The translations under genes and the position numbers were made by a program. Below the pieces are notes generated by a model, which was given only the letters and a program-made list of their open reading frames with translations, was not told the origin of the DNA and did no database searches. From Lactiplantibacillus nangangensis (GTDB lineage: Bacteria > Bacillota > Bacilli > Lactobacillales > Lactobacillaceae), in assembly GCF_005405065.1 (NCBI RefSeq), contig NZ_BJDI01000007.1, positions 124,001 to 188,000 on the forward strand: DNA of 64,000 nucleotides, read 5' to 3'. Shown here piece by piece: positions 1 to 64,000 of the stretch (the first letter of the stretch is position 1; the number at the start of each line of letters is the position of its first letter).

Positions 1-215
1 TGTTGTTCTGCTAACAACGTCGCAGTCATTTCATCGAGAGCTGCTTTTTTCTTTTCGCCCGATAAAGCTGTTGCATTTAATGACTTACGCATTTGGCGCA
101 TGTATTCATCATTACGCTTCGTTAGTTCGGTATCATCACGTAATGGCTTTTCCGACGCCTGAATCTGCTTTGCGCCCGCTTGCGCATTGCGTGGCTTGTT
201 TGGCCCTTCACTCAT
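1..215 (-). CDS. DUF1129-type membrane protein, N-terminal part only
   Basis: An open frame starts with ATG at 215 and runs off the left edge. The 71 visible residues are hydrophilic, rich in Lys, Glu and Ala, and contain a probable helix. An AGGGGGAA-like ribosome binding site lies just upstream. In lactobacilli a DUF1129 membrane protein commonly follows ychF, and a soluble N-terminal part before the membrane helices fits that family. The membrane part lies outside the window, so the assignment rests mainly on position and on the charged N-terminus. Confidence 0.6.
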   Translation of the reverse strand, partial: MSEGPNKPRNAQAGAKQIQASEKPLRDDTELTKRNDEYMRQMRKSLNATALSGEKKKAALDEMTATLLAEQ

Positions 216-236
216 GAGCAGTTCCCCCTTTTTTAA

Positions 237-1337
237 TTAGACGTTGAATCGGAATTCAACGATATCGCCATCTTGCATGACGTAGTCTTTACCTTCGAGT
301 CGTAATTTACCGTTTTCCTTAACCTTGGCTTCACTACCAGCCGCATCCAAGTCCGCATATGACATGACTTCAGCCCGAATGAACCCACGTTCAAAGTCAG
401 AGTGAATGATTCCGGCTGCTTGAGGTGCCTTAGTGCCGCGTTTAAACGTCCAGGCACGGGTTTCCTTACCACCAGCTGTAAAGAACGTTTCAAGCCCTAA
501 TAGCTTGTAAGAAGCCCGAATAAGCTTATTCAAGCCGGGTTCTTCAACGCCTTCCGCAGCCAAGAAATCGGCTTTATCAGCATCGTCGAGTTCTGCAATT
601 TCTTCTTCGGTTTCAGCAGCGACCCCAATGGCTTGGGCGCCTTCCTTTTTCGCGTAGTCGGCAACGATTTGATAATATTTCGAATTTTCAGGATCCGCCA
701 TATCATCTTCCGCAATATTGGCCACGTAAAGGACTGGTTTCGAGGTGAGTAAGAAAAGTCCCCGAACGATAGCTTGGTCATCCTCGTTGAATGTCAATGA
801 ACGTACTGGTTGGCCGGCTTCCAAAGCTGGCTTGATCTTTTCCAAGACTGCTAATTCAGCTTTAGCTTCCTTATCGCTCCCTTTAGCTGCCCGTTGGACC
901 TTCGCCAAACGCTTGTCGACAGCTTCCAAGTCGGATAAGACCAATTCCAAATTAATGGTTTCGATATCATCTTGAGGGTCAACTTTACCAGTCACATGGG
1001 TGATGTTGTCGTCATCAAAGGCCCGGACAACGTGTACAATTGCGTCAACTTGGCGAATGTTTTCCAAGAACTTGTTGCCAAGTCCTTCACCCTTGCTAGC
1101 GCCCTTAACGATCCCGGCAATATCAGTAAATTCGAACGTCGTTGACACGACTTTTTTAGCGGGAATCAATTCTTGAATCCGGTCTAAACGCTTGTCAGGG
1201 ACTTCAACCATCCCAACGTTTGGATCGATCGTCGCAAATGGATAATTGGCCATTTCGGCGCCCGCCTTCGTAATTGCGTTAAACAATGTGGATTTACCAA
1301 CGTTTGGTAACCCAACGATACCTGCTGTAAGTGCCAT
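237..1337 (-). CDS. ychF: Redox-regulated ATPase YchF (Obg-like)
   Basis: 366 residues, the usual YchF length. The P-loop GLPNVGKST is near residue 9. The nucleotide-specificity motif reads NIAE instead of NKxD, the hallmark of YchF's preference for ATP over GTP. The C-terminal TGS domain ([27 protein letters not shown]) is complete. YchF proteins associate with ribosomes and are linked to translation and oxidative stress. It lies downstream of the par cluster and DUF951, as in Bacillus, and may be co-transcribed with them. Confidence 0.97.
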
Positions 1338-1366
1338 ATCGGTTATTCACTCTTCCTTTTAAATAA

Positions 1367-1558
1367 TTAAGCTTGATCGGCTTTCTTTTCCAAAATCTTT
1401 TTCATCTTTTTATTGAATTCACGACGCGGCAGCATGACGATGTGGTCGCAGCCGGTACATTTGATCTTAATGTCCGCACCCATCCGAGTAATCTCCCAAC
1501 GATTGACCCCACACGGATGCGCTTTCTTCATTTCGACAATATCACCTAAATCATACAT
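1367..1558 (-). CDS. DUF951 small protein (YyzM-like)
   Basis: 63 residues from ATG 1558, chosen over the TTG two codons upstream because AAGGAG sits 8 bases before the ATG. It has the typical DUF951 pattern: a start like MYDLGDIVEMKKAHPCG, then a CTGC pair and a basic C-terminus. The Cys pattern (HPCG...CTGCDH) suggests metal or nucleic-acid binding, but the function is unknown. Its place between parB and ychF is conserved in Firmicutes. Confidence 0.92.
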   Translation of the reverse strand: MYDLGDIVEMKKAHPCGVNRWEITRMGADIKIKCTGCDHIVMLPRREFNKKMKKILEKKADQA

Positions 1559-1578
1559 GCGCAACGCTCCTTCTCAAA

Positions 1579-2466
1579 TTAGTCTAAATTAATGTTTAAA
1601 ATTTCAAGGATGCGGCTAAGGTCGTCATTCGATAAATAAGGAATTTCAATCTTGCCGGCATCTTTTTTGTTGGCTTTCGCTGAAATCGACACTTGGGTGC
1701 CAAATTTCTCTTGCAACTGTTCTTCGCTCGCCCGAATATAAGGTGACTTCTTGACAGCTTTCTTCACTGGTTGCTTTGCGTCGCCATTGATTCGTGCCAC
1801 AATTTGTTCCAATTGGCGCACCGTCAAGTTATCCTTAACTGCCCGTTTGGCTAATGGTGCCAACTTGGTTTTATCTTTCAAAGATAGCAGTGTCCGGGCT
1901 TGTCCCATTGACAGTTGGCCTTTTTGAATCATCGTTTTAACGGCTGTTGGTAAACCCAATAGGCGTAAATAGTTCGCGATATACGGCCGACTCTTGCCGA
2001 GGCGCTTGGAAACTTCGGCTTGAGTTAGCTTCAACTTCTTCATCAAAGAGTCGTAGGCTTCGGCTTCTTCTAAGGCGGTCAAGTCTTCGCGTTGCAAGTT
2101 TTCCAACACGGCAACTTCCATCATCTGTTCTTCGGTCACATCACGGACAATGGCTGGAATCGTCGTTTGTTTAGCGAGCTTTGAAGCCCGAAAACGCCGT
2201 TCACCAGCGATAATTTCATACTTTTTAACTTCGGCATCCGGCTGCCGCACAATAATCGGCTGAAAAACACCGGATTTTTCAATTGAGCTGGCCAATTCTT
2301 TCAAGGCGACTTGGTCAAACTTACGCCGTGGTTGATACGGGTTCGCGCGCACATCCGTTAACGCTAAATCCACAACGGCTTCTTCACTGGCTGGTTCATC
2401 AACATCGGCAAATAAAGCCCCAATGCCACGCCCCAACGCTTTATTTTGATCTTTTTTACTTGCCAT
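1579..2466 (-). CDS. parB: Chromosome partitioning protein ParB (Spo0J)
   Basis: 295 residues. The N-terminal ParB/Srx domain carries the CTP-binding motif GERRFRA (near residue 88). A helix-turn-helix DNA-binding domain follows (LTQAEVSKRLGKSRPYIANYLRL), then a basic linker and a C-terminal dimerisation segment. ParB loads at parS sites as a CTP-gated clamp and recruits SMC. The ATG overlaps the last 11 bases of parA, so the two genes are translationally coupled. Confidence 0.96.
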   Translation of the reverse strand: MASKKDQNKALGRGIGALFADVDEPASEEAVVDLALTDVRANPYQPRRKFDQVALKELASSIEKSGVFQPIIVRQPDAEVKKYEIIAGERRFRASKLAKQTTIPAIVRDVTEEQMMEVAVLENLQREDLTALEEAEAYDSLMKKLKLTQAEVSKRLGKSRPYIANYLRLLGLPTAVKTMIQKGQLSMGQARTLLSLKDKTKLAPLAKRAVKDNLTVRQLEQIVARINGDAKQPVKKAVKKSPYIRASEEQLQEKFGTQVSISAKANKKDAGKIEIPYLSNDDLSRILEILNINLD

Positions 2467-3223
2467 GAGCAGCCAACACTTCCTTTGCTAATGCTAAGTA
2501 GACTTGTGCACCCTTGGAACGGGCGTCGTAATCGATAATTGACAGACCATGACTAGGGGCTTCCGACAGCCGCACATTTCGTGGAATAATTGTGGTATAA
2601 ACAGCATCCTTGAAATACTTGCGAACTTCTTCGTTAACTTGTTGACCCAGATTGGTTCTGGCGTCATACATCGTTAACAAGACCCCTTCAATTTTCAATT
2701 CTTTATTAAAATGCTTTTGAACTAACTTGATCGTATTTAATAATTGGCTCAAGCCTTCCAACGCATAATATTCACTCTGCACAGGAATCAAGATCGAATC
2801 ACATGCCGTGAAGGCATTGATGGTCAAAAGACCAAGCGAAGGCGGACAATCGATCAGAATAAAATCGTAATCCTCACGCACGTCATCGATGGCATCCCGT
2901 AACCGGGTTTCCCGCGCCATCATCGGAGTTAATTCGATTTCTGCCCCTGAGAGTTGAATCGTGGCTGGCACGATATCTAACCCTTTGTGACTTGTCGGAA
3001 TAATTGTTTCTTTAATCGGGGTATCATTGATCAAAACATCATAAATTTCATTTTCAATCGCTGATTTTTGAATCCCCAACCCGCTCGTGGCATTTCCTTG
3101 AGCGTCCGTATCAATTAATAGTACTTTTTGACCTTGAGCGACGAGACTGGCACCTAAATTAATACTAGTCGTCGTCTTGCCAACGCCACCTTTTTGGTTA
3201 GCGAGTGCAATTACGGATCCCAT
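2456..3223 (-). CDS. parA: Chromosome partitioning ATPase ParA (Soj)
   Basis: 255 residues. The deviant Walker A motif KGGVGKTT is near residue 11, DTDAQGNAT follows the first strands, and the Walker B segment is ILIDCPPSLG. ParA/Soj forms ATP-dependent dimers on DNA, works with ParB in origin segregation and modulates DnaA. The ATG lies only two bases after the noc stop codon, with AAGGAG inside the end of noc, so noc-parA-parB form one operon. Confidence 0.97.
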   Translation of the reverse strand: MGSVIALANQKGGVGKTTTSINLGASLVAQGQKVLLIDTDAQGNATSGLGIQKSAIENEIYDVLINDTPIKETIIPTSHKGLDIVPATIQLSGAEIELTPMMARETRLRDAIDDVREDYDFILIDCPPSLGLLTINAFTACDSILIPVQSEYYALEGLSQLLNTIKLVQKHFNKELKIEGVLLTMYDARTNLGQQVNEEVRKYFKDAVYTTIIPRNVRLSEAPSHGLSIIDYDARSKGAQVYLALAKEVLAAHGK

Positions 3224-3225
3224 AA

Positions 3226-4077
3226 TTATTGACCACTCCTTGGTTGATTTTTTGGAATTTCAATCGTGATCCGATAGCTGTCTGCCGTTTGTTCCTCATG
3301 GGTTTTTACGGGCAGGCCGGCATCGGTCACCATTTTTATTGATTGTTTAATCGTATTGACCGCGATGCGGGTATCACCAGATAGCCCGCGTGGCCGTTTC
3401 TTTTTCGGTTTAGGCGGCAAAGTGGCTTGTTGAACCAACTTTTCAGTCTCTTTGACCGTCAACTGTTGATCCAGCACTTTGACTAAAATCGCGGCTTGCT
3501 GGTCAGTTGGGACATTTAGTAACGCCCGTCCATGCCGCTCACTGATCTGACGTTTGAGCAACGCGGTTTGCACCGGCTGCGCGAGCTTCAATAGCCGCAA
3601 CTTATTGGCGACAAAGGACTGGCTCTTACCGAGTTCTTTCGCCAAAGCCGCCTGCGTTAAGGAATTGAGCTTCATCAATTCTTGATAAGCAGTCGCTTCT
3701 TCAATGACCGTCAAATCTTGACGCTGCAAGTTTTCAATGAGCGCCATCGACGCCGTCTCACCATCATCCATTTTCTGGATGATCGCCGGCGCATCCGCCC
3801 AATGTAAGGACGTAATGGCACGAAATCGGCGTTCACCGGCAATAATTTCGTATTTTTTCGGCTCGTACTCCCGCAAAACGATCGGTTGTAACAGGCCATG
3901 TTCCGCAATCGTTGCCGCTAATTCGTCAATCCCAGCTTCATCAAACACCTGACGTGGTTGGAAACGGTTCGGAATGATTGCTGTCACCGGGATACGCACG
4001 ATTTGCTGCGTGTGATCCGCCGGTGACTCTTTATTTTTATCTTTATCACGATTAGACCCAAATAAAGAAAATGCCAT
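3226..4077 (-). CDS. noc: Nucleoid occlusion protein Noc (ParB paralogue)
   Basis: 283 residues. It shares the ParB layout (GERRFRA motif near residue 96, HTH with LTQAALAKELGKSQSFVANKLRL). It is encoded directly next to rsmG and upstream of parA, the conserved position of noc. The C-terminal part differs from parB (basic, KPKKKRPRGLSGDTR, then an amphipathic end). Noc binds its own sites and blocks septation over the nucleoid. Calling it Noc rather than a second ParB rests on position and the C-terminal region. Confidence 0.9.
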   Translation of the reverse strand: MAFSLFGSNRDKDKNKESPADHTQQIVRIPVTAIIPNRFQPRQVFDEAGIDELAATIAEHGLLQPIVLREYEPKKYEIIAGERRFRAITSLHWADAPAIIQKMDDGETASMALIENLQRQDLTVIEEATAYQELMKLNSLTQAALAKELGKSQSFVANKLRLLKLAQPVQTALLKRQISERHGRALLNVPTDQQAAILVKVLDQQLTVKETEKLVQQATLPPKPKKKRPRGLSGDTRIAVNTIKQSIKMVTDAGLPVKTHEEQTADSYRITIEIPKNQPRSGQ

Positions 4078-4094
4078 CTAATTACCTCCCAACC

Positions 4095-4829
4095 TTATTC
4101 AGGTGCCGTTAACGGCTGCTTTGCTGGTGTCCCGGGTTTGCGGGGATACCGCTTCGGCGTTGGCCGCTTCTTATCGATCACGATAATGTGCCGAGGGTCA
4201 CCAGTTTCAGGTAACTTAAAGGCTTCATCAGTGACCAATTGGCCGCCAAGCTGCTTCACAGCATAATCCCCTTCAGCCGTTTCCGTTCGTGCATTCGAGG
4301 CTTTGAGAGCCACCATTTGACCACCAATTTTAACCAATGGCAAGCAAAATTCACTCAACACGGATAAACGGGCGACCGCTCTGGCAGTCACTAAATCGTA
4401 GCTTTCACGATGTGGTGACTTTTTACCAGCAAACGTTTCGGCACGGTCGTGGAAAGTTTGGACGCCAGTTAGACCAAGCGCTGAAATCAACTCTTGCAAA
4501 AAGTTGATGCGCTTGTTTAACGAATCCACGATCGTAACTTGCAGTTGTGGAAAAGCAATCTTAAGCGGAATCGACGGAAACCCGGCGCCCGCCCCCACAT
4601 CACATAATGTCAACGGTTGGTCGCGTAACGCCGCCACATAAAAAGCCGGGGTCAATGAATCATAGAAATGCTTCAAATACACTTCCGGCTCGTCGGTGAT
4701 CGTTGTTAAGTTAAATTGGCGGTTCGTCTCAACTAGCAATTGATAGTAAGTTGCAAATTGGGCCATTTGATGGTCATCAAGTTCGATGCCATGTTTCGCC
4801 AAAGCTTGTTTAAATTCAGTTGGATTCAT
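4095..4829 (-). CDS. rsmG: 16S rRNA (guanine-527 N7) methyltransferase RsmG
   Basis: 244 residues. The SAM-binding motif [14 protein letters not shown] is near residue 76, followed by [11 protein letters not shown] and the TARAVA motif typical of GidB/RsmG. It has an extra basic tail ([14 protein letters not shown]). RsmG methylates G527 of 16S rRNA, and loss gives low-level streptomycin resistance. AAGGAG precedes the ATG. It is the first gene of the rsmG-noc-parA-parB run. The mnmE-mnmG genes that often precede rsmG are absent here. Confidence 0.96.
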
Positions 4830-5226
4830 GAATGAACTCCTTAATTAAGGTCGCATTACCCTTACAGTTGTGAAACAACTTGAATGTTTCACGTCACCTC
4901 ATAACTTTAACTTAAATTCTAGCTAAAATCAATGCTCCGGTTTGGATAATTGTCTGGTGAGAAGCCTTGTTAATAAGCTGTTTTGCGTCGTTTATGGTCG
5001 TGACTGTTTTCAGCAAAAAGTTAGCAAGTTTTCAACCAATTTACGACAAGTGCTGATGCCTTGTTCTAACAATCTAGAAATTCCGGTTTATGACCTCAAA
5101 ACAAACTGGATACCATGTAAATACAACATTAGCAACGTATATGATTTTTATCGTTATAAATATAACTGCTTACGGCAATAATGATTGTTAGGTCAATTAA
5201 CATTAGTACCCGACAAACACCGCATT
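4830..5226. other. Gene-free stretch upstream of rsmG, with parS-like half-sites
   Basis: About 400 bases without a convincing gene. A 79-codon frame at 4942-5181 (+) has atypical composition and no ribosome binding site. The only notable element is GTGAAACA (4870-4877), seven bases, then TGTTTCAC (4885-4892), followed by GT. These are exact halves of the parS consensus (TGTTNCACGTGAAACA) but in swapped order. Confidence 0.5.
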
Positions 5227-5511
5227 CTAACTTTGGTATCGGCGTATTTGATCATCATCAATTTTCCTTGCGGTATTACGAAAATCAATATCTATCTGTA
5301 AATTCATAAAATAACGATCAGATACACCAAAGAATCGCCCCAACTTATTAGCGATATCTGGAGTAATTGGCTGATGATCATTTAAAATGGCTTGAACAGT
5401 TGCAAGCGAAAGATGACTATTTTTTGCTAACGTATCAGCAGAGAGGTTCAAAGGAATCATAAACTCCGCTTCCAAAATCTCGCTAATTTTTGGCGTCAAT
5501 ATTTTTTTCAT
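5227..5511 (-). CDS. HigA-type antitoxin / XRE DNA-binding protein, apparently orphan
   Basis: 94 residues from ATG 5511. AGGAG lies 9 bases upstream, and the TTG at 5529 overlaps that site. The sequence has the HigA/VapI pattern: PKISEILEAEFMIPL, then HTH (LSADTLAKNSHLSLATVQAILND), then ITPDIANKLGRFFGVSDRYFMNLQ. Such proteins repress their own promoter and neutralise a HigB RNase. No HigB-like frame is found on either side (5160-5226, 5530-5870), so it is either an orphan regulator or the remnant of a toxin-antitoxin pair. Confidence 0.85.
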   Translation of the reverse strand: MKKILTPKISEILEAEFMIPLNLSADTLAKNSHLSLATVQAILNDHQPITPDIANKLGRFFGVSDRYFMNLQIDIDFRNTARKIDDDQIRRYQS

Positions 5512-5639
5512 TAGTTTTGCTCCTGTCAATGTTAATCAACGACAATTTTAACTTCACTAAAATCATTGCGAGTCTTTTTAAAATCATCCTAACTATACGC
5601 GCAAACAGGCGACACACAAACTAACCACAACTTTTTAAT

Positions 5640-5783
5640 TAGGCTATTTTGACTGCCCACGCTCACTTAGCTGGCGGTGTTTTTCCGACGGCTTAGTCAA
5701 AGCGCGGCTTTCGAGACCGCCCTTTGGCTCGGAAACGGGCCACCACGTTCCAGCGCTAAACTTTTCCAACCGGCAGGCGGCAA
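5640..5783 (+). repeat. Intergenic palindromic repeat family 2, copy a
   Basis: Shares with the copies at 27384-27540 and 34400-34558 the block CGAGACCG(C)..TTTGG/TGGCTCGGAAACG, then CACGTTCCAG(C)..CTAAA and an end reading CCGG.AGGCGGCAA. The ends of the family are inverted (TTAGGGCT/AGCCCTAA in the better copies); this copy is more decayed. A 60-codon minus-strand frame inside it is not a gene. Confidence 0.75.
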
Positions 5784-5809
5784 GCAACCACCTACTATAC
5801 AACCGAAAA

Positions 5810-5842
5810 AACGACCTTTCAGCCAATCAGCCAAAAGATCGT
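5810..5842 (-). terminator. Terminator of nupC
   Basis: Read on the minus strand, AACGATCTTT pairs with AAAGGTCGTT across a short loop and is followed by a T run. It lies just after the nupC stop codon. Confidence 0.8.
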
Positions 5843-5868
5843 TTCAATAATTTCAATTTAAATCAGAT

Positions 5869-7152
5869 TTACCAAACGAATAAACCGACGACCCCAGCTG
5901 ATAAGAGGGAAACTAAAATCCCAGATAACAACATGTAGCCAACGTTCCGTGAAATCACATCGTTCTTTTCACGGTTAACAATCCCTTTGAACGCCCCAAT
6001 GATCATACCGACCGTTGAGAAGTTCGCGAAGGAAGTTAAGAACACCGTCAAGACGGCTTTGAAATGGGGTGCGAAGGTATCAACCTTGCTAGTCACTTCA
6101 CCCATGACAACAAATTCGTTAGTCACTAACTTGGTCCCCATGTATGATGCCATTTGGAACGCATCGTGTGGGTTGAAACCAAGTAACCAAGCAAATGGGA
6201 ACATGATAATCCCAAAGATATTTTCAAGTGACAAGTTAGAATTGATCAAGCCTAACAGCTTATCGATCAACTTAGCTAACGCCACAAAGGCAATAACGTT
6301 GGCAGCAATGATCAAGATCAGCTTACCAGCACCTAAAATTGAATCGCCCAAGAATGAGAAGAATGGTTCGCGAGTTGGTTTAGCAGCTTTAACTTGTGCA
6401 TCTGCTAAATCTTCTGAGCCACTAGTTTCGGTCGTTTCAGTGGTTTCTTCAACCGCTGCGCTACCGCTAACTTTGGCAATCGTATCTTCTTCAGGTGAAA
6501 CTTCCACAGGGTTCAAAATGGCTGCAATGATCGCCGCATTTAAGACGTTCATTGGGACCGCGGTCAAAATAAATTGACCGGGCATCATTTGAATATAAGC
6601 CCCTAAGATTGAAGCCGTGACACAACTCATCGACATCATCGCGATGGTTAAGTTACGCCGGGCATTCATTTGTTTTAATTGTAATTGTGAAACGGCGAGC
6701 GCTTCAGTATTACCTAAAAACATCATTTCAACAACAAAGAATGATTCGAACTTTGGTTGACCGGTAATGTAAGCTAAGCCCCGGCCGACCCATTTGATAA
6801 TCCATGGTAAAACGCCGATATATGTCAAAATATCAAATAATGGCACAATCAATAAAATTGGTAATAATGAACTTGTAACGAAGTCCATTTGTTTAACATT
6901 GACCCAGCTGGCTAACGCGAAGGCAATCCCATCATATGAGACATCAACGAGCCAAGTGAATCCATCGGCAGCAGCCTTAACTGCGTCGACACCGACTTGT
7001 GAACCTGTCAAGAACCATGCTAATAAGATTTCTAAGACCAGCATGATACCAACTGAACGCCAATGAATGGCGTGCTTTTGCTTGGAGAATAAGTAGGCGA
7101 TCGCGATGAACACCACAATCCCAATAATATTAACCACCAAGTTAAAGACCAT
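5869..7152 (-). CDS. nupC: Concentrative nucleoside transporter NupC
   Basis: 427 residues with about nine to ten hydrophobic segments and the CNT-family motifs (EMMFLGNTEAL, GFNPHDAFQMASYMGTKLVTNEFV, LTSFANFSTVGMIIGA). CNT proteins import nucleosides with a cation. Residues about 225-270 form a hydrophilic, Thr/Ser/Glu-rich loop (EETTETTETSGSED), longer than in E. coli NupC and typical of lactobacilli. It stands alone with its own terminator. Confidence 0.95.
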   Translation of the reverse strand: MVFNLVVNIIGIVVFIAIAYLFSKQKHAIHWRSVGIMLVLEILLAWFLTGSQVGVDAVKAAADGFTWLVDVSYDGIAFALASWVNVKQMDFVTSSLLPILLIVPLFDILTYIGVLPWIIKWVGRGLAYITGQPKFESFFVVEMMFLGNTEALAVSQLQLKQMNARRNLTIAMMSMSCVTASILGAYIQMMPGQFILTAVPMNVLNAAIIAAILNPVEVSPEEDTIAKVSGSAAVEETTETTETSGSEDLADAQVKAAKPTREPFFSFLGDSILGAGKLILIIAANVIAFVALAKLIDKLLGLINSNLSLENIFGIIMFPFAWLLGFNPHDAFQMASYMGTKLVTNEFVVMGEVTSKVDTFAPHFKAVLTVFLTSFANFSTVGMIIGAFKGIVNREKNDVISRNVGYMLLSGILVSLLSAGVVGLFVW

Positions 7153-7284
7153 GTGAATAATCCCTCTTCCCTATAAATGTTGACAATCCAATAAGTGACC
7201 AAAAAAAGTTCCTTTATTAATTTACCATTTTAATAACATTTATGATAGGCATATTTTAAGGAATTCTTAAGTGAAAAAAGTGGA

Positions 7285-7390
7285 AATAAACAAAAAAAGC
7301 GACCTAACCAATAAAAGTTAAGTCGTCGAAAAATAATCAAGCTCGAAGTCGTTAAACTTCGGCCCCTGCCAAGGAACTTTATTATACCGT
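7285..7390 (-). ncRNA. Possible short minus-strand RNA opposite the small-peptide gene
   Basis: On the minus strand a TATAAT hexamer (complement at about 7380-7385) is followed about 60 bases later by a strong intrinsic terminator. This pairs CGAC.TAAC with GTTA.GTCG (7299-7323) and ends in seven T. The implied transcript is roughly 80-100 nt, with no convincing frame. The -35 region is weak. It is a candidate only. Confidence 0.35.
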
Positions 7391-7416
7391 GTTTGGCACC
7401 TGAGCGAACTAATTAT

Positions 7417-7445
7417 TTGACCCAGACGACCAATCGACGTAGACT
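7417..7445 (+). promoter_or_regulatory. Sigma-A promoter of the small-peptide transcript
   Basis: TTGACC (7417-7422), a 17-base spacer, then TAGACT (7440-7445). A near-perfect ribosome binding site follows 15 bases later, and a terminator closes the unit at 7549-7580. Confidence 0.6.
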
Positions 7446-7477
7446 ACAAGCAATAAATCGAAAGGGGGTGATGCTTT

Positions 7478-7537
7478 TTGAGTACCAATCGAAATCTTAA
7501 AGCATCAGTCTCTGCACTAAAGGGTGCACTGAACTGA
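7478..7537 (+). CDS. Candidate 19-residue peptide (leader or small protein)
   Basis: The frame TTG-AGT-ACC... encodes (M)STNRNLKASVSALKGALN. AAAGGGGGTGAT, almost fully complementary to the 16S 3' end, lies 9 bases upstream. It is flanked by a good promoter (7417-7445) and an intrinsic terminator (7549-7580), so it makes a self-contained unit of about 130 nt. The peptide is amphipathic with a net positive charge and no membrane segment. It does not look like an Fst/Ldr toxin. It could be a small protein or a regulatory leader ahead of the hydrolase at 7684. Confidence 0.4.
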   Translation: MSTNRNLKASVSALKGALN

Positions 7538-7548
7538 TTGCATTTAAG

Positions 7549-7580
7549 GAGACCCAGTCAAATCATTGGCTGGGTCTTTT
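7549..7580 (+). terminator. Terminator after the small-peptide frame
   Basis: AGACCCAG pairs with CTGGGTCT across a 12-base loop, followed by TTT. Confidence 0.8.
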
Positions 7581-7683
7581 GCTGTCTTAAAGCGACTGAT
7601 CACTGGCTAACTGAAAACCAGTTGCAACTCATGACCATTTACGCTAAGTTTAGTAGCGAACTGATAAGGATGGCGGGAACTGG

Positions 7684-8532
7684 ATGAAAACAACGACAAA
7701 ACAAGGCTTAGTGGCTGCAGCTTGGCTACTCACACTATTTGGTGTTATTGGTGGCGCCCTACTCTGGCAACGCCAGGTTCGACGACCAAAGCAACCAATT
7801 GCGGCAATCACAGTTGGCTCAACCACGCGCCTACCAACGGTACTTTTATTGGATGCTAAAACCACATCTGAGCAACGCCGTCAATTCGCAGCGGGACTAC
7901 AACGTAATAATGGGAGTCAATCCATTCTCAATGCCAAAGTCACGACTCACGGTCACGTCAGTTTTAGTGGTCAATTTAAGGACTATGATACTCGGCCCTG
8001 CTTACAACTGATCCTGCCGACCAAAACAGCTAGCCTTAAACAACAGGCGGTTTGGCTTAAAAAAGGCTTAGAACAGGCTCAAAAAGCGTTGAAATTTAAA
8101 CAGTTCAATCTGGTCAGTTATGGAACTGGCGGGCTAGTTGCGACAACTTACCTTGAAGAACCAACTGGTGCCCCCCAACCGAAACACTTAGTCGCTATTG
8201 CGACACCATTTAACGGGACTAGTCTTCGACTTAATAATAATGAGACCACGCCAGTCAAACGGGCCAATCAAACTAACGGCTTAGAAAGCCTAATCGCCAA
8301 GCAGCTCAACATTAAAACGAAAATCCGGGTGATGCTCATTGCCGGCCAAGCTAAAGGTCAATCCAATGGCGACGGCGTGGTTCCCATCCAAAGTGCCCTC
8401 GCTGGTCAAACCATTTACCGTCCAATCGTCAAGGACTACCAGCAAGCCGTTCTAAATACGTGGCGTGCTAGTCATACCGGCATGTACGACAGCTGGAAGC
8501 TTGCGAACCTTATTCAGAATTTCATTAACTAA
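7684..8532 (+). CDS. DUF915 alpha/beta-hydrolase-like exported protein, nucleophile Ser missing
   Basis: 282 residues. An N-terminal uncleaved signal or anchor helix (about 9-29) precedes an alpha/beta-hydrolase domain of the DUF915 type, common in lactobacilli. The nucleophile elbow expected as GxSxGG reads SYGTGG (near residue 145), so the catalytic Ser is replaced by Gly. The later acid and histidine motifs remain (SNGDGVVP near 230, SHTGM near 264). Either a neighbouring Thr substitutes or the protein is a non-catalytic relative. The start lies 5-8 bases after GGCGGGAA-like sequence. Confidence 0.85.
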   Translation: MKTTTKQGLVAAAWLLTLFGVIGGALLWQRQVRRPKQPIAAITVGSTTRLPTVLLLDAKTTSEQRRQFAAGLQRNNGSQSILNAKVTTHGHVSFSGQFKDYDTRPCLQLILPTKTASLKQQAVWLKKGLEQAQKALKFKQFNLVSYGTGGLVATTYLEEPTGAPQPKHLVAIATPFNGTSLRLNNNETTPVKRANQTNGLESLIAKQLNIKTKIRVMLIAGQAKGQSNGDGVVPIQSALAGQTIYRPIVKDYQQAVLNTWRASHTGMYDSWKLANLIQNFIN

Positions 8533-8576
8533 AAACAATAAATAATGTCACAAATAGTTTGTAACGCTATAAGTGT

Positions 8577-8621
8577 AAAAACCAGTGATCATTCCGGCTT
8601 GGGATAATCACTGGTTTTTGA
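8577..8621. terminator. Bidirectional terminator between DUF915 gene and GNAT gene
   Basis: AAAAACCAGTGAT pairs with ATCACTGGTTTTT. The symmetric A/T flanks serve both converging genes. Confidence 0.85.
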
Positions 8622-8657
8622 GTTAAAGGAAAGTAAACAGCTTTTAGACGCTCACTG

Positions 8658-9122
8658 TCAGTCAATCGTTTTTGCCATCCAAACAAACGGATACCGCTTA
8701 CCCATATCATCAACCTGCTCGTAGGTCTTCACAATTTCAAATCCGGATCGTTGATAAACCTTTTGGGCTCGTCGATTGAATTGAGCCACATTCATCAACA
8801 GTTTCCGAGGGTGTTCCACCTCGATCACATGAGCAACCAACAACCGAACAAAGCTTAAGCCATAGCCCTTGCCAGTCCAGTCGGGAGCTAACCCCAATCC
8901 AATCTCAATGACGCCAGTCTGAGCCGTATTTTCTGTACAGAAATATCCTAGCAAATGATTATCCTCAATCACTTGATAAAATCGGTTGGCGCGGCGACTC
9001 GGTGACAACAATTCTGCACAATCATCTGGATCAGCATCCGTATCGTAGAAAGCATATTCAGCGGGATAGTGCCACTGTACGATCTGTTCCGCATTAGCTT
9101 GCGTTAAAGTCATTACTTCCAT
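8658..9122 (-). CDS. GNAT family N-acetyltransferase
   Basis: 154 residues. The acetyl-CoA site motif A is DWTGKGYGLSFVR, with the downstream NVAQFNRRAQKVYQRSGFE block typical of RimI/RimJ-like GNATs. The substrate cannot be deduced. GGAGGTGAG lies 3 bases before the ATG, which favours this start. It is convergent with the DUF915 gene and lies 18 bases downstream of the LysR gene on the same strand, so co-transcription is possible. Confidence 0.9.
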   Translation of the reverse strand: MEVMTLTQANAEQIVQWHYPAEYAFYDTDADPDDCAELLSPSRRANRFYQVIEDNHLLGYFCTENTAQTGVIEIGLGLAPDWTGKGYGLSFVRLLVAHVIEVEHPRKLLMNVAQFNRRAQKVYQRSGFEIVKTYEQVDDMGKRYPFVWMAKTID

Positions 9123-9140
9123 GGTCTCACCTCCAAAATA

Positions 9141-10037
9141 TTATTTCCAGAGCATCCGCTCCGCATACTCATCCGTCAAAAATTGTTTGATGGCACGAAT
9201 CATCATCACGGTGGACGGCGCTGTCGCTTGCGTTTTGTTCGCAACTAACGCAATTTCACGGTTGTAGGGTTCCGCGAAGGGATACGTGTTCACATCCCCA
9301 GTTAATTTTTTCAAAGCCAATTGTGGCAAAATCCCCATTCCTAAGCCAGACTCAACCATTGAAATAATCGACTGGTCATCAATTGAGAACCGCAAGAAGT
9401 TATTTGTAACATGGTAGTGATCCAACGCGAGTTTCGTATCTCGATCGTAGTCACTTTGTTGCAAAATAAAATTCTGGTCAGCCACGTCATCCGTTGTCAT
9501 GTATTTCCCATTTTCCGGCACGAAGCCAGCGGGCGTCACACAGTAAATTGGATCATTGACGAGCGCATGAACCAATAAATTATCATTGACTGGCATCGAC
9601 GTGAACCCAATATCAATCGTGCCAATCTTGGCCCATTTAGTAATTTCATTAAAATCACCTTGCACGACCGAAATCTCGATATCTGGATAAGCGTGATTGA
9701 AACGACGAATAATCCGTGGTAACCAATTGATACAAACACTACTAAATCCCCCGATTCGAACCGAACCGGAATGGAGCCCTTGAATATTATCCGCGACTTG
9801 GCGCAGATTACTTTCGGTATTCAAAATTTCTTGCACATATGGCAAGACTTGCCGACCATCACTGGTAAGTTCAACGCCCGAACGGTTGCGGATGAACAGC
9901 GGAAAGCCCAGTTCTTTCTCCAACTGGTTAACAGAATGACTGACTGCACTTGGGGTGACATTCAGGGTCGCAGCCGCTTGATAAAAGGTTTTCTGGGCCA
10001 CGACCGTCGCAAAAACTTCGTATGAAAAATTCGCCAT
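9141..10037 (-). CDS. LysR family transcriptional regulator
   Basis: 298 residues. The N-terminal winged HTH (QKTFYQAAATLNVTPSAVSHSVNQLEKELGFPLFIRNRSG) precedes a periplasmic-binding-like effector domain (IGGFSSVCINWLPRII...). It is divergent from the aminotransferase at 10177. LysR proteins usually control the divergent neighbour, so this is the likely regulator of that gene. The ATGAATTTCAT-type dyad at about 10061-10071 is a plausible operator. Confidence 0.93.
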   Translation of the reverse strand: MANFSYEVFATVVAQKTFYQAAATLNVTPSAVSHSVNQLEKELGFPLFIRNRSGVELTSDGRQVLPYVQEILNTESNLRQVADNIQGLHSGSVRIGGFSSVCINWLPRIIRRFNHAYPDIEISVVQGDFNEITKWAKIGTIDIGFTSMPVNDNLLVHALVNDPIYCVTPAGFVPENGKYMTTDDVADQNFILQQSDYDRDTKLALDHYHVTNNFLRFSIDDQSIISMVESGLGMGILPQLALKKLTGDVNTYPFAEPYNREIALVANKTQATAPSTVMMIRAIKQFLTDEYAERMLWK

Positions 10038-10176
10038 GGTGTGTTTTGCTCCTTAGATGAATGAATTTCATTTATAATTGAAAAAGTTGAGCTTTACTAA
10101 ATTACTCTCCCATTTTATCATACTAACAATCAATAAATTAATAACGAGTTAGAAAAAATTAAGTGGGGGAATCATC

Positions 10177-11409
10177 ATGAAAAATCTATTTGCGAACCGC
10201 GTCTTAAACAACGATAATTCTGACCTTGATAACATTTTCAAAAATAGTGCTAATCCAGCTAATATTTCTTTTGCTGGTGGCTTTCCAGATGTCGCCTTAT
10301 TCCCAGACACCGACTTAAAACACGCTTACCAGACCGCCATTGATCAAGATGGCCCAGCTATTTTTCAATATTCATCAACTCAAGGTCTACCCGCACTCCG
10401 GCAAAAATTAGCCCAACGAATGGCTAGCCACGCGGGCGTTATGACGACCGCTGACAACGTGATGTTAACGCAAGGTGGCCAACAAGCCATCGACTTAGTA
10501 GCAAAACTACTATTGAATCGGGGGGATTCAATGGTCGTTGAAGGCCCAACTTACATGGGCGCGCTTGCAGCGTTTGACACTTACGAACCAACTTATTACG
10601 AAATTCCAGTTGATGATCATGGGATGAACATTAATCAACTACGTCAAACCTTACAAGCTCATCCTGAAATCAAATTAATCTACACCGTTCCTGATTTTCA
10701 TAACCCAACTGGGACGACCTTGTCGGCAAAACGTCGGCAAGCCATGGTCGCCTTGGCAAATCAATACGATGTCATGATTTTGGAAGACAGCCCTTACCGG
10801 GACCTCCGTTACAGTGGCAAGGCAATTCCAGCCATCAAACACTACGATACCGAGGGTCGAGTCATCTTCATTTCCAGTTTCTCGAAGATTCTCTCCCCCG
10901 CTTTACGGACTGGTTGGATCGTGGCCGATGATGACGTCATGCACGAATTGATTGGGCTAAAATCAGCCATCGACGTACAATCACCAAACATTACATTAGC
11001 CGCCATCAATGCCTACTTGGATACCCATGACATTGACGACCACATTGCCACGATCAACCAAGCTTATCGGATCAAACGCGACGCCATGCTCAAAGCGCTC
11101 GACCGCTACATGCCGGCAAACGTCCAATACACCCGACCGGCTGGCGGTTTCTTCATCTGGGTCACGCTTCCCGCTGGCATTGATGCCAAGCAACTCTTAA
11201 ACGACGTCGTCTTACCACAAGCCCATGTTGCTTATGTGCCAGCTTCCTGCCAGTTTGCTAGTCGCCAAGTTAAAAATGCCTTCCGGCTAAACTTCACGAG
11301 CTTGACTCCGGAAACGATTACGACCGGGATCAAACGCCTAGGGAACATCTTACAAACTAGTACTGCAGCGGTCCCAGCTAAGGCATTAATGCCCGCAATC
11401 CAATTCTAA
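10177..11409 (+). CDS. PLP-dependent class I/II aminotransferase (2-aminoadipate/aromatic type)
   Basis: 410 residues, fold type I. Visible motifs are SFAGGFPD at the N-terminus, TQGGQQAIDL, the YTVPDFHNPTG block and the PLP lysine in SSFSKILSPALRTGWI (near residue 240), with Arg for the substrate carboxylate in NAFRLNF. The pattern matches LysN/AraT-like enzymes that transaminate aromatic or branched substrates. It lacks the GntR-type N-terminal domain of MocR proteins. GGGGGAA precedes the ATG. It is probably regulated by the divergent LysR gene. Confidence 0.92.
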   Translation: MKNLFANRVLNNDNSDLDNIFKNSANPANISFAGGFPDVALFPDTDLKHAYQTAIDQDGPAIFQYSSTQGLPALRQKLAQRMASHAGVMTTADNVMLTQGGQQAIDLVAKLLLNRGDSMVVEGPTYMGALAAFDTYEPTYYEIPVDDHGMNINQLRQTLQAHPEIKLIYTVPDFHNPTGTTLSAKRRQAMVALANQYDVMILEDSPYRDLRYSGKAIPAIKHYDTEGRVIFISSFSKILSPALRTGWIVADDDVMHELIGLKSAIDVQSPNITLAAINAYLDTHDIDDHIATINQAYRIKRDAMLKALDRYMPANVQYTRPAGGFFIWVTLPAGIDAKQLLNDVVLPQAHVAYVPASCQFASRQVKNAFRLNFTSLTPETITTGIKRLGNILQTSTAAVPAKALMPAIQF

Positions 11410-11413
11410 CTAC

Positions 11414-11453
11414 CTGCAACGACGCCCGACCGCAAAGTCTGGCGTCGTTTTTT
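11414..11453 (+). terminator. Terminator of the aminotransferase gene
   Basis: AACGACGCC..GACCGCAAAGTC..GGCGTCGTT stem followed by seven T. Confidence 0.85.
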
Positions 11454-11545
11454 TGCCACTAGCTACAACCAGCTCAGACTAGTTTAAAAAATTAATTAAA
11501 ACTGATAAAAATAACAATATCATGAGTTAATTATGGCAAAACGAT

Positions 11546-11574
11546 TTGACAGCTGCTAATTTACGCGCTAAACT
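11546..11574 (+). promoter_or_regulatory. Promoter of the T-box/amino-acid ABC operon
   Basis: A consensus TTGACA (11546-11551), 17 bases, then TAAACT (11569-11574). Transcription would start at about 11581, right before the T-box stem I. Confidence 0.75.
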
Positions 11575-11580
11575 AGCTCT

Positions 11581-11844
11581 AAATAAATGAAACGTCCGGA
11601 TGAGATGAGTAGTCCGAGTTTTCAGCTAAGAGAGTTGCTAGTACGGGTGCAAGGCAATCTGGAAATACGATGAAGATGGTCTCTAAATGGTTACGGTGAG
11701 CTCAAGTGTCAGCCGTAAACGCCCAGTACCCGTTACCGTACTGGAGTTAACTTAACTCCTGGAGCTGAATTATGTGAATGGTTCAGAAACAAAGGTGGTA
11801 CCGCGATTGCATTCGTCCTTTTTACTGAGGATGAATGCTTTTTT
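11581..11844 (+). promoter_or_regulatory. T-box riboswitch leader
   Basis: All landmark elements are present. Stem I begins with AGAGAG (11629-11634) and returns as TCTCT (11679-11684), with GGTGCAAGG in its distal part and AGTA/GAA forming the loop E motif. The T-box sequence AAAGGTGGTACCGCG lies at 11791-11805, followed by an intrinsic terminator (11809-11844; GCATTCGTCC/GGATGAATGC then TTTTTT). Uncharged tRNA pairing would favour antitermination and switch on the ABC genes. The specifier after GAA (11672-11674) is ATG (Met) or GAT (Asp), depending on whether one base separates loop E and codon. Confidence 0.95.
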
Positions 11845-11879
11845 ATTGGCAAAATTTAAGACATGGGAGTGGACGAAAA

Positions 11880-12698
11880 ATGAAAAAGTGGCTTAAAAAA
11901 TTAGGTGTAGCAGTCTTAGGGGTAGCGTTGGCAGTGACTTTAACGGCTTGTGGGCAATCTTCAAACAAAACCAGCAGTGCATCGAGTGCCGCCAGTTCAA
12001 GCTTAGGCTTGCAAAAATCTGGAACGCTGACGATTGGCCTCGAAGGCACGTTCAAGCCTTACAGTTATCGTGAGAATGGTAACTTGACTGGTTTTGAAGT
12101 GGACCTTGGCAAAGCAGTGGCTAAGAAATTAGGGGTTAAGGCAAAATTCGTTCCAACCAAGTTCGATTCCTTGATTGCCGGTTTGGACGTGAATAAATAT
12201 GATGTCGTGATTAATGATATCGCTGAAACACCTGCTCGTGAAAACAAGTACCTCTTCTCGACGCCGTATATTTATTCGAAATCACAGCTTGCCGTTAAGA
12301 AGTCTTCATCAATTAAAAAAATCACTGAGATCAAAGGCGCTAAGATTGCGCAAACAACGACCAGCAACAATGCAGCGGATGCGAAACGCTTAGGCGCCAC
12401 CGTGACCCCAACGGACGGGTTCCAACAATCCATTGACTTAGTCTCACAAGGCCGCGTTGCCGGGACGATCAATTCTCGGGAAGCTTTCTACGCTTTCTTT
12501 AAGCAAAACAAACACAGCGATATCCGCTTAATCGATGCGGGCAGTTCAATTGCCACTTCCAAGATTGGGGCTATTTTCACGAAAAAGCACGCTAAGTTAC
12601 AGAAGCAAGTTTCCAAAGCCATCCAGGAACTTCGTCAAGACGGCACCCTCACTAAACTTTCCAAAAAGTATTTCGGTGGCGACGTCACTAAAAAATAA
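11880..12698 (+). CDS. Amino-acid ABC transporter substrate-binding lipoprotein 1
   Basis: 272 residues from ATG 11880 (GGGAGTGG upstream; the in-frame ATG at 11835 lies in the terminator). A lipoprotein signal with LTAC places the lipidated Cys at 24. The SBP family 3 domain shows TIGLEGTFKPYSY, LTGFEVDLGKAVAKKLG, DVVINDIAETPAR and DGTLTKLSKKYFG. It binds a polar amino acid outside the membrane and feeds the permease/ATPase encoded downstream. A close paralogue follows immediately. Confidence 0.95.
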   Translation: MKKWLKKLGVAVLGVALAVTLTACGQSSNKTSSASSAASSSLGLQKSGTLTIGLEGTFKPYSYRENGNLTGFEVDLGKAVAKKLGVKAKFVPTKFDSLIAGLDVNKYDVVINDIAETPARENKYLFSTPYIYSKSQLAVKKSSSIKKITEIKGAKIAQTTTSNNAADAKRLGATVTPTDGFQQSIDLVSQGRVAGTINSREAFYAFFKQNKHSDIRLIDAGSSIATSKIGAIFTKKHAKLQKQVSKAIQELRQDGTLTKLSKKYFGGDVTKK

Positions 12699-12836
12699 TT
12701 GCGCCGAAGCGTTTATAACTACCATGAATCGGCTTCCTTCGCTATAATGAAAACACGGTACTTATTTTTTGTCAGTTGTTTCACTTTCAACTATGATGAA
12801 ATAGTGTCAAAAAAATTAAGGAGTGTTTTTAGACTT

Positions 12837-13649
12837 ATGAAACGATTCATGAAAAAGCTCGGTCTCGCGGTCTTCGGGATTGCCTTAGCAGTGACCTTAA
12901 CTGCTTGTGGTAACAGCAGTTCGAGCAAATCCAGCGCCGCCGGTTCTGACTTAGGGTTACAACAATCCGGCACGTTAACGGTTGGTTTGGAAGGCACTTT
13001 CAAACCATACAGTTATCGTAAAGATGGCAAATTGACCGGCTTCGAAGTTGACTTAGCGCGGGATATCGCTAAGAAGATGGGCGTCAAAGTTAAGTTTGTG
13101 CCAACCAAGTTCAACTCATTAGTGGCTGGCTTAGATACAAACAAATTTGACGTGGTCATTAACAACATGGCTGAAAATAAGGAACGGAAACAGAAGTACC
13201 TCTTCTCAACACCGTATATTTATTCGAAGTCTAAGTTAGCCGTTAAAAAGAACAACAAGTCGATCAAATCGATTACCGATATCAAGGGTAAGAAAGTCGC
13301 CGAAACCACGACCAGTAATAACGCTGCCGATGCCAAACGTCTCGGTGCCACGATTACACCAGTCGATGGCTTTCAACAATCAATCGACTTGGTTTCACAA
13401 GGTCGCGTTGATGGGACGATCAATTCCGGTGAATCTTTCTACTCCTATCTGAAGCAACAACCTAACGCCAATATTCGTTTGATTGATGCTGGTGATGCGA
13501 TTGCGGCACAAAAGATCGGCGCAATCTTTACTAAGAAACACACAAAATTACAAAAACAAGTTAACAAGGCCATTCAGGAATTACGCAAGGATGGCACCTT
13601 AACGAAACTTTCCAAGAAATATTTTGGTGCAGATGTGACTAACAAGTAG
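12837..13649 (+). CDS. Amino-acid ABC transporter substrate-binding lipoprotein 2 (paralogue)
   Basis: 270 residues from ATG 12837, chosen because AAGGAGTG lies 11-12 bases upstream; the longer frame has no such site. Lipobox LTAC with Cys 24. It is highly similar to the preceding protein over its full length (VGLEGTFKPYSYRKDGKLTGFEVDLA), so the pair is a tandem duplication. Differences cluster after the signal peptide and in the ligand-lobe loop (NNMAENKERKQ versus NDIAETPAREN), hinting at different affinity or ligand. A possible extra promoter (TATAAT at 12743-12748) lies between the two. Confidence 0.95.
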   Translation: MKRFMKKLGLAVFGIALAVTLTACGNSSSSKSSAAGSDLGLQQSGTLTVGLEGTFKPYSYRKDGKLTGFEVDLARDIAKKMGVKVKFVPTKFNSLVAGLDTNKFDVVINNMAENKERKQKYLFSTPYIYSKSKLAVKKNNKSIKSITDIKGKKVAETTTSNNAADAKRLGATITPVDGFQQSIDLVSQGRVDGTINSGESFYSYLKQQPNANIRLIDAGDAIAAQKIGAIFTKKHTKLQKQVNKAIQELRKDGTLTKLSKKYFGADVTNK

Positions 13650-13725
13650 TCGCTGCCCAACGAGTCGCCAGATCACTGGCGACTTTTACATAGCGCCACA
13701 ATTTTAGCTTTACAGGAGGATTTTC

Positions 13726-14433
13726 ATGGCAGCCATTTGGCACATTATCGTGACCGCGACCCCACAAATTGTCGCAGCCGGACTTAAATATACAATTCCA
13801 ATTGCAATTATTTCATTTATTATCGGGTTAATTCTGGCCGTTTTAACGGCTTTGACCAAGCTTTCCCCACGCCACGGCTGGTTCTCGATTGTGAAGGCAA
13901 TCGCCTACTTTTACGTGTGGTTGTTCCGGAGTACCCCGTTACTAGTCCAATTATTCATCGTTTACTTTGGCCTGCCCTATCTCAAAGTTAAGGGCATTTG
14001 GCCCAATGGGATTCAACTTGATCCTTGGACAGCTGGGATTGCGACGTTCTCACTGAACACCGGTGCCTACTGTGCCGAAACGATCCGCGCTTCAATTTTG
14101 TCGATTCCAGAGGGTCAATGGGAAGCCGCCTATTCGATTGGGATGACCAAACCCCAAGTGTTACGGCGTATCATTTTGCCACAAGCCGCACGGGTTTCGT
14201 TGCCACCCCTTTCCAACAGCTTCATTAGTTTAGTCAAAGATACTTCTTTAGCCGCTTCGATCACGATTATTGAAATGTTCGAAGTGAGCCAACAAATCGC
14301 TGCGGAGAATTACCAACCACTCGTGATGTATTCGTTGGTCGCCGCACTGTATGCGGTCCTTTGCTCGATTTTAAGTTGGTTGCAAGGTTACCTTGAAAAA
14401 CGGACCTCGCGTTACATTAGCCCAATTAATTAG
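13726..14433 (+). CDS. Amino-acid ABC transporter permease (HisM/GlnP type)
   Basis: 235 residues with about five membrane helices and the binding-protein-dependent transport motif region EAAYSIGMTKPQVLRRIILPQA, which contacts the ATPase. The FRSTPLLVQLFIVYFGLP segment is typical of polar amino-acid permeases. AGGAGG lies 7 bases before the ATG. It probably forms a homodimer with the next-encoded ATPase. Confidence 0.95.
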   Translation: MAAIWHIIVTATPQIVAAGLKYTIPIAIISFIIGLILAVLTALTKLSPRHGWFSIVKAIAYFYVWLFRSTPLLVQLFIVYFGLPYLKVKGIWPNGIQLDPWTAGIATFSLNTGAYCAETIRASILSIPEGQWEAAYSIGMTKPQVLRRIILPQAARVSLPPLSNSFISLVKDTSLAASITIIEMFEVSQQIAAENYQPLVMYSLVAALYAVLCSILSWLQGYLEKRTSRYISPIN

Positions 14434-14444
14434 GAGGAACAACT

Positions 14445-15206
14445 TTGATTAAATTTGAACACGTCAATAAAACGTTCGGTGACCATCCAGCGTTGATCGA
14501 CATCAATACTGGATTTAAAGAACATCAAACAACTGTCATCGTTGGCCCTTCTGGTTCAGGGAAGTCAACGCTATTACGCTCATTAAACTTATTGGAACGC
14601 CCAGAATCTGGCCAATATCATTTCAACGATTTAGCCATTGATTTTGCCAAGCCACTCAACAACAAAACGATTTTAACGTTGCGTCGCAAAACTGGGATGG
14701 TCTTTCAAGGCTACAACCTCTTTCCACATTTGACAGTCGTTAAAAACGTGATGGAAGGTCCCGTTCAAGTCTTGAAGCAATCTAACGCCGACGCTAAAAA
14801 AACGGCCCTAGATTTACTCGCCAAAGTTGGCTTAGCAGATAAAGCCGACGCCTATCCCAGCCAACTCTCTGGTGGTCAGCAACAACGGGTCGCCATTGCG
14901 CGGTCATTAGCGATGAATCCAGAATTTATCTTACTCGATGAACCAACTAGCGCCCTTGACCCCGAGCTTGAAGCCGGCGTCTTGCGTGTCTTATTGGAAC
15001 TCGCTGAAGAAAAAGATTCGATGATCATCGTCACCCATAACTTGGAATTTGCGCGCGCTGTCGCCGACAAGATTCTATTCGTTGAAAACGGGAAGATCTT
15101 ATTCGATGGCACCCCCGCCGAATTCTTCAAGCAACCTACGCAACGGATTGCGGACTTCTTAGCCGCCATGACGTTTACAGCAATTTCAGATAAAGCCAAT
15201 CAATAG
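14445..15206 (+). CDS. Amino-acid ABC transporter ATPase (GlnQ type)
   Basis: 253 residues starting at TTG 14445 with AGGAGG 8 bases upstream. Walker A is GPSGSGKST (near 34), the signature is LSGGQQQR, Walker B is FILLDEPTSALDPE, and the switch His is in IVTHNLEFARA. It powers uptake for the two binding proteins. It is the last gene of the T-box operon and is followed by a terminator. Confidence 0.96.
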   Translation: MIKFEHVNKTFGDHPALIDINTGFKEHQTTVIVGPSGSGKSTLLRSLNLLERPESGQYHFNDLAIDFAKPLNNKTILTLRRKTGMVFQGYNLFPHLTVVKNVMEGPVQVLKQSNADAKKTALDLLAKVGLADKADAYPSQLSGGQQQRVAIARSLAMNPEFILLDEPTSALDPELEAGVLRVLLELAEEKDSMIIVTHNLEFARAVADKILFVENGKILFDGTPAEFFKQPTQRIADFLAAMTFTAISDKANQ

Positions 15207-15208
15207 TC

Positions 15209-15244
15209 TTAACTAAGCCTGACAGTTTTTGTCGGGCTTTTTTG
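15209..15244 (+). terminator. Terminator of the amino-acid ABC operon
   Basis: AAGCCTGACAG/TTTGTCGGGCTT stem followed by a T run. Confidence 0.85.
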
Positions 15245-15283
15245 TTGCGCAAATTCAGGAATAGCTTAGTTAAAGGATTCAAG

Positions 15284-15480
15284 ATAATTGCCGCTTCCGG
15301 TCGTTGTTGAGTACATGCGGCCGAGGGACCAGGTCAAGCCTGAAAAACGTCTTGCCCCTCGCCCGGAAGCTTTGCCTAAACCGCAAATCTCCCGGACGGT
15401 CCGTGGTGTAAGACCGGAAAAGCCGCCGGTCAAACGCCACCCACACGGCCGATGCACGCAACAAAAACCTACAGCTAGCC
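15284..15480 (-). repeat. Intergenic palindromic repeat family 1, copy a
   Basis: About 195 bp, GC-rich and imperfectly palindromic. It starts ATTGCCGCTTCCGGTCGTTG and contains CCTCGCCCGGAA and CGGTCCGTGG. It ends with CGGCCGATGC and ACAGCTAG. It is about 85-90% alike the copy at 33824-34019 and is the reverse complement type of the copies at 15779 and 27843. The frames inside it are not genes. Confidence 0.85.
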
Positions 15481-15778
15481 AACTGTTCTGAATACTTAGT
15501 CAGTTGGTTTGATTTAGAAAATCAATTCAAAGATACCGCTCTCTGGCTTGAAAATAAGCTATAAGACCGTACCTTAGCTGGCACAGTCACCCAATAACAC
15601 ACAGACCCTGACTGCTGAAGCGATAATCTACATGCGGCCATTTAATCAATACGAGTATTATGGAGTCTACGACATTGCTACTTTCAATCTTTAGTTCTTG
15701 AGATAAAACGTGACGCTCTCTTCACTCATCCTCCGCCATCGATTAAAAAACAAGTATCCTACTCACGTATACCCACGA

Positions 15779-15973
15779 GCTAGCCGGAGGTGGTCGCTGA
15801 TGGCATCGGGCGTGTTGGTGGCGTTTGGTCGACGGGGCTTGTCGGCCTTATGCCACGGACCGTCCGGGGCAGTTGCGACTTTGGCAACTGTTCCGGGCGA
15901 GGGCCGAGACCGTTTTTCAGGCTCGGCCCGGTCCCACGACCGCATGTCATCAGCGGCGACCGAAGGCGGCAAT
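15779..15973 (+). repeat. Intergenic palindromic repeat family 1, copy b
   Basis: Same element as copy a in the opposite orientation (CTAGCCGGAGGT at the start, CCACGGACCGTCCGGG and TTCCGGGCGAGGG inside, GGCGGCAAT at the end). Copies a and b form an inverted pair around 300 bases of unassigned AT-rich sequence (15481-15778). The 114-codon frame across it is spurious. Confidence 0.85.
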
Positions 15974-16012
15974 GAGCAACCAACATCAATTTTCTTAATA
16001 TCATTATTTTTA

Positions 16013-16070
16013 TTGACGGATATTATAATTCTAGTTATACTGTTAGTCGAGTAATACTATACGACGTATA
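16013..16070 (+). promoter_or_regulatory. Promoter and probable PadR operator
   Basis: TTGACG (16013-16018), 17 bases, TATACT (16036-16041). Downstream, the perfect dyad TATACGACGTATA (16058-16070) lies at the transcript start, just before the padR ribosome binding site. PadR proteins typically repress their own promoter through such dyads, so autoregulation is inferred. Confidence 0.7.
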
Positions 16071-16090
16071 ATATGATAGGAGGACTAGTG

Positions 16091-16408
16091 ATGGCGATTC
16101 AAATTAGTTCGGAACTCCTCGATGGCTGTGTCTTAGCCTTATTGAGCACCGAAGATTATTACGGTTATGCCTTAACGCAGCGGTTGCAAGCTTCCGTTGC
16201 CGTTTCGGAGTCAACCTTATACCCGGTTTTACGCCGTTTAAAGAAAAACAGTTGGGTCACAACTTACGACCAAGCCTTTCAAGGACGTAATCGCCGCTAC
16301 TATCAAATTACTGCGGCGGGCCAACAACAACTAACACTGATTCAAAAGGATTGGGACACTTATCAAAATGCAATTAGTAACTTATTAAAGGGGGCAGCGG
16401 CATCATGA
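16091..16408 (+). CDS. PadR family transcriptional regulator
   Basis: 105 residues from ATG 16091, with AGGAGG 7 bases upstream. It is a typical short PadR: LLDGCVLALLSTEDYYGYALTQRL, then the winged helix VSESTLYPVLRRLKKNSWVTTY and the wing NRRYYQITAAG. It is translationally coupled to the next gene (overlap of 4 bases). PadR-HAAS pairs often sense envelope stress or antimicrobials, which suits the exported DUF4097 protein downstream. Confidence 0.95.
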   Translation: MAIQISSELLDGCVLALLSTEDYYGYALTQRLQASVAVSESTLYPVLRRLKKNSWVTTYDQAFQGRNRRYYQITAAGQQQLTLIQKDWDTYQNAISNLLKGAAAS

Positions 16409-17043
16409 CGGACTACTTAGACAAATTCGCAGCATTACTCATCCAGCTGAATGATGACGAACGCGACGAAGTACTCGAGTTTTACCGCGAATATTTACTC
16501 GATGCCAATATTCAAGACTATGACGACTGTGTGGCAGAACTCGGAACGCCCAAACAGCTCGCCCGGAAAATTTTGGCAGACTATTCCATTCGTTTCAATG
16601 AAAATCTCACTGGCAACTCAACGAAGCGCCAAAAAGGCCGCGCTGGCGTGCGCACCATTTGGCTGATCGTGCTGGCCTTGCTTTCAACACCTATTACCAT
16701 TCCGGCGTTGATCGTCATCTTGGCTGTACTCTTTGCTTTGGCCGCCATCGTCTTTGCCGTGGCAGTTGCCATCGTCGCAATCGTGGTCGGGCTGACATTC
16801 CTCAGCCTTTCCATGATTACCGCAGGGGTCGGGGTCTTCACACAATCGCTATGGACCGCGTGTTTCTACATCGGTAGCGGGCTCGCCGCGATTGGGGTCG
16901 AATTACTCGTGTTACCACTCTTCTTGTGGTTTATCGGTCTAATTATCCAAGGTGTTTCAACGATTGTACAACGCTTATACCATCGTTTCGTTAAAAAGAA
17001 TCGCGCTGAGAGAGGAGGTCGTCATCATGAAAAAAACCGTTAA
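16405..17043 (+). CDS. HAAS-domain (DUF1700) membrane protein
   Basis: 212 residues. The N-terminal HAAS/DUF1700 domain (YLDKFAALLIQLNDDERDEVLEFYREYLLDA) is a short helical module that accompanies PadR regulators. Three to four hydrophobic helices follow from about residue 84 to 185, then a basic tail. It overlaps padR at its start and the DUF4097 gene at its end, so the three form one operon. It is probably a membrane partner in signalling. Confidence 0.92.
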   Translation: MTDYLDKFAALLIQLNDDERDEVLEFYREYLLDANIQDYDDCVAELGTPKQLARKILADYSIRFNENLTGNSTKRQKGRAGVRTIWLIVLALLSTPITIPALIVILAVLFALAAIVFAVAVAIVAIVVGLTFLSLSMITAGVGVFTQSLWTACFYIGSGLAAIGVELLVLPLFLWFIGLIIQGVSTIVQRLYHRFVKKNRAERGGRHHEKNR

Positions 17044-17953
17044 AATCGGCTTTCTATTATTAATTTTAGGGCTTATTTTGGCCATTCTAGGTATCGCCAA
17101 TAACGGTATTAAAACAATTTACTGGCATGACGGCTTTCATATTGCCAAACGCTATACAGCGTCAGCTCAGCCAACCAAAATCAAAAGCATCACGCTTAAA
17201 ACTGGCAGTAATGTGATCGTGCGTTCCGGTGACCATAACAGTATCCGCGTCACTAGTTCGATTGACCAGCCACAAATCACCGACAATGATGGTCGCATTA
17301 CCGTGACCTCATCCGTTAAAAGCTATCAATCTTTTAACTTTCAATTCACGACTCCCGTCAACGAAGCCACAGTCATTACCGTTGCCAAGGGAACTAAACT
17401 AGATCAATTGACCGCTGGACGTGCACAAAATGGTGACGTTAGCCTAAATAGTCTCAACATTGGGAAACTCACTGCTCAGCCCCAAGGCGATTTGACCTTA
17501 CGTGAAGTTAACGTGACCCAGCCGTTGACTGATATCACTGCCTACAATACCCGTTTCAATAAGGTCACTGCCCCCAGTCTGACACTTAAAAGTACTGGCG
17601 ATATCACTATTGACCATAGCCAGTTTGAGAAATCGACCTCTTCGATTACAGGCAACGACGATGTGACCATTCGTCAAACCAAATTGAGGAGCGGCCAAAT
17701 CAATGGTAGCGATAGTGATATCAGCTTATTAGATAATCAGCTAGCCCAACAGTTGGCAGTTAAAACAACTGACGGCGATATCCACGTTACTACCGCACCA
17801 AGTAGTGGGATCAACGCCCACACCGATGATGGTGATCTCACCGTTTTCAGCTGGCACCATGATAATCAAAAGAGCTATCAGTATCAACCAAAAGCCAATC
17901 AACAATATCAACTGACGACAACTGACGGTGATATTACCGTTACTGCTTCGTAA
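17027..17953 (+). CDS. DUF4097 family membrane-anchored beta-repeat protein
   Basis: 308 residues from ATG 17027 (GAGAGGAGG upstream). One N-terminal membrane helix (KIGFLLLILGLILAILGIA) is followed by an extracellular beta-helix-like region of recurring short motifs (DGDIHVTT, DDGDLTVF, DGDITVTAS, NGDVSLN), characteristic of the DUF4097 'putative adhesin' family. It is the last gene of the padR operon. Its role is unknown, but the family is often induced with envelope-stress PadR/LiaFSR-like systems. Confidence 0.9.
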   Translation: MKKTVKIGFLLLILGLILAILGIANNGIKTIYWHDGFHIAKRYTASAQPTKIKSITLKTGSNVIVRSGDHNSIRVTSSIDQPQITDNDGRITVTSSVKSYQSFNFQFTTPVNEATVITVAKGTKLDQLTAGRAQNGDVSLNSLNIGKLTAQPQGDLTLREVNVTQPLTDITAYNTRFNKVTAPSLTLKSTGDITIDHSQFEKSTSSITGNDDVTIRQTKLRSGQINGSDSDISLLDNQLAQQLAVKTTDGDIHVTTAPSSGINAHTDDGDLTVFSWHHDNQKSYQYQPKANQQYQLTTTDGDITVTAS

Positions 17954-17956
17954 TGA

Positions 17957-17993
17957 CCACCGAGTCCAATTTAATGGGCTCGGTTTTATTTTA
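17957..17993 (+). terminator. Terminator of the padR operon
   Basis: CCGAGTCC AATTTAAT GGGCTCGG followed by TTTTATTTTATT. Confidence 0.85.
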
Positions 17994-18042
17994 TTGATAA
18001 TCATTAACTATTTATTGATTATCGATAAACAATGCGTATAAT
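17994..18042 (+). promoter_or_regulatory. Promoter and dyad repeats before the DUF2975/XRE pair
   Basis: TTGATT (18015-18020), 16 bases, TATAAT (18037-18042). The -35 region lies inside repeated TTGATAATCA / TTGATTATCGATAA motifs, a plausible operator for the XRE protein of this operon. Confidence 0.55.
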
Positions 18043-18068
18043 TAACTTAAAAAGTTGAGGTGTTAGTC

Positions 18069-18539
18069 ATGAAAAAACAGACACTATTACTCAAAGTAGC
18101 CTTGATCGTCATCAGCCTAATGATGATTTTAGCCGCAGTGATTGTCGTACCAACAATTCTCCGGAACACTCACGCCGATTTAGATGGCCTAGTTTGGCCA
18201 CTGGGAATCGGCCTCTACGCCATGATCGCCCTAGTGTTCCTAGCCGTCTTTCAGTCATGGCAGTTACTCACCCTAATCGACCAACGGAAAGTTTTTACAA
18301 CGCCATCCGTTACAGCGCTGACTTGGATCAAGCGAGCGGCTTATAGTGTGACCGTCATCTTTGCCGCCCTACTGCCAATTTTTTACGTGTGGGTCCAGGC
18401 TGAAGATGCGCCTGGCTTACTCCTATTAGCCTCAATTTTAACGGGTATTGCTTTCGTCATCGGCCTATTCGCTAATATTTTAACCCAATTATTAACCAGT
18501 GCTATTCAGCTCAAAAAAGAAAACGAGTTGACGATATGA
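18069..18539 (+). CDS. DUF2975 domain membrane protein
   Basis: 156 residues from ATG 18069 with GAGGTG upstream. Four hydrophobic helices in the DUF2975 arrangement, with a loop like FQSWQLLTLIDQRKVFTTPSV between helices 2 and 3. DUF2975 proteins are nearly always paired with a small XRE regulator, as here, where the next gene starts 4 bases inside this one. The function is unknown. Confidence 0.9.
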   Translation: MKKQTLLLKVALIVISLMMILAAVIVVPTILRNTHADLDGLVWPLGIGLYAMIALVFLAVFQSWQLLTLIDQRKVFTTPSVTALTWIKRAAYSVTVIFAALLPIFYVWVQAEDAPGLLLLASILTGIAFVIGLFANILTQLLTSAIQLKKENELTI

Positions 18540-18748
18540 TTACAATAAACCTCGATATCATGCTCGCCAAACGTAAAATGAGTCTGACCGAACTCTCCCA
18601 AGCCGTTGGGATCACAATGGCCAACCTATCAATCCTCAAAAATGGCAAGGCCAAAGCGGTCCGTTTTTCGACTCTAGCCGCGATCTGTCGTGTTTTGGAT
18701 TGCCAGCCTGGTGACTTATTAGCTTATCAAAAGGACGACCAGCTTTAA
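18536..18748 (+). CDS. Small XRE/Cro-type HTH regulator (YozG-like)
   Basis: 70 residues, essentially one HTH domain: MLAKRKMSLTELSQAVGITMANLSILKNGKAKAVRFSTLAAICRVLDCQPGDLL. It overlaps the DUF2975 gene at ATGA, so it is translationally coupled. It probably represses its own operon, with the partner membrane protein modulating it. Confidence 0.93.
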   Translation: MITINLDIMLAKRKMSLTELSQAVGITMANLSILKNGKAKAVRFSTLAAICRVLDCQPGDLLAYQKDDQL

Positions 18749-18765
18749 CACAAAAATACCGCTAA

Positions 18766-18822
18766 TAAAAGAACGTCCTCGGCAATTCCAATTAAGAATT
18801 GCCGAGGACGTTCTTTTATCAA
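18766..18822. terminator. Strong bidirectional terminator
   Basis: A near-perfect long stem: AAAAGAACGTCCTCGGCAATTC pairs with GAATTGCCGAGGACGTTCTTTT. It separates the XRE gene and the convergent GGDEF gene. Confidence 0.9.
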
Positions 18823-20025
18823 CTAACTCAATACTAGCGTTGTCCCTTCTACTGTGATCCGATTACGCCCAGCTTCCTTTGATAAATAAAGATAATGGTC
18901 GACGCGATTAAACCAGTCATCGAATGTCACGTCACTCGGCTGTAATTGTGAAATCCCAAATGAGACCGTCACTCGCAATTTTTGACCATTGAAGTCAACG
19001 GTTTCTTTTTGAAGGTCATCGCGAATCGCTGTAATAGTTGTACGGGCTTGTTCGGCCGGAATCCCACGGAAAATCACGACAAATTCCTCGCCACCATATC
19101 GAAACAGCTGACCATGCGTGGTCTGTTTGAAAAGCGCCGTCTCAAAATGAGTGGCCACATGTTTCAATACGGCATCCCCAGTCATGTGCCCATAAGTATC
19201 GTTAAATTTTTTAAAATGATCGATATCAAACATCGCCATCGTCACTGCCGCATTCGGCCGTTTTTTATAAGCGTCAAAGACCTCATTTTTAATCGTATCA
19301 AAATTGGCACGATTACGTACGCCCGTTAACTCATCGTAATTGACACGCTGATCCAATTGCGTAAATTTCGTAATTAAAGCACTGATCCGCGTGACAAAGA
19401 AACGGATGATCCACATATACACAATAAAAATAATTAAAACGTTGATCGTATAAGCCAAATTGAAGCGATGGACCGACCAAATAATAAACCACCAAGTTCC
19501 ACCATACACTAACTGTAGCGCCAGATAGCGCCACTGTGACCCCATGACACTAGAACGATGTCGTGAAAAGTAAATGATTGTCCCAGAAAGCAAGACCGTC
19601 ATAATAATAAACGTCGCCACAAAATGGGCGCCTTTCCCAAGGTACATCCCCTGACCATAGAAAAAAATCGGCATCAAAATATTAATAATTTCGACTGCCA
19701 AATTTCGCATGGTGTATAGGCCGAATAGTAAAACTGTCAATTGCGCGGTGGCATATGACCAACTCAACATGTTTTCCGGATCAATCGTGACACAAATCGA
19801 CCGTAATAAAATCATACTAACGACTAAACTAGCCGCTTCATAACCATGTGCTAGGATCGTAAACCGACGCTGCCGTAACCGTAGCGCCCGTTGCTCAAGA
19901 AAATAGGTCAAAATAGTCATCAGGGTAATCAAGCCGATGGTAATTAGGGCAATGATCACCGTATTAATATTAAAAAAATCAACATTAATCATCTGAACCA
20001 ATTGGTCTAATCGCACCTTAATCAC
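18823..20025 (-). CDS. Membrane GGDEF protein (probable diguanylate cyclase)
   Basis: 400 residues. About six N-terminal membrane helices (to about residue 215) are followed by a complete GGDEF domain: DELTGVRNRANF, MFDIDHFKKFNDTYGHMTGD and the active-site loop RYGGEEF (GGEEF is catalytically competent). No RxxD inhibitory I-site precedes the loop. It is predicted to make c-di-GMP in response to a membrane signal. The start is GTG 20025 with a GGGGT site; a later ATG at 19992 is possible. Confidence 0.92.
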   Translation of the reverse strand: MIKVRLDQLVQMINVDFFNINTVIIALITIGLITLMTILTYFLEQRALRLRQRRFTILAHGYEAASLVVSMILLRSICVTIDPENMLSWSYATAQLTVLLFGLYTMRNLAVEIINILMPIFFYGQGMYLGKGAHFVATFIIMTVLLSGTIIYFSRHRSSVMGSQWRYLALQLVYGGTWWFIIWSVHRFNLAYTINVLIIFIVYMWIIRFFVTRISALITKFTQLDQRVNYDELTGVRNRANFDTIKNEVFDAYKKRPNAAVTMAMFDIDHFKKFNDTYGHMTGDAVLKHVATHFETALFKQTTHGQLFRYGGEEFVVIFRGIPAEQARTTITAIRDDLQKETVDFNGQKLRVTVSFGISQLQPSDVTFDDWFNRVDHYLYLSKEAGRNRITVEGTTLVLS

Positions 20026-20157
20026 CCCTAACTATTATGTTCAAATCAATTGTCTTACTAGATGATACCATGAAGTGCCTTTAATCGTTAGCACCTGACG
20101 CAAACTATTTTGCCCTTACAATAAGCTAATGACGCGACTTTTTCGGTTACTTGCCAC

Positions 20158-20184
20158 ATAAAAAGCCCGTTAACCGGGCTTTAG
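20158..20184 (-). terminator. Terminator of the DUF218 gene
   Basis: AAAGCCCGGTTAACGGGCTTT stem then TTTA on the minus strand. Confidence 0.8.
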
Positions 20185-20246
20185 AATAAGCAATATTCAA
20201 CTTGTTTTAAGCAAATGTTACCGTTAACTTTTTTGCGTCAGCCAGC

Positions 20247-21341
20247 TTAAAATTGACCATTATACAAATCTAGCAAGACCATCGCTAACGATAATAACAA
20301 CATTCCCACTGCGGCGGCCGCATGCCACCATTTATGGCGAGCAAAAATCGCAATATATTCTCGGATAATCGCATCCGGTAAAAAGAAATGCGCCGTACGC
20401 GCGCCAATGCCATCCGCTTTCAAACCAGCTTGCTTCGCAAACATCCCAGCTCGAAACGTGTGATAGTTGTTCGTGACAAAAATCGTTTGCGGATTTTGAA
20501 CACCACCTTGGTCGATCAAACGCTTACTAAACTGCATATTTTCCAAAGTAGTTGTCGACTTGGTCTCGGCTAGCCCATCCGCTGCCGGTAACCCCTGCGC
20601 AATGGCGTAATCTAGCATCGCCTGACCTTCTGGCACCGTTTCATCCGCGCCTTGACCACCAGAGAAAATCATTACGGCTGGATGTTTCGTGCGACGTTGC
20701 TGTTTTTGATAAAAAGCTAACCCGCGTTTAATTCGTTGACCCAGTAGTGGCGAAACTTCATCACCGTTTAACAAACCAGCCCCGAGCACAATAATATAGT
20801 CTTGGCGCAAGCGTGGCCGGTTGAACTGATAGATGACGAGCATCGTCAAATAGTTATAAAACCAAAAAGCCACGTAAAAAATCAGTAGCCCCGAGAAAAC
20901 CGTCATAAACGTATTCACGGGCTGTGGCACCCGATTACTAATGGCACTGCTGATAAACGGCAAAATTAGAATCGCTAACCCTAAAAACAAGGTCAGCATA
21001 TTGGCCAGCGTGTGACTTTCATGGCGCCACACGATCCAGGCATTCCATAATAATAAGAACGCTTGTAAAAAGAACAACACGCCAAGTAATAAAATAAAGC
21101 CCACAAAAATCGTCCCACAAACGATAATCAAAGGATGATTATTCGTCCCTAGAATCGTAATCGCCAAGACGATCAAAAATGAATAGAAAAATAGCGAAAA
21201 CCAAATACCATTGCTCAAACGCACCTTATCCCGACGATACTGCCAGCTGAAAAACAGGCCTAAAACCAGTGGAATCAACCATGACCAATAAAATTCAGCT
21301 GGTACTGGTAACCAAACACTCGTGTCACTAATTACGCACAC
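20247..21341 (-). CDS. DUF218/YdcF-SanA family membrane protein
   Basis: 364 residues. Several N-terminal membrane helices (to about 185) precede a DUF218 domain with DYIIVLGAGLLNGDEVSPLL, FSGGQGADE..PEGQAM and ENMQFSKRLI..., then TNNYHTFRAGMFAK. A hydrophobic C-terminal helix follows. The ElyC/SanA/YdcF family has been linked to envelope biogenesis and vancomycin barrier phenotypes, but the biochemical function is open. GTG start with a poorly spaced ribosome site, so the exact N-terminus is uncertain. Confidence 0.88.
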   Translation of the reverse strand: MCVISDTSVWLPVPAEFYWSWLIPLVLGLFFSWQYRRDKVRLSNGIWFSLFFYSFLIVLAITILGTNNHPLIIVCGTIFVGFILLLGVLFFLQAFLLLWNAWIVWRHESHTLANMLTLFLGLAILILPFISSAISNRVPQPVNTFMTVFSGLLIFYVAFWFYNYLTMLVIYQFNRPRLRQDYIIVLGAGLLNGDEVSPLLGQRIKRGLAFYQKQQRRTKHPAVMIFSGGQGADETVPEGQAMLDYAIAQGLPAADGLAETKSTTTLENMQFSKRLIDQGGVQNPQTIFVTNNYHTFRAGMFAKQAGLKADGIGARTAHFFLPDAIIREYIAIFARHKWWHAAAAVGMLLLSLAMVLLDLYNGQF

Positions 21342-21407
21342 CCCCTACAAAATCTCATCTATCATAGCATAACTAAAACGGCACAGCCTAGCCACGACGT
21401 ACCATAA

Positions 21408-22163
21408 TTATTTCAATTGTTTTTGTTCATTATAAAAGTTTCGATAAGCTAAATAACAAGCAATAATCGAGCCCAAACTTGTCGCTGACAACAACATAAA
21501 AGTCACCATAATTTGGTATTTAATCGCGCGAACCGGATCGACGCCCGCGAAAATCAACCCAGACATCATGCCGGGCAAACTAACTAATCCCACCGTTTTT
21601 GCCGAATCAATGGTCGGTGACATTCCCGTGCGGATGGCTTCGCGGACAATTGCAATCGAGGCATCCATGAGTCCGGCACCGAGCGCTAACCGTTCTAGCA
21701 CCCTTTGTCGCTGATCATGGAATTGGCTATTCAAGCTGCGATAAGCCAGCCCAATCGCCACCATTGAGTTCGACGCAATCATCCCAGAAATCGGAATCAT
21801 TTGTGACGGAATAAATTTAATCGCACCCGCTAAAACTAGGACGCCTAGTGTCACACCTGTACTGATGAAAATAGCTAAAAATGAAATTGGCAACGCATGT
21901 GCAATCCCCGCTCCCCGTTTTTGCGCATTCCACGCCGCATTAAAAATAATGAATAAAATCATCGCCGTCGTTAACCAGAAATTATTCACGCGGAAGATAT
22001 ATTTCAATAAATAACCCACAATAAACAATTGAATCACCGCGCGGACGACCCCAATGATAATATCCTTATCCAGCCCTAATTTTTGCCACAAACTAATAGC
22101 TAGCGCGACTAGAACTAGCATTGCCGCTAAAAACAATGAGGTATTATTGACCACTAAATTCAT
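21408..22163 (-). CDS. fetB: UPF0014 / FetB-type iron export permease
   Basis: 251 residues with about seven membrane helices and the family signatures GMIASNSMVAIGLAYRSL and PGMMSGLIFAGVDP. E. coli FetAB (YbbLM) exports iron and gives peroxide resistance. The ATG overlaps the fetA stop as ATGA, so the pair is coupled. Metal specificity in this organism is inferred from family only. Confidence 0.9.
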   Translation of the reverse strand: MNLVVNNTSLFLAAMLVLVALAISLWQKLGLDKDIIIGVVRAVIQLFIVGYLLKYIFRVNNFWLTTAMILFIIFNAAWNAQKRGAGIAHALPISFLAIFISTGVTLGVLVLAGAIKFIPSQMIPISGMIASNSMVAIGLAYRSLNSQFHDQRQRVLERLALGAGLMDASIAIVREAIRTGMSPTIDSAKTVGLVSLPGMMSGLIFAGVDPVRAIKYQIMVTFMLLSATSLGSIIACYLAYRNFYNEQKQLK

Positions 22164-22810
22164 GCCCCCACCTCCAAACGACCATCAACGACCCGCAACA
22201 GTTGATCCGCCGAAGCAATCTCCGTCGTGTCGTGCGTAATCATCAGCGTTGTCACGTGTCGATCTTCATTTAAATGACGTAACCACTCATGAATAATGTC
22301 CTTGTTCGCCGTATCCAGCCCCGCCGTTACTTCATCTAAAAGTAATATTTTCGGCAAAAACAGTATATTGCGAATCAGCGCGACACGCTGACGTTCACCA
22401 CCGGACAAGTCTTCAATTTTCTGGTTCAACATTTTAGCTGACAACCCGACGTATTCCAAAGCGGCTGTGACGTGTGGCAGATCGATCACCTGTTTTCGAA
22501 TTTGATACGGAAACGCTAAATTGTCCGCAACCGTCGTACCAAATAGCGTTGGTTGTTGAAAGCAGTAGGAAACTTCTCGCCGATACATGATTGGATCATA
22601 ACTTTCAATAGGTTTACCAGCAAAAATCAACTCACCACTCGTTTTTGAAATCATTGCCGCCATCAATCTGAGTAACATACTCTTACCACTCCCTGATGGC
22701 CCAGTAATTGTATAGTTCGCACCAGCCGGAACCGTTAAGTTGATCTCCTGCAAAATCAACTTATCTTTGACCTGATAATTAACATTCTGCAAACTCATTA
22801 AAGCCGTCAT
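22160..22810 (-). CDS. fetA: FetA-type ABC ATPase
   Basis: 216 residues from ATG 22810 (GGAGGG 7 bases upstream; the longer frame to 22900 lacks a site). Walker A reads GPSGSGKSM, with Met where Ser/Thr is usual. The signature is LSGGERQR, Walker B ILLLDEVTAGLD, and the switch His is in MITHDTTE. It energises the permease encoded next. The substitution after the invariant Ser is tolerated in some ABC ATPases. Confidence 0.9.
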   Translation of the reverse strand: MTALMSLQNVNYQVKDKLILQEINLTVPAGANYTITGPSGSGKSMLLRLMAAMISKTSGELIFAGKPIESYDPIMYRREVSYCFQQPTLFGTTVADNLAFPYQIRKQVIDLPHVTAALEYVGLSAKMLNQKIEDLSGGERQRVALIRNILFLPKILLLDEVTAGLDTANKDIIHEWLRHLNEDRHVTTLMITHDTTEIASADQLLRVVDGRLEVGA

Positions 22811-23055
22811 GAAACATCCCTCCACCCCAAATTCTAGTTGGCCTAAGTTTAGCATAAACCGTTTACACTTTAGACCTATTAAGCGCTGGAAGATGACCAC
22901 TTCAGATAGCTAATGATGCTTCTTAATTTAGCTAACCAAATTAGTCGGCGGCGAAACAATTCAGCCTTAAAATCCTAAGCCGCCCCGTACCGCCAGCCAG
23001 CATGCTATAATGATTTGAACGCAGTTAACAGAAAACGAGGTTAGTTAAAACTAAT

Positions 23056-24498
23056 ATGACACAATCGAATCATTATCCAAATCGGCGGCCAGCCCGGCCT
23101 TCACAAGCCCGCCGCCAGCCAACTGAAAAAGTCCAAACCGACGTCACACTAGGTCAGCGCTTCCCATTGACCATCAAACGCCTAGGAATTAATGGTGAAG
23201 GTATTGGCTACTATAAGCATGTCATTACTTTCGTCAAAGGGGCCTTACCGGGTGAAGTCATTGTCGCTGAAGTCACGGTTGTTCATCCACGCTACTTAGA
23301 AGCAAAAATTCGTAAGTTGCGTAAAATCAGTCCAGATCGGGTCGATCCCCGTGACGAGTACGCTGATGAAGTCGGTGGCTTCGAACTCGAACATTTAGAC
23401 TACCCGGCTCAATTAAGATTCAAACAAGATTTAATTCGCCAAGCTTTAGAAAAATACCAACCAGCAGGCTTCCGGCAATATGACATCCGCCCAACCATTG
23501 GCATGGACGATCCTTATGAATACCGTAACAAGGCCCAATTCCAAGTTCGGATGATCGATGGCCACGTCGCAGCAGGACTTTATAAGGAAAATAGTCACGA
23601 CCTGGTCGACCTCCCGACTTGTTCCGTTCAAATGCCGGTCACGATGACTGTCATGCGCGCGGTAGTCGGTTGGCTGGAAGAATTGGCTGTGCCAATCTAT
23701 GATGAGGAACACAATTCTGGCATCGTCAAAACCGTGGTCGTTCGGGCCGCGGCGGCAACGGGTGAAGTTCAACTTGTCTTTGTCACCAATACGCCAAAGT
23801 TCCCTAAGAAACATCAATTGCTCATGAAAATTGCCGACAAGTTACCAATGGTCGTTTCCGTGATGCAAAATGTCAATATCGGTAAAACTTCTCTAATTTG
23901 GGGCGACCAAACGACTTTATTAGCTGGGAAACCAACCATCACTGAAGAACTCGATGGACTGGCCTTTGATTTGTCAGCGCGGGCTTTCTTCCAATTGAAT
24001 CCTGAACAGACTAAGAAACTCTATCAACTGGCTCGGACCGCGTTAGACTTAGCGCCACACGAGACCTTGGTCGATGCTTATTCTGGGGTTGGGACGATTG
24101 GCTTGTCATTGGCCGACGTTGCCCAAGAAGTTCGCGGGATGGATACCATTCCAGCCGCCGTTGCGGACGCCAATGAAAATGCCAAACGCAATGGTATCAC
24201 CAACGCTAAGTACGAAATTGGCGAAGCTGAAACGTTGTTACCACAATGGTTAGCCAGCGGTTTCGCACCCGACGCTATCGTGGTCGATCCACCACGTACC
24301 GGCCTTGATGATGTCTTAATCGACGCCATTTTACAAAGTGCACCTGAAAAATTAGTCTATATTTCATGTAATCCATCGACGTTAGCCCAAGATTTACGTC
24401 AATTAACACGCGGTTATCAAGTCGATTACATTCAATCGATTGATATGTTTCCACAAACTGCCCGTTGCGAAGCGGTGGTCCGTTTCACCAAGCGGTAA
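23056..24498 (+). CDS. rlmD: 23S rRNA (uracil-C5) methyltransferase, RlmCD/RlmD type
   Basis: 480 residues. An N-terminal basic tail and TRAM domain (FPLTIKRLGINGEGIGYYKHVITFVKGALPGE) precede the SAM domain (LVDAYSGVGTIGLS), DPPRTGLDD, and the catalytic Cys in YISCNPSTLAQDL. The CxxC iron-sulfur motif expected before LxHLxYxxQL is replaced (EVGGFELEHL), so the cluster is lost, as in other low-GC enzymes of this family. It methylates U747 and/or U1939 of 23S rRNA. The next gene follows after 24 bases. Confidence 0.94.
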   Translation: MTQSNHYPNRRPARPSQARRQPTEKVQTDVTLGQRFPLTIKRLGINGEGIGYYKHVITFVKGALPGEVIVAEVTVVHPRYLEAKIRKLRKISPDRVDPRDEYADEVGGFELEHLDYPAQLRFKQDLIRQALEKYQPAGFRQYDIRPTIGMDDPYEYRNKAQFQVRMIDGHVAAGLYKENSHDLVDLPTCSVQMPVTMTVMRAVVGWLEELAVPIYDEEHNSGIVKTVVVRAAAATGEVQLVFVTNTPKFPKKHQLLMKIADKLPMVVSVMQNVNIGKTSLIWGDQTTLLAGKPTITEELDGLAFDLSARAFFQLNPEQTKKLYQLARTALDLAPHETLVDAYSGVGTIGLSLADVAQEVRGMDTIPAAVADANENAKRNGITNAKYEIGEAETLLPQWLASGFAPDAIVVDPPRTGLDDVLIDAILQSAPEKLVYISCNPSTLAQDLRQLTRGYQVDYIQSIDMFPQTARCEAVVRFTKR

Positions 24499-24522
24499 TA
24501 ATCAGTAAGGGAGTTTTTGCTT

Positions 24523-24963
24523 ATGGCAGAATCTGATAGTCAAATTACTTTAACGATGACCTTTAGCTTGCGGCCACCGTTTAAGACCCATTTCTTATTA
24601 TTAAAAGATTATATTGCCGACGTCCGCATTCCGGAACGTGAGGGCATGTTGACGACCATGATTGCGAAAAACATTCCGCTGTCACCGGCCTTAGAACAGC
24701 TTAAAACGATTTTTGACGATGTGAAGAATCCCGTTTATTGGCAGCTTCATGATCAGGCGGTGCAAGAATATTTCACGGCCCATCCTGACAAACGTCCCAT
24801 TTTGCCATTGGACCTCTTACAAGTCGTCATCAATACATTGGCTGACCAAGGTCTGACGGACGCGCAATTACGCCAGATCATGCAAGAAATCTACACCCGC
24901 CTGCAAACGAACCAGTTTAGCGGCGCTGCGACCCAGTCGCTCTTAACGGAATTTACAAAATAG
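24523..24963 (+). CDS. Conserved hypothetical protein
   Basis: 146 residues from ATG 24523, which has AAGGGAG 9 bases upstream. A predicted soluble, mostly helical acidic protein without signal or membrane segment. I recognise no domain. The central part reads VKNPVYWQLHDQAVQEYFTAHPDKRPILPLDLLQVVINTLADQGLTDAQLRQIMQEIY. It sits directly behind the rRNA methyltransferase gene and shares its terminator, so they are probably co-expressed. Confidence 0.8.
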   Translation: MAESDSQITLTMTFSLRPPFKTHFLLLKDYIADVRIPEREGMLTTMIAKNIPLSPALEQLKTIFDDVKNPVYWQLHDQAVQEYFTAHPDKRPILPLDLLQVVINTLADQGLTDAQLRQIMQEIYTRLQTNQFSGAATQSLLTEFTK

Positions 24964-24969
24964 TTGTTA

Positions 24970-25001
24970 ACAAAAAGACCAGCGTTGGCTGGTCTTTTTT
25001 G
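24970..25001. terminator. Terminator between converging genes
   Basis: AAAGACCAGCG TTGGCTGGTCTTTTTT hairpin, usable in both directions. Confidence 0.85.
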
Positions 25002-25002
25002 A

Positions 25003-25737
25003 TTACTCAAAATATTGCGCTAAAACTTGTTGAATCCCGTTATGATTATTATCAGTCGTCACTAAATTAGCACCTTGTTTTACGGCGGCCGGTGCATTGC
25101 CCATCGCAACCCCGATGCCGACTAACTTTAATAAGTCTAAATCATTAAAGTTATCCCCAAAAGCAATCGCTTGTGCTGGGGATATCTGTTCATCCGCGAT
25201 CAATGTTTCCAGTGCGGCCGCCTTAGAAACGCCGGTCGCGACAATTTCCAAATAAGTCGGTTTCGAACGATAAGCTGAAATAGCCTGCGTTGGTTTGGCC
25301 AACCACGTCGCCGGCACCACAACTTCTGGTTGATACCCGATGCCAGCCGCTTCTTGCTGCTCCCACGGGCCCAATTCACGCACCAACCATTGATTAGCCG
25401 CATAAATATTGAATGACGCTTGCGGCCAATTCTCACGTACTAGTTGTTCAACTTTCGCCGCCACTGCTGACGCAATCGGTCGCTCTTCAAGTACCGTCAA
25501 ACTCGTCGCGGTCATTTTGGCGGTCAGTGCGCCATTGTAAGCAATCATAGTGGACGTAATCCCCAATTGCTGCGCTAACCCAAACATGCCTTTGGGGGAA
25601 CGTGCTGACGCCAAGACCATCGTGGCCCCTTGTGCGACTGCTTGCTTGACCCCAGTCACGGTTGCCGGCAAGATTTCAGCAGCATCAGTTAAAAGCGTCC
25701 CATCAATATCGCTTAAAATCAGTTTTGGTTTAGTCAT
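25003..25737 (-). CDS. HAD superfamily Cof-type phosphatase
   Basis: 244 residues from ATG 25737 (AAGGAGGAG 8 bases upstream). Motif I LSDIDGTLLTD, motif II ASARS, a C2-type cap, and motif III/IV AFGDNFNDLDLL..GIGVAMGNAP. Cof-type HADs dephosphorylate sugar phosphates, flavin or pyridoxal phosphates; the substrate is not deducible. Cap length and motif spacing are normal. Confidence 0.93.
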   Translation of the reverse strand: MTKPKLILSDIDGTLLTDAAEILPATVTGVKQAVAQGATMVLASARSPKGMFGLAQQLGITSTMIAYNGALTAKMTATSLTVLEERPIASAVAAKVEQLVRENWPQASFNIYAANQWLVRELGPWEQQEAAGIGYQPEVVVPATWLAKPTQAISAYRSKPTYLEIVATGVSKAAALETLIADEQISPAQAIAFGDNFNDLDLLKLVGIGVAMGNAPAAVKQGANLVTTDNNHNGIQQVLAQYFE

Positions 25738-25819
25738 TGTATTACTCCTCCTTAGTTTCATAAATATCAACTAAAACCATTGTAACGTAATTAAACCGTT
25801 TTCAAGCCTTCAATTTAAC

Positions 25820-25882
25820 AAAAAAGCCCTTGTCACATTGGCCGCCAACATTCGGCGACCCATGGACAAGGACCTTTTTAAA
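25820..25882 (-). terminator. Terminator of the MerR gene or of both neighbours
   Basis: AAGCCCTTGTC... pairs with GACAAGGACCTT around a loop containing GGCCGCC..GGCG. It is flanked by A and T runs. Confidence 0.7.
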
Positions 25883-25887
25883 CGACA

Positions 25888-26334
25888 CTATTCTTTTGGT
25901 TTTAAAATAAACTTTGGTCGTTCATCCACTAACTTCGCAAAAAGTTCTTGGGTTGGATCTGGATCAAATGTCCCTAAGTCAACCAATAACTGGCCGTCTT
26001 CCGCCACTTCAAAGCCTTGATACCGATCAAATAAAACGTGATACATCGTTTGAGCGGGCCGCATACGTTCATCCACTTGGGCGGCGGCCGCTTTCAAAGT
26101 ATAACCGGTCTGCAACAAATTGCTCATGGCGGCGGCTTTAATGACCATTTTCATGGTGTAAATCCGCGCGCGCCCCGGTTCATCCTCATTTTTAGGAATA
26201 ATGTACCCCTTTTTTTGCCAATAACGCAGCTGGCGTGGCGAGACACCAGTCATTTTGCTTAGCTCACTGATACCGATCGTCAATTGTCCCCGATGAAACA
26301 TTTCCCGAAAATCCGATGTCATCCCCGTAGCCAT
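25888..26334 (-). CDS. MerR family transcriptional regulator
   Basis: 148 residues from ATG 26334 with a GGGGGG site upstream. The MerR winged HTH (LTIGISELSKMTGVSPRQLRYWQKKGYI, then RIYTMKMVIKAAAM) is followed by an effector region without metal-binding cysteines, so it is not a metal sensor. The next gene upstream on the same strand (NmrA-like oxidoreductase, ending at 26418) is a plausible target. Confidence 0.92.
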   Translation of the reverse strand: MATGMTSDFREMFHRGQLTIGISELSKMTGVSPRQLRYWQKKGYIIPKNEDEPGRARIYTMKMVIKAAAMSNLLQTGYTLKAAAAQVDERMRPAQTMYHVLFDRYQGFEVAEDGQLLVDLGTFDPDPTQELFAKLVDERPKFILKPKE

Positions 26335-26417
26335 GCTAGTGCCCCCCTTTCCATATGCTTTCGTCAACCTAAATTATAGCATGGAAAATGGCATCGCTAG
26401 CGTACGAGCCATGAATT

Positions 26418-27293
26418 TTAAAGCTTTTTCGGTGCGGACTGATAAGTTGTTTGTAAGAAATCAAGCAGTGTTTGTGCGGGGCGGCCCATAATCGTGGCAT
26501 AATCCGAACTAACTTCTCCCAGTAACCCTTTTGCCCCACCGGCATACATTGACGCCAACATATGGCCCTCGTTACCTTGGTTATACATCGTGGCAAACTG
26601 TTGCAACGTCACTGGTTGATAGCCAATCGGTTGCCCAGAAACTTGGCTTAGCACTTCAGCTAAAGCTGGCATGGTGTATGACTTCTCTTGCGTCAAAGTA
26701 TAGATTCGGCCAGAAACCAACATTGCTGGCGTCGTCGCCACTTTTGCAAATGCCGCCGCGCTATCAGCCTGGCTAATAAAGCTCAAAGCTTGGTCAGCCA
26801 TTGGATAAATCACATTTTTTCGCTCAATAAGTTCTGGTAAATAAGGTACCAATGGATCAGCGTACAAGCTATTACGAATAATCGTATATTGTAGGCTAGA
26901 AGCCGCTAACCGCCGGGGCACATACCCATAAAATGCCGACAATGCAAAGGGGTTATTCACTTGATCCGCAATAAAGCCCATGACCAACATGTGCTTCACC
27001 TGACTAGCTTCCGCGGCCTGAATGACATTTTCAAACTCACTCACGCGCGAATAACTATCATGGCTCTTACTAGGCACATAAATAAAGACGTCACTGCCTG
27101 CCAACACTGGTTTCAAGCTTTCAACATCGTGATAATCCATCGCGGTTACCGTCATTCCTTGCGCGGCAAAATCCGCCGCCTTGCTAACAGTATGCACGCC
27201 CAAATTCAGTTCTGTCGCTGGGACTAATTTGTGCAACGCCTTGACAATTTGAGTGCCTAAATGGCCAGTTGCGCCCGTAATTGTGATTTTCAT
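26418..27293 (-). CDS. NmrA-like / QorB-type NAD(P)H-binding protein
   Basis: 291 residues. Rossmann motif GATGHLGTQIVKAL at the N-terminus, then an atypical SDR core lacking YxxxK (FAVxx replaced by FYGYVPRRLAASSLQYTIIRN). This resembles NmrA-like sensors and quinone oxidoreductase QorB (YtfG). The C-terminal domain has LAEVLSQVSGQPIGYQPVTL. It probably binds NADP(H) and acts on quinones or as a redox sensor. The MerR gene lies downstream on the same strand. Confidence 0.9.
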   Translation of the reverse strand: MKITITGATGHLGTQIVKALHKLVPATELNLGVHTVSKAADFAAQGMTVTAMDYHDVESLKPVLAGSDVFIYVPSKSHDSYSRVSEFENVIQAAEASQVKHMLVMGFIADQVNNPFALSAFYGYVPRRLAASSLQYTIIRNSLYADPLVPYLPELIERKNVIYPMADQALSFISQADSAAAFAKVATTPAMLVSGRIYTLTQEKSYTMPALAEVLSQVSGQPIGYQPVTLQQFATMYNQGNEGHMLASMYAGGAKGLLGEVSSDYATIMGRPAQTLLDFLQTTYQSAPKKL

Positions 27294-27383
27294 TTTAAAT
27301 TTCCTACTTCCCTGTAACTTTATTAGTTACATTAAACCAGCTTTTGTTAAAAGTGTCAACTAGTTGCATCAGATTTGTGCTTC
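27294..27383. other. Intergenic start of an 830-base gene-free region
   Basis: The region 27294-28123 contains a promoter zone for the NmrA-like gene, repeat family 2 (27384-27540), an unassigned AT-rich part (27541-27842) and repeat family 1 (27843-28036). No credible gene is present. Confidence 0.6.
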
Positions 27384-27540
27384 ATTGCCGCCTACCGGTC
27401 GGTTCGTTTAGGGCTGGAACGCTGTGAACCGATTTTGAGCCAAAGTGCGGTCTCAAAAGTCGGTTTTTGACTAACCGCGGCAGCCCACCGCGCTAAGTCA
27501 AATGCCACGGCTGAGCCCTAAACGAACCGACCTCACGGCT
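27384..27540 (-). repeat. Intergenic palindromic repeat family 2, copy b
   Basis: Starts ATTGCCGCCTACCGGT, then GGTTCGTTTAGGGCTGGAACG. It ends with GAGCCCTAAACGAACC, giving perfect inverted ends GTTCGTTTAGGGCT/AGCCCTAAACGAAC. The interior GCGGTCTCAAAAGTCGG matches the reverse complement of the copies at 5640 and 34400. Confidence 0.85.
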
Positions 27541-27842
27541 AGATCAGGTCCTAAAACCTGAAGTTCTTCCTATTTTGAGAATCTTCGCTAAACTTCAAAA
27601 GCTAGTACTTATTACTGTATCAACACAAACCTAACCCGACGTCATCGACTGCCTGTTTTTACAGTTTTTGAACTCAGCACGTAGAACCAGCCGGAACTTG
27701 AATTGACTCATTTCAAATCTAGTCACTCAAAAAACAGGTCATACTTAAACCGAATCATTCACTCAAATTCACGAATTAGCGTCAATTCGACTTATAATAC
27801 TATTCCACATCCGCCGAGTTCAGCTTTAAAATCACCCGAATA

Positions 27843-28036
27843 TAGCCGGAGGTTGCCACTGATGGCATCGGTCGTGATGGTGGCGTTTGGTCGGCTGATT
27901 TTCGCCGATCTTACGCCACGGACCGGCCGGGACAATTGCGGGCTTAGCAACTGTTCCGGGCGAGGGGGCAGACCGCTCCTCAGGCTGGCCCCGGTCCCAC
28001 GACCGCATGTCATCAGTGGCAACCGGAGGCGGCAAC
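27843..28036 (+). repeat. Intergenic palindromic repeat family 1, copy c
   Basis: Same orientation as the copy at 15779. Shared blocks are TAGCCGGAGGT, GTGGCGTTTGGTCG, CCACGGACCG.CCGGG, TTCCGGGCGAGGG, CCCACGACCGCATGTCATCAG and the GGCGGCAA end. Confidence 0.85.
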
Positions 28037-28123
28037 TCAGCAGCCAAATAAAAAGTCCGCTGCATTCATCTGCAACGAACTTTTAAGACGTGATCGACTT
28101 TTAAAGCCTAATTGAGGGGTTAA

Positions 28124-30124
28124 CTAAGCGGCTTGTTCACCTAAATGCTTCTTCTTAGGTGCCGTTTTAACATTCTTAACATCTGCATCTGAGAAACCAA
28201 ACATGTAAGTCAACGTGAAGGCCACGATGATGTCAGCGATGGAAGCAATCCAGAAGCCCCAGAAACTGAAGTCCAAGCCTTTCGGGTTAACGAAGGAAGT
28301 GAACCCAATTAAGGAACCAGCGAAGCCCCACATATTAACATGCATCAAGCCGGTTAAGAACCCACCAACGGCCCCACCAATGCTGGCAGTGACGAAGGCC
28401 CGACCATATTTCAAGTTAATCCCGTACATTGCGGGTTCAGTGACACCAGAGAATGCTGAAATCGTTGCGGGCCATGCTAATTCTTTAATGCTTGCAACCT
28501 TTGATTTCATGGCAATGGCTAAGACCGCGCCACCTTGAGCGACCATCGTTGCAGAAACGATCGCGTTCAAGTAACTGTGACCAGTCGTGGCAATATCGTT
28601 GGCCACAATTGGAATAATCGCCCAGTGTAAACCGAAGATAACCAAGACTTGATAGAACCCACCAATAATCAATCCTGAAATTGCTGGACTGAGTTCGTAA
28701 ATCTTCACGATCCCGGCAGCTAAAGCACCTGAGAAGGCGGTAATGATTGGGCCGAGGAATAAGATAATGGCCCCTGAGATAATAATAACTTCAAGTAATG
28801 GGACAAAAATCATCCGTAAGACCGTTGGAATCACACGCTTGAGCCATGGTTCCAATTTGCTAGCTAACCAAGCGCCGGCAATCATTGGGAAGATGGAATA
28901 ACTGTATGAAGCAACGTGAACTGGTAATCCAAAGAAGTCAGCGTTGATGCCCATTCCTAATAAATGACTAGTGACTTTACCGGTGCTGGCAATTGCCACA
29001 ATCGTTGGATAAGTCAGCACCCCACCAATGATTCCCATGATAACTGGGTCAGAGCCTAACTTCTTGGCGGCCGTAAACCCAACGAAAATTGGTAGGAAGT
29101 AGAAGACTGAGTCGCCCATGGCATTGATAATCACATAAGTCGACGTGGTGGCGGAAACGATCTTGAAGGAAGTCAGTAACGCCAAGACCCCTTTTAAGAT
29201 ACCGGATGCCGCCAACAAACCGATAACCGGAATCATGGAACCCGTAATAACCCCAATTAAAGCGCTAAAACTGTGCTTAACTTTTTGCCAAGGCGTCATC
29301 TTTTTCCATGCGGCCTTGTTAGCTTCTTTTTCACTGGCTAAAGCGGATGCATCGTCATCGCCAAAGCCGGGGCCAAGTTGCGCGACAACTGCATCGTAGA
29401 CGTCGTTGACTGCGGGGCCGATGACAACTTGATATTGCCCGCCAGCCTTTGCCACGTCAATGACACCCTTTAGATTACGAATGACATCATCGTTAGCAAT
29501 GCCTTCATCCTTTAAATAAAACCGAACTCGGGTAATACAATGAATGACGCTCTTGACGTTCTCAGCACCACCGATATTAGTGATGATCTGGCTCGCCAAC
29601 TCATCATACTTGCCGCCATTACCTTTGGCTGGCGCTGAGGTTGTGCTTGCTGCGGATGCCGCTTGCAATTCAACTTGAGCACCGACTGCACCAGCTTTAA
29701 CTTGGCCTATATTTGGCACTAATTTGGCAACTTTATCCGCAGTGTTAGTCACGGCTAAGATCACAGTGGTCTGTTTGCCAGCTGCCTTGACCGCTGCTAA
29801 ATCCATCGTCCCAATCTTGTCACCGGCTTTAACTTCATCGGCAACGTTAATGTTTAATTTGAATGGTGGATTATCCTTCAATTCAACGGTATCAATCCCC
29901 AAATGGACCAAAACTTCCAACCCATTATCAGCAGCAAAGCCAATGGCATGTAATGTTGAGGCCACCATCGTAATTTTCCCGCTAACGGGCGCGACGACTT
30001 GGCCCGAAGTTGGTTCGATACCGAAGCCTTCACCCATCATACCTTGTGAAAATACCGGATCTTTAACGTCACTTAAAGGCATCAGCTGCCCCGTGATTGG
30101 TGATAATAATTGCACTTGTTTCAT
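28124..30124 (-). CDS. PTS glucose/sucrose-family permease, EIIABC, probable trehalose uptake
   Basis: 666 residues in the order IIA-IIB-IIC. The IIA(Glc)-like domain (1-150) has its phospho-His in LVHLGIDTV. IIB (about 175-250) has its active Cys in HCITRVRF. IIC (about 290-650) has about ten membrane helices. It imports and phosphorylates a disaccharide. The coupled phospho-alpha-glucosidase upstream suggests trehalose. The ATG overlaps the treA stop (ATGA). Confidence 0.93.
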   Translation of the reverse strand: MKQVQLLSPITGQLMPLSDVKDPVFSQGMMGEGFGIEPTSGQVVAPVSGKITMVASTLHAIGFAADNGLEVLVHLGIDTVELKDNPPFKLNINVADEVKAGDKIGTMDLAAVKAAGKQTTVILAVTNTADKVAKLVPNIGQVKAGAVGAQVELQAASAASTTSAPAKGNGGKYDELASQIITNIGGAENVKSVIHCITRVRFYLKDEGIANDDVIRNLKGVIDVAKAGGQYQVVIGPAVNDVYDAVVAQLGPGFGDDDASALASEKEANKAAWKKMTPWQKVKHSFSALIGVITGSMIPVIGLLAASGILKGVLALLTSFKIVSATTSTYVIINAMGDSVFYFLPIFVGFTAAKKLGSDPVIMGIIGGVLTYPTIVAIASTGKVTSHLLGMGINADFFGLPVHVASYSYSIFPMIAGAWLASKLEPWLKRVIPTVLRMIFVPLLEVIIISGAIILFLGPIITAFSGALAAGIVKIYELSPAISGLIIGGFYQVLVIFGLHWAIIPIVANDIATTGHSYLNAIVSATMVAQGGAVLAIAMKSKVASIKELAWPATISAFSGVTEPAMYGINLKYGRAFVTASIGGAVGGFLTGLMHVNMWGFAGSLIGFTSFVNPKGLDFSFWGFWIASIADIIVAFTLTYMFGFSDADVKNVKTAPKKKHLGEQAA

Positions 30125-31791
30125 CGCGAGTCTCCCCCTTTGTTTAAATCGCGTAATAAGGCAATTGATTCATATGGTTGCAAAATCACCGCATTGCCAG
30201 CGACCGTCGTCCCATAATTCGAAATTAAAACGGTCGCCCCCACAAATTCAGGTGGCAATTCAACGGTCGTTTTGCGGCCAAAGAAATTATTCAAAACGGC
30301 CACCTGCTGTTGTGATGTGGTTCGCAGATAGGCCAACACTTGAGGATGATCTAAGAATAATGGCTGATAATCCCCATCTGAAATAACTGTAAGCTGTTTC
30401 CTTAACTGAATTAACCGTTGATAGTAGCTAAATATTTCCCCATGCGCTAGCTCATCCGTCACGTTGATCGTTGCTTGATTCGTCGGCTTCAGCCACGGCG
30501 TCCCGGTCGTAAACCCGGCCGTCTTCGGCGACTCATCCCATTGCATCGGCGTACGCGCATTGTCTCGCGACTTCACATGAACTAAATGAAATGCCGCGCG
30601 ATCGCCATGACCTTGGGCACGTAATTGGCGATAAGCGTTGTGACTCTCAATATCAACATAATCTTCAATCTGATGATATTGCGGATCCGTCATCCCAATT
30701 TCTTCACCCATATAAATAAACGGCGTACCGCGTAATAAATGCATCACAGTGGCGAGCATTTCGGCAGATTTTTCACGGTAATGCACGACATCACCAAATC
30801 GATTCACCGCCCGTGGCTGATCATGGTTGTTCCAAAATAGGGCTTGCCAACCACCGGCGGCAGCCATCCCTTGTGCCCAGTCATTGATGATCTTTTTGAG
30901 CGCCATGAAATCAAATTGGCGGTCCGTCCACTTATTACCGTGGTCGTAATCCACTTTGAGATGGTGGAAATTAAACACCATTGACAGCTCATGCCGATCT
31001 GGCTGAGTATAGGCGATACTGTTGGCTAATGTTGCAGACGAGAGCTCACCAACCGTAATGTCATGCGGATGGCGACCAAAACTGGCAGCATTTAATTCCT
31101 GCAAGTAATCATGCACGATTGGCCGGTCCGTATACAAGACCTTACTGCTCATGGCCGGTGGTGCATCTAACAGTTCGACATCTTTACCGATGACATTGAT
31201 CACATCAAAGCGAAATCCACGTACACCTTTGCTTTGCCAGTAATTAATGATATTGGCACAAGCTTGACGAACAGCGGGACAATGCCAATCTAAATCAGCT
31301 TGAGACTGGTCATATAAATGTAAATAATATTGACCCGTCTCACCAAAAGGCGCCCAGGCAGAGCCGCCAAACTTGGATTGCCAATTCGTTGGTGGTGTAC
31401 CATCAGCCTTTGCCGGTCGGATATAATAATATTGCTGAAACTCAGGATCACCCGCCAAGGCTTTCTGGAACCATTCGTGTTGCGTCGAAGTATGGTTGAA
31501 AACCATATCCAACATGACATCGATACCCACTGCTTTTAAGTCTTGAACCAACTCATCAAAATCCGCCATCGTCCCAAATAAGGGATCGATTTGATAATAG
31601 TCTTCAATATCGTAACCATTATCGCGTTGCGGCGAAACAAAGAATGGATTGAACCAAATCATATCGATATTTAATCGTGACAGATACGGCACTTTGGCAA
31701 TGATTCCCCGTAAATCGCCAATCCCATCACCATTACTGTCATAAAACGACTTGGGATAGATTTGATAAATCACTTTCTGTGAAAAGCGCAC
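30121..31791 (-). CDS. treA: Trehalose-6-phosphate hydrolase (GH13)
   Basis: 556 residues from GTG 31791. The longer TTG start at 31806 would lie inside the GGAGGGG ribosome site. GH13 motifs: DMVFNHTS, nucleophile Asp in GFRFDVINV, acid Glu in TVGELSS and WNNHDQPR. These are the oligo-1,6-glucosidase/trehalose-6-P hydrolase group. It splits trehalose-6-phosphate into glucose and glucose-6-phosphate. Its pairing with the PTS gene supports treA, though other phospho-alpha-glucosides cannot be excluded. Confidence 0.9.
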   Translation of the reverse strand: MRFSQKVIYQIYPKSFYDSNGDGIGDLRGIIAKVPYLSRLNIDMIWFNPFFVSPQRDNGYDIEDYYQIDPLFGTMADFDELVQDLKAVGIDVMLDMVFNHTSTQHEWFQKALAGDPEFQQYYYIRPAKADGTPPTNWQSKFGGSAWAPFGETGQYYLHLYDQSQADLDWHCPAVRQACANIINYWQSKGVRGFRFDVINVIGKDVELLDAPPAMSSKVLYTDRPIVHDYLQELNAASFGRHPHDITVGELSSATLANSIAYTQPDRHELSMVFNFHHLKVDYDHGNKWTDRQFDFMALKKIINDWAQGMAAAGGWQALFWNNHDQPRAVNRFGDVVHYREKSAEMLATVMHLLRGTPFIYMGEEIGMTDPQYHQIEDYVDIESHNAYRQLRAQGHGDRAAFHLVHVKSRDNARTPMQWDESPKTAGFTTGTPWLKPTNQATINVTDELAHGEIFSYYQRLIQLRKQLTVISDGDYQPLFLDHPQVLAYLRTTSQQQVAVLNNFFGRKTTVELPPEFVGATVLISNYGTTVAGNAVILQPYESIALLRDLNKGGDSR

Positions 31792-31841
31792 CAATATCCC
31801 CTCCAAACCTAACTCAGATTTAAATAAAAACCGGTTAAAAA

Positions 31842-31897
31842 AGAAACCGCTTTCATTTACTTGTACTTATCATAACCACCTCAAACTGGATGGTCAA
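31842..31897 (-). promoter_or_regulatory. Promoter and cre site of the treA-PTS operon
   Basis: On the minus strand TTGACC (31892-31897), 17 bases, TATGAT (31869-31874). The cre-like sequence TGAAAGCGGTTTCT (31842-31855) fits TGWAARCGYTWNCW with one mismatch. It lies near +15, a position typical for CcpA repression. A second dyad AAAACCGGTTAAAA at 31827-31840 could bind a specific regulator. No tre regulator gene is adjacent. Confidence 0.7.
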
Positions 31898-31964
31898 ATA
31901 TAATCCGATGATTTGTTCGATTATATGTCATTTGAACGAACGACTTTATTAGTTAACTTACTTT

Positions 31965-32615
31965 CTAATGCAAGTGCAATTGCTGGTCAGCGAGGAAAGA
32001 CTGCTGAAATGCAGGTACTGCCTTAACTTGCTTGCCAAATTCAACGATCAGCGCATGAAATTCTCGTGCCATCGGAAAATCATAATCCCAATTAGCAGCA
32101 ATCAGGGCTTGCGCTTTAACATACGAACTCGGTAAGGCTAATCCTAGCCAACCAAAAAGACGCCGCAAATAGGTATCCACAATAATCGTTGGCTTGTTAA
32201 AAACATACATCGTAAAATAGTCAGCCGTTTCATCGCCAATTCCTTTGAGTGCCTTCAATTCACGGCGAATTTGTGGCGCTGGCAAGGCGCGAATTCTGGC
32301 TAAATCAAAGTCGTACTGGCTACTCCAGTTCGCCAAGCCTTGTAACGTTGGGACTTTGCGCGTGTAGAAGCCCGCGGGTTTAACCAAAGTCGTTAATTCC
32401 GCTGACGACAATTCAAGTAAGCGTTGCGGCTCAAACTGCGTGGCCTGTTTTAGATTTTCAAGCGCATAGTCGACGTTGCGCCAATTCGTATTTTGGACTA
32501 AGACACCGCCCCATAAAATTTCCCAGGGGGTCTCTGCTGGCGCGACACCTGATTCCAACCAATGCTGAGGACCCATCGTGGTCAACATTAAGTGATAAAG
32601 TTCATCGATCGTCAT
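31965..32615 (-). CDS. HhH-GPD DNA glycosylase (endonuclease III-like, no FeS cluster)
   Basis: 216 residues. The helix-hairpin-helix LKALKGIGDETADYFTMYV and the catalytic Asp in IIVDTYLRRLFG are clear. The endonuclease III lyase Lys (GxGxKTA) is replaced by Glu (GDETAD), and the C-terminal Cys4 cluster is absent. This fits monofunctional 3-methyladenine glycosylases of the MagIII kind instead of Nth. GGAGG precedes the ATG. Confidence 0.88.
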   Translation of the reverse strand: MTIDELYHLMLTTMGPQHWLESGVAPAETPWEILWGGVLVQNTNWRNVDYALENLKQATQFEPQRLLELSSAELTTLVKPAGFYTRKVPTLQGLANWSSQYDFDLARIRALPAPQIRRELKALKGIGDETADYFTMYVFNKPTIIVDTYLRRLFGWLGLALPSSYVKAQALIAANWDYDFPMAREFHALIVEFGKQVKAVPAFQQSFLADQQLHLH

Positions 32616-32637
32616 GCTTTTTCCTCCAATATAAAAA

Positions 32638-32675
32638 AGCGCCCGGAAAATTCTTCCAAGCGCTCGATTTAAGTT
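32638..32675 (-). terminator. Terminator after the small acidic protein gene
   Basis: On the minus strand GAGCGCTTGGAAGAATTTTCCGGGCGCTTTTTT. It lies 50-85 bases past the stop codon at 32724. Confidence 0.75.
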
Positions 32676-32723
32676 TCATGATAATTGAAACTGCCCATAA
32701 ATGACAGTCAACGGTTCTAATCA

Positions 32724-32981
32724 CTAGTCGTCAGTAACACTAGTCCGCTTAACGGTTAAAACAATGTCAGCCTTATGATTGGCTGGTTTGACTTTTTCAG
32801 CAAAGTCCAAGCCGGCATCCTTAAACAAGTTTTGAACTTCAGTATTTACTAACGGTAAGTCGCGTGGATCTCCGGCTTGCTGGCGAATATAAACAACATA
32901 TTCATCTGGCAATTCTTCCAAATCATATTCAACATCTTCATCATTTAAAATGACATAAATCAACTTACGTTCTCTGTTCAT
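32724..32981 (-). CDS. Small acidic conserved protein of unknown function
   Basis: 85 residues, no signal or membrane segment. It begins NRERKLIYVILNDEDVEYDLEELPDEYV and ends TVKRTSVTDD. GAGGGG precedes the ATG. I do not recognise a domain. Composition and codon use match its neighbours. It follows the FMN reductase gene by 33 bases, so the two may be co-transcribed and end at the terminator near 32640. Confidence 0.75.
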   Translation of the reverse strand: MNRERKLIYVILNDEDVEYDLEELPDEYVVYIRQQAGDPRDLPLVNTEVQNLFKDAGLDFAEKVKPANHKADIVLTVKRTSVTDD

Positions 32982-33014
32982 CTGAAATTACCCCTCAACT
33001 CTTATTTTTGGTTC

Positions 33015-33575
33015 TTAGTCAGTGACTTTCGTCAGATTAACTTGATGCACAAATTTGAGATAGTCTTGCATACAGTGATCCAACCAATCGATGCTGGCTT
33101 GATCGGTCAAATGACCCGCATTGTCAAACTTATTTTGGACGGTGCCCATCAAAAATTCATCGCCGGGCATCGTTAATGCAGCGACACCAGGTGAGTCCAA
33201 GATTTGACGTAAATGACCTTGAGCCCGCACCGTGCCTAATGGTCCCATGGTGGCGCCCAGAATCATAACTGGCTTTCCCTTTAAAGGATGTTCAACACGT
33301 GATAGCCAATCAATGGCATTCTCAAGCACCCCTGAAATACTATGGTTATATTCTGGGGTGACAAAAATGACGCCGTCCGCGTCGAGCACGGCTTTTTTGA
33401 AAGCCTTAACATTATCGGGTGCTTCTAACTCAATATCTTGATCATAATACGGTAACTCTTGTAATGCTGGGATGGCCACATCCATCTGTTCAGCATACTG
33501 CTTTTTCACAAATTCAGCTAACTTTCGGTTGTATGAGGCATGGCGAATGCTACCAACAAGCGCAACAATTTTCAT
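33015..33575 (-). CDS. NADPH-dependent FMN reductase 1
   Basis: 186 residues, flavodoxin-like. GSIRHASYNRKLAEF binds the FMN phosphate. FVTPEYNHSISGVLENAIDWLSR is the hallmark of the NADPH-dependent FMN reductase/azoreductase-like family, with GATMGPLGTVRAQGHLR after it. It is a cytosolic quinone, chromate or azo-compound reductase by family; the substrate is unknown. AAAGGAG precedes the ATG. A second family member lies at 36635. Confidence 0.93.
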   Translation of the reverse strand: MKIVALVGSIRHASYNRKLAEFVKKQYAEQMDVAIPALQELPYYDQDIELEAPDNVKAFKKAVLDADGVIFVTPEYNHSISGVLENAIDWLSRVEHPLKGKPVMILGATMGPLGTVRAQGHLRQILDSPGVAALTMPGDEFLMGTVQNKFDNAGHLTDQASIDWLDHCMQDYLKFVHQVNLTKVTD

Positions 33576-33823
33576 GTTCTGAACACTCCTTTAAGCTTTG
33601 GTTATCTTAAGTATACCCCTTTTTAGTGCTACGGGCGGAACCGGTTTCAAGTATTTTCATAAAATTTGTAAAATATTGCACTAACTCGGGTATTCAGTCA
33701 AAAACATTCTGGGTGAAAACCACGTATCGTAACTTACCACTTCATTAGTAACTAAAGGTTGAAAGTTGAAAAGCGCTAATCTATCCCACTGTAATTCCTA
33801 ATCAGGCTATGAAAGATAGTTGA

Positions 33824-34019
33824 TAATTGCCGCTTCCGGTCGTTGTTGATAACATGCGGCCGCGGGACCAGGGCAAGCCTGAAGAACGTCTTGCCCCTCG
33901 CCCGGAAACTTTGCCTAAACCGCAAATCTCCCGGCCGGTCCGTGGTGTAAGACCGGAAAAACGCCGGTCAAACGCCACCTTCACGGCCGATGCTATCAAC
34001 AACAACCTACAGCTAGTCC
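33824..34019 (-). repeat. Intergenic palindromic repeat family 1, copy d
   Basis: Nearly identical to copy a at 15284 (long shared blocks from ATAATTGCCGCTTCCGGTCG through CTTGCCCCTCGCCCGGAA to AACCTACAGCTAG). The AT-rich flank after it (34020-34399) also weakly resembles the flank after copy a, so the repeated unit may once have been longer. The small frames inside are spurious. Confidence 0.85.
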
Positions 34020-34399
34020 ACTACTCCAAATGATTAGCCAGTAATTTAGATTTAGCGAATTATTCAGAATCGGTATCCTGTGTCAGCAGGGTTAGCTAGC
34101 ATAGCGTCGAGGCAAAAAGCTGGATTCTGCATGACAGAGTGACGACCCCGTATGAGACCACATTAGGTATTACCAACACCAGTATCAGTCACGACAATTC
34201 TGACACTTTCACCCTTTAAATAATTTGACGATAAAAGATAGTCGGTTGTTTATACTGACGGAGTGATAAGTTATATGCAGTCATTTGGGCTATCAACAAT
34301 ACCGGCATTATTAGATACTTGGCACTTTCAATTTTTAGTTGTTTGACAAGTATTTCGCAGATTTTAGCTTATAGAAGTAGATTGCATTGATTTAGCCGT

Positions 34400-34558
34400 G
34401 AGGTTAGGGCTATTTAGGGCTCAGTGATGAAATTTATCTTAGTCAGAAGTGGGTTGCTTCTGGCTTAGATAAAGGCCGGCTTACGAGACCGCTTTGTGGC
34501 TCGGAAACGTGCCCATCACGTTCCAGCCCTAAATAGCGCTAACCGGAAGGCGGCAATT
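34400..34558 (+). repeat. Intergenic palindromic repeat family 2, copy c
   Basis: Starts GAGGTTAGGGCTATTTAGGGCTCAG and ends CCCTAAATAGCGCTAACCGG then AAGGCGGCAAT. The ends form a long inverted repeat. The interior block CGAGACCGCTTTGTGGCTCGGAAACG matches copy a at 5640. The 1.15-kb stretch 33576-34725 holds only this, repeat 1 copy d and unassigned sequence. Confidence 0.85.
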
Positions 34559-34725
34559 ACCCACAAACTGGGTCTGAACTACAGGTTTGAACTACGGGTT
34601 TGAAACCGCAAATCAAAAAACAACCAACCGTTTATTAACTTTTTTCAAAACAAAGCATCCCACCCATCCCCCGCATACCCAGTCTGTTATACTGTTTATT
34701 AGAGAATTTGATCGGGGGTTTTACT

Positions 34726-35970
34726 GTGTATTATCGTGGTGAAGTACTAGATTTTGTCAATATGTTACTCACAGATGCCACTGCGCCTTTAATGCGGTCG
34801 CGGCTAGTCTTTTCTAGTAAAATCGATGTTGAACACCTCAAAGCTGCCGTCCTGTCGACTGCGCAAATCGTCCCCGAGGTTTTTGCCCACTATCAGGCAG
34901 ATCACAATCGCTTTGAGGTCACCAACCAACAAGTTAATGATATCGTTATTGAAGCGCAAAGCCCGTACAGTCCCGAAAACTTTGATTTCAATTTCGAAAC
35001 CGGACCACAACTACGCTTATTTATCATTCATCATGATCAATACGATGTCCTGCAAGCCTTCATGAGTCACCTTTTGACCGATAGTGTCGGTTTCAAGGAA
35101 TACTTATACTTATTAGCACAAGCCTACAATCATGACGATCTCTCCGCGTTAACTAATGAGCGCCGCTTACGGCCAGTAATGACCCAATTACAGCGCCAAT
35201 TTCAGCGTCCTAATCGTCATCCTGAATTACCGTTAAACACCGTCAAGTTACCTCATTATCAAGGGATGAATTTACGACATGTTGGGCATATTATGCTCAC
35301 AAGCAAACAATTCATGCGAATTCGGCGCGTCGCTAAGTCTCAAGATGTTGGAATTAGTGAAGCTATCCTCGCCGCATATGCGAAAGCCTTGCAAGTTCTA
35401 ACGGGGCACACCACAATCACGCTGCCTTGTCCTATCAACTTTCGCCATTTTGCCGAGGATGAGCCCAATACGACTAGAATCGCCAACTTGACCGGCTTAG
35501 TTTATCTTAACGTCAAAGTTGATGTAGACGCACCATTCTCCGCGCTCGTCCAGCACGTGCATGATCTGCTGACGACTGAACGGACGCACGCCGCTTTCCT
35601 GTACCGGCTGACTAATCTGCAAAAGATGAATCACACAATGCCAGTCAGTCTGATGCGTAAGTTGACCAATCGTTGGCTCGCGCAACAACCCTTGACTTAC
35701 ACTAACTTTGGGGTTGTCGACCAGCAACGGTTGCAATTTCATGGCTTAACCGTGGTCAATTGTGTCTTTTCCGGCGCCTTTCGGACCACGCCCACCATGG
35801 AGATCGCAGCTAGTACCTTTGCCGGCACCTGCACACTGAGTTTTAATAGTATCGGTTCCGAACGGGATTACCAGCTTGGCATGAAGATTTTAGAAAATAT
35901 CCAAGCCCAACTCCTTGTTTGGTCACAATCAGCAGTTGTTAGTGAACCAATCAGTTCTGAAGAATCTTAA
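34726..35970 (+). CDS. Stand-alone condensation-domain / acyltransferase-like protein
   Basis: 414 residues from GTG 34726 (GGGGGT 7 bases upstream). The N-terminal half has the NRPS condensation / PapA-type acyltransferase fold with the catalytic motif in SHLLTDSVGF (HxxxDS in place of HHxxxDG). The C-terminal half has LPCPINFRHF and TYTNFGVVD, equivalent to the latch region. No NRPS, carrier protein or PKS gene is nearby, so it probably acts alone in acyl or ester transfer. The substrate is unknown. Confidence 0.82.
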   Translation: MYYRGEVLDFVNMLLTDATAPLMRSRLVFSSKIDVEHLKAAVLSTAQIVPEVFAHYQADHNRFEVTNQQVNDIVIEAQSPYSPENFDFNFETGPQLRLFIIHHDQYDVLQAFMSHLLTDSVGFKEYLYLLAQAYNHDDLSALTNERRLRPVMTQLQRQFQRPNRHPELPLNTVKLPHYQGMNLRHVGHIMLTSKQFMRIRRVAKSQDVGISEAILAAYAKALQVLTGHTTITLPCPINFRHFAEDEPNTTRIANLTGLVYLNVKVDVDAPFSALVQHVHDLLTTERTHAAFLYRLTNLQKMNHTMPVSLMRKLTNRWLAQQPLTYTNFGVVDQQRLQFHGLTVVNCVFSGAFRTTPTMEIAASTFAGTCTLSFNSIGSERDYQLGMKILENIQAQLLVWSQSAVVSEPISSEES

Positions 35971-35973
35971 TTG

Positions 35974-36006
35974 CCAGGCCTAAAAAAAGGGACTGGCTTT
36001 ATTTTT
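35974..36006 (+). terminator. Weak terminator after the condensation-domain gene
   Basis: GCCAG..CTAAAAAAAGG..CTGGC then TTTATTTTT. Confidence 0.55.
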
Positions 36007-36120
36007 GGCTTAAAGCGATTAACTTTATCAAAAATTTTTGTTAATAACGTTTCTAAATTGGAATCCCACCAATAAGTGTGGTTTAATAGGGGTGAATCTT
36101 AGCAAAGGAGGAACCGCGTC

Positions 36121-36603
36121 GTGGCAGAAGATATGTTAACGCAAGCCTTGCAACAATTAAAGGATCACAAAATTCGGGTAACCCCGCAGCGTCAGATTAT
36201 TCTGACTTACCTCGTTACTCACCATAACCATCCTTCAGTAGAAACTATTTATCAGGCACTAGAATCTCAACTGCCCAATTTAAGTTTGGCGACGGTTTAT
36301 AATACCTTAAAGCTATTCGTTGATTTGGGCATCGTGATTGAGTTACAAAACGGTGATGCTGGCACGCACTACGACTTCTTTGGTCGGCCCCACTATCACG
36401 TTGTCTGTGAAAACTGTGGTAAGATTACCGATGTTTTTGAACCAGATTTGAGTGGCATCGAAACGACCGCCGCCAGACTTTCTGGTTATTTAGTTACTGG
36501 TCACAATATGGAAGTTTATGGGCTCTGTCCTGAATGCCAAGCCAAACTAGGCGTTACGCATAAAACCGATTTACAACGTTTGAATTTAAGTCATGCTGAA
36601 TAA
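36121..36603 (+). CDS. perR: Peroxide-responsive Fur-family repressor PerR
   Basis: 160 residues from GTG 36121 with AAAGGAGG upstream. The winged HTH is RVTPQRQIILTYL...LATVYNTLKLF. The sensing segment DAGTHYDFFGRPHYHVVCENCGKI aligns with Bacillus PerR, with metal ligands in HYHV and the later Asp. CENC and CPEC form the structural zinc site. PerR represses peroxide-defence and iron genes until oxidised. A hairpin terminator follows (36606-36638). Confidence 0.9.
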   Translation: MAEDMLTQALQQLKDHKIRVTPQRQIILTYLVTHHNHPSVETIYQALESQLPNLSLATVYNTLKLFVDLGIVIELQNGDAGTHYDFFGRPHYHVVCENCGKITDVFEPDLSGIETTAARLSGYLVTGHNMEVYGLCPECQAKLGVTHKTDLQRLNLSHAE

Positions 36604-36605
36604 TA

Positions 36606-36638
36606 CAAAAAGTCGACCATCGCTGGCCGACTTTTTAT
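36606..36638. terminator. Terminator between perR and FMN reductase 2
   Basis: AAAGTCGACCATCGCTGGCCGACTTTTT, a hairpin serving converging genes. Confidence 0.8.
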
Positions 36639-37228
36639 TTTGGCTGATAAGGCTGTTGCTTACCGACCGTTGCATAGTGCACTAATTCATCAAAAGCAGC
36701 TTGTAACCGCGTCGCAAAATGATCACTATTTTGAACCGCTGGCAACAAATCACCTTGAGCAGTGAAGTTTTGATCAGCATCCCACAATAAGACCGGTGTT
36801 GGTAACACTAACATCTTCAACATTTGTAATATCCCAACCATCGAAGCCGCTGCTAGCATCCCACCATCACTATAATGCGAATAAGTCACGATTTGAACTG
36901 GTTTATGATCAACTTCTGGCCCAACAAAGTCCAAGGCATTCTTCAAACTACCGGGCATCGCATGGTCATATTCAGGACTCAAGATGAGATAACCGTCCTG
37001 TGCTTTCAAATCCGTCAACCAACGTTGTTCAACGGGGGTTAAGTTCTGAATCGTTGCTGATAACGGTGTCTCAGCGTGATCATAAAATGGTAACGGATAA
37101 TCCTTTAAGTCTATCCAAGTTAAATCAACTGAGGTTGCCGGTAACACCGTCTTCAAATACGCGAAAATCCGTGAGCCTAATGATGGCGTACGAGTCGTAC
37201 CTAGGATAATTCCAATCTTCACTGTCAT
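36635..37228 (-). CDS. NADPH-dependent FMN reductase 2
   Basis: 197 residues from ATG 37228 (GGAGG 10 bases upstream; the ATG five codons earlier overlaps that site). Flavodoxin fold with IILGTTRTPSLGSRIFAYL for FMN phosphate and LSPEYDHAMPGSLKNALDFVG. It is a distinct subgroup from the reductase at 33015. The start region is preceded by a strong dyad (37268-37308) that could be an operator, fitting redox-inducible expression next to perR. Confidence 0.92.
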   Translation of the reverse strand: MTVKIGIILGTTRTPSLGSRIFAYLKTVLPATSVDLTWIDLKDYPLPFYDHAETPLSATIQNLTPVEQRWLTDLKAQDGYLILSPEYDHAMPGSLKNALDFVGPEVDHKPVQIVTYSHYSDGGMLAAASMVGILQMLKMLVLPTPVLLWDADQNFTAQGDLLPAVQNSDHFATRLQAAFDELVHYATVGKQQPYQPK

Positions 37229-37267
37229 AAATGTAGCCTCCATTTCACCTTACTAGTTAATCATATC

Positions 37268-37308
37268 ACTTTTATATATCAAGTTTTAATCATTTTTTAT
37301 ATAAAAGT
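37268..37308. promoter_or_regulatory. Perfect 11-bp dyad upstream of FMN reductase 2
   Basis: ACTTTTATATA (37268-37278) and TATATAAAAGT (37298-37308) are exact inverted copies 19 bases apart, 40-80 bases before the reductase start. The arrangement looks like a regulator-binding pair, but the protein is unknown. Confidence 0.5.
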
Positions 37309-37315
37309 ACGCCAA

Positions 37316-37342
37316 AAAAAGCTGCCAGCAACTGGCAGCTCA
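37316..37342 (-). terminator. Terminator of the PLDc_N gene
   Basis: On the minus strand GAGCTGCCAGTTGCTGGCAGCTTTTTTT. Confidence 0.85.
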
Positions 37343-37357
37343 TTATTATTGAAAGAT

Positions 37358-37591
37358 TTAATCACGGGATTGCCCAAACATAAAGTAGAGCCATGGCCCA
37401 ATCGGTTGAACAAAGGCTAGCAATAACCAACCAATTTTATGTCCGCGCCGAAGCGACTTGGCACGGATAATATCTGTAATCGCAATACTGGATGCCACAA
37501 ATTCAAACGCTGCAAATGGTGCAATTTGTTGCCGAACCCGCCGCGATAATTTAGGCCGCCGTTCATGGTGCAAGTGACAATGTTTTAACAT
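37358..37591 (-). CDS. Small PLDc_N-domain membrane protein
   Basis: 77 residues. Two membrane helices (about 27-43 and 53-71) with the PLDc_N signature GWLLLAFVQPIGPWLYFMFGQ, which normally forms the N-terminus of cardiolipin synthases but here stands alone. A basic, His-rich start precedes it. Free-standing PLDc_N proteins are common in Firmicutes and of unknown function. Confidence 0.88.
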   Translation of the reverse strand: MLKHCHLHHERRPKLSRRVRQQIAPFAAFEFVASSIAITDIIRAKSLRRGHKIGWLLLAFVQPIGPWLYFMFGQSRD

Positions 37592-37655
37592 TTCAAAAGC
37601 CCCCTTCTTCGTTTGCCTTTATTATACGCGGCTAAAAATGTAAACGCTAACAGTA

Positions 37656-38501
37656 TTATAAATTTGCAGGTCGTTTCGTTAAAAATCGGGTTGCTGGAAT
37701 TTGTAAGCTATCGATGACCGTTGGTTGCTGTAATAATTGGCGCACGGTAATTCCGACCTGGCCGTGATCAACCGTAATAATTTGATAGCTACTACTTTCA
37801 CGAATTTCATGTAATTGTGGATCTGTACAATCAATATCAAATGACGCTGAACTTGCTACCACGTTTAGGATATTATCACCGTTTAAATAGCTGGCTGGAA
37901 AATGGACATGGCCAGAGAAGACCCCACCGACATTGTGTCCGCGTAAAACGGACAATAATTCGGGTGTGTTTTGTAAAATTGCGTAATGCATATTCTCCAT
38001 TGGAGCACCATCTAACGGATGGTGCAAGAATAGAAAGGCCCGTTTGGTTGGAGCTTGTCGTAAATGTTTGCCTAACCATTGGAGCTGTGCGGTTGGCAAC
38101 CACCCAGCTTCATAACCATCAATTTTAGAATCCAAAAAATAAAAATCGTTATTGCCGATTCGCATCCGATTCGCGTAATACGGCCCGGGATCAGCTGGCA
38201 GATAGCCTTCATAAAAAGCTGAACGCGTATCGTGGTTACCTAAGATAACACGCACATGACAATTAAACTCATCTTTCATCATGTGCACAACGCCATGTAG
38301 TCGTTGATAATCATCCGCAGCCCCGCTATGAATCAGATCACCGGTAAAGACGATTAAATCTGGTTGATATGGTAAAGACCGAATATCCTGAATGATGGCC
38401 GTCAATTTCATCCAGGGATCAATGTTTTGATGATGGGCAGGCAGTTGACCATGGGGCGTCAAATGCGTGTCCGAAATCTGAATTATATGCAACCGTTGCA
38501 T
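37656..38501 (-). CDS. Calcineurin-like metallophosphoesterase (CpdA-like)
   Basis: 281 residues. Five metallophosphoesterase motifs are in order: ISDTHLTPHG, FTGDLIHSG, VILGNHDTR, FLFLHHPLDG and GVFSGHVHFP. This is the class III cyclic nucleotide phosphodiesterase/CpdA group, with a dinuclear metal site. Lactobacilli lack classical cAMP signalling, so the physiological substrate may be another phosphodiester. ATG 38501 follows GAAGTGATAGG. Confidence 0.92.
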   Translation of the reverse strand: MQRLHIIQISDTHLTPHGQLPAHHQNIDPWMKLTAIIQDIRSLPYQPDLIVFTGDLIHSGAADDYQRLHGVVHMMKDEFNCHVRVILGNHDTRSAFYEGYLPADPGPYYANRMRIGNNDFYFLDSKIDGYEAGWLPTAQLQWLGKHLRQAPTKRAFLFLHHPLDGAPMENMHYAILQNTPELLSVLRGHNVGGVFSGHVHFPASYLNGDNILNVVASSASFDIDCTDPQLHEIRESSSYQIITVDHGQVGITVRQLLQQPTVIDSLQIPATRFLTKRPANL

Positions 38502-38672
38502 CCTATCACTTCTTTACACTAATATTCACCAAATGGTTAACCCTAGCATACTGATTGGACGTAAATTTTAGACAAGCTAATCTGTAAAATAAATGTAAAC
38601 ATTTAGTGTGTAGTGCTTTTTTGCTGAGTGAGCTATGATTAAGGTAATCGTTTAACAAGTGAGGGAATTATT

Positions 38673-39224
38673 TTGAAAAACATTTTAGCCGGGCCACAGC
38701 TTAACTTGGTCGTACCACAGCCTGAAGATTTTGATGAAATTAGTGAGTGGTATACCGAGGGCAGCTTCTTACGCAATTTAGATACCGCACCAGCACGCCC
38801 ACTTTCTGGCGAAGAATTGGAACAGACTTACCGCAATCTTGATCGTCAAACGGAGTTCTATTTCCACATTCGGACTCAGGCCGATGATCGATTAATTGGA
38901 TTCGTCACGCTCTACAATATTGAATGGACCAACCAAATCGCCCAACTAGCGATTGCCATTGGTGACCCTGCAGACCGCGGACACGGTTACGGGACTGAAG
39001 CTTTAAATTTGATGTTAAATTACGGTTTCAACGAACTGAACTTGTATAAAGTGTGTTTGGACGTCATCGCAACTAACCACGCCGCCATCTCAGTTTATCA
39101 AAATAGTGGCTTTGAATTCGAAGGGACGAACAAGCTTGCGGTCAAGCGTGACGGGGAACGTTACGACTTGTACAGCATGGGATTATTCGCTGAAGACTTC
39201 CAACCACGGATCAAATTAGTCTAA
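38673..39224 (+). CDS. GNAT acetyltransferase (RimJ/SpeG type)
   Basis: 183 residues from TTG 38673 with GTGAGGGA upstream. Acetyl-CoA motif DPADRGHGYGTEALNLML, followed by NLYKVCLDVIATNHAAISVYQNSGFEFEG, typical of the RimJ/RimL and spermidine acetyltransferase group. The acceptor is unknown. The first sRNA-like unit starts 140 bases after its stop. Confidence 0.9.
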   Translation: MKNILAGPQLNLVVPQPEDFDEISEWYTEGSFLRNLDTAPARPLSGEELEQTYRNLDRQTEFYFHIRTQADDRLIGFVTLYNIEWTNQIAQLAIAIGDPADRGHGYGTEALNLMLNYGFNELNLYKVCLDVIATNHAAISVYQNSGFEFEGTNKLAVKRDGERYDLYSMGLFAEDFQPRIKLV

Positions 39225-39364
39225 TCTCCCAGCGCAATTAGTTGCAGCCGGTAGCGTTTGCAATTATAATAGTCGCAGATTGATAGAAAGTGACTAACTG
39301 ACTATCGGTCATTAATATTCTTTAGTTTTTAGATTGTTATCGGCGTTGCTGCCATAATGCCGAT

Positions 39365-39482
39365 GAACGATCACTTTCATTCATAGACTCCCCCAAGTCT
39401 TATGAATGGGGTTCATCAAAGCCCCCACTTTGATGTTTCCTACTCCTTGACCACTGCATCCATGATGTGGTGGCTTTTTTTG
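39365..39482 (+). ncRNA. sRNA-like unit A (anti-SD hairpin family)
   Basis: Two consecutive hairpins expose C-rich loops: ATTCATAGACT-CCCCCA-AGTCTTATGAAT (39379-39407) and CATCAAAG-CCCCCA-CTTTGATG (39414-39435). The linker CCTACTCCTT follows, then an intrinsic terminator (ACCAC.GCATC/GATG.GTGG then seven T, to 39479). The C runs are complementary to Shine-Dalgarno sequences. No open frame with a ribosome site is present. The promoter is less clear than in units B-E (CATAAT at 39353-39358). Confidence 0.65.
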
Positions 39483-39483
39483 T

Positions 39484-39609
39484 GCAGAGTGTGAGGACAA
39501 CCGGGTTGAGTGTGAGCATTGCCTAGCCTAGGCAATTACTCGGTGCATTTCCGAGTTGTTGGCTAGGCGTAGCAAGCGGAACACTCAGGTTGGCCGAGCA
39601 CGTTTCGGC
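39484..39609 (+). repeat. 126-bp covarying structured element, tandem copy A1
   Basis: Begins GCAGAGTG two bases after the unit A terminator. Outer stem GGACAACC/GGTTGGCC, second stem GAGTGT/ACACTC, conserved GAGCATTGC/GCAAGCGGA, inner stem GCCTAG/CTAGGC and terminal CTCGG/CCGAG hairpin. It ends with the mini-hairpin CCGA.CACGTTTCGG. Confidence 0.85.
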
Positions 39610-39735
39610 AAGCCTGTGAGGCGTCACGGGTTGCTGGTGAGCATTATCGTGGGTAAACAATTACTCGGCGACCTTTCCGAGTGGTTGCTTACCCGGGATA
39701 AGCGGAGCCCGCAGTGACACCGAACACGTTTCGGC
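39610..39735 (+). repeat. 126-bp covarying structured element, tandem copy A2
   Basis: Exactly one period after A1. Outer stem GCGTCAC/GTGACAC, inner pairs TTATCG/GGATAA and GGGTAA/TTACCC, conserved AATTACTCGG/CCGAGTGGTT and AAGCGGAG, ending CGAACACGTTTCGGC. Confidence 0.85.
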
Positions 39736-39864
39736 AAGAGTGCGAGGCGTCACGGGTTGCTGGTAAGCATTATCGTGGGTAAGTAATTACTCGGCGACCT
39801 TTCCGAGTGGTTGCTTACCCGGGATAAGCGGAGCCCGCAGTGACACCGAACACGTTTCGGCTAT
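39736..39864 (+). repeat. 126-bp covarying structured element, tandem copy A3
   Basis: Almost identical to A2 (changes such as GGTAAAC to GGTAAGT and GGTGAGC to GGTAAGC). It begins AAGAGTGCGAGG and ends CGTTTCGGCTAT, the 3' boundary shared with other copies. Confidence 0.85.
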
Positions 39865-39941
39865 CAATACGATTAAATCCGACTGGTGCTCGATCTACCC
39901 TCAAGGTAAATCCAACACCACCCGGACCTAACAACTAGGAC

Positions 39942-40361
39942 TTAATCCTCTTCAATCTCAATACCATCACGTTGACGTCGCGTGAGAACCCATTCCTTAA
40001 TTTGAACAAGCACCCAGGCAATCCCAGCCGTGAAAAGCAATAACATCAACGTTGAGACTACGACGACTAAAATAATCTGGACGCCCTCTGCCTTTAATAC
40101 ATCCAACTTTGTGACCAACGCCACACCTGACGGAATAAAAATCAAACTAATAATCTGAACAAAGAAGTTGCTAACACCTTCCACCTGTTCCAGCTTCACA
40201 ATTTTCAATGTCAGTAAGAGATATAACAGAATCATCCCAATCAGCGCGGGCGGCATTGGAAAACCTGGCCAAATCTGATTAACCAATTCTGAAATCAAAC
40301 TACTGACAAGTAAAATCACACCATAGATCATAATTTGTTTAATAAATTTTGCTTTTTTCAT
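39942..40361 (-). CDS. lrgA: LrgA/CidA family holin-like protein
   Basis: 139 residues with four membrane helices and the LrgA motif PALIGMILLYLLLTLKIVK. LrgA/CidA proteins form oligomeric holin-like pores or modulate murein hydrolase export and cell lysis; some export metabolites. TAGGAGG precedes the ATG. It lies 10 bases after lrgB, forming an lrgB-lrgA operon in reversed order. Confidence 0.92.
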   Translation of the reverse strand: MKKAKFIKQIMIYGVILLVSSLISELVNQIWPGFPMPPALIGMILLYLLLTLKIVKLEQVEGVSNFFVQIISLIFIPSGVALVTKLDVLKAEGVQIILVVVVSTLMLLLFTAGIAWVLVQIKEWVLTRRQRDGIEIEED

Positions 40362-40370
40362 ATGCGCCTC

Positions 40371-41099
40371 CTAACCTAAACCAACTAAATGAGCGAAACT
40401 TGGAACCATGAAATTCACTAAGATTCCGGCAATCACAAACGCAATCGCGCCAGTGGCACCAGCAGCCTCACTGACTTCAATCGCCTTAGTAGCGCCAACG
40501 GCATTCCCGGCGATACCGAAACCTAACCCTGCGCCTAAAGGATTCTTGTGTAACTTGAACCAACGAATAAAATGATCGCCCAAGGCATAAATTAACACTG
40601 AATTTAAAATAACGGCAAAGGCGGCAATAGCTTGATCACCACCAACTGATTCTGCAACGGGCAACGCGATTGCCGTGGTAGCGGCTTGAACGAGCATCGC
40701 ACCGAGGGCGGCATCCGTTAAGCCCATCAATTGGGACACACCATAGATTCCGAATAGTGATAATAACAGGCCCAAAAATAGCGCTACTAAAATGACATCC
40801 CAATGTTTTTTGAAAATATCATTACGTTTGTATAATGGGACCGCAAAGGAAACGGTCGCGGGGGCCACGAACCAGAACAGCCAATCGCCGCCAATCTGGT
40901 ACGCTTCATAAACTTTGTGCAACGGTGCTTGCAGGGCCGACGCAATCAATACCAGCAAACCAATCCCGAGCAGCATTCCAAAAAATAATGGTTGGAATAA
41001 TACAAAACGATTCGTCTTATGATACAAATACTCGCCAATCCCATAAACTAGCACGGTTAGCCCGATACCAAAAAATGGATTATTGAGAAGATATGCCAA
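40371..41099 (-). CDS. lrgB: LrgB/CidB family membrane protein
   Basis: 242 residues from TTG 41099. About seven to eight membrane helices with the family motif GFGIAGNAVGATKAIEVSEAAGA near the C-terminus. It is the partner of LrgA. Staphylococcal LrgAB restrains autolysis, and the Bacillus homologues act in pyruvate transport, so either role is possible here. No LytSR-type regulator is adjacent. Confidence 0.92.
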   Translation of the reverse strand: MAYLLNNPFFGIGLTVLVYGIGEYLYHKTNRFVLFQPLFFGMLLGIGLLVLIASALQAPLHKVYEAYQIGGDWLFWFVAPATVSFAVPLYKRNDIFKKHWDVILVALFLGLLLSLFGIYGVSQLMGLTDAALGAMLVQAATTAIALPVAESVGGDQAIAAFAVILNSVLIYALGDHFIRWFKLHKNPLGAGLGFGIAGNAVGATKAIEVSEAAGATGAIAFVIAGILVNFMVPSFAHLVGLG

Positions 41100-41279
41100 A
41101 AAATTTCCTACTTTCTTTTGAGGGAAAAAGTGTCAAAAAAATAGCGCACCCATCCGGGTCTAGTCATCATTAAAATGGTGGTTAGGCTCAGAACAGTGCG
41201 CCAACACGGCTCTAAAAATATTATGTTTTAATTATAGCAAGCTAAAGGACAAAATGATAGTATTTTGTTCAATAAGTTT

Positions 41280-42119
41280 TCAATCCACGACATAAAGCAT
41301 CAAAGCGTACGCCCCAATTCCTGTATGCGTGGCAATAATAGGACTCGTTCGTTCGACGAGCAAATCCGTTTGGGGCGCGACTTTCATCATTAAGTCACGT
41401 GGCGCAGTTGCCACGTCATCATCACCGACATATGAGATACCAGCCGCTTCGACCCGAGTCACATCCGCCAAATCGTTTAAGATTTGAGTTTGGGCCTTGA
41501 TCAAGGCTTTTTTCCCGCGACCACGCGTATAAAGTTTCAACCTGCCATCAACCAATTCAAAGACAAACTTTAATTTGATCAAATTGGTCACCACGCCCGC
41601 AATTTTCGGGACACGGCCTCCTTTAACCAGGTTGTCGAGGGTATCGACAAACAAATAGACATGCGTTTGTTGCCGAATAACTTCAATTTTAGCCAAAATC
41701 GTAGCTAAATCAGCCCCAGCATGCGCCATCCGAGCAGCCGTCAGCACTTGAAACGACATGCCACGATCGGCCGACTTAGAATCAACAACTGTGACATCAC
41801 CGCTCGCCAGTTGAGCCGCTTGACGTGCGGCGTTGACAGTCCCACTCAGCGTTTCCGTAATATGTATCGACAAAACCTGACTTCCATCGGCCGTTAACTG
41901 ATCGTATAAAGTCACGAAAGACCCAATTGGCGGCTGACTCGTGGTTGGTAACAGCTCACTGTTCGCCATTTGACGATCAAAGTCCGCCCGTGACAGGGTG
42001 TTATCTGGAGTCAGTTCACCACCAAAGCCGACTAATAATGGCACGATTTGGATATCATATTGTTCAATTTCGTCAGCGGTCAGCTGAACCGAAGAATCTG
42101 TTACAATTTTGATGGTCAT
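41280..42119 (-). CDS. DegV family fatty-acid-binding protein
   Basis: 279 residues. The DegV signature starts at KIVTDSSVQL, with TTSQPPIGSF, HITETLSGTVNAARQAA and VDTLDNLVKGGRVP. DegV (FakB) proteins bind a fatty acid and present it to the FakA kinase for phosphorylation and phospholipid synthesis. The gene is single, with an AAGTGTGATTT region upstream. Unit B lies about 220 bases upstream in the divergent orientation. Confidence 0.93.
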   Translation of the reverse strand: MTIKIVTDSSVQLTADEIEQYDIQIVPLLVGFGGELTPDNTLSRADFDRQMANSELLPTTSQPPIGSFVTLYDQLTADGSQVLSIHITETLSGTVNAARQAAQLASGDVTVVDSKSADRGMSFQVLTAARMAHAGADLATILAKIEVIRQQTHVYLFVDTLDNLVKGGRVPKIAGVVTNLIKLKFVFELVDGRLKLYTRGRGKKALIKAQTQILNDLADVTRVEAAGISYVGDDDVATAPRDLMMKVAPQTDLLVERTSPIIATHTGIGAYALMLYVVD

Positions 42120-42309
42120 TTGAAATCACACTTTCAAGTTGTTTTGCCAGCAATTATAGCATGGCGATACTAGCAGTCCAGCTAGAAGCTTGATACAGCA
42201 ACGTTTAGGAGCTATCATAACAAATCACCTTATCAAAATCGGTTATAAACTTTGTAAAAAACCAACCAATCACGACTATTCTTCAAACCAAAATCACGGT
42301 TTTAGCCTG

Positions 42310-42346
42310 TTCACATCATATTTTCTTCACTAACCGCCGCTATACT
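42310..42346 (+). promoter_or_regulatory. Conserved promoter block of sRNA-like unit B
   Basis: ATCATATTTTCTTCA followed 11 bases later by TATACT (42341-42346). The same spacing and near-identical block occurs before unit C (GTCATACTTTCTTCA, TATACT 42734-42739) and unit D (GTCACATATTCTTCA, TATGAT 43758-43763). The TCA repeats are 11 bases apart. Confidence 0.6.
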
Positions 42347-42352
42347 ATGTTC

Positions 42353-42490
42353 ATAGTCAATTAAGGAATCCCCGTTCCCGAACGACTCCCAACTTAAAAT
42401 TCAATTACTCCCCCCTAAAGTAATGAATTCATGTGTGTAAAACTTAATTTCTTCCCTTTTTCCACCGTATTCCTTGATACGGTGGTTTTT
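42353..42490 (+). ncRNA. sRNA-like unit B
   Basis: The 5' part TCATAGTCAATTAAGGAATCC is nearly the same as in unit C. A hairpin AATTCAATTACT/AGTAATGAATT exposes CCCCCCTAA (loop around 42410-42415). The linker CTTCCCTTTTT and the terminator CCACCGTAT/ATACGGTGG-TTTTT (ends about 42490) follow. There is no credible coding frame. It is homologous to units A, C, D and E in stem, loop and terminator. Confidence 0.75.
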
Positions 42491-42494
42491 GATT

Positions 42495-42625
42495 GCAAGA
42501 GTGTTTGAAACTACGGGTTGCTGGTGAGCATTATCGTGGTTAACCAATTACTCGGCGATCTTCCGAGTAGTTGGCTAACCGGGATAAGCGGAGCCCGCAG
42601 TAGTTTCAAGCACGTTTCGACTATC
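42495..42625 (+). repeat. 126-bp covarying structured element, copy B
   Basis: Starts GCAAGAGTG 4 bases after the unit B terminator. Outer stem TTGAAACTAC/GTAGTTTCAA, different in sequence from the other copies but fully paired. GAGCATTAT/ATAAGCGGA, GGTTA/TAACC and ACTCGG/CCGAGT follow. It ends CGTTTCGACTAT. Confidence 0.85.
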
Positions 42626-42745
42626 TAGATAGAACCGCCACTTACCCAAGCCCACTGTTCCCGGCACTAAATTATTCAAGTCATCATCACAAATTTAGCT
42701 TTTGAGCGTCATACTTTCTTCAAAAATCCCCGTTATACTGTGTTC

Positions 42746-42888
42746 ATAGTCATTAAGGAACTTCCCATTCCACGGTGACAACTAACTTAATTCATTTACC
42801 ACTCCAAGTAATGAATCTAAAAACACAACCTAACTTAATTTACTTTTCCTTTTCGCCACCGTATTTTCCCCGATACGGTGGTTTTTAT
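42746..42888 (+). ncRNA. sRNA-like unit C
   Basis: Promoter TATACT at 42734-42739. The transcript would start GTCATTAAGGAACTTCCC. A hairpin ATTCATTTAC/GTAATGAAT has ACTCC (42801-42805) in the loop. The pyrimidine-rich linker CTTTTCCTTTTC and terminator CCACCGTAT/ATACGGTGG-TTTTT follow. It lies 95 bases before the YugP-type gene. It has no structured repeat behind it. Confidence 0.72.
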
Positions 42889-42984
42889 TGTACTAATTGA
42901 CTTGAATGCCAAGCTTATTTCGCAAACTGTCCTAACTCTGGTAAAATACCCCATAACAATTAAACTTTTAAGGAGTGTTCCTAT

Positions 42985-43683
42985 TTGTTCTATTCATTTT
43001 TTGATCCAACTTATTTACTGGTCATCATTGGTCTAGTGATTTCCATGGCAGCTTCCGGCTATGTTAATCGGACATTCCGCCATTACGATAGTTATCGTAG
43101 TCAGTCCAACACCACTGGTAGTGATGCGGCACGCTTTATCTTATCGCAGTCTGGCATCAACGACGTCGGCGTCCAAGGAATCAGCGGGGATTTAACGGAC
43201 AACTATAACGGCCAAACGAAAATCTTAAGCTTATCTGAATCAACCGCTAATTCAACCTCAGTCGCGGCCATTGGTGTTGCGGCGCACGAATGCGGGCATG
43301 CGGTACAAGATCACGTCAATTATTGGCCGATGCGTTTACGGACGGCTCTAGTCCCTGCCGCTAATTTAGGCTCAACAGCATCGTTACCGATTATCATCGT
43401 CGGCGTACTCTTGAGTTACAATCAAGTCTTGATCCATCTCGGGATTCTGCTCTTTTCACTGGCGTTACTCTTTCAATTAGTGACCCTGCCAGTGGAATTC
43501 AACGCCTCTCGTCGCGCACTGAAAATCTTGTCAGACGGGCAAGTCTTAACACGTGACGAAGTTCCCATGGTCCGAAAAGTCTTAGTGGCAGCTGCCTTAA
43601 CCTACGTGGCTGCAGCACTTTCGACCTTCTTACAACTACTCCGATTAGTGCTATTATTTGGCGGCAATCGTGATGATGATTAA
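42985..43683 (+). CDS. YugP-type zinc metallopeptidase
   Basis: 232 residues from TTG 42985 with AAGGAGTG 11 bases upstream. One N-terminal and two to three C-terminal membrane helices flank the zinc motif AAHECGHAVQDH (HExxH), followed by a Glu in LPVEFNASRRA as likely third ligand. This is the neutral zinc metallopeptidase 2 family (YugP). Its substrates are unknown, probably membrane proteins. It sits between sRNA-like units C and D. Confidence 0.92.
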   Translation: MFYSFFDPTYLLVIIGLVISMAASGYVNRTFRHYDSYRSQSNTTGSDAARFILSQSGINDVGVQGISGDLTDNYNGQTKILSLSESTANSTSVAAIGVAAHECGHAVQDHVNYWPMRLRTALVPAANLGSTASLPIIIVGVLLSYNQVLIHLGILLFSLALLFQLVTLPVEFNASRRALKILSDGQVLTRDEVPMVRKVLVAAALTYVAAALSTFLQLLRLVLLFGGNRDDD

Positions 43684-43769
43684 GGTCTTAACAAAGGCTT
43701 AGTGAATTCTTCATGGCATTGAACGGATTCAGTCACATATTCTTCACACGGTCTGGTTATGATGGCATC

Positions 43770-43924
43770 ATAGCAATTGAGGAACACCTCAACGAGCTAT
43801 AACACAACCTAAAATTTTTCATTTACTCCTCCAAAGTAATGAAATTCATAGTGGCATGTGACTCCCCATCACATGTCTACCCTACTCCTTTTTCCACCGT
43901 ATTCCCCGATACGGTGGTTTTTTA
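43770..43924 (+). ncRNA. sRNA-like unit D
   Basis: Promoter TATGAT at 43758-43763. Hairpin 1 TTTCATTTA/TAATGAAA with loop CTCCTCC (43826-43832). Hairpin 2 CATGTGA/TCACATG with loop CTCCCCA (43862-43868). The linker CCCTACTCCTTTTT follows, then terminator CCACCGTAT/ATACGGTGG-TTTTTT. It has three separate anti-Shine-Dalgarno patches. It follows the YugP gene by about 85 bases. Confidence 0.78.
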
Positions 43925-43927
43925 TCG

Positions 43928-44057
43928 GCAAGAGTGTGAGGTAAAGCGGGTTGAGGATGAGCATTGCCTAGTATCATCAATTACTCGGTGGATTTCCGAG
44001 TGGTTGATGATGCGTAGCAAGCGGAGTCCTCAGCTTTGCCGAACACGTTTCGACTAT
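43928..44057 (+). repeat. 126-bp covarying structured element, copy D
   Basis: Starts CAAGAGTG just after the unit D terminator. Outer stem GGTAAAGC/GCTTTGCC, then TGAGGAT/GTCCTCA, GAGCATTGC/GCAAGCGGA, ATCATCAA/TTGATGAT and ACTCGG/CCGAGT. It ends CGAACACGTTTCGACTAT. Confidence 0.85.
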
Positions 44058-44184
44058 TTAAATAAGCCCCACACTCCAACGTTAATTAATCAATGACCGA
44101 ACCATTTCCCAAGAATTTCAATAAATCGCTCAAGTCGCAGTCACGATACTTACCTTTTAACTATCAAACGGGTATACTAATGGC

Positions 44185-44324
44185 ATGGTGATTGAACTTG
44201 TCACTCAAACACCATATCTTTTTCATTTACTCCTCCAAAGTTAATGAAAATAATCTCGTTGGGCACTCCAACCTAGCGAAATGAACTACTCCTTTTGCCG
44301 TCGCGTAAAGCGATGGTTTTTTTA
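44185..44324 (+). ncRNA. sRNA-like unit E
   Basis: Promoter TATACT (44173-44178). Hairpin TTTTCATTTA/TTAATGAAAA with loop CTCCTCC (44230-44236), then GTTGG/CCAAC, the linker CTACTCCTTTT and terminator CCGTCGC/GCGATGG-TTTTTTT. It ends 100 bases before the alpha/beta-hydrolase gene. Its promoter block diverges from B-D. Confidence 0.72.
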
Positions 44325-44425
44325 TTTGCAAAAATAATAATTTCACCTAGTTATTTTCAGAAAAGTTGCAATCACAAATCCCAACGTAGTATCATGACCT
44401 AGTAAGAAATTAAGGAGTTGATACT

Positions 44426-45364
44426 ATGAAAAAGCGGAGTTGGGTCGCGGCTTTAGGCACCCCCCTCGCCTTATTTTCAGCCACATTAATCGCTAGTGAA
44501 AAGTTATATAACTTTGCTTTCAAACGGGTCGATTACGTGCCAGAAACTTCTGCGGATAAGCAAAAGTACGCAGATGCTTATTGGTCATACGTGGACTGGC
44601 TACATCGTCAACCTGTTCAGGATTGGCAGCTGACTCTCGATGACGGGACCAGTCACTTGGTGGCAAAATATGTGCCAGCCAAAAATACCAGCCGCCGAAC
44701 GGTCATTATTTCCCATGGTTATAAAGGTGACGGTGAAACGATGGCGAACTATGCTTATATGTTCCATAACATGGGATATAACGTTTTGTTGCCCGATGAC
44801 CGTGGCCACGGTAAAAGTTCCGGCAAGTACATCAGCTTCGGTTGGCAAGACCGCCGCGACTATTTGGAATGGGTCAACCAAGTCATTGATCAAACGGGTT
44901 CGCAAACTGAAATCGTCCTCTTTGGTGTCAGCATGGGCGGTGCCACGGTTGAAATGATGAGCGGTGAAACGTTACCACCACAAGTCAAAGCCATCATCGC
45001 AGATTGTGGCTATACCAGCATTGAAGAGGAACTTGCCTACTTGCTCAAACGACAATTTCATTTGCCAAAATATCCCTTCGTCCCGATCGTTAGTTTTATC
45101 AATCGGCATCGCATGGGCTACTTTTTGAGCGACGTCAGTTCTGTGGAACAGTTACGCCACAACAAACTCCCAATTTTCTTCATTCACGGCGAAAAGGATG
45201 TTTATGTCCCTAGCTGGATGCTCAAAAAGAATTATCAAGCTGCCGGCGGTCACAAAGAAATGTGGCAAGTACCGAATGCCACCCATGCCGAAAGTTTCTG
45301 GATTGACCCAGCAGCCTATGAAAAACACGTTTCTGCTTTCTTAAAACGTGTCTTGTCTGATTAA
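44426..45364 (+). CDS. Membrane-anchored alpha/beta hydrolase
   Basis: 312 residues. An N-terminal hydrophobic anchor (about 7-27) precedes an alpha/beta-hydrolase with oxyanion region SHGYKGDGETM, DDRGHGKSSG and the nucleophile in FGVSMGGATVEM. The acid is in HGEKDVYVP and the His in NATHAESF. It is a complete catalytic triad, unlike the DUF915 protein at 7684. It is probably an esterase or peptidase-like hydrolase facing outward. AAGGAG precedes the ATG. Confidence 0.92.
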   Translation: MKKRSWVAALGTPLALFSATLIASEKLYNFAFKRVDYVPETSADKQKYADAYWSYVDWLHRQPVQDWQLTLDDGTSHLVAKYVPAKNTSRRTVIISHGYKGDGETMANYAYMFHNMGYNVLLPDDRGHGKSSGKYISFGWQDRRDYLEWVNQVIDQTGSQTEIVLFGVSMGGATVEMMSGETLPPQVKAIIADCGYTSIEEELAYLLKRQFHLPKYPFVPIVSFINRHRMGYFLSDVSSVEQLRHNKLPIFFIHGEKDVYVPSWMLKKNYQAAGGHKEMWQVPNATHAESFWIDPAAYEKHVSAFLKRVLSD

Positions 45365-45411
45365 AAAAATCGTTATTTTCAAGTTAATTCAACCTGAAAA
45401 TAACGATTTTT
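45365..45411. terminator. Bidirectional terminator
   Basis: AAAAAATCGTTATTTTCAAG pairs with TGAAAATAACGATTTTTT, between the hydrolase gene and glxK. Confidence 0.9.
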
Positions 45412-46526
45412 TAGTGGTTAGCCACTAATATCCGGGCTAAACGATCAGCCATTTTGGCTAGATTCGCTGGGCCTTGTTGCATCGCTTCGGCTAAAGTCGA
45501 AACATGATCGACAATCGGCAACACTGCTGTCACCCCATGCGCCGCAAAAGCCTGATTATCGCCCTTTTGATTACCTACCAATAAATAACAATTTTTATGA
45601 GCCGCCTGGGCCAGTTCACTAATCTGAATCGGAACTTTTCCCATGAAGCTCTGATCATCGACCTGTCCCTCACCCGAGATGGCAAAATCAACTTGTTCAA
45701 CACTGGCAGCAAGTTGACTTAACTCGGCAATTAGTTTGAAGCCCGACTTCACTTGGGCATTCAGAAAATAACGCAATGCAAAGCCAATACCACCAGCAGC
45801 GCCATCACCGACATGCGCACTCACCTGACCAGTTGTAACCGTCATATAGTGCTGCATCGCCTGATCGTAGGCGGGCACATCCGCCTGTGCCAGTCCTTTT
45901 TGTGGGCCAAAAATCGCAGCCGCGCCTTCGTCACCCGTTAAAGGATTCGTAACATCCGACGCGTTGATAAACGTCACTTCAGCTAAGTTTGGTAATACCG
46001 CAGTCGTGTCGACCCGAGCAACGTGCCCTAAGTCCGCGCCAACCATAGCTAAGGCCTGATTCTGATCGTCATAGAATCGATACCCGAGCGCCCGTAAAAT
46101 CCCGGCACCGCCATCCACCGTGCCACTACCACCTAGACCGATGATAATTTGTCGCGCACCATGTTCAATGGCGGCCTTAATCAATAGTCCCGTCCCATAA
46201 GTATTCGCTGCGGCCGGTGTTTGACCGTCGCTGATAAATTGAATGCCAGAAGCGGCCGCTACTTCAATCACGGCTAATTTTTTTGCGGCAAAATAACCAT
46301 AATTAGCTTGAATCGGTCGCTGGTAAATATCAACGGTCGAGACAGTCACGCGTTCACCGCCAGGCTGATTGGCTAGAAATGCCGCTACCGTCCCTTCGCC
46401 ACCATCCGCAATGGCAACTTGTTTGGCACTGATGCCATGCTTAGCCAGTGCTTTCGCGACCAGTTGATTAGCTTGAATACTCGTCATTGAGTTTTTAAAT
46501 GAATCAATTGCGATTAATGCTTTCAT
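45411..46526 (-). CDS. glxK: Glycerate kinase (GlxK/GarK family)
   Basis: 371 residues. Family motifs: IAIDSFKNSMTSIQAN at the start, IADGGEGTVAAF, VAAASGIQFI, GLGGSGTVDGGAGILRALGY and SGEGQVDDQSFMGKVPI. It phosphorylates D-glycerate to 2-phosphoglycerate (or 3-phosphoglycerate) with ATP. Lying downstream on the same strand as the mannosylglycerate genes, it could consume the glycerate they release. Confidence 0.94.
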   Translation of the reverse strand: MKALIAIDSFKNSMTSIQANQLVAKALAKHGISAKQVAIADGGEGTVAAFLANQPGGERVTVSTVDIYQRPIQANYGYFAAKKLAVIEVAAASGIQFISDGQTPAAANTYGTGLLIKAAIEHGARQIIIGLGGSGTVDGGAGILRALGYRFYDDQNQALAMVGADLGHVARVDTTAVLPNLAEVTFINASDVTNPLTGDEGAAAIFGPQKGLAQADVPAYDQAMQHYMTVTTGQVSAHVGDGAAGGIGFALRYFLNAQVKSGFKLIAELSQLAASVEQVDFAISGEGQVDDQSFMGKVPIQISELAQAAHKNCYLLVGNQKGDNQAFAAHGVTAVLPIVDHVSTLAEAMQQGPANLAKMADRLARILVANH

Positions 46527-46538
46527 TGGAACACCTTC

Positions 46539-46901
46539 TCATTTTTTCTGTCGTTGAATTTCCAAGGTTTGTGTTGTCCCAGTAATCGGAACCAGTTGGA
46601 AATTTTTGCCTTGATTGGCTAACGCGTAAGTACCTGCATAACGCCCGGTTTGAATGACCAAATCATCATCTGAATTAAAGTCATAAGGCCAACTTTCAAC
46701 ACTGCCATTGCACGTCTTAACGACTAATTTTTGCTTGGTAAACTTGGCTTGCCCCACCGTCATCCGCTTTGGTGTCGTCACCAGCAATTGCCAGTGCGCA
46801 CTTTTTAAGACTTCGGGATTACGCTGGTCACACGCAGCTAGACCCCCCAATAATAGTAACAGTCCCACTAGCAGGCTAAATTTAGTTGAATTTCGTTGCA
46901 T
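46539..46901 (-). CDS. Small lipoprotein of unknown function
   Basis: 120 residues from ATG 46901 (AGGGGGAA 9 bases upstream). Signal peptide with LAAC, lipidated Cys at 24. The exported part is a predicted small beta-rich domain containing one further Cys (KTCNGSVESWPYDF). I do not recognise it. It lies 12 bases upstream of glxK, so both may be transcribed together. Confidence 0.82.
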   Translation of the reverse strand: MQRNSTKFSLLVGLLLLLGGLAACDQRNPEVLKSAHWQLLVTTPKRMTVGQAKFTKQKLVVKTCNGSVESWPYDFNSDDDLVIQTGRYAGTYALANQGKNFQLVPITGTTQTLEIQRQKK

Positions 46902-46960
46902 CTGGTTACTTCCCCCTGTAGCCACAAGTATATGATAAGTGATATTTAAATAAATTAATA

Positions 46961-47005
46961 TGACAAAAAGGCCTTAATTCACGGTTTTACCGTTTAATTA
47001 AGGCC
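46961..47005 (-). terminator. Terminator of mngB
   Basis: On the minus strand GGGCCTTAATTAAACGG / CCGTGAATTAAGGCC then TTTTT. Confidence 0.85.
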
Positions 47006-47031
47006 CATACTACACTCACTTCATCAAAATA

Positions 47032-49635
47032 CTAATTTGCAATTTCAACAGTTCTAACAGAATTTGGTTTAACTGTTAGCCCAAGGTCAACCGGATCCTC
47101 GTTCAAATCAAGGACTTGCTTAACCTTCATTCCTGTCACTTCCAATTGACAGTCCTTGGCAGTTTGATTGTAAACCCGTACGATAATAGCATTTCGGTGT
47201 TCAGCGAACTTGACCGTGCTGAGTGTCAGTCCATAATCCACCAAAGCAAATAAGCTGTACGTTGCTGGCAACTCCTGTGTTGGCAAGTTCATATGCATCG
47301 CAACGTTTGGAATCTGATTATAGGTCACAACTGGCGTTAAGAAACCCTCTGCCAAGGCACTCAATGGGGTCCCATGACTCTGATTGAATACCAAGCCATA
47401 TGTTAAACTGAACGTACCATGACACTGCGAATCTGGTGTAGGGGCATTGATTCCGGAAGGTCGACCTGGTCGCCGAACCAAATTAGCCTTGCCCAAAACG
47501 CCTACTCCTCTGAACAAAGTAATCGCCAACGTCACATTATCCTCGTCTAATGCTTCATATTCACGTGAAGCAGCCGTAATCACCCCAACTTGCCGTTCAT
47601 CATCGCTAACACCAACATGTGATAGAAATGGGAAAATTGCATCTGGTCGCTCATCCCATTTTTCTGATTGCCAAATTTTTAAAGCAGTTTCATCAACCAC
47701 TGGACGTTGAATAACCCCGAATTGATTATCACTAGTTACTAGTTTCGAACTTAATTTGGTTGGAATAAGTAACCGTACGCGTAAATCATCGGCTTGATTC
47801 TCAATTGTCACTTTCAGCCCAATCACAGGTTGGTCAGCCGTGAGAGTTAACACTAACGAGACTTTTAAGAAACTTGTCAATTTCAAATCAGCCGTCTTCC
47901 ACGCATCAAGATTCTGAGGAACTGATACTTGATAACTAAGGACTAATTGACTGCTGTTTTTAGCAATTAATGAATCTACTTTTAAGTTTTTAACAAGCTG
48001 GCTTGCAAATAGCTTACGATTATCACCTAACGGTGAAAAGTCATACTCATCACCATCGTCCGCCTGAATCTCTAAATCCAAAACATTATTGTAAGTCGTT
48101 TGTGTCCGCTTATCTAAAATGGTCACAGTCCCATTGTCACGGGCAACAACTTGATAATCATTAGTCTCAATGGTCCGATCAAGTGTCGATTGAACGAGTC
48201 CAGGTAGCGATTGCGTCGTTGACTTAACCCCCAAGACTTCATATCCCATCGCTGGTAATTGGCGACTAAATTGAAGCTCATATTCATAAAATGGTTCATA
48301 ATTGCCGTGTGCCACAATTTGGCGGTCAATCAATCCTGGATCAATCTCTTTCTTCGCAACGATTTCAAATGCTAATAGTTTGCCATTGCTATCGCACAAT
48401 TGAAATTCCGGCAACTTCGTCACAATTTTAGCCGTCACAACGCGTTCACAGGCTTGTGGCACTAAATTAAAAATTGCTAACTTTTCATCGGCACCTTTAA
48501 TTGTGACTGCCTCAGTAATTTTCCGCTGATAGTATTGAATCAACCGATCCGTACGTTCTTCTGCGCGCCGGTAACGTGCTAGGATTTCTTCATTGACGAT
48601 GTCTGAGCAACAAGCACCCATACTATCATGCGCATGATTCTTCATAATTTCTTTCCAAATCAATTCAATCAGACCATGCTCATATTGAAATCCAAGCTTA
48701 GTCGCGATTGTCGCCAACGGTTCTAATGTATTGGTTAACTTATTTTCAATGCGCGTATTCATCACTTTTAAATCCATCCGGGTACTTTGAATACTCCGAT
48801 GAACCCGTTCATTTTTGCCATCCAGAAATTCACCACTCACAACATCTAGATTTGTGGCCTGTTCAATTGTCGAAAAGACATCATCATAACTCCCCAGTTG
48901 AAAATGACGGTCCGGATAAACTTGATTCAATGTCTTAATAACTGCTTCAATATTACGTTGAATTGGCATTTGATCATGACCATTTGGTAAGACGGCCTGT
49001 CCCGTTGATGAATAGTGATCAAACTTAGCCAACAATGGATCTAAACGCTCTTTTAATTCTTCCGGATTCGTTGGTAAATACTTTCCCGTCGCATAACCAG
49101 CTGGCAACTGATTGACCGAAACTGTTGATCCATCAGTGGACTGCCACTTAAATTGATTAGAAGTCGTACCTTTCCGTTCTGATAAGCCACGCCAAAAGAT
49201 AGATCTTTTAATCCCAAACTGATTTAAAATCATCGGCATTTGCGCACTTTGGCCAAATGAATCTGGCACATAACCAACTTTCATCGGTTGACCATACTGT
49301 TTACTATCAGCAATGCCATACAGAAGATTACGAGTAATCGATTCGGCACCAACAGCCATTTCATCCGTTTGCGTATACCACGGTCCAACAATCAATCGCC
49401 CTTGTTTAACAAGTGCTTTAAATCGATCTGCACCTTCCGGATGAGCTGAAAGATAATCTTCGATAATAACTGACTGGCCGTCCAAGACATAACTTGGATA
49501 GTCTGGATGTGTTTCCAACATCGTCATAATTTCTGGCATGTTATTAAGTAACAAAATTTGTGATTCTTCTGTTGAAAAATACCATTCCCGATCCCAATGC
49601 ATGTGGGGAACAACAAATATTTCTGTGACTTTCAT
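47032..49635 (-). CDS. mngB: GH38 alpha-mannosidase, probable mannosylglycerate hydrolase
   Basis: 867 residues, full length. Zinc motif VVPHMHWDREWYF at the N-terminus, nucleophile Asp in VGYVPDSFGQSAQ (about 128-140) and HDSMGACCSDIVN, then the beta-sandwich C-terminal domains. Bacterial GH38 enzymes next to a fructose-type PTS (MngA/MngB) split 2-O-(6-phospho-mannosyl)-glycerate into mannose-6-phosphate and glycerate. It follows the PTS gene by 27 bases. Confidence 0.9.
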   Translation of the reverse strand: MKVTEIFVVPHMHWDREWYFSTEESQILLLNNMPEIMTMLETHPDYPSYVLDGQSVIIEDYLSAHPEGADRFKALVKQGRLIVGPWYTQTDEMAVGAESITRNLLYGIADSKQYGQPMKVGYVPDSFGQSAQMPMILNQFGIKRSIFWRGLSERKGTTSNQFKWQSTDGSTVSVNQLPAGYATGKYLPTNPEELKERLDPLLAKFDHYSSTGQAVLPNGHDQMPIQRNIEAVIKTLNQVYPDRHFQLGSYDDVFSTIEQATNLDVVSGEFLDGKNERVHRSIQSTRMDLKVMNTRIENKLTNTLEPLATIATKLGFQYEHGLIELIWKEIMKNHAHDSMGACCSDIVNEEILARYRRAEERTDRLIQYYQRKITEAVTIKGADEKLAIFNLVPQACERVVTAKIVTKLPEFQLCDSNGKLLAFEIVAKKEIDPGLIDRQIVAHGNYEPFYEYELQFSRQLPAMGYEVLGVKSTTQSLPGLVQSTLDRTIETNDYQVVARDNGTVTILDKRTQTTYNNVLDLEIQADDGDEYDFSPLGDNRKLFASQLVKNLKVDSLIAKNSSQLVLSYQVSVPQNLDAWKTADLKLTSFLKVSLVLTLTADQPVIGLKVTIENQADDLRVRLLIPTKLSSKLVTSDNQFGVIQRPVVDETALKIWQSEKWDERPDAIFPFLSHVGVSDDERQVGVITAASREYEALDEDNVTLAITLFRGVGVLGKANLVRRPGRPSGINAPTPDSQCHGTFSLTYGLVFNQSHGTPLSALAEGFLTPVVTYNQIPNVAMHMNLPTQELPATYSLFALVDYGLTLSTVKFAEHRNAIIVRVYNQTAKDCQLEVTGMKVKQVLDLNEDPVDLGLTVKPNSVRTVEIAN

Positions 49636-49662
49636 GATTCAAAATCCTCTCCCAATTTATGC

Positions 49663-51573
49663 TTATTTTGCTAGTTTTTGTTTTCGTGTCACAATCAGTA
49701 AACCGGTTGAAATTAAGGCCCCAAGTAATGCGGCACCAAGCCAAATCAAGGCATTAACGACTGAGCCAACCCCGTTCTGTAACAGAAACATGGAGAAAAT
49801 CCCAGCACCGGGCACATTCAAACCAATCTGGAAGAATGCTACAATCCCACCAGTGACAATCGAGCCGCCAATAAATGAACCAATGACCCGAATTGGATCA
49901 GCCATCGCAAACGGAATCGCACCTTCTGTAATTCCAGCTAATCCCAGAATCCAAGTTTGATTACCAATTTCACGTTCCTCTTTAGAGAACAAATCTTTCC
50001 GTAAGTAACAAGCAGCGGAAACTGAGAAGGCAGAAACCATTTTAACTGAGGCAAAAATACAGTAAGGCACAAAATTACCATTTGCCATCGCACCTAAACA
50101 GAACGCATACGCGGCCTTGTTAACCGGACCGCCTAAGTCAAATGAAACCATTAGGCCTAAAATTGCTCCCAATAAAATGGCACTTGTTCCAGCCATGCCG
50201 TTCAATAGATTGACCAGACCGGTATTGATCAGTGCGACAGGTTTCCCGACAACGAAAAGCATCAATACACCAACAATCAAAGAACCAATCACGGGATATA
50301 CCCAAAAAGTGATAAATCCCGAAAAGACACCCTCACTCTTGATATGATTCTTCATCCATTTGATGAGATAACCCGCTAACAGCCCTGCTAACATCCCACC
50401 TAAGAAACCACTATTAATCATTGTGGCAGCTAAGCCACCTGCAAAACCCGGTCCCAAAGCTGGTTTATCAGCAATCGAATAAGCCATATATGCCGAAAGC
50501 ACCGGTACCATTAGGGTTCCCAACATATTGCTACCTAATGCCTTCAATAGGAATAGCCAACTACCATCATGAGCCGCTAAAGTTTGTAACCCGAAGAGCT
50601 GCGTCATCATGACCGCAATCGCACCAATCATCCCACCAGCGATAATAATTGGAATAATATAAGAAATACCAGTTAATACGGAATCCTTAATTTCAGTTCC
50701 GATAGATTTATGATCAGGTTCATCTTCACCGGTATTAGCTTGCGTCATCGAACCAGGAATATAATCGGCTGATTTATCCAATGCCTTTTGCATCACTTGA
50801 TCAGCATGTTTCAATGGTTCCGCCACCGGCACATCAACGACCGGTAAACCCTTAAAGCGGTCAGTTTCTTTTAAAGCCACATCATGAGCATAAATAATTG
50901 CACTTGCTTCATTAACTTGTTGCATTGAGATTCGATCTTCAATCCCTTTTGCACCCTGCTCTTCAACTTGAATCCGGAGACCTTTTTTGGTGGCAATCTT
51001 TTTTAAAGCCGCTGCAGCCATATAGGTATGTGCAATACCAGCAGCACAAGCTGTAATGGCTAGAATTAGCTTACCTTGACCTTCTACTGATGCGGATTGA
51101 GTTACTGTCTCAGCTTGATTTTCACCCAATAAATCTAACATGGCTTGAGCTGAATCAGCTTTCATCAAGCGATTACGATAATCCGTATCGGCTAACCGTG
51201 TTGATAGTTGGGCCAACATATCCAAGTGTTCAGCACCTTGATCATCTGCCGGAATCGCCAGTAAGAAGATTAACCGAACCTGATTATCCGGATTCAGACT
51301 TTCATAGTCTGTCACTGGTGTTTTTGTCCTCACGACGGTAAAACTAGCCTCCGACACAGTGGCTGATTTGCCATGTGGGATGGCTAACCCGTTCTCAAAA
51401 CCGGTTACTGATTCTGCTTCACGTTGATAAATGGCGTCTAAGAAGTCTGCCTCTGATTTAATTTTTCCTGCGACAAATAGCTTATGCGTTAAGAATTGGA
51501 ATACATCCGCCTTGGTCGCTAAATCCTGATCAAGGGAAATTAAATCTAAGGATGTTGCTTTCGTTAAATCCAT
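49663..51573 (-). CDS. mngA: Fructose-family PTS EIIABC, probable mannosylglycerate permease
   Basis: 636 residues from ATG 51573 (a GTG lies one codon earlier; GGAGG upstream). IIA domain (1-145) with phospho-His in GLAIPHGKSA. IIB (about 168-265) with active Cys in LAITACAAGIAHTYMAAAAL. IIC (about 295-630) with about nine to ten helices and GGPVNKAAY. The layout equals E. coli MngA. Specificity is inferred from the adjacent GH38 gene. Confidence 0.9.
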   Translation of the reverse strand: MDLTKATSLDLISLDQDLATKADVFQFLTHKLFVAGKIKSEADFLDAIYQREAESVTGFENGLAIPHGKSATVSEASFTVVRTKTPVTDYESLNPDNQVRLIFLLAIPADDQGAEHLDMLAQLSTRLADTDYRNRLMKADSAQAMLDLLGENQAETVTQSASVEGQGKLILAITACAAGIAHTYMAAAALKKIATKKGLRIQVEEQGAKGIEDRISMQQVNEASAIIYAHDVALKETDRFKGLPVVDVPVAEPLKHADQVMQKALDKSADYIPGSMTQANTGEDEPDHKSIGTEIKDSVLTGISYIIPIIIAGGMIGAIAVMMTQLFGLQTLAAHDGSWLFLLKALGSNMLGTLMVPVLSAYMAYSIADKPALGPGFAGGLAATMINSGFLGGMLAGLLAGYLIKWMKNHIKSEGVFSGFITFWVYPVIGSLIVGVLMLFVVGKPVALINTGLVNLLNGMAGTSAILLGAILGLMVSFDLGGPVNKAAYAFCLGAMANGNFVPYCIFASVKMVSAFSVSAACYLRKDLFSKEEREIGNQTWILGLAGITEGAIPFAMADPIRVIGSFIGGSIVTGGIVAFFQIGLNVPGAGIFSMFLLQNGVGSVVNALIWLGAALLGALISTGLLIVTRKQKLAK

Positions 51574-51625
51574 CACACGCTACCTCCTATGAAATTCCTT
51601 TGTTACTTACACTATAAGGCCCTTC

Positions 51626-51639
51626 AGAAAGCGCATTCA
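51626..51639 (-). promoter_or_regulatory. cre site upstream of mngA
   Basis: TGAATGCGCTTTCT fits TGWAARCGYTWNCW with one mismatch. It lies just upstream of a TATAGT hexamer (about 51612-51617), overlapping the -35 region. CcpA repression is inferred. Confidence 0.6.
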
Positions 51640-51654
51640 TTTTTGCAAAAAAAT

Positions 51655-51690
51655 ATACTTGCCTCCAGCTAAGAAGCAAGTATCCGTGTA
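51655..51690 (-). terminator. Terminator of the RpiR regulator gene
   Basis: On the minus strand ATACTTGCTTC / GGCAAGTAT then a long T run. It separates the regulator from mngAB. Confidence 0.8.
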
Positions 51691-51693
51691 AAA

Positions 51694-52425
51694 TTACACA
51701 AACATCTCTAAATAACGATTCTGCAAAGAGTTAAGAATAATATATAAAGGAACCTTGTCTGTTAAGTTGACACCATCACGCCAACGCTTAGGTGAATAGC
51801 AGTAAAGTGGAATCGTTGCAAATTGCATCAAAGAATTCTCACTCAAATGTGTCAAGCTCACAATAAATTGTTTGTGTGCTTTAGCAACTTGAGCCATTTT
51901 TAAGACTTGTCCATTTTCACCAGATAAACTCACCAAGATTACCACTAAGTTCTTAGTGTGTTCGAGCTCATAAATCATCTGATTTTCATACGTAAAAAAG
52001 AGTGTTTTATGATTAAAAGCATTCATTGTACTAGTAAAATCTTCCACCGGATAGGCTGTTTCACCCACGGCAAATAAGACAACCTTGCTAGCTTTGCTAA
52101 GTTGGCTCACAACCTGTTGTTCACGTTCTGGATTAATTAATTGAAATGTTTTACTAATTAAGTTACGTTCATCAGCTTGATTTTCATCGATACTGGGTGC
52201 AATATTGGCATGCTGAAGTTCTACTTTTAATTCTGCATAACCACTGTAGCCAAGTTTCTTACACAAACGAGTAATGGTATTCGGAACAGTATAGCAATTT
52301 TGAGCCAACTTTGTGACTGAAAGCTGTGCGACTGTATCAGAATTACGGCGAATATAATCTGCTAATGAATCTTCAGTATCCGACAATTTATATTGAACAT
52401 TAATCAACCGTTCTCGAAAAAGCAT
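51694..52425 (-). CDS. RpiR family transcriptional regulator
   Basis: 243 residues. The N-terminal HTH-6 (LADYIRRNSDTVAQLSVTKLAQNCYTVPNTITRLCKKLGYSGYAELKVEL) is followed by a SIS sugar-phosphate-binding domain (VVLFAVGETAYPVEDF...VVILVSLSGENGQVLKMA). It likely senses a sugar phosphate and controls mngAB downstream. It ends in its own terminator, so it is separately transcribed. GGGAGG precedes the ATG. Confidence 0.92.
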   Translation of the reverse strand: MLFRERLINVQYKLSDTEDSLADYIRRNSDTVAQLSVTKLAQNCYTVPNTITRLCKKLGYSGYAELKVELQHANIAPSIDENQADERNLISKTFQLINPEREQQVVSQLSKASKVVLFAVGETAYPVEDFTSTMNAFNHKTLFFTYENQMIYELEHTKNLVVILVSLSGENGQVLKMAQVAKAHKQFIVSLTHLSENSLMQFATIPLYCYSPKRWRDGVNLTDKVPLYIILNSLQNRYLEMFV

Positions 52426-52532
52426 AACAACCTCCCTGAAGCCACAGTAGCCATTAATTTAAATTGTACCACAGGCATTGACCAACTTTGCTAATTGCTA
52501 ATTTCGAATCTACTACAGCTAAATTTCAGAAC

Positions 52533-52587
52533 TAGTGATTAAAAAAAGGAATATTCCAACAAGTATAGCTCGTTGAAATATTCCTCG
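52533..52587 (-). terminator. Terminator of purB
   Basis: On the minus strand GAGGAATATTTCAACGAG / CTTGTTGGAATATTCC then TTTTTTT. Confidence 0.85.
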
Positions 52588-52595
52588 ATTTTGAA

Positions 52596-53894
52596 TTAAT
52601 CGTCTAACCCTAACCGCTTAAAGATATCATCGACATGCCGTAAATGATAATGGTAATCAAAGGCATCATCGATCGCCGCCTGATCCAAATGTTGTCGGAT
52701 CTCAGCGTTACCTTCAATCAATGGTTTGAATTGTAACTGCTCGTCCCATGACTTGGCCGTCAATGGTTGGACCAAATCATAGGCACTTTCACGCGACATG
52801 CCGGTATCGATCAGCTTCAACAAGACCCGTTGACTGTAAATCAAACCGTAAGTGTCGCCCATGTTTTCCTTCATCCGTTCAGGGAAAACGGTGAGTGTCC
52901 CGATAATCTTATTAATACGAGTCAAGATGTAATCCGTTAAGATCGTCGTATCCGGTAAAATAATTCGTTCGGCGGAAGAATGCGAGATATCACGTTCATG
53001 CCATAATGGCACATCTTCATAAGCCGTCATCATATGACCACGAATAACTCGCGCCAAGCCAGTGACATTTTCAGAACCAATTGGATTCCGCTTATGTGGC
53101 ATCGCTGAAGAGCCCTTTTGACCTTTATTGAAGAATTCTTCCACTTCATGCGTTTCAGATTTTTGTAAACCACGAATTTCAGTGGCGAAGACTTCAACAC
53201 TAGTGGCAATTAAGGCCATCGTCGCAATATATTCGGCGTGTAAGTCTCGTGGTAACACTTGCGTCGAAATTTCTTGGGCTCGAATCCCCAACTTATCGCA
53301 GACAAATTGTTCAACAAATGGTGGAATGTTGGCGAAAGTCCCAACGGCCCCACTAATCTTGCCCGCTTCAACGCCAGCAGCGGCATGTTCAAACCGTTCG
53401 ATATCCCGATTGATTTCAGAATACCACCGCGCCAATTTCAACCCAAAGGTCGTTGGTTCGGCGTGGACCCCATGTGTCCGCCCCATTTCAACGGTATATT
53501 TATATTTTTTAGCTTGTTGCGCTAACGTTGCTCGTAAATCTTGTAAATCTTGGCGAATAATCGCATTGGCCTGCTTTAAGCGGTAGCCTTGCGCAGTATC
53601 AACGACATCAGTACTGGTCAACCCATAATGGACCCATTTACGTTCGTCCCCAAGTGACTCGGAAACATCCCGGGTAAAAGCAACCACATCATGATGGGTT
53701 ACGGCTTCAATCTCCGCAATCCGGTCAACATCAAACTTAGCATTTTCACGAATCTTAGCGACATCACTTGCTGGAATCTTGCCTAATTCAGCCCAGGCTT
53801 CATCGGCAGCGATTTCAACTTCCAACCAAGCTTGGTACTGGTTTTCCAGGGACCACACTTTGCCCATCTCGGGCCGCGTATAACGATCAATCAT
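52596..53894 (-). CDS. purB: Adenylosuccinate lyase
   Basis: 432 residues, the normal length. The fumarase/ASL superfamily signature [15 protein letters not shown] is near residue 262, with the catalytic His in [15 protein letters not shown]. It cleaves SAICAR and adenylosuccinate, releasing fumarate, in both IMP and AMP synthesis. It is divergent from purA. The 316-bp intergenic region carries PurBox-like sites on the purB side. Confidence 0.97.
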
Positions 53895-53930
53895 TGCTAA
53901 TCCTCATTTCTATTTACTGATTTACCAACA

Positions 53931-53984
53931 AAACACGAACATTATTATATCATACCCACCAACTGAATCATAGGACCGAACAAT
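53931..53984 (-). promoter_or_regulatory. PurBox-like sites on the purB side
   Basis: AAACACGAACATT (53931-53943) and AGGACCGAACAAT (53972-53984) each match AWWWCCGAACWWT with two mismatches, keeping the CGAAC core. They suggest control by the low-GC Gram-positive PurR. Confidence 0.5.
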
Positions 53985-54040
53985 GAAAAAGTTTACTTAT
54001 TTTTCATAAGTTTTCATGATTATGTCATGATATAACGATA

Positions 54041-54095
54041 TTAATCGAACAATCATGAACGTTTAATCGTTCTTAAAACAAGAACATTCGGTTTT
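54041..54095 (+). promoter_or_regulatory. PurBox-like pair upstream of purA
   Basis: TTAATCGAACAAT (54041-54053) and, inverted, AACATTCGGTTTT (54083-54095) each match the PurBox with one or two mismatches, in facing orientation just ahead of the purA promoter. Confidence 0.6.
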
Positions 54096-54099
54096 AGTC

Positions 54100-54128
54100 T
54101 TGCGTTCAACGTTGAAAATTGCTATACT
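54100..54128 (+). promoter_or_regulatory. purA promoter
   Basis: TTGCGT (54100-54105), 17 bases, TATACT (54123-54128). It leaves an 80-base 5' untranslated region containing a GTGATGAACGTTTTGTCAC hairpin. Confidence 0.65.
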
Positions 54129-54210
54129 CATTCCTGTTGGAGTGATGAACGTTTTGTCACTCAGTGCTATTAATCATTCATAATTAAACTAATTTAATGA
54201 GGTGGAAAAC

Positions 54211-55500
54211 ATGGCATCAGTCGTAGTAGTAGGTAGCCAATGGGGCGATGAAGGTAAAGGAAAGATCACGGACTTTTTAAGTCAGGAAGCAGATGTGGTA
54301 TCACGTTACCAAGGCGGCGATAACGCTGGCCACACCATCGTATTTAATGGTAAAACTTTCAAATTACGCTTGGTGCCATCTGGCATTTTCTTCCATGATA
54401 AGCTTAGCATCATCGGTAACGGCGTGGTCTTAAATCCGAAGTCATTAGTCGAAGAACTTCAATATCTCCGTGACAATGGGGTTCAACCAGATAACTTACG
54501 AATCTCTAACCGGGCACACGTCATCTTGCCATACCATATCGTTTTAGATGGCGCGCAAGAAAAATCCAAAGCCGGTGGCAAGATTGGGACAACTAACAAG
54601 GGTATCGGCCCGGCTTACATGGACAAGGCTGAACGGATTGGGATTCGGGTCGCTGATTTGCTCGATAAAGACACTTTTGCCGAATTATTAAAACGTAACT
54701 TAAAAGAAAAGAACCAAATCATTACTAAGTTGTACGATTTGGAACCTCTTAAATTTGAAGATATTTTCGAAGACTACTATAACTATGGGCAACAATTAAA
54801 GCCATTTGTCACCGATACTTCCGTGGTCATCAACGACGCACTCGATGATGGCAAACGGGTTCTATTTGAAGGTGCGCAAGGGGTCATGCTCGATATTGAC
54901 CAAGGAACCTATCCTTATGTCACTTCTTCAAACCCGGTTGCCGGGGGCGTTACTATCGGGAGTGGCGTGGGGCCTTCGAAGATCGACAACTGTGTCGGCG
55001 TCTTAAAAGCCTACACGTCACGAGTCGGTGATGGGCCTTTCCCAACTGAACTCTTTGACGAAGTTGGAAACTTTATCCGCGAAACTGCCCATGAATACGG
55101 GACTGTTACTAAGCGGCCACGGCGTATCGGCTGGTTTGACAGTGTTGTTTTACGGCATGCCAAACGGGTCTCTGGCCTGACTCACTTAAGCTTAAACTGC
55201 TTGGATATTTTGACCGGCTTGAAGACCATCAAAATTTGTACCGCTTATGATTTAAATGGTGAAACCATCTATCATTACCCTGCCAGCTTGAAAGAACTTG
55301 AAGCTTGCAAACCAATCTACGATGAATTACCAGGTTGGGATGAAGATATCACTGGCGTTAAAAAATTAGAAGACTTGCCAGTTAATGCTCAAAACTACTT
55401 GAAACGCATTGAAGAACTCGTTGGTGTTAAACTTGCTACCTTCTCTGTTGGTCCAGACCGTGATCAAACCAACGTCATCAACCACAACATCTGGGCTTAA
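54211..55500 (+). CDS. purA: Adenylosuccinate synthetase
   Basis: 429 residues from ATG 54211 (GAGGTGG upstream; the ATG nine bases earlier overlaps the site). Conserved [12 protein letters not shown] at the N-terminus, GDNAGHT, the [14 protein letters not shown] loop and the C-terminal [11 protein letters not shown]. It makes adenylosuccinate from IMP, Asp and GTP. It is followed 18 bases later by guaC, so purine interconversion genes are co-transcribed. Confidence 0.97.
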
Positions 55501-55518
55501 GTTAAAGGAGTGCTGACC

Positions 55519-56490
55519 ATGGAGATTTTTGATTACGAAGATATTCAATTAATTCCGAACAAATGTGTCATTAACAGCCGCTCGGAAGCGGATACGACCG
55601 TTGAGCTCGGTGGTCGTCGGTTCAAGATTCCCGTTGTGCCTGCCAACATGGCGACCGTCATCAACGACGATTTAGCCAAGTGGCTCGCCAGCAATGACTA
55701 CTTCTACATCATGCACCGTTTCGCCCCAAAAACACGCCGAGCTTTCATCGAAACGATGCATGCTGACAAGTTATTCGCTTCAATTTCGGTTGGCGTCAAG
55801 CCTAGCGAACATGATTTTATCGATGAACTTGCCACGGCTAAAATTGTACCCGAATACATTACGATTGATATTGCCCACGGTCACGCCGACAGTGTGATCG
55901 AAATGATCAAGCACATCAAACAGGTCTTGCCGGCTAGTTTCGTGATTGCCGGCAATGTCGCGACCCCAGCAGCGGTCCGCGACTTGGAAAATGCCGGTGC
56001 CGATGCGACCAAAGTTGGCGTGGGTCCTGGTAAAGCTTGCATCACCAAAGTTAAAACTGGCTTTGGGACTGGTGGCTGGCAATTAGCAGCCGTACGCTGG
56101 TGTGCAAAGGCTGCTCGGAAACCAATTATCGCTGACGGTGGCGTACGAACAAATGGTGACATCGCCAAGTCGATTCGTTTTGGCGCCACCATGGTCATGA
56201 TTGGCTCAATGCTCGCCGGACATCAAGAATCCCCTGGCAACATTCTCAAAATCGACGGCAAAACTTATAAACAATATTATGGTTCCGCCAGTGAAACGCA
56301 AAAAGGTGAACATAAAAACGTGGAAGGCAAACAAATGTTAGTCCCATATCGGGGGCATTTGGCCGACACCTTGAATGAGATGCAAGAAGATCTTCAATCA
56401 TCGATTTCATATGCCGGTGGCCGCGACCTCAAGGCCATTACCAAATGTGACTACGTGGTCGTCAAAAATTCCATTTATAACGGTGATTAA
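55519..56490 (+). CDS. guaC: GMP reductase
   Basis: 323 residues from ATG 55519 with AAAGGAG upstream. IMPDH/GMPR barrel: NCxxIN-like start [24 protein letters not shown] with the catalytic Cys and TG loop, [19 protein letters not shown] and [18 protein letters not shown]. It lacks the CBS insert of IMP dehydrogenase and has the GuaC (Firmicutes type) length. It converts GMP to IMP with NADPH, feeding purA. Confidence 0.95.
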
Positions 56491-56494
56491 TCAA

Positions 56495-56523
56495 AAGAGT
56501 CTGGAAAGCCAGACTCTTTTTTT
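56495..56523 (+). terminator. Terminator of purA-guaC
   Basis: AAAGAGTCTGG AAAG CCAGACTCTTTTTTT. Confidence 0.9.
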
Positions 56524-56537
56524 AGCGCCAAATAGTT

Positions 56538-56664
56538 ATAGCCGAAACGTGGAACAAAAGGCTGCGACCTCCGCTTAGCTACGGAAACCGAACGATTGAA
56601 AGCCCCAATCATCCGGTTTCCTAGGCTATGCTCGGTAGCAGACCGCCTTTTGTCCCACTCTTGG
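56538..56664 (-). repeat. 126-bp covarying structured element, distant copy F
   Basis: On the minus strand it begins CAAGAGTGGGACAAAAGG and ends CCTTTTGTTCCACGTTTCGGCTAT. It keeps GAGCAT..AAGCGGAGG and the end CGTTTCGGCTAT. Its stems are quite different: GGACAAAAGG/CCTTTTGTTCC, CTGCTACC/GGTCGCAG, GGAAACCG/CGGTTTCC and GATTG/CAATC. Confidence 0.75.
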
Positions 56665-56725
56665 GTGCGACATCGGCAATGAAAGCGGTTATACTAAAGT
56701 AAACGATTAATCGAGGTAATTTTAA

Positions 56726-57508
56726 ATGGAACACAATCGCATTTTACGATTAGAACATGGCATCAATTTTCGCGAACTCGGCGGCTATGAGACGACCGGC
56801 GGACAAACCATCAAATGGCAAAAGCTATTACGCTGTGGCGGTATGTCGCTATTAAGTAAACATGACCTCGCCTATTTGGCTGATTACGGCCTGCGTTACG
56901 ATATCGACTTACGACAAGCTAATGAAACTGAAATGTCGCCAGACCGACTTCCAAAACACACGAAATATATGAACACTTCGGTCTACCCATTTGCGGATAA
57001 CCGCCGTTTTGACCGCCGCCTAAAGCGCTTGATCAAGCGACTCATCGTCGACGATAGTTTCAATGCACAGACCTATGCGCAAATGGTGACCGACAGCCAT
57101 CCAATTAAAGTTTGGCAAAACCTTTTCGCCACCTTACTAGCCAACGACCAACCTGATCAATCCGTCCTCTTCCACTGTGCCGCGGGTAAAGACCGGACTG
57201 GCGTGGCTGCCACGCTGATCATGACCGCATTGGATGTCCCCCGCGAAACGATTCTCAAGGACTATTTATTGACGAACGCCGTCTTCATGGCTGCCGACCA
57301 ACTCGACAACGACACCATCATCACGGAAGCCAATAACGGCGACCTGGCAAGCCACTTCAACTCAGCCTTAGACGTTCAAGCTGACAATTTAAAGATGGTC
57401 TTCCGCGTCTTTGACGATCTATATGGCGGTGGCCTGGGCTACTTACGTGAAGTAATTGGGTTGAGCGTTGCCGATATTAACACGTTAAAACGACTATATT
57501 TGGATTAA
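56726..57508 (+). CDS. Tyrosine-protein phosphatase (PtpB / DSP-like)
   Basis: 260 residues. The P-loop FHCAAGKDRTGVAATL (Cx5R) is near residue 155, and the N-terminal NFRELGGYETTGG is the signature of this bacterial tyrosine/phosphoinositide phosphatase family. LRYDIDLRQANE provides the general acid region. It is a cytosolic dephosphorylating enzyme; targets are unknown. GAGGTAA precedes the ATG. Confidence 0.93.
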   Translation: MEHNRILRLEHGINFRELGGYETTGGQTIKWQKLLRCGGMSLLSKHDLAYLADYGLRYDIDLRQANETEMSPDRLPKHTKYMNTSVYPFADNRRFDRRLKRLIKRLIVDDSFNAQTYAQMVTDSHPIKVWQNLFATLLANDQPDQSVLFHCAAGKDRTGVAATLIMTALDVPRETILKDYLLTNAVFMAADQLDNDTIITEANNGDLASHFNSALDVQADNLKMVFRVFDDLYGGGLGYLREVIGLSVADINTLKRLYLD

Positions 57509-57614
57509 ACCAGTTCTCATGTCGAACAAGCAATTTGTACTGACAGCTTTTAAGGGCTATTCTCAAGTCCGGATAAAATTAATGAACTTATTAAAATGAA
57601 TGAGGCGACTACTT

Positions 57615-58322
57615 TTGCAACAAGTAAAGACGATCATTATTACCGGTGCAACTAGCGGTATCGGTAAGGCAACCGCGTTATTAGCGGCCAGCCATGGGCA
57701 CCAAATTGTTTTAGCAGCACGTAAAGAAGCTGACCTCAAAGCCACGGCTGAAAGGATTCGGCAAGCCGGTGGTACGACTGTTTTCAAGCCAACCGACGTT
57801 AGTAACAAGGCTGAAGTTCAGGCGTTAATCGATTTCGCTCTAGATGAGTATGGCCGTATCGACGTTTTAGACTTAAACGCTGGTGTGATGAGCTTTGCCC
57901 CGCTAAATGAAGTCCGAGTTGATGAATGGGAAAAGATGATTGACATCAACGTTAAAGGCGTTTTGTATGGTCTAGCTGCGACCATTCCTGTGATGGAAAA
58001 ACAACAAAGCGGTCAGATTATCGCGACTGACTCAACTGCCGGCCATCAAGTTGGTCAAAATAATACGGTCTACGCTAGTACAAAGTTTAGTGTCCGTGCC
58101 ATTATGGATGGTGTCCGCGCAGAAGAAGCCAAGTCACATATCCGAACCATGATGGTTTCACCAGCGTTTGTTAAAACCGGGTTCTTTGAAGACCAGCGAA
58201 ACGCTAACTTAAAACGCGTTCCTAAATTGCGGCCTGAAGACATTGCAGCTTCCGTCGTCTTTGCCATTGAACAGCCAGATAATGTTGATATTAATGAGAT
58301 TGTTTTACGTCCGACTTTATAA
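57615..58322 (+). CDS. Short-chain dehydrogenase/reductase
   Basis: 235 residues from TTG 57615, chosen because GAGGCG lies 8-9 bases upstream; the ATG at 57600 has no site. Classical SDR: cofactor loop TGATSGIGKA, NAGV (LNAGVMSF), Ser in TDSTAG and the catalytic VYASTKF (YxxxK). ARKE at the second strand suggests NADP(H). It is an oxidoreductase of unknown substrate. Confidence 0.92.
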   Translation: MQQVKTIIITGATSGIGKATALLAASHGHQIVLAARKEADLKATAERIRQAGGTTVFKPTDVSNKAEVQALIDFALDEYGRIDVLDLNAGVMSFAPLNEVRVDEWEKMIDINVKGVLYGLAATIPVMEKQQSGQIIATDSTAGHQVGQNNTVYASTKFSVRAIMDGVRAEEAKSHIRTMMVSPAFVKTGFFEDQRNANLKRVPKLRPEDIAASVVFAIEQPDNVDINEIVLRPTL

Positions 58323-58410
58323 TTCTGATAAACAGTTTATCATCGCAACCAGGTCAATCGGATTTTAGAGACAATTAGCCATTTTAGAACAGAAATTCGT
58401 TATTTAAACT

Positions 58411-58457
58411 AAAAAATCACTGATTTAGTTAATCGAAACCTAAATCAGTGATTTTTG
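58411..58457. terminator. Bidirectional terminator
   Basis: AAAAAATCACTGATTTAG / CTAAATCAGTGATTTTT, between the SDR gene and the convergent cls. Confidence 0.9.
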
Positions 58458-58458
58458 A

Positions 58459-59913
58459 CTATAAAATTGGTGATAACAGCCGTGAGAACGTCTGCTTAAA
58501 TTTCAACCAGAAAGATTGGTCCTTAAAGTCTTGCACGGTAATCAAACTACTCAACGCCTGGTCTTCCAAGAAGGCCGCTTCAAGTTCTTGCGCTAACACC
58601 GTATCATACAAGAAGGCATTAACTTCGAAATTTAGCTTGAAGCTGCGGAAGTCCATGTTGGCCGAGCCAACCGACGCCACCTGGCCATCAATGACCATCG
58701 TCTTAGAATGAATAAATCCATTATTGTAGTAATAAATCTTCACCCCGGCTTCGGCTAATTCACGAGCATAATATTGCGTGGCGCGATAAACAAAAGCATG
58801 GTCCGGCTTATCGGGAACCATGATTCGAACATCCACCCCCGACATCGCCGCAATCCGAATCGCATCTAAAACCGAATCATCTGGAATTAAGTATGGTGAT
58901 TGAATCCAGAGATGATCCTGCGCCGTCATAATCATTTTAATATAACCCATCTTGATTTGTTGGCCATCATTGTCAGGACCACTCGACACAATTTGGAGTG
59001 ACGTATTCCCCTTGACCTTGATGACTGGAAACATTTCCGCCGATGGGATGATGCGATGTTCAGTATCCGTGGCATTCCAGTCTCGAATGAACCGTTCTTG
59101 TAATTCGAAGACCCCAGAACCGACGATGCGCAAATGCGTATCCCGCCAATAGCCGAACTTTTTATCACGACCTAAATACTGATCGCCAACGTTAAAACCG
59201 CCGACGTAACCCACGCGACCATCCGTGACGACAATTTTACGGTGATCACGGAAATTGAGTCGGAAGTCTAGGACTGCTGAACGGGCACCCAAGAATGGCC
59301 GGGCATGCCCACCGAGTTCCTCCAAATGCTTGAAGAAGCTTCGGAACGTCCCCATCGACCCCCATGGATCGTACAGCACGCGCACATCGACACCCTGGGC
59401 AGCCTTACGTTCCAACAAATGTAACAACTCGTTACCAATTTTATCATTATAAAATGTATAGTATTCGATATGAATATGTTGCTTGGCCGCTTCGATATCC
59501 TGGAACATATCATGAAACTTTTTGTGACCATCCGTATAAATCTTTACGCGATTCTTACGACTTAGCAAGGCGCCATCCGAGTTGAGAAATAAACTGACCA
59601 TGCCACGCACCGAGCTTGTAACCGCATCGGCAGGCATTAATTCGGACCCAAGTTCATCTCGTTGACGCTGGATCATCTGATCAAGCCGTATCTGTGTTTC
59701 CTTTTTCAATCGGAATAACCGGTTCTTCGGCAATTTCCGGCCAATAAACGCATAAGCAATAAAGCCGGCGACCGGAATCATGATCAAAACTAACAACCAT
59801 GCCCAAGTTGCCGCAATATCACGCCGATCCCGAAAGACCGTAATGACCGCTGCCACCGCGTTAATGACGATGATGACATTGAAGATTGGCAAAATATATT
59901 GCAATTGAGGCAC
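58459..59913 (-). CDS. cls: Cardiolipin synthase
   Basis: 484 residues from GTG 59913. Two N-terminal membrane helices in a PLDc_N region (AATWAWLLVLIMIPVAGFIAYAFIGRK), then two HKD motifs, FRDHRKIVVTDG and FIHSKTMVIDG. It condenses two phosphatidylglycerols to cardiolipin at the membrane. A separate PLDc_N-only protein lies at 37358. Confidence 0.95.
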   Translation of the reverse strand: MPQLQYILPIFNVIIVINAVAAVITVFRDRRDIAATWAWLLVLIMIPVAGFIAYAFIGRKLPKNRLFRLKKETQIRLDQMIQRQRDELGSELMPADAVTSSVRGMVSLFLNSDGALLSRKNRVKIYTDGHKKFHDMFQDIEAAKQHIHIEYYTFYNDKIGNELLHLLERKAAQGVDVRVLYDPWGSMGTFRSFFKHLEELGGHARPFLGARSAVLDFRLNFRDHRKIVVTDGRVGYVGGFNVGDQYLGRDKKFGYWRDTHLRIVGSGVFELQERFIRDWNATDTEHRIIPSAEMFPVIKVKGNTSLQIVSSGPDNDGQQIKMGYIKMIMTAQDHLWIQSPYLIPDDSVLDAIRIAAMSGVDVRIMVPDKPDHAFVYRATQYYARELAEAGVKIYYYNNGFIHSKTMVIDGQVASVGSANMDFRSFKLNFEVNAFLYDTVLAQELEAAFLEDQALSSLITVQDFKDQSFWLKFKQTFSRLLSPIL

Positions 59914-60033
59914 CCACCTATTTTAATGATAATTTTATTTTACCGCAGATGATGATGGGATAATAACCATTACGATTATAATTGTTGCATTTTTTCAATA
60001 AAAAAGTAATAATCTCGTCAGGAGGATTCATCC

Positions 60034-60186
60034 ATGTTAGCAATGTTAGGAATTCACGGGCTCGGACCGATTCGGATGTTCCATCTAACCGAACGTTTGG
60101 CTGGGCCTAAAGGTGCCATTGGTATCTTACTCATTATTATTTTATTGGTCGTCGCCTATCGTTATTACAAGCGTCATCAATCATAA
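60034..60186 (+). CDS. Small single-helix membrane protein, 50 residues
   Basis: The ATG at 60034 is preceded by AGGAGG at an ideal 7-base distance. The frame encodes MLAMLGIHGLGPIRMFH..., a C-terminal membrane helix (GAIGILLIIILLVVAYRYY) and a basic KRHQS end. A terminator follows (60188-60224). The start, helix and terminator argue for a real gene despite its size. Function unknown. Confidence 0.75.
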   Translation: MLAMLGIHGLGPIRMFHLTERLAGPKGAIGILLIIILLVVAYRYYKRHQS

Positions 60187-60187
60187 G

Positions 60188-60224
60188 CTGCGCTGAAAGT
60201 GTTGAGATTACTCAGCGCTTTTTT
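60188..60224 (+). terminator. Terminator of the small membrane protein gene
   Basis: GCGCTGAAAGTG..CACTCAGCGC-like stem (GCGCTGA/TCAGCGC) followed by seven T. Confidence 0.8.
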
Positions 60225-60543
60225 TATTTTCAACGATTAATTAATAGTTTGACCATAAAAATCCAAATATTCATCTAACAGCACTAAAGTTAAGCTTACG
60301 AAAACTGAGCTTGAACCGAGTACCCATAAGCCTTGATTAAACCTCACTTTAGCCCGCAATCAAATTAGTCAGAAATGGTGAGAACCTAACCGCATAAGCC
60401 AGCCATTGTGCCCTAAATCAAGCCAAAATAGTCAAATTGTTGATTATAGCTAATCGAAAATTTTATTTAGGTCAAAACGACCACATCATTATTTTAATAA
60501 CTGATTAGAATAAGAGCCACTAAATCGAAATGGGGCGATTTTA
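60225..60543. other. Gene-free stretch before the permease gene
   Basis: About 320 AT-rich bases with no frame, T-box or clear hairpin. It has faint resemblance (TTTAGCCC, GTCAGAAATGG) to a decayed family 2 repeat, too weak to call. Confidence 0.4.
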
Positions 60544-61977
60544 ATGGATCTTACACACACGCATTTGTTAAGAAAAAAGGATATTGGGGAAATGTTAGCC
60601 AATTATCACAGTCCGTTGAAAAAAGAACTCAAAACTTTTGATCTGACCATGTTAGGCATTGGGGCCATCATTGGGACCGGGATTTTCGTTTTAACCGGGA
60701 CCGGGGCTTTGACTGCTGGGCCAGGCTTAATGATCTCATTCGTTTTAGCCGCCATCGCTTGCTTATTCGCGTCGCTCTGTTACGCCGAATTTGCCGCAAT
60801 GGTTCCAGAAAGTGGGTCCGCCTACACGTATTCTTACACAACCTTGGGCGAAATCGTCGCCTTCATCATTGGTTGGGACCTGATGCTAGAATATCTCTTC
60901 GCTGTTTCAACCGTTTCTGCTGGCTGGTCCGGCTATTTTCAATCTTTCCTCGCTGGGTTCGGCTTAAAGCTTCCAACGATTTTAACCGCCGCACCGGGAT
61001 CAACTCCTGGCGTCACCAGCTATTTCAACTTACCCGCCTTCGCCATTATTTTACTCATTACCTGCCTATTATCATTAGGTGTCAAAGAGACTAAGCGCGT
61101 CAACAATATCATGGTTATCATCAAGATTGCCGTCGTCTTACTCTTTATCTTCACGGCGATTCGCTTCGTTAAACCCGCTAACTGGACGCCATTATTGCCT
61201 TATGGGATGAAAGGAGTGTTCGGGGCCGCGTCGAGTGTCTTCTTTGCTTTCATTGGCTTTGATGCCATTTCTTCTAGTGTTGAGGAAACGCTGGAACCAT
61301 CGAAGACCTTGCCACGTTCAATGCTCCTCTCACTCGGCATTTGCACGATTCTCTACGTGGCCGTTTCCGCTATTATGACTGGCGTCGTACCTTTCCGGAT
61401 GTTTGCGAAATATATCGATCATCCCATCTCAGCCGTCCTTGTCCTATCTGGTCAAAATTGGATGGCCGGCGTGGTCGACTTGGGTGCGATTCTGGGCATG
61501 ACCACCGTCATGTTGGTCTGCCTGTATGGTCAAACGCGGATTTCGTTCTCCATGTCACGCGATGGCTTGATCTCACCATTATTCAGCCGTATCAGCAAAA
61601 AGAGTGGTGCGCCAGTGGCCTCAACCGTCTTATTCGGGGTAATTGCCGCGGTTATCGGCGGCTTCATTCCATTAGCTGACCTCGCTGAATTGGTTAACAT
61701 TGGGACATTGACTGCGTTCTTGCTCGTCTCATTCTCAATCCTACGACTTCGAAAAACCCAGCCAAACTTACGGCGGCCTTTCCGTACACCGTGGGTCCCA
61801 TTTGTCCCAATCATGTCCATCATTAGCTGTATCTTCCTGCTGATCAACTTGAAGCCGGTCACTTGGTTACGGTTCATCATCTGGTTAGCTATCGGCATGG
61901 TGGTTTACTTTACCTACTCGATCAAGCATTCAAAATTGAGCCCAGCACAATTAGCAAAAACCAAAGCTGAGAAATAG
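60544..61977 (+). CDS. APC family amino-acid permease (cationic amino-acid transporter type)
   Basis: 477 residues with about twelve to thirteen membrane helices. The substrate-binding GIGAIIGTGIFVLTG lies in helix 1, and FAFIGFDAISSSVEE in helix 6, a combination typical of the CAT/YfnA subgroup. It is a secondary transporter for amino acids; the substrate cannot be read from sequence. It stands alone with a GGGGCG site and terminator. Confidence 0.92.
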   Translation: MDLTHTHLLRKKDIGEMLANYHSPLKKELKTFDLTMLGIGAIIGTGIFVLTGTGALTAGPGLMISFVLAAIACLFASLCYAEFAAMVPESGSAYTYSYTTLGEIVAFIIGWDLMLEYLFAVSTVSAGWSGYFQSFLAGFGLKLPTILTAAPGSTPGVTSYFNLPAFAIILLITCLLSLGVKETKRVNNIMVIIKIAVVLLFIFTAIRFVKPANWTPLLPYGMKGVFGAASSVFFAFIGFDAISSSVEETLEPSKTLPRSMLLSLGICTILYVAVSAIMTGVVPFRMFAKYIDHPISAVLVLSGQNWMAGVVDLGAILGMTTVMLVCLYGQTRISFSMSRDGLISPLFSRISKKSGAPVASTVLFGVIAAVIGGFIPLADLAELVNIGTLTAFLLVSFSILRLRKTQPNLRRPFRTPWVPFVPIMSIISCIFLLINLKPVTWLRFIIWLAIGMVVYFTYSIKHSKLSPAQLAKTKAEK

Positions 61978-61983
61978 CACCAT

Positions 61984-62013
61984 CAACGGCTACCGATTTT
62001 GGTAGCCGTTTTT
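61984..62013 (+). terminator. Terminator of the APC permease gene
   Basis: AACGGCTACC GATTTT GGTAGCCGTT then TTTT. Confidence 0.9.
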
Positions 62014-62160
62014 TAGTTGAGAAATGACAGTCACTTAACACAACCACCCGCCTAAAAGCCATAATTTATTTTATTTTGGCCCATAACTTTATCTGTCTTG
62101 ATTGAAAACTAGTATAGTATGAGGCACCAATTAGATTGGGATCATTGGGGGGCTGTCACG

Positions 62161-64000
62161 ATGGAAAAGCAACAGGTTCAATCACGAACATTATTTGGGA
62201 TGTTGATTACATTAGGGGTCGTCTACGGTGATATCGGGACGTCCCCACTTTATGTGATGAACGCAATTATTAACGATGCCGGCACGTTGAAACATGCCAC
62301 GCCAGCGTACGTGATTGGCTGTGTTTCGCTTATTTTTTGGACACTCATGCTGATTACAACGATCAAGTACGTTTTGATTGCCTTGCGCGCCGATAACCAC
62401 CATGAAGGCGGCATCTTTGCACTCTACGCACTCGTGCGCCATCGTGCCAAATGGTTGATCCTAGTGGCTTTGATTGGCGGCGCAGCACTCTTGGCGGATG
62501 GTACGCTGACCCCAGCGGTAACGGTCACTTCAGCGGTCGAAGGGTTACGCGGCTTACCAGCCATGGCGAGCTTCAGCCAGCATCCGTGGCTCGTACCACT
62601 AACGGTCACCGGTATTCTGTTATTTTTGTTCATGATTCAAGGCTTCGGGACGGCCATCATCGGTAAATCCTTTGGCCCACTCATGCTGCTCTGGTTCACC
62701 GGAATCGGCGTGATGGGCGCTGTCAATATTTTACAAGCGCCAGCGATTCTCAAAGCCTTTTCACCAATTTATGTGATACAGGTCCTATTCAGTCCAACCA
62801 ACAAAATGGGGATTTTCATTCTCGGTAGTGTCTTCCTCGCAACTACGGGCGCTGAAGCCCTGTATTCCGACATGGGTCACGTTGGCAAAGCCAACATTGA
62901 TGCCACTTGGCCAATCGTTTACTTAGCGCTAATCCTGAACTATCTTGGTCAGGGTGCTTGGATCATACGGCATTACCAAGGCAGTGCGTTCCGCAACGCC
63001 AGCAACCTTAACCCATTCTACGAAATGATTCCCGCCGAACTGCGGATTGCGGCCATCGTGCTCGCCACGGTTGCCGCCATTATTGCCTCGCAAGCCTTGA
63101 TTACCGGCTCTTACACGTTAGTAGATGAAGCAATCGGGTTAAAATTTTTACCACGCATGATCATTAAACATCCTAGCCAAGTTCGTAGCCAAATTTATAT
63201 CGGTGCCATTAACTGGTTACTCTGTGGGGTCACGCTAATTATCGTCTGGCTATTTCAGACCTCTGCCCACATGGAAGCGGCTTATGGGCTCGCCATCACA
63301 ATTACCATGCTGATGACGACCGTCTTGCTCACTCAGTGGGTCCTAACTAAGGGCCATCGTGGCTGGGCCACAACTCTTGGCCTCAGCTTCGGAACGCTTG
63401 AAGTCATTTTTCTCACGGCTAGCCTAACGAAATTTATTCACGGCGGCTACCTGACCCTTGGCTTAACACTACTCATCTTCTTAGTCATGGTGGCGTGGTA
63501 CTTTGGCAATCGTCGGCGACTACATTATAACCAGGATAATGAATTGGTGAGTCTGCTGGACTATCGCCAACAGTTAACCCAGCTCAGCCACGATGATTGC
63601 CTGCCGCTTTTTGCGACTAACTTGGTTTATTTAGCCAAGGTCGATGCGCATTATCGCCTGAAACGAACCATTTTATATTCCATTTTGGATAAGCGCCCTA
63701 AACGTGCCAAAGTTTACTGGTTCATCACAATCAACGAGACTAACCAGCCGTACGATTGCAACTACACGGTCGACATGCTTGGCACACGCAATATCGTCGA
63801 AGTACAACTTAACTTAGGTTTCAAAAAGTCCCAACATGTCACGATTTATTTACGTGAGATCGTGACTAATCTAATTGCCAATCGCATTATTGATCCGCAG
63901 CACCCCCACTTTGGAACCGAAAAGAATCGCGAAGTGGGCGACTTTAAGTTCGTCGTTCAGAATCAGCAGATCATGGACCTCGCCAGTTATCCAACCATGC
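62161..64000 (+). CDS. kup: KUP-type potassium transporter, C-terminus cut by the window edge
   Basis: 613 complete codons from ATG 62161 (GGGGGG upstream), running off the right edge. The KUP signature [14 protein letters not shown] starts near residue 19, then about twelve membrane helices to residue about 455 ([27 protein letters not shown]), followed by the cytosolic C-terminal domain. It mediates K+ (or K+/H+) uptake. In lactococci Kup proteins are inhibited by c-di-AMP; that link is family knowledge only. Confidence 0.95.

Follow-up and report, generated by a model that had tools for sequence, protein, structure and literature searches.

Introduction

LhrC1-5 of Listeria monocytogenes is a multicopy family of small RNAs (sRNAs) of 111-114 nt under the control of the cell-envelope system LisRK, and its redundant CU-rich UCCC sites, located in loops and in a single-stranded stretch, block translation, according to the accessible part of the description (PMC4132741). 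Streptococcal csRNAs, which belong to the CiaRH regulon, are five or more related RNAs with anti-Shine-Dalgarno stretches; as far as the available portion of that report goes, their promoters contain two 6-mers with N5 between them, 10 nt from the -10 box (PMC3091779). In Enterococcus, an RNA-seq map revealed E. faecalis sRNA_109 and E. faecium sRNA_093, which are similar to Rfam Enterococcus sRNA 84 and are of unknown function in the text available from that source (PMC7724050). It is also stated, in the accessible part of the LhrC paper, that lactobacilli lack Hfq (PMC4132741). Two-component systems of secretion stress are relevant as well. Listeria PieRS regulates PrsA1/PrsA2, and B. subtilis CssR, whose box is TTTTCACA, controls htrA, both according to sources available only in part. 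The accessible text of the paper on the PieRS regulon contained no mention of htrA, sRNA or small RNA. Among the open-licence papers that our searches listed, none showed a conserved trans-acting sRNA family in Lactobacillaceae.

Here we describe a locus within a window of 64,000 nt (the whole stretch of DNA that was analysed) from Lactiplantibacillus nangangensis, in which a preliminary description had placed five paralogous sRNA-like units, A to E.

Five units in one locus and two elsewhere

The five units were found where they had been placed. In each of them, a -10 box, a C-rich hairpin loop and an intrinsic terminator were recognised (Table 1). We infer that A-E are paralogous genes for noncoding RNAs of about 110-150 nt, whose transcription is itself inferred. 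A scan of the + strand of the A-E region gave five terminator-like sites, all of which are the terminators of the units; both strands together contain 11 such sites versus 4.8 +/- 2.2 in shuffled sequences. A second C-rich loop had been ascribed to A and D. It is present there, but it is not restricted to them, because RNA folds show two C-rich loops in every unit. Promoters had been proposed for all units, and a -10 box was indeed seen in all five, but a search of the region for generic sigma-70 promoters remained near chance (15 sites versus 10.1 +/- 3.3, not clearly over chance), because the -35 boxes are weak and, in B, C and D, a direct repeat of regulator type stands there. The canonical TTCACA box is absent from the promoter of unit A, and unit E also lacks the canonical box. 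The count of five holds for the locus only; the genome contains seven members, as units F and G lie outside it. Unit G was discovered through a promoter-pattern scan of 21 genomes of the genus.

Long palindromes of the cruciform type occur downstream of A, B and D, and the sRNA units are distinct from them. LPSM supermotifs of L. plantarum are long cruciform intergenic elements, and units A-E are unlike such palindromes.

Table 1. Positions of the units and their parts (numbered within the window, except for units F and G)
Feature	Position	Strand	Details
Unit A	39353..39482	+	-10 CATAAT at 39353-39358
A, hairpin 1	39378-39408	+	loop CCCCCA
A, hairpin 2	39409-39440	+	loop CCCCCA
A, linker and terminator	39451-39473 (terminator)	+	linker CCTACTCCTT
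Unit B	42315..42491	+	box and -10 at 42315-42346; R1 84.3 bits
B, direct repeat	42315..42331	+	response-regulator type, half-sites 11 bp apart
B, 5' hairpin		+	loop CCCC
B, hairpin 1	42398-42429	+	loop CCCCCCUAA
B, terminator	42462-42485	+	
Unit C	42708..42889	+	box and -10 at 42708-42739; R1 93.9 bits
C, direct repeat	42708..42724	+	
C, 5' hairpin		+	loop CUUCCCA
C, hairpin 1	about 42790-42816	+	loop CACUCCAA
C, terminator	42855-42882	+	
Unit D	43732..43923	+	box and -10 at 43732-43763; R1 102.6 bits
D, direct repeat	43732..43748	+	GTCACA-N5-TTCACA, 9 nt before -10
D, hairpin 1	43817-43844	+	TTTCATTTACTCCTCCAAAGTAATGAAA; loop CCUCCAA
D, hairpin 2	about 43851-43878	+	loop CUCCCCA
D, linker and terminator	43894-43917 (terminator)	+	linker CCCTACTCCTTTTT
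Unit E	44173..44325	+	-10 TATACT at 44173-44178; weak R1 match, E 0.0044
E, hairpin 1	44220-44251	+	loop CCUCCAA
E, hairpin 2	44256-44279	+	loop CACUCCAA
E, linker and terminator	44297-44317 (terminator)	+	linker CTACTCCTTTT
Unit F	G000:C9:152372-152497		
Unit G	G000:C2:33668-33764		

RNA structure and conservation

Fold z-scores were -4.75 for A, -3.39 for B, -4.64 for C, -6.27 for D and -4.48 for E, and no shuffled sequence folded as well (0/200 for each of A, B, C, D, E and G). Alignments within the genus revealed that stems vary by compensatory changes and that loops and linkers are nearly fixed. In the alignment of unit D (A3, 34 pairs) 99.4% of the cells are paired and 7 pairs changed on both sides, versus 2.9 +/- 1.0 in shuffles (0/500); the corresponding values for unit F (A4, 64 pairs) are 99.5% and 16 pairs versus 7.6 +/- 1.5 (0/500). 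When partners were slid as a control, pairing fell to 31-40%. One of five measures, further pair types in unit F, was not over shuffles (85/500). A3 contains 16 of the 21 D units and A4 18 of the 21 F units, and those omitted (5 and 3, respectively) resemble other units or have an altered terminator. Hairpin 1 receives no covariation support in the D and F sets because it is invariant there. A full-length structure common to all paralogs was rejected: the mixed alignment retains hairpin 1 alone, and therefore the covariance model built here, R1, spans promoter to hairpin 1.

D and F have a core hairpin whose letters are identical in 21/21 genomes of the genus. An exact 26-mer of unit D occurs in two copies per genome in all 21, its reversed control pattern in none (0/21), and this core is also present in three Paucilactobacillus species. 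Unit A could be aligned in 12/21 genomes (fetched stretches), with both loops and the linker invariant. The genus stretches contain 12 A, 27 B/C, 21 D and 19 E units, counted with a BLAST threshold of 60 bits; these counts exclude partial copies (E and B of L039, C of L045), which R1 matches weakly in both stretches. R1 matched 174/350 genomes of the family Lactobacillaceae and 124/295 genomes of the order Lactobacillales, 95 of the latter in other families. This order-level search had been planned as a negative control and broadened the family, and the class-level search became the control: 9/299 genomes matched, all of them within Lactobacillales. In family f4, genus g43, none of the 17 genomes listed had an R1 match. 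Weak matches are lost in the searches of family, order and class, whose filters were stricter; chance may account for matches in about 1% of genomes at E <= 0.01, the E-values being rough. ACTCCTCC was present in 32/32 family-level hits inspected (ten other genera) and in 26/30 order-level hits inspected; these were mostly better-scoring hits, and R1 itself favours ACTCCTCC. A lack of conservation in related genomes would have refuted the preliminary description, and this test was passed. Its proposal of an anti-Shine-Dalgarno sRNA family gains support from the invariance of the loops, the covariation of the stems, the terminators and conservation across the order.

A promoter box shared with prsA and htrA

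Five of the seven promoters (B, C, D, F and G) contain a direct repeat TTCACA-N5-TTCACA with constant spacing to the -10 box, in variants that combine a TTCACA/TTCATA-like half-site, N5 and a TTCACA-like half-site. The promoter pattern had 93 exact matches across the 21 genus genomes. Ninety are units of the family, either read or scored with the model (two are weak, 37 and 42 bits), one (G020:C38) is not a member and two were left unread. Variants of the box were also observed upstream of prsA, upstream of htrA (19 genomes by pattern, 2 by eye) and upstream of a PieRS-like two-component operon, in each case in 21/21 genus genomes. A box common to prsA and htrA is a feature of a PieRS/CssRS-type regulon, which is met here without binding data. 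Upstream of the other six OmpR-type regulators of the same genome, no box was found up to the upstream neighbour with two mismatches allowed, which is what the site of the PieR-like operon itself needs. Outside the genus, in 20 upstream stretches, the pieR-like gene has a clear box in g26 and a partial one in g3 and g16, and in the remaining stretches the box is unclear or lacking; pieR autoregulation in other genera is mostly unsupported by these stretches.

The best family of the regulator is PieR, at 297.8 bits and under the NCBIfam equivalog cut-off of 450, and the partner kinase reached 428 bits against PieS, under the cut-off of 850. A PieR-like protein (E <= 1e-75) is encoded in 169/174 genomes with the RNA versus 78/176 without it. 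This co-occurrence involves no correction for descent and no other regulator as control.

C-rich sites and predicted pairing

Each RNA has at least two C-rich sites, with loops such as CCUCC, CUCCCC, CCCCCC and ACUCC, and the linker CUACUCCUU is an extra C-rich site in A, D, E and F. In the folds, loops and linker meet the csRNA feature of an anti-Shine-Dalgarno stretch in an unpaired region. Computed pairing of loop and linker was stronger at the starts of 49 genes in the window than at internal positions, because the starts had been picked by their Shine-Dalgarno sequence. This duplex test is unspecific, as any anti-Shine-Dalgarno sequence passes it and a permuted loop shows some preference too. 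Between the pieR ribosome-binding site UUGGAGGA and the loop, pairing over 8 nt is possible, and 21/21 genus genomes retain this site; UUGGAGG also occurs in 4/49 window genes, and a pieR ribosome-binding site of the UUGGAGGA type is missing from the upstream stretches of most other genera. Feedback of the sRNAs on this site is predicted from the sequence and is a lead only.

Relation to known sRNA families

The units had been likened to csRNAs and LhrC. Architecture bears this out: all are multicopy with redundant C-rich sites, and five of our seven units have a two-component-type repeat. Membership does not follow, because the tested features of both families are unmet. Against LhrC (RF00616), unit D scored 22.4 bits (E-value 4.9), with a gathering score of 110; the core sequence differs from that of LhrC, and the likely regulator here is PieRS-like, not LisRK. 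The CiaR repeat of csRNAs, NTTAAG-N5-TTTAAG, is not met either, since the spacing is alike but the half-site is TTCACA, not TTTAAG. Unlike in csRNAs, the anti-Shine-Dalgarno sites are largely in hairpin loops. A covariance search of Rfam, which had been suggested as a check, gave no family at gathering score within the window. Nothing except a tRNA reached this score in 20 order-level loci, and unit F had a single chance-level match. Among the open-licence papers searched, the core letters occur solely in an unrelated Aspergillus paper.

The nearest relative, and the nearest curated one, is Ref84 (RF02846), an Enterococcus sRNA. Its order of parts, namely 5' UACCAAcAACAACc, hairpin, ACUCCUUUU linker and terminator, resembles that of the present family and may be homologous to it, whereas the hairpin loop of its consensus is not C-rich. 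In 10/20 order-level loci the Ref84 model gave 16 matches over its whole length, of 36-49 bits, all under the gathering score of 52 and the best at 49.4; unit D reached only 27.5 bits (E = 2), which is below that score and insignificant for the window. In our best reading, the family is separate from LhrC and csRNAs, though it works like them, its mode of action being inferred.

Proposed mechanism and alternatives

The sequence family, its structure, its conservation and the common box were observed, and we consider it likely that they reflect a secretion-stress two-component system that drives multicopy anti-Shine-Dalgarno sRNAs and thereby represses translation, although expression, binding and targets are inferred. 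The repeat TTCACA-N5-TTCACA of units B, C, D, F and G would be bound by an OmpR-type regulator that would also control prsA and htrA; the most likely candidate is the PieR-like protein of a PieRS/CssRS-like system. Which regulator acts is an inference, as is transcription of the units. As mimics of the anti-Shine-Dalgarno tail of 16S rRNA, the C-rich sites would pair with ribosome-binding sites and keep target mRNAs from being translated; mRNA pairing and repression are inferred, and so is the target class, probably mRNAs for exported proteins. That the sRNA genes share their box with genes whose products fold or clear secreted proteins suggests a translation brake in secretion stress.

The same sRNA family might be controlled by a different OmpR-type regulator, for example a LisR/ArlR-like or PhoP-like one, with the box still common to prsA and htrA; we regard this as unlikely, without setting it aside. 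The direct-repeat box of PhoP is TTHAYA, and the box found here is compatible with such other direct-repeat types. PhoP was the initial idea for this reason and was dropped, though not excluded, because the box was found at prsA, htrA and the PieR-like operon. PieR-like proteins are frequent in genomes without an RNA-model match, and beyond the genus an autoregulatory box is no general feature. However, in its own genome the box stands upstream of the PieR-like operon alone among such regulators and is kept throughout the genus, and published PieRS acts on prsA and CssRS on htrA, so far as the partly available sources tell. Both genes carry the box here, without a direct comparison with CssR.

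Whichever regulator acts, the RNAs might work mainly on a protein or the ribosome, as a sponge or as a mimic of the 16S tail that titrates factors, and not on particular mRNAs. This appears improbable to us. Several copies with redundant sites are sponge-like, and the core is nearly invariant order-wide, more than pairing with diverse Shine-Dalgarno sequences requires, but the C-rich sites of the paralogs differ (CCUCC, CCCCC, ACUCC) with Shine-Dalgarno complementarity kept, and LhrC pairs through the same kind of site in the accessible part of its description (PMC4132741). That the units are short open reading frames or 5' leaders of neighbours rather than trans-acting RNAs is hardly credible, since each unit ends in its own terminator and the gene next after A is on the opposite strand. 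Open frames do cross parts of units, and a protease-like gene lies downstream of C on the same strand; yet the frame from D hairpin 1 has no preceding Shine-Dalgarno sequence, an insertion in one genome (G008, row L039 of A3) shifts the D frame, and sequence changes in D and F preserve pairs.

Significance

Lactobacillaceae include major food and gut bacteria among their members. Tentatively, and with more doubt than belief, we consider a Lactobacillales-wide, Gram-positive counterpart to the envelope response of sigma-E, in which a PieRS/CssRS-like system would raise the foldase PrsA and the protease HtrA. At the same time its multicopy sRNAs, as mimics of the 16S tail, would make mRNAs for exported proteins less translated where their Shine-Dalgarno sequences are strong, with negative feedback on the regulator mRNA (ribosome-binding site UUGGAGGA in the genus) and with Ref84 as a drifted branch. 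A near-invariant anti-Shine-Dalgarno hairpin across the order, together with the prsA/htrA box, provides a concrete candidate regulator, candidate signal and candidate pairing sites. The family also suggests a function for an Enterococcus sRNA, the Ref84 relative, that has so far been called unknown in function.

The five units and their structure

Reading of the region confirmed five paralogous units on the + strand where the preliminary description had placed them (see table). The layout it proposed holds in all five for the promoter -10 box, the hairpin with a C-rich loop and the terminator; the CTACTCCTT-type linker is present only in A, D and E. The second C-rich hairpin ascribed to A and D is there, but it is not limited to them, as the predicted folds have two C-rich loops in every unit. 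A terminator scan found five terminator-like sites on the + strand, which coincide exactly with the unit terminators, and folding was matched by none of 200 shuffles for each unit (z from -3.39 to -6.27). The unit promoters look weak in a sigma-70 scan. The box, a TTCACA-N5-TTCACA direct repeat at a fixed distance ahead of the -10 box in B, C, D and two further members in the same genome (F and G), is not present at A and E. Long palindromic elements (CAATTACTCGG...CCGAGT) lie 3' of A, B and D and include two near-exact copies of one motif; they resemble the cruciform 'supermotifs' reported for L. plantarum (PMC5643018).

Coordinates of the units and of other features (L-numbers are loci fetched from relatives)
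Feature	Sequence	Position
Units A-E, whole locus	window	39365-44324
Unit A	window	from 39365
Unit B	window	from 42353
Unit C	window	from 42746
Unit D	window	from 43770
Unit E	window	from 44185
Palindromic element 3' of A	window	39480-39870
Palindromic element 3' of B	window	42500-42620
Palindromic element 3' of D	window	43920-44050
Palindromic motif, near-exact copies	window	39658 and 39784
Short RNA in a genus genome	L110	1856-1964
Short RNA in a second genus genome	L111	2050-2150
pieR-like ribosome-binding site	L138	1000-1015
Four tandem units	L242	740-1526

Copies within the genus

A second copy of D's 26-letter core, TTCATTTACTCCTCCAAAGTAATGAA, lies in the same genome as part of unit F, which is longer (~240 nt), has CCCCCC and TTCCCC stretches and carries the same linker as D. 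Conservation in related genomes, suggested earlier as a check, was found: the exact core is present twice in each of the 21 genus genomes, and the reversed core pattern, used as a control, gave no match in them. All 31 core loci typed first were D or F, and after the partner copies had been fetched each genome had one D-type and one F-type unit. The number of B/C-type copies differs between genomes: 27 were counted across 19 of the 21, with up to four in one, a count that depends on the BLAST cut-off used. Within the stretches fetched, E aligned in 19/21 genomes and A in 12/21. Unit G came to light in the promoter-pattern scan, at a site that every one of the 21 genomes has (an exact match in 19, a single mismatch in 2); it has the layout of the other units, with loops around CCCCC. 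In two genus genomes, a short RNA with a terminator follows a box-type promoter but lacks the anti-Shine-Dalgarno hairpin (L110, 34.6 bits; L111, 28.6 bits); these are perhaps decayed family copies.

Hairpin 2 of D shows compensatory pair changes, and its loop keeps CCCC with TC, TT or CC nearby. Both-side changes occurred at 7 pairs in D versus 2.9 in shuffles, and at 16 pairs in F versus 7.6; further pair types in F, one of five measures, were not above shuffles (85/500). Hairpin 1, the core hairpin, is invariant across the D and F sets and thus gives no covariation evidence there; it varies among B/C copies. The linker is invariant in D, F and A. Judged from sequence comparison, the structure of the D and F units is under selection. 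We regard the units, with high confidence, as structured noncoding RNAs.

Spread and novelty of the family

Three Paucilactobacillus species have the exact core together with a box and a linker of the same kind. The covariance-model search of Lactobacillaceae genomes that had been proposed was carried out with R1, a model built from 24 promoter-to-hairpin stretches, and it matched 174 of 350 genomes in 22 of 40 genera. R1 also matched 124/295 genomes of the order, 95 of them outside the family, and 9/299 of a class-wide sample, all within the order. We read 32 family-level matches from ten other genera: every one has ACTCCTCC and a recognisable box (30 by pattern, 2 by eye), and many, by eye and uncounted, have another C-rich loop as well as a terminator. 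ACTCCTCC was present in 26 of 30 order-level units read. Because the units read were mostly the better matches and R1 itself contains ACTCCTCC, these shares are biased as estimates. One locus from another family of the order (L242) holds four near-identical units ~212 bp apart, reminiscent of tandem multicopy sRNAs.

The suggested Rfam search was run and gave no family at gathering score in the window, the nearest being the Enterococcus sRNA Ref84 (RF02846), with 27.5 bits against unit D. Nothing but a tRNA reached gathering in 20 order-level loci, ten of which gave 16 Ref84 matches of 36-49 bits (gathering 52). PMC7724050 calls E. faecalis sRNA_109 and E. faecium sRNA_093 similar to Ref84, with function unknown. 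Among open-licence papers, the core letters turned up only in an unrelated Aspergillus paper, and no description of the family in lactobacilli was found. The likeness to csRNAs and LhrC drawn earlier holds for the kind of working, but not for membership. This is a real, order-wide sRNA family, undescribed or only fragmentarily described.

Promoter signal and probable regulator

Units B, C, D and F share the promoter pattern CAYA-N-W-TTCTTCA-N11-TANNNT, which has 93 exact matches in the 21 genomes. Of these, 90 proved to be family units when read or scored with the model (two of them weakly, at 37 and 42 bits), two on one contig (G003:C17) were left unread, and one on another contig (G020:C38) lies outside the family. 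A second pattern, TTCAYA-N5-TTCAYA, has another site near prsA in all 21 genomes; its near edge is 117-119 nt from the prsA start in 21/21, and the TTCACA strand points away from the gene. At htrA, (G/A)TCATA-N5-ATCA(C/T)A stands ahead of a -10-like box in 21/21. The htrA leader (L166-L186) carries GGGAGGGA(N)CGCGTTT(NN)ACGCG ahead of the start codon in 21/21 genomes, possibly a hairpin beside the ribosome-binding site.

Seven OmpR-type regulators are encoded in the same genome, and a box-type site (two mismatches) lies between operon and upstream gene at only one, the PieR-like regulator. At this site, upstream of the PieR-like operon, CAYA-N7-CAYA is kept in 21/21. The best NCBIfam matches are PieR for the regulator and PieS for its partner kinase, both below curated cut-offs. 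PieRS of Listeria regulates the chaperones PrsA1 and PrsA2 (PMC12234432); a text search of that paper gave no hit for htrA or an sRNA. In B. subtilis, htrA is under the control of CssR, whose box is TTTTCACA; the authors of PMC6749698 also remarked on putative CssR boxes at prsA. The PieR-like protein is present in 169/174 genomes with the RNA versus 78/176 without it, counts uncorrected for descent and without a control regulator. Ahead of the pieR-like gene in the other genera read, the box is clear in only one and partial in two. We consider, with moderate confidence, that a secretion-stress regulator is probably behind the sRNA family. The pieR-like ribosome-binding site contains TTGGAGGA in 21/21 genus genomes, whereas two further genera (L262, L264) have ACTTTGGAGG or TTTGGAGGAG there; all are complementary to the sRNA loop.

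Proposed function

Median loop/linker pairing was about -8 kcal/mol at 49 start regions of the window versus -3.5 at internal stretches; a permuted loop gave -6.5 and -4.4 kcal/mol, respectively. The choice of starts favours this result, and the test is uninformative on specific targets. The exposed sites of the units are complementary to Shine-Dalgarno sequences, and redundant sites of this kind in LhrC have been shown by experiment to block translation (PMC4132741). From these two points, and by analogy, we infer that the sRNAs most likely repress translation, with moderate confidence for the mechanism. From the nature of the regulon, we further infer that exported proteins are the likely target class.
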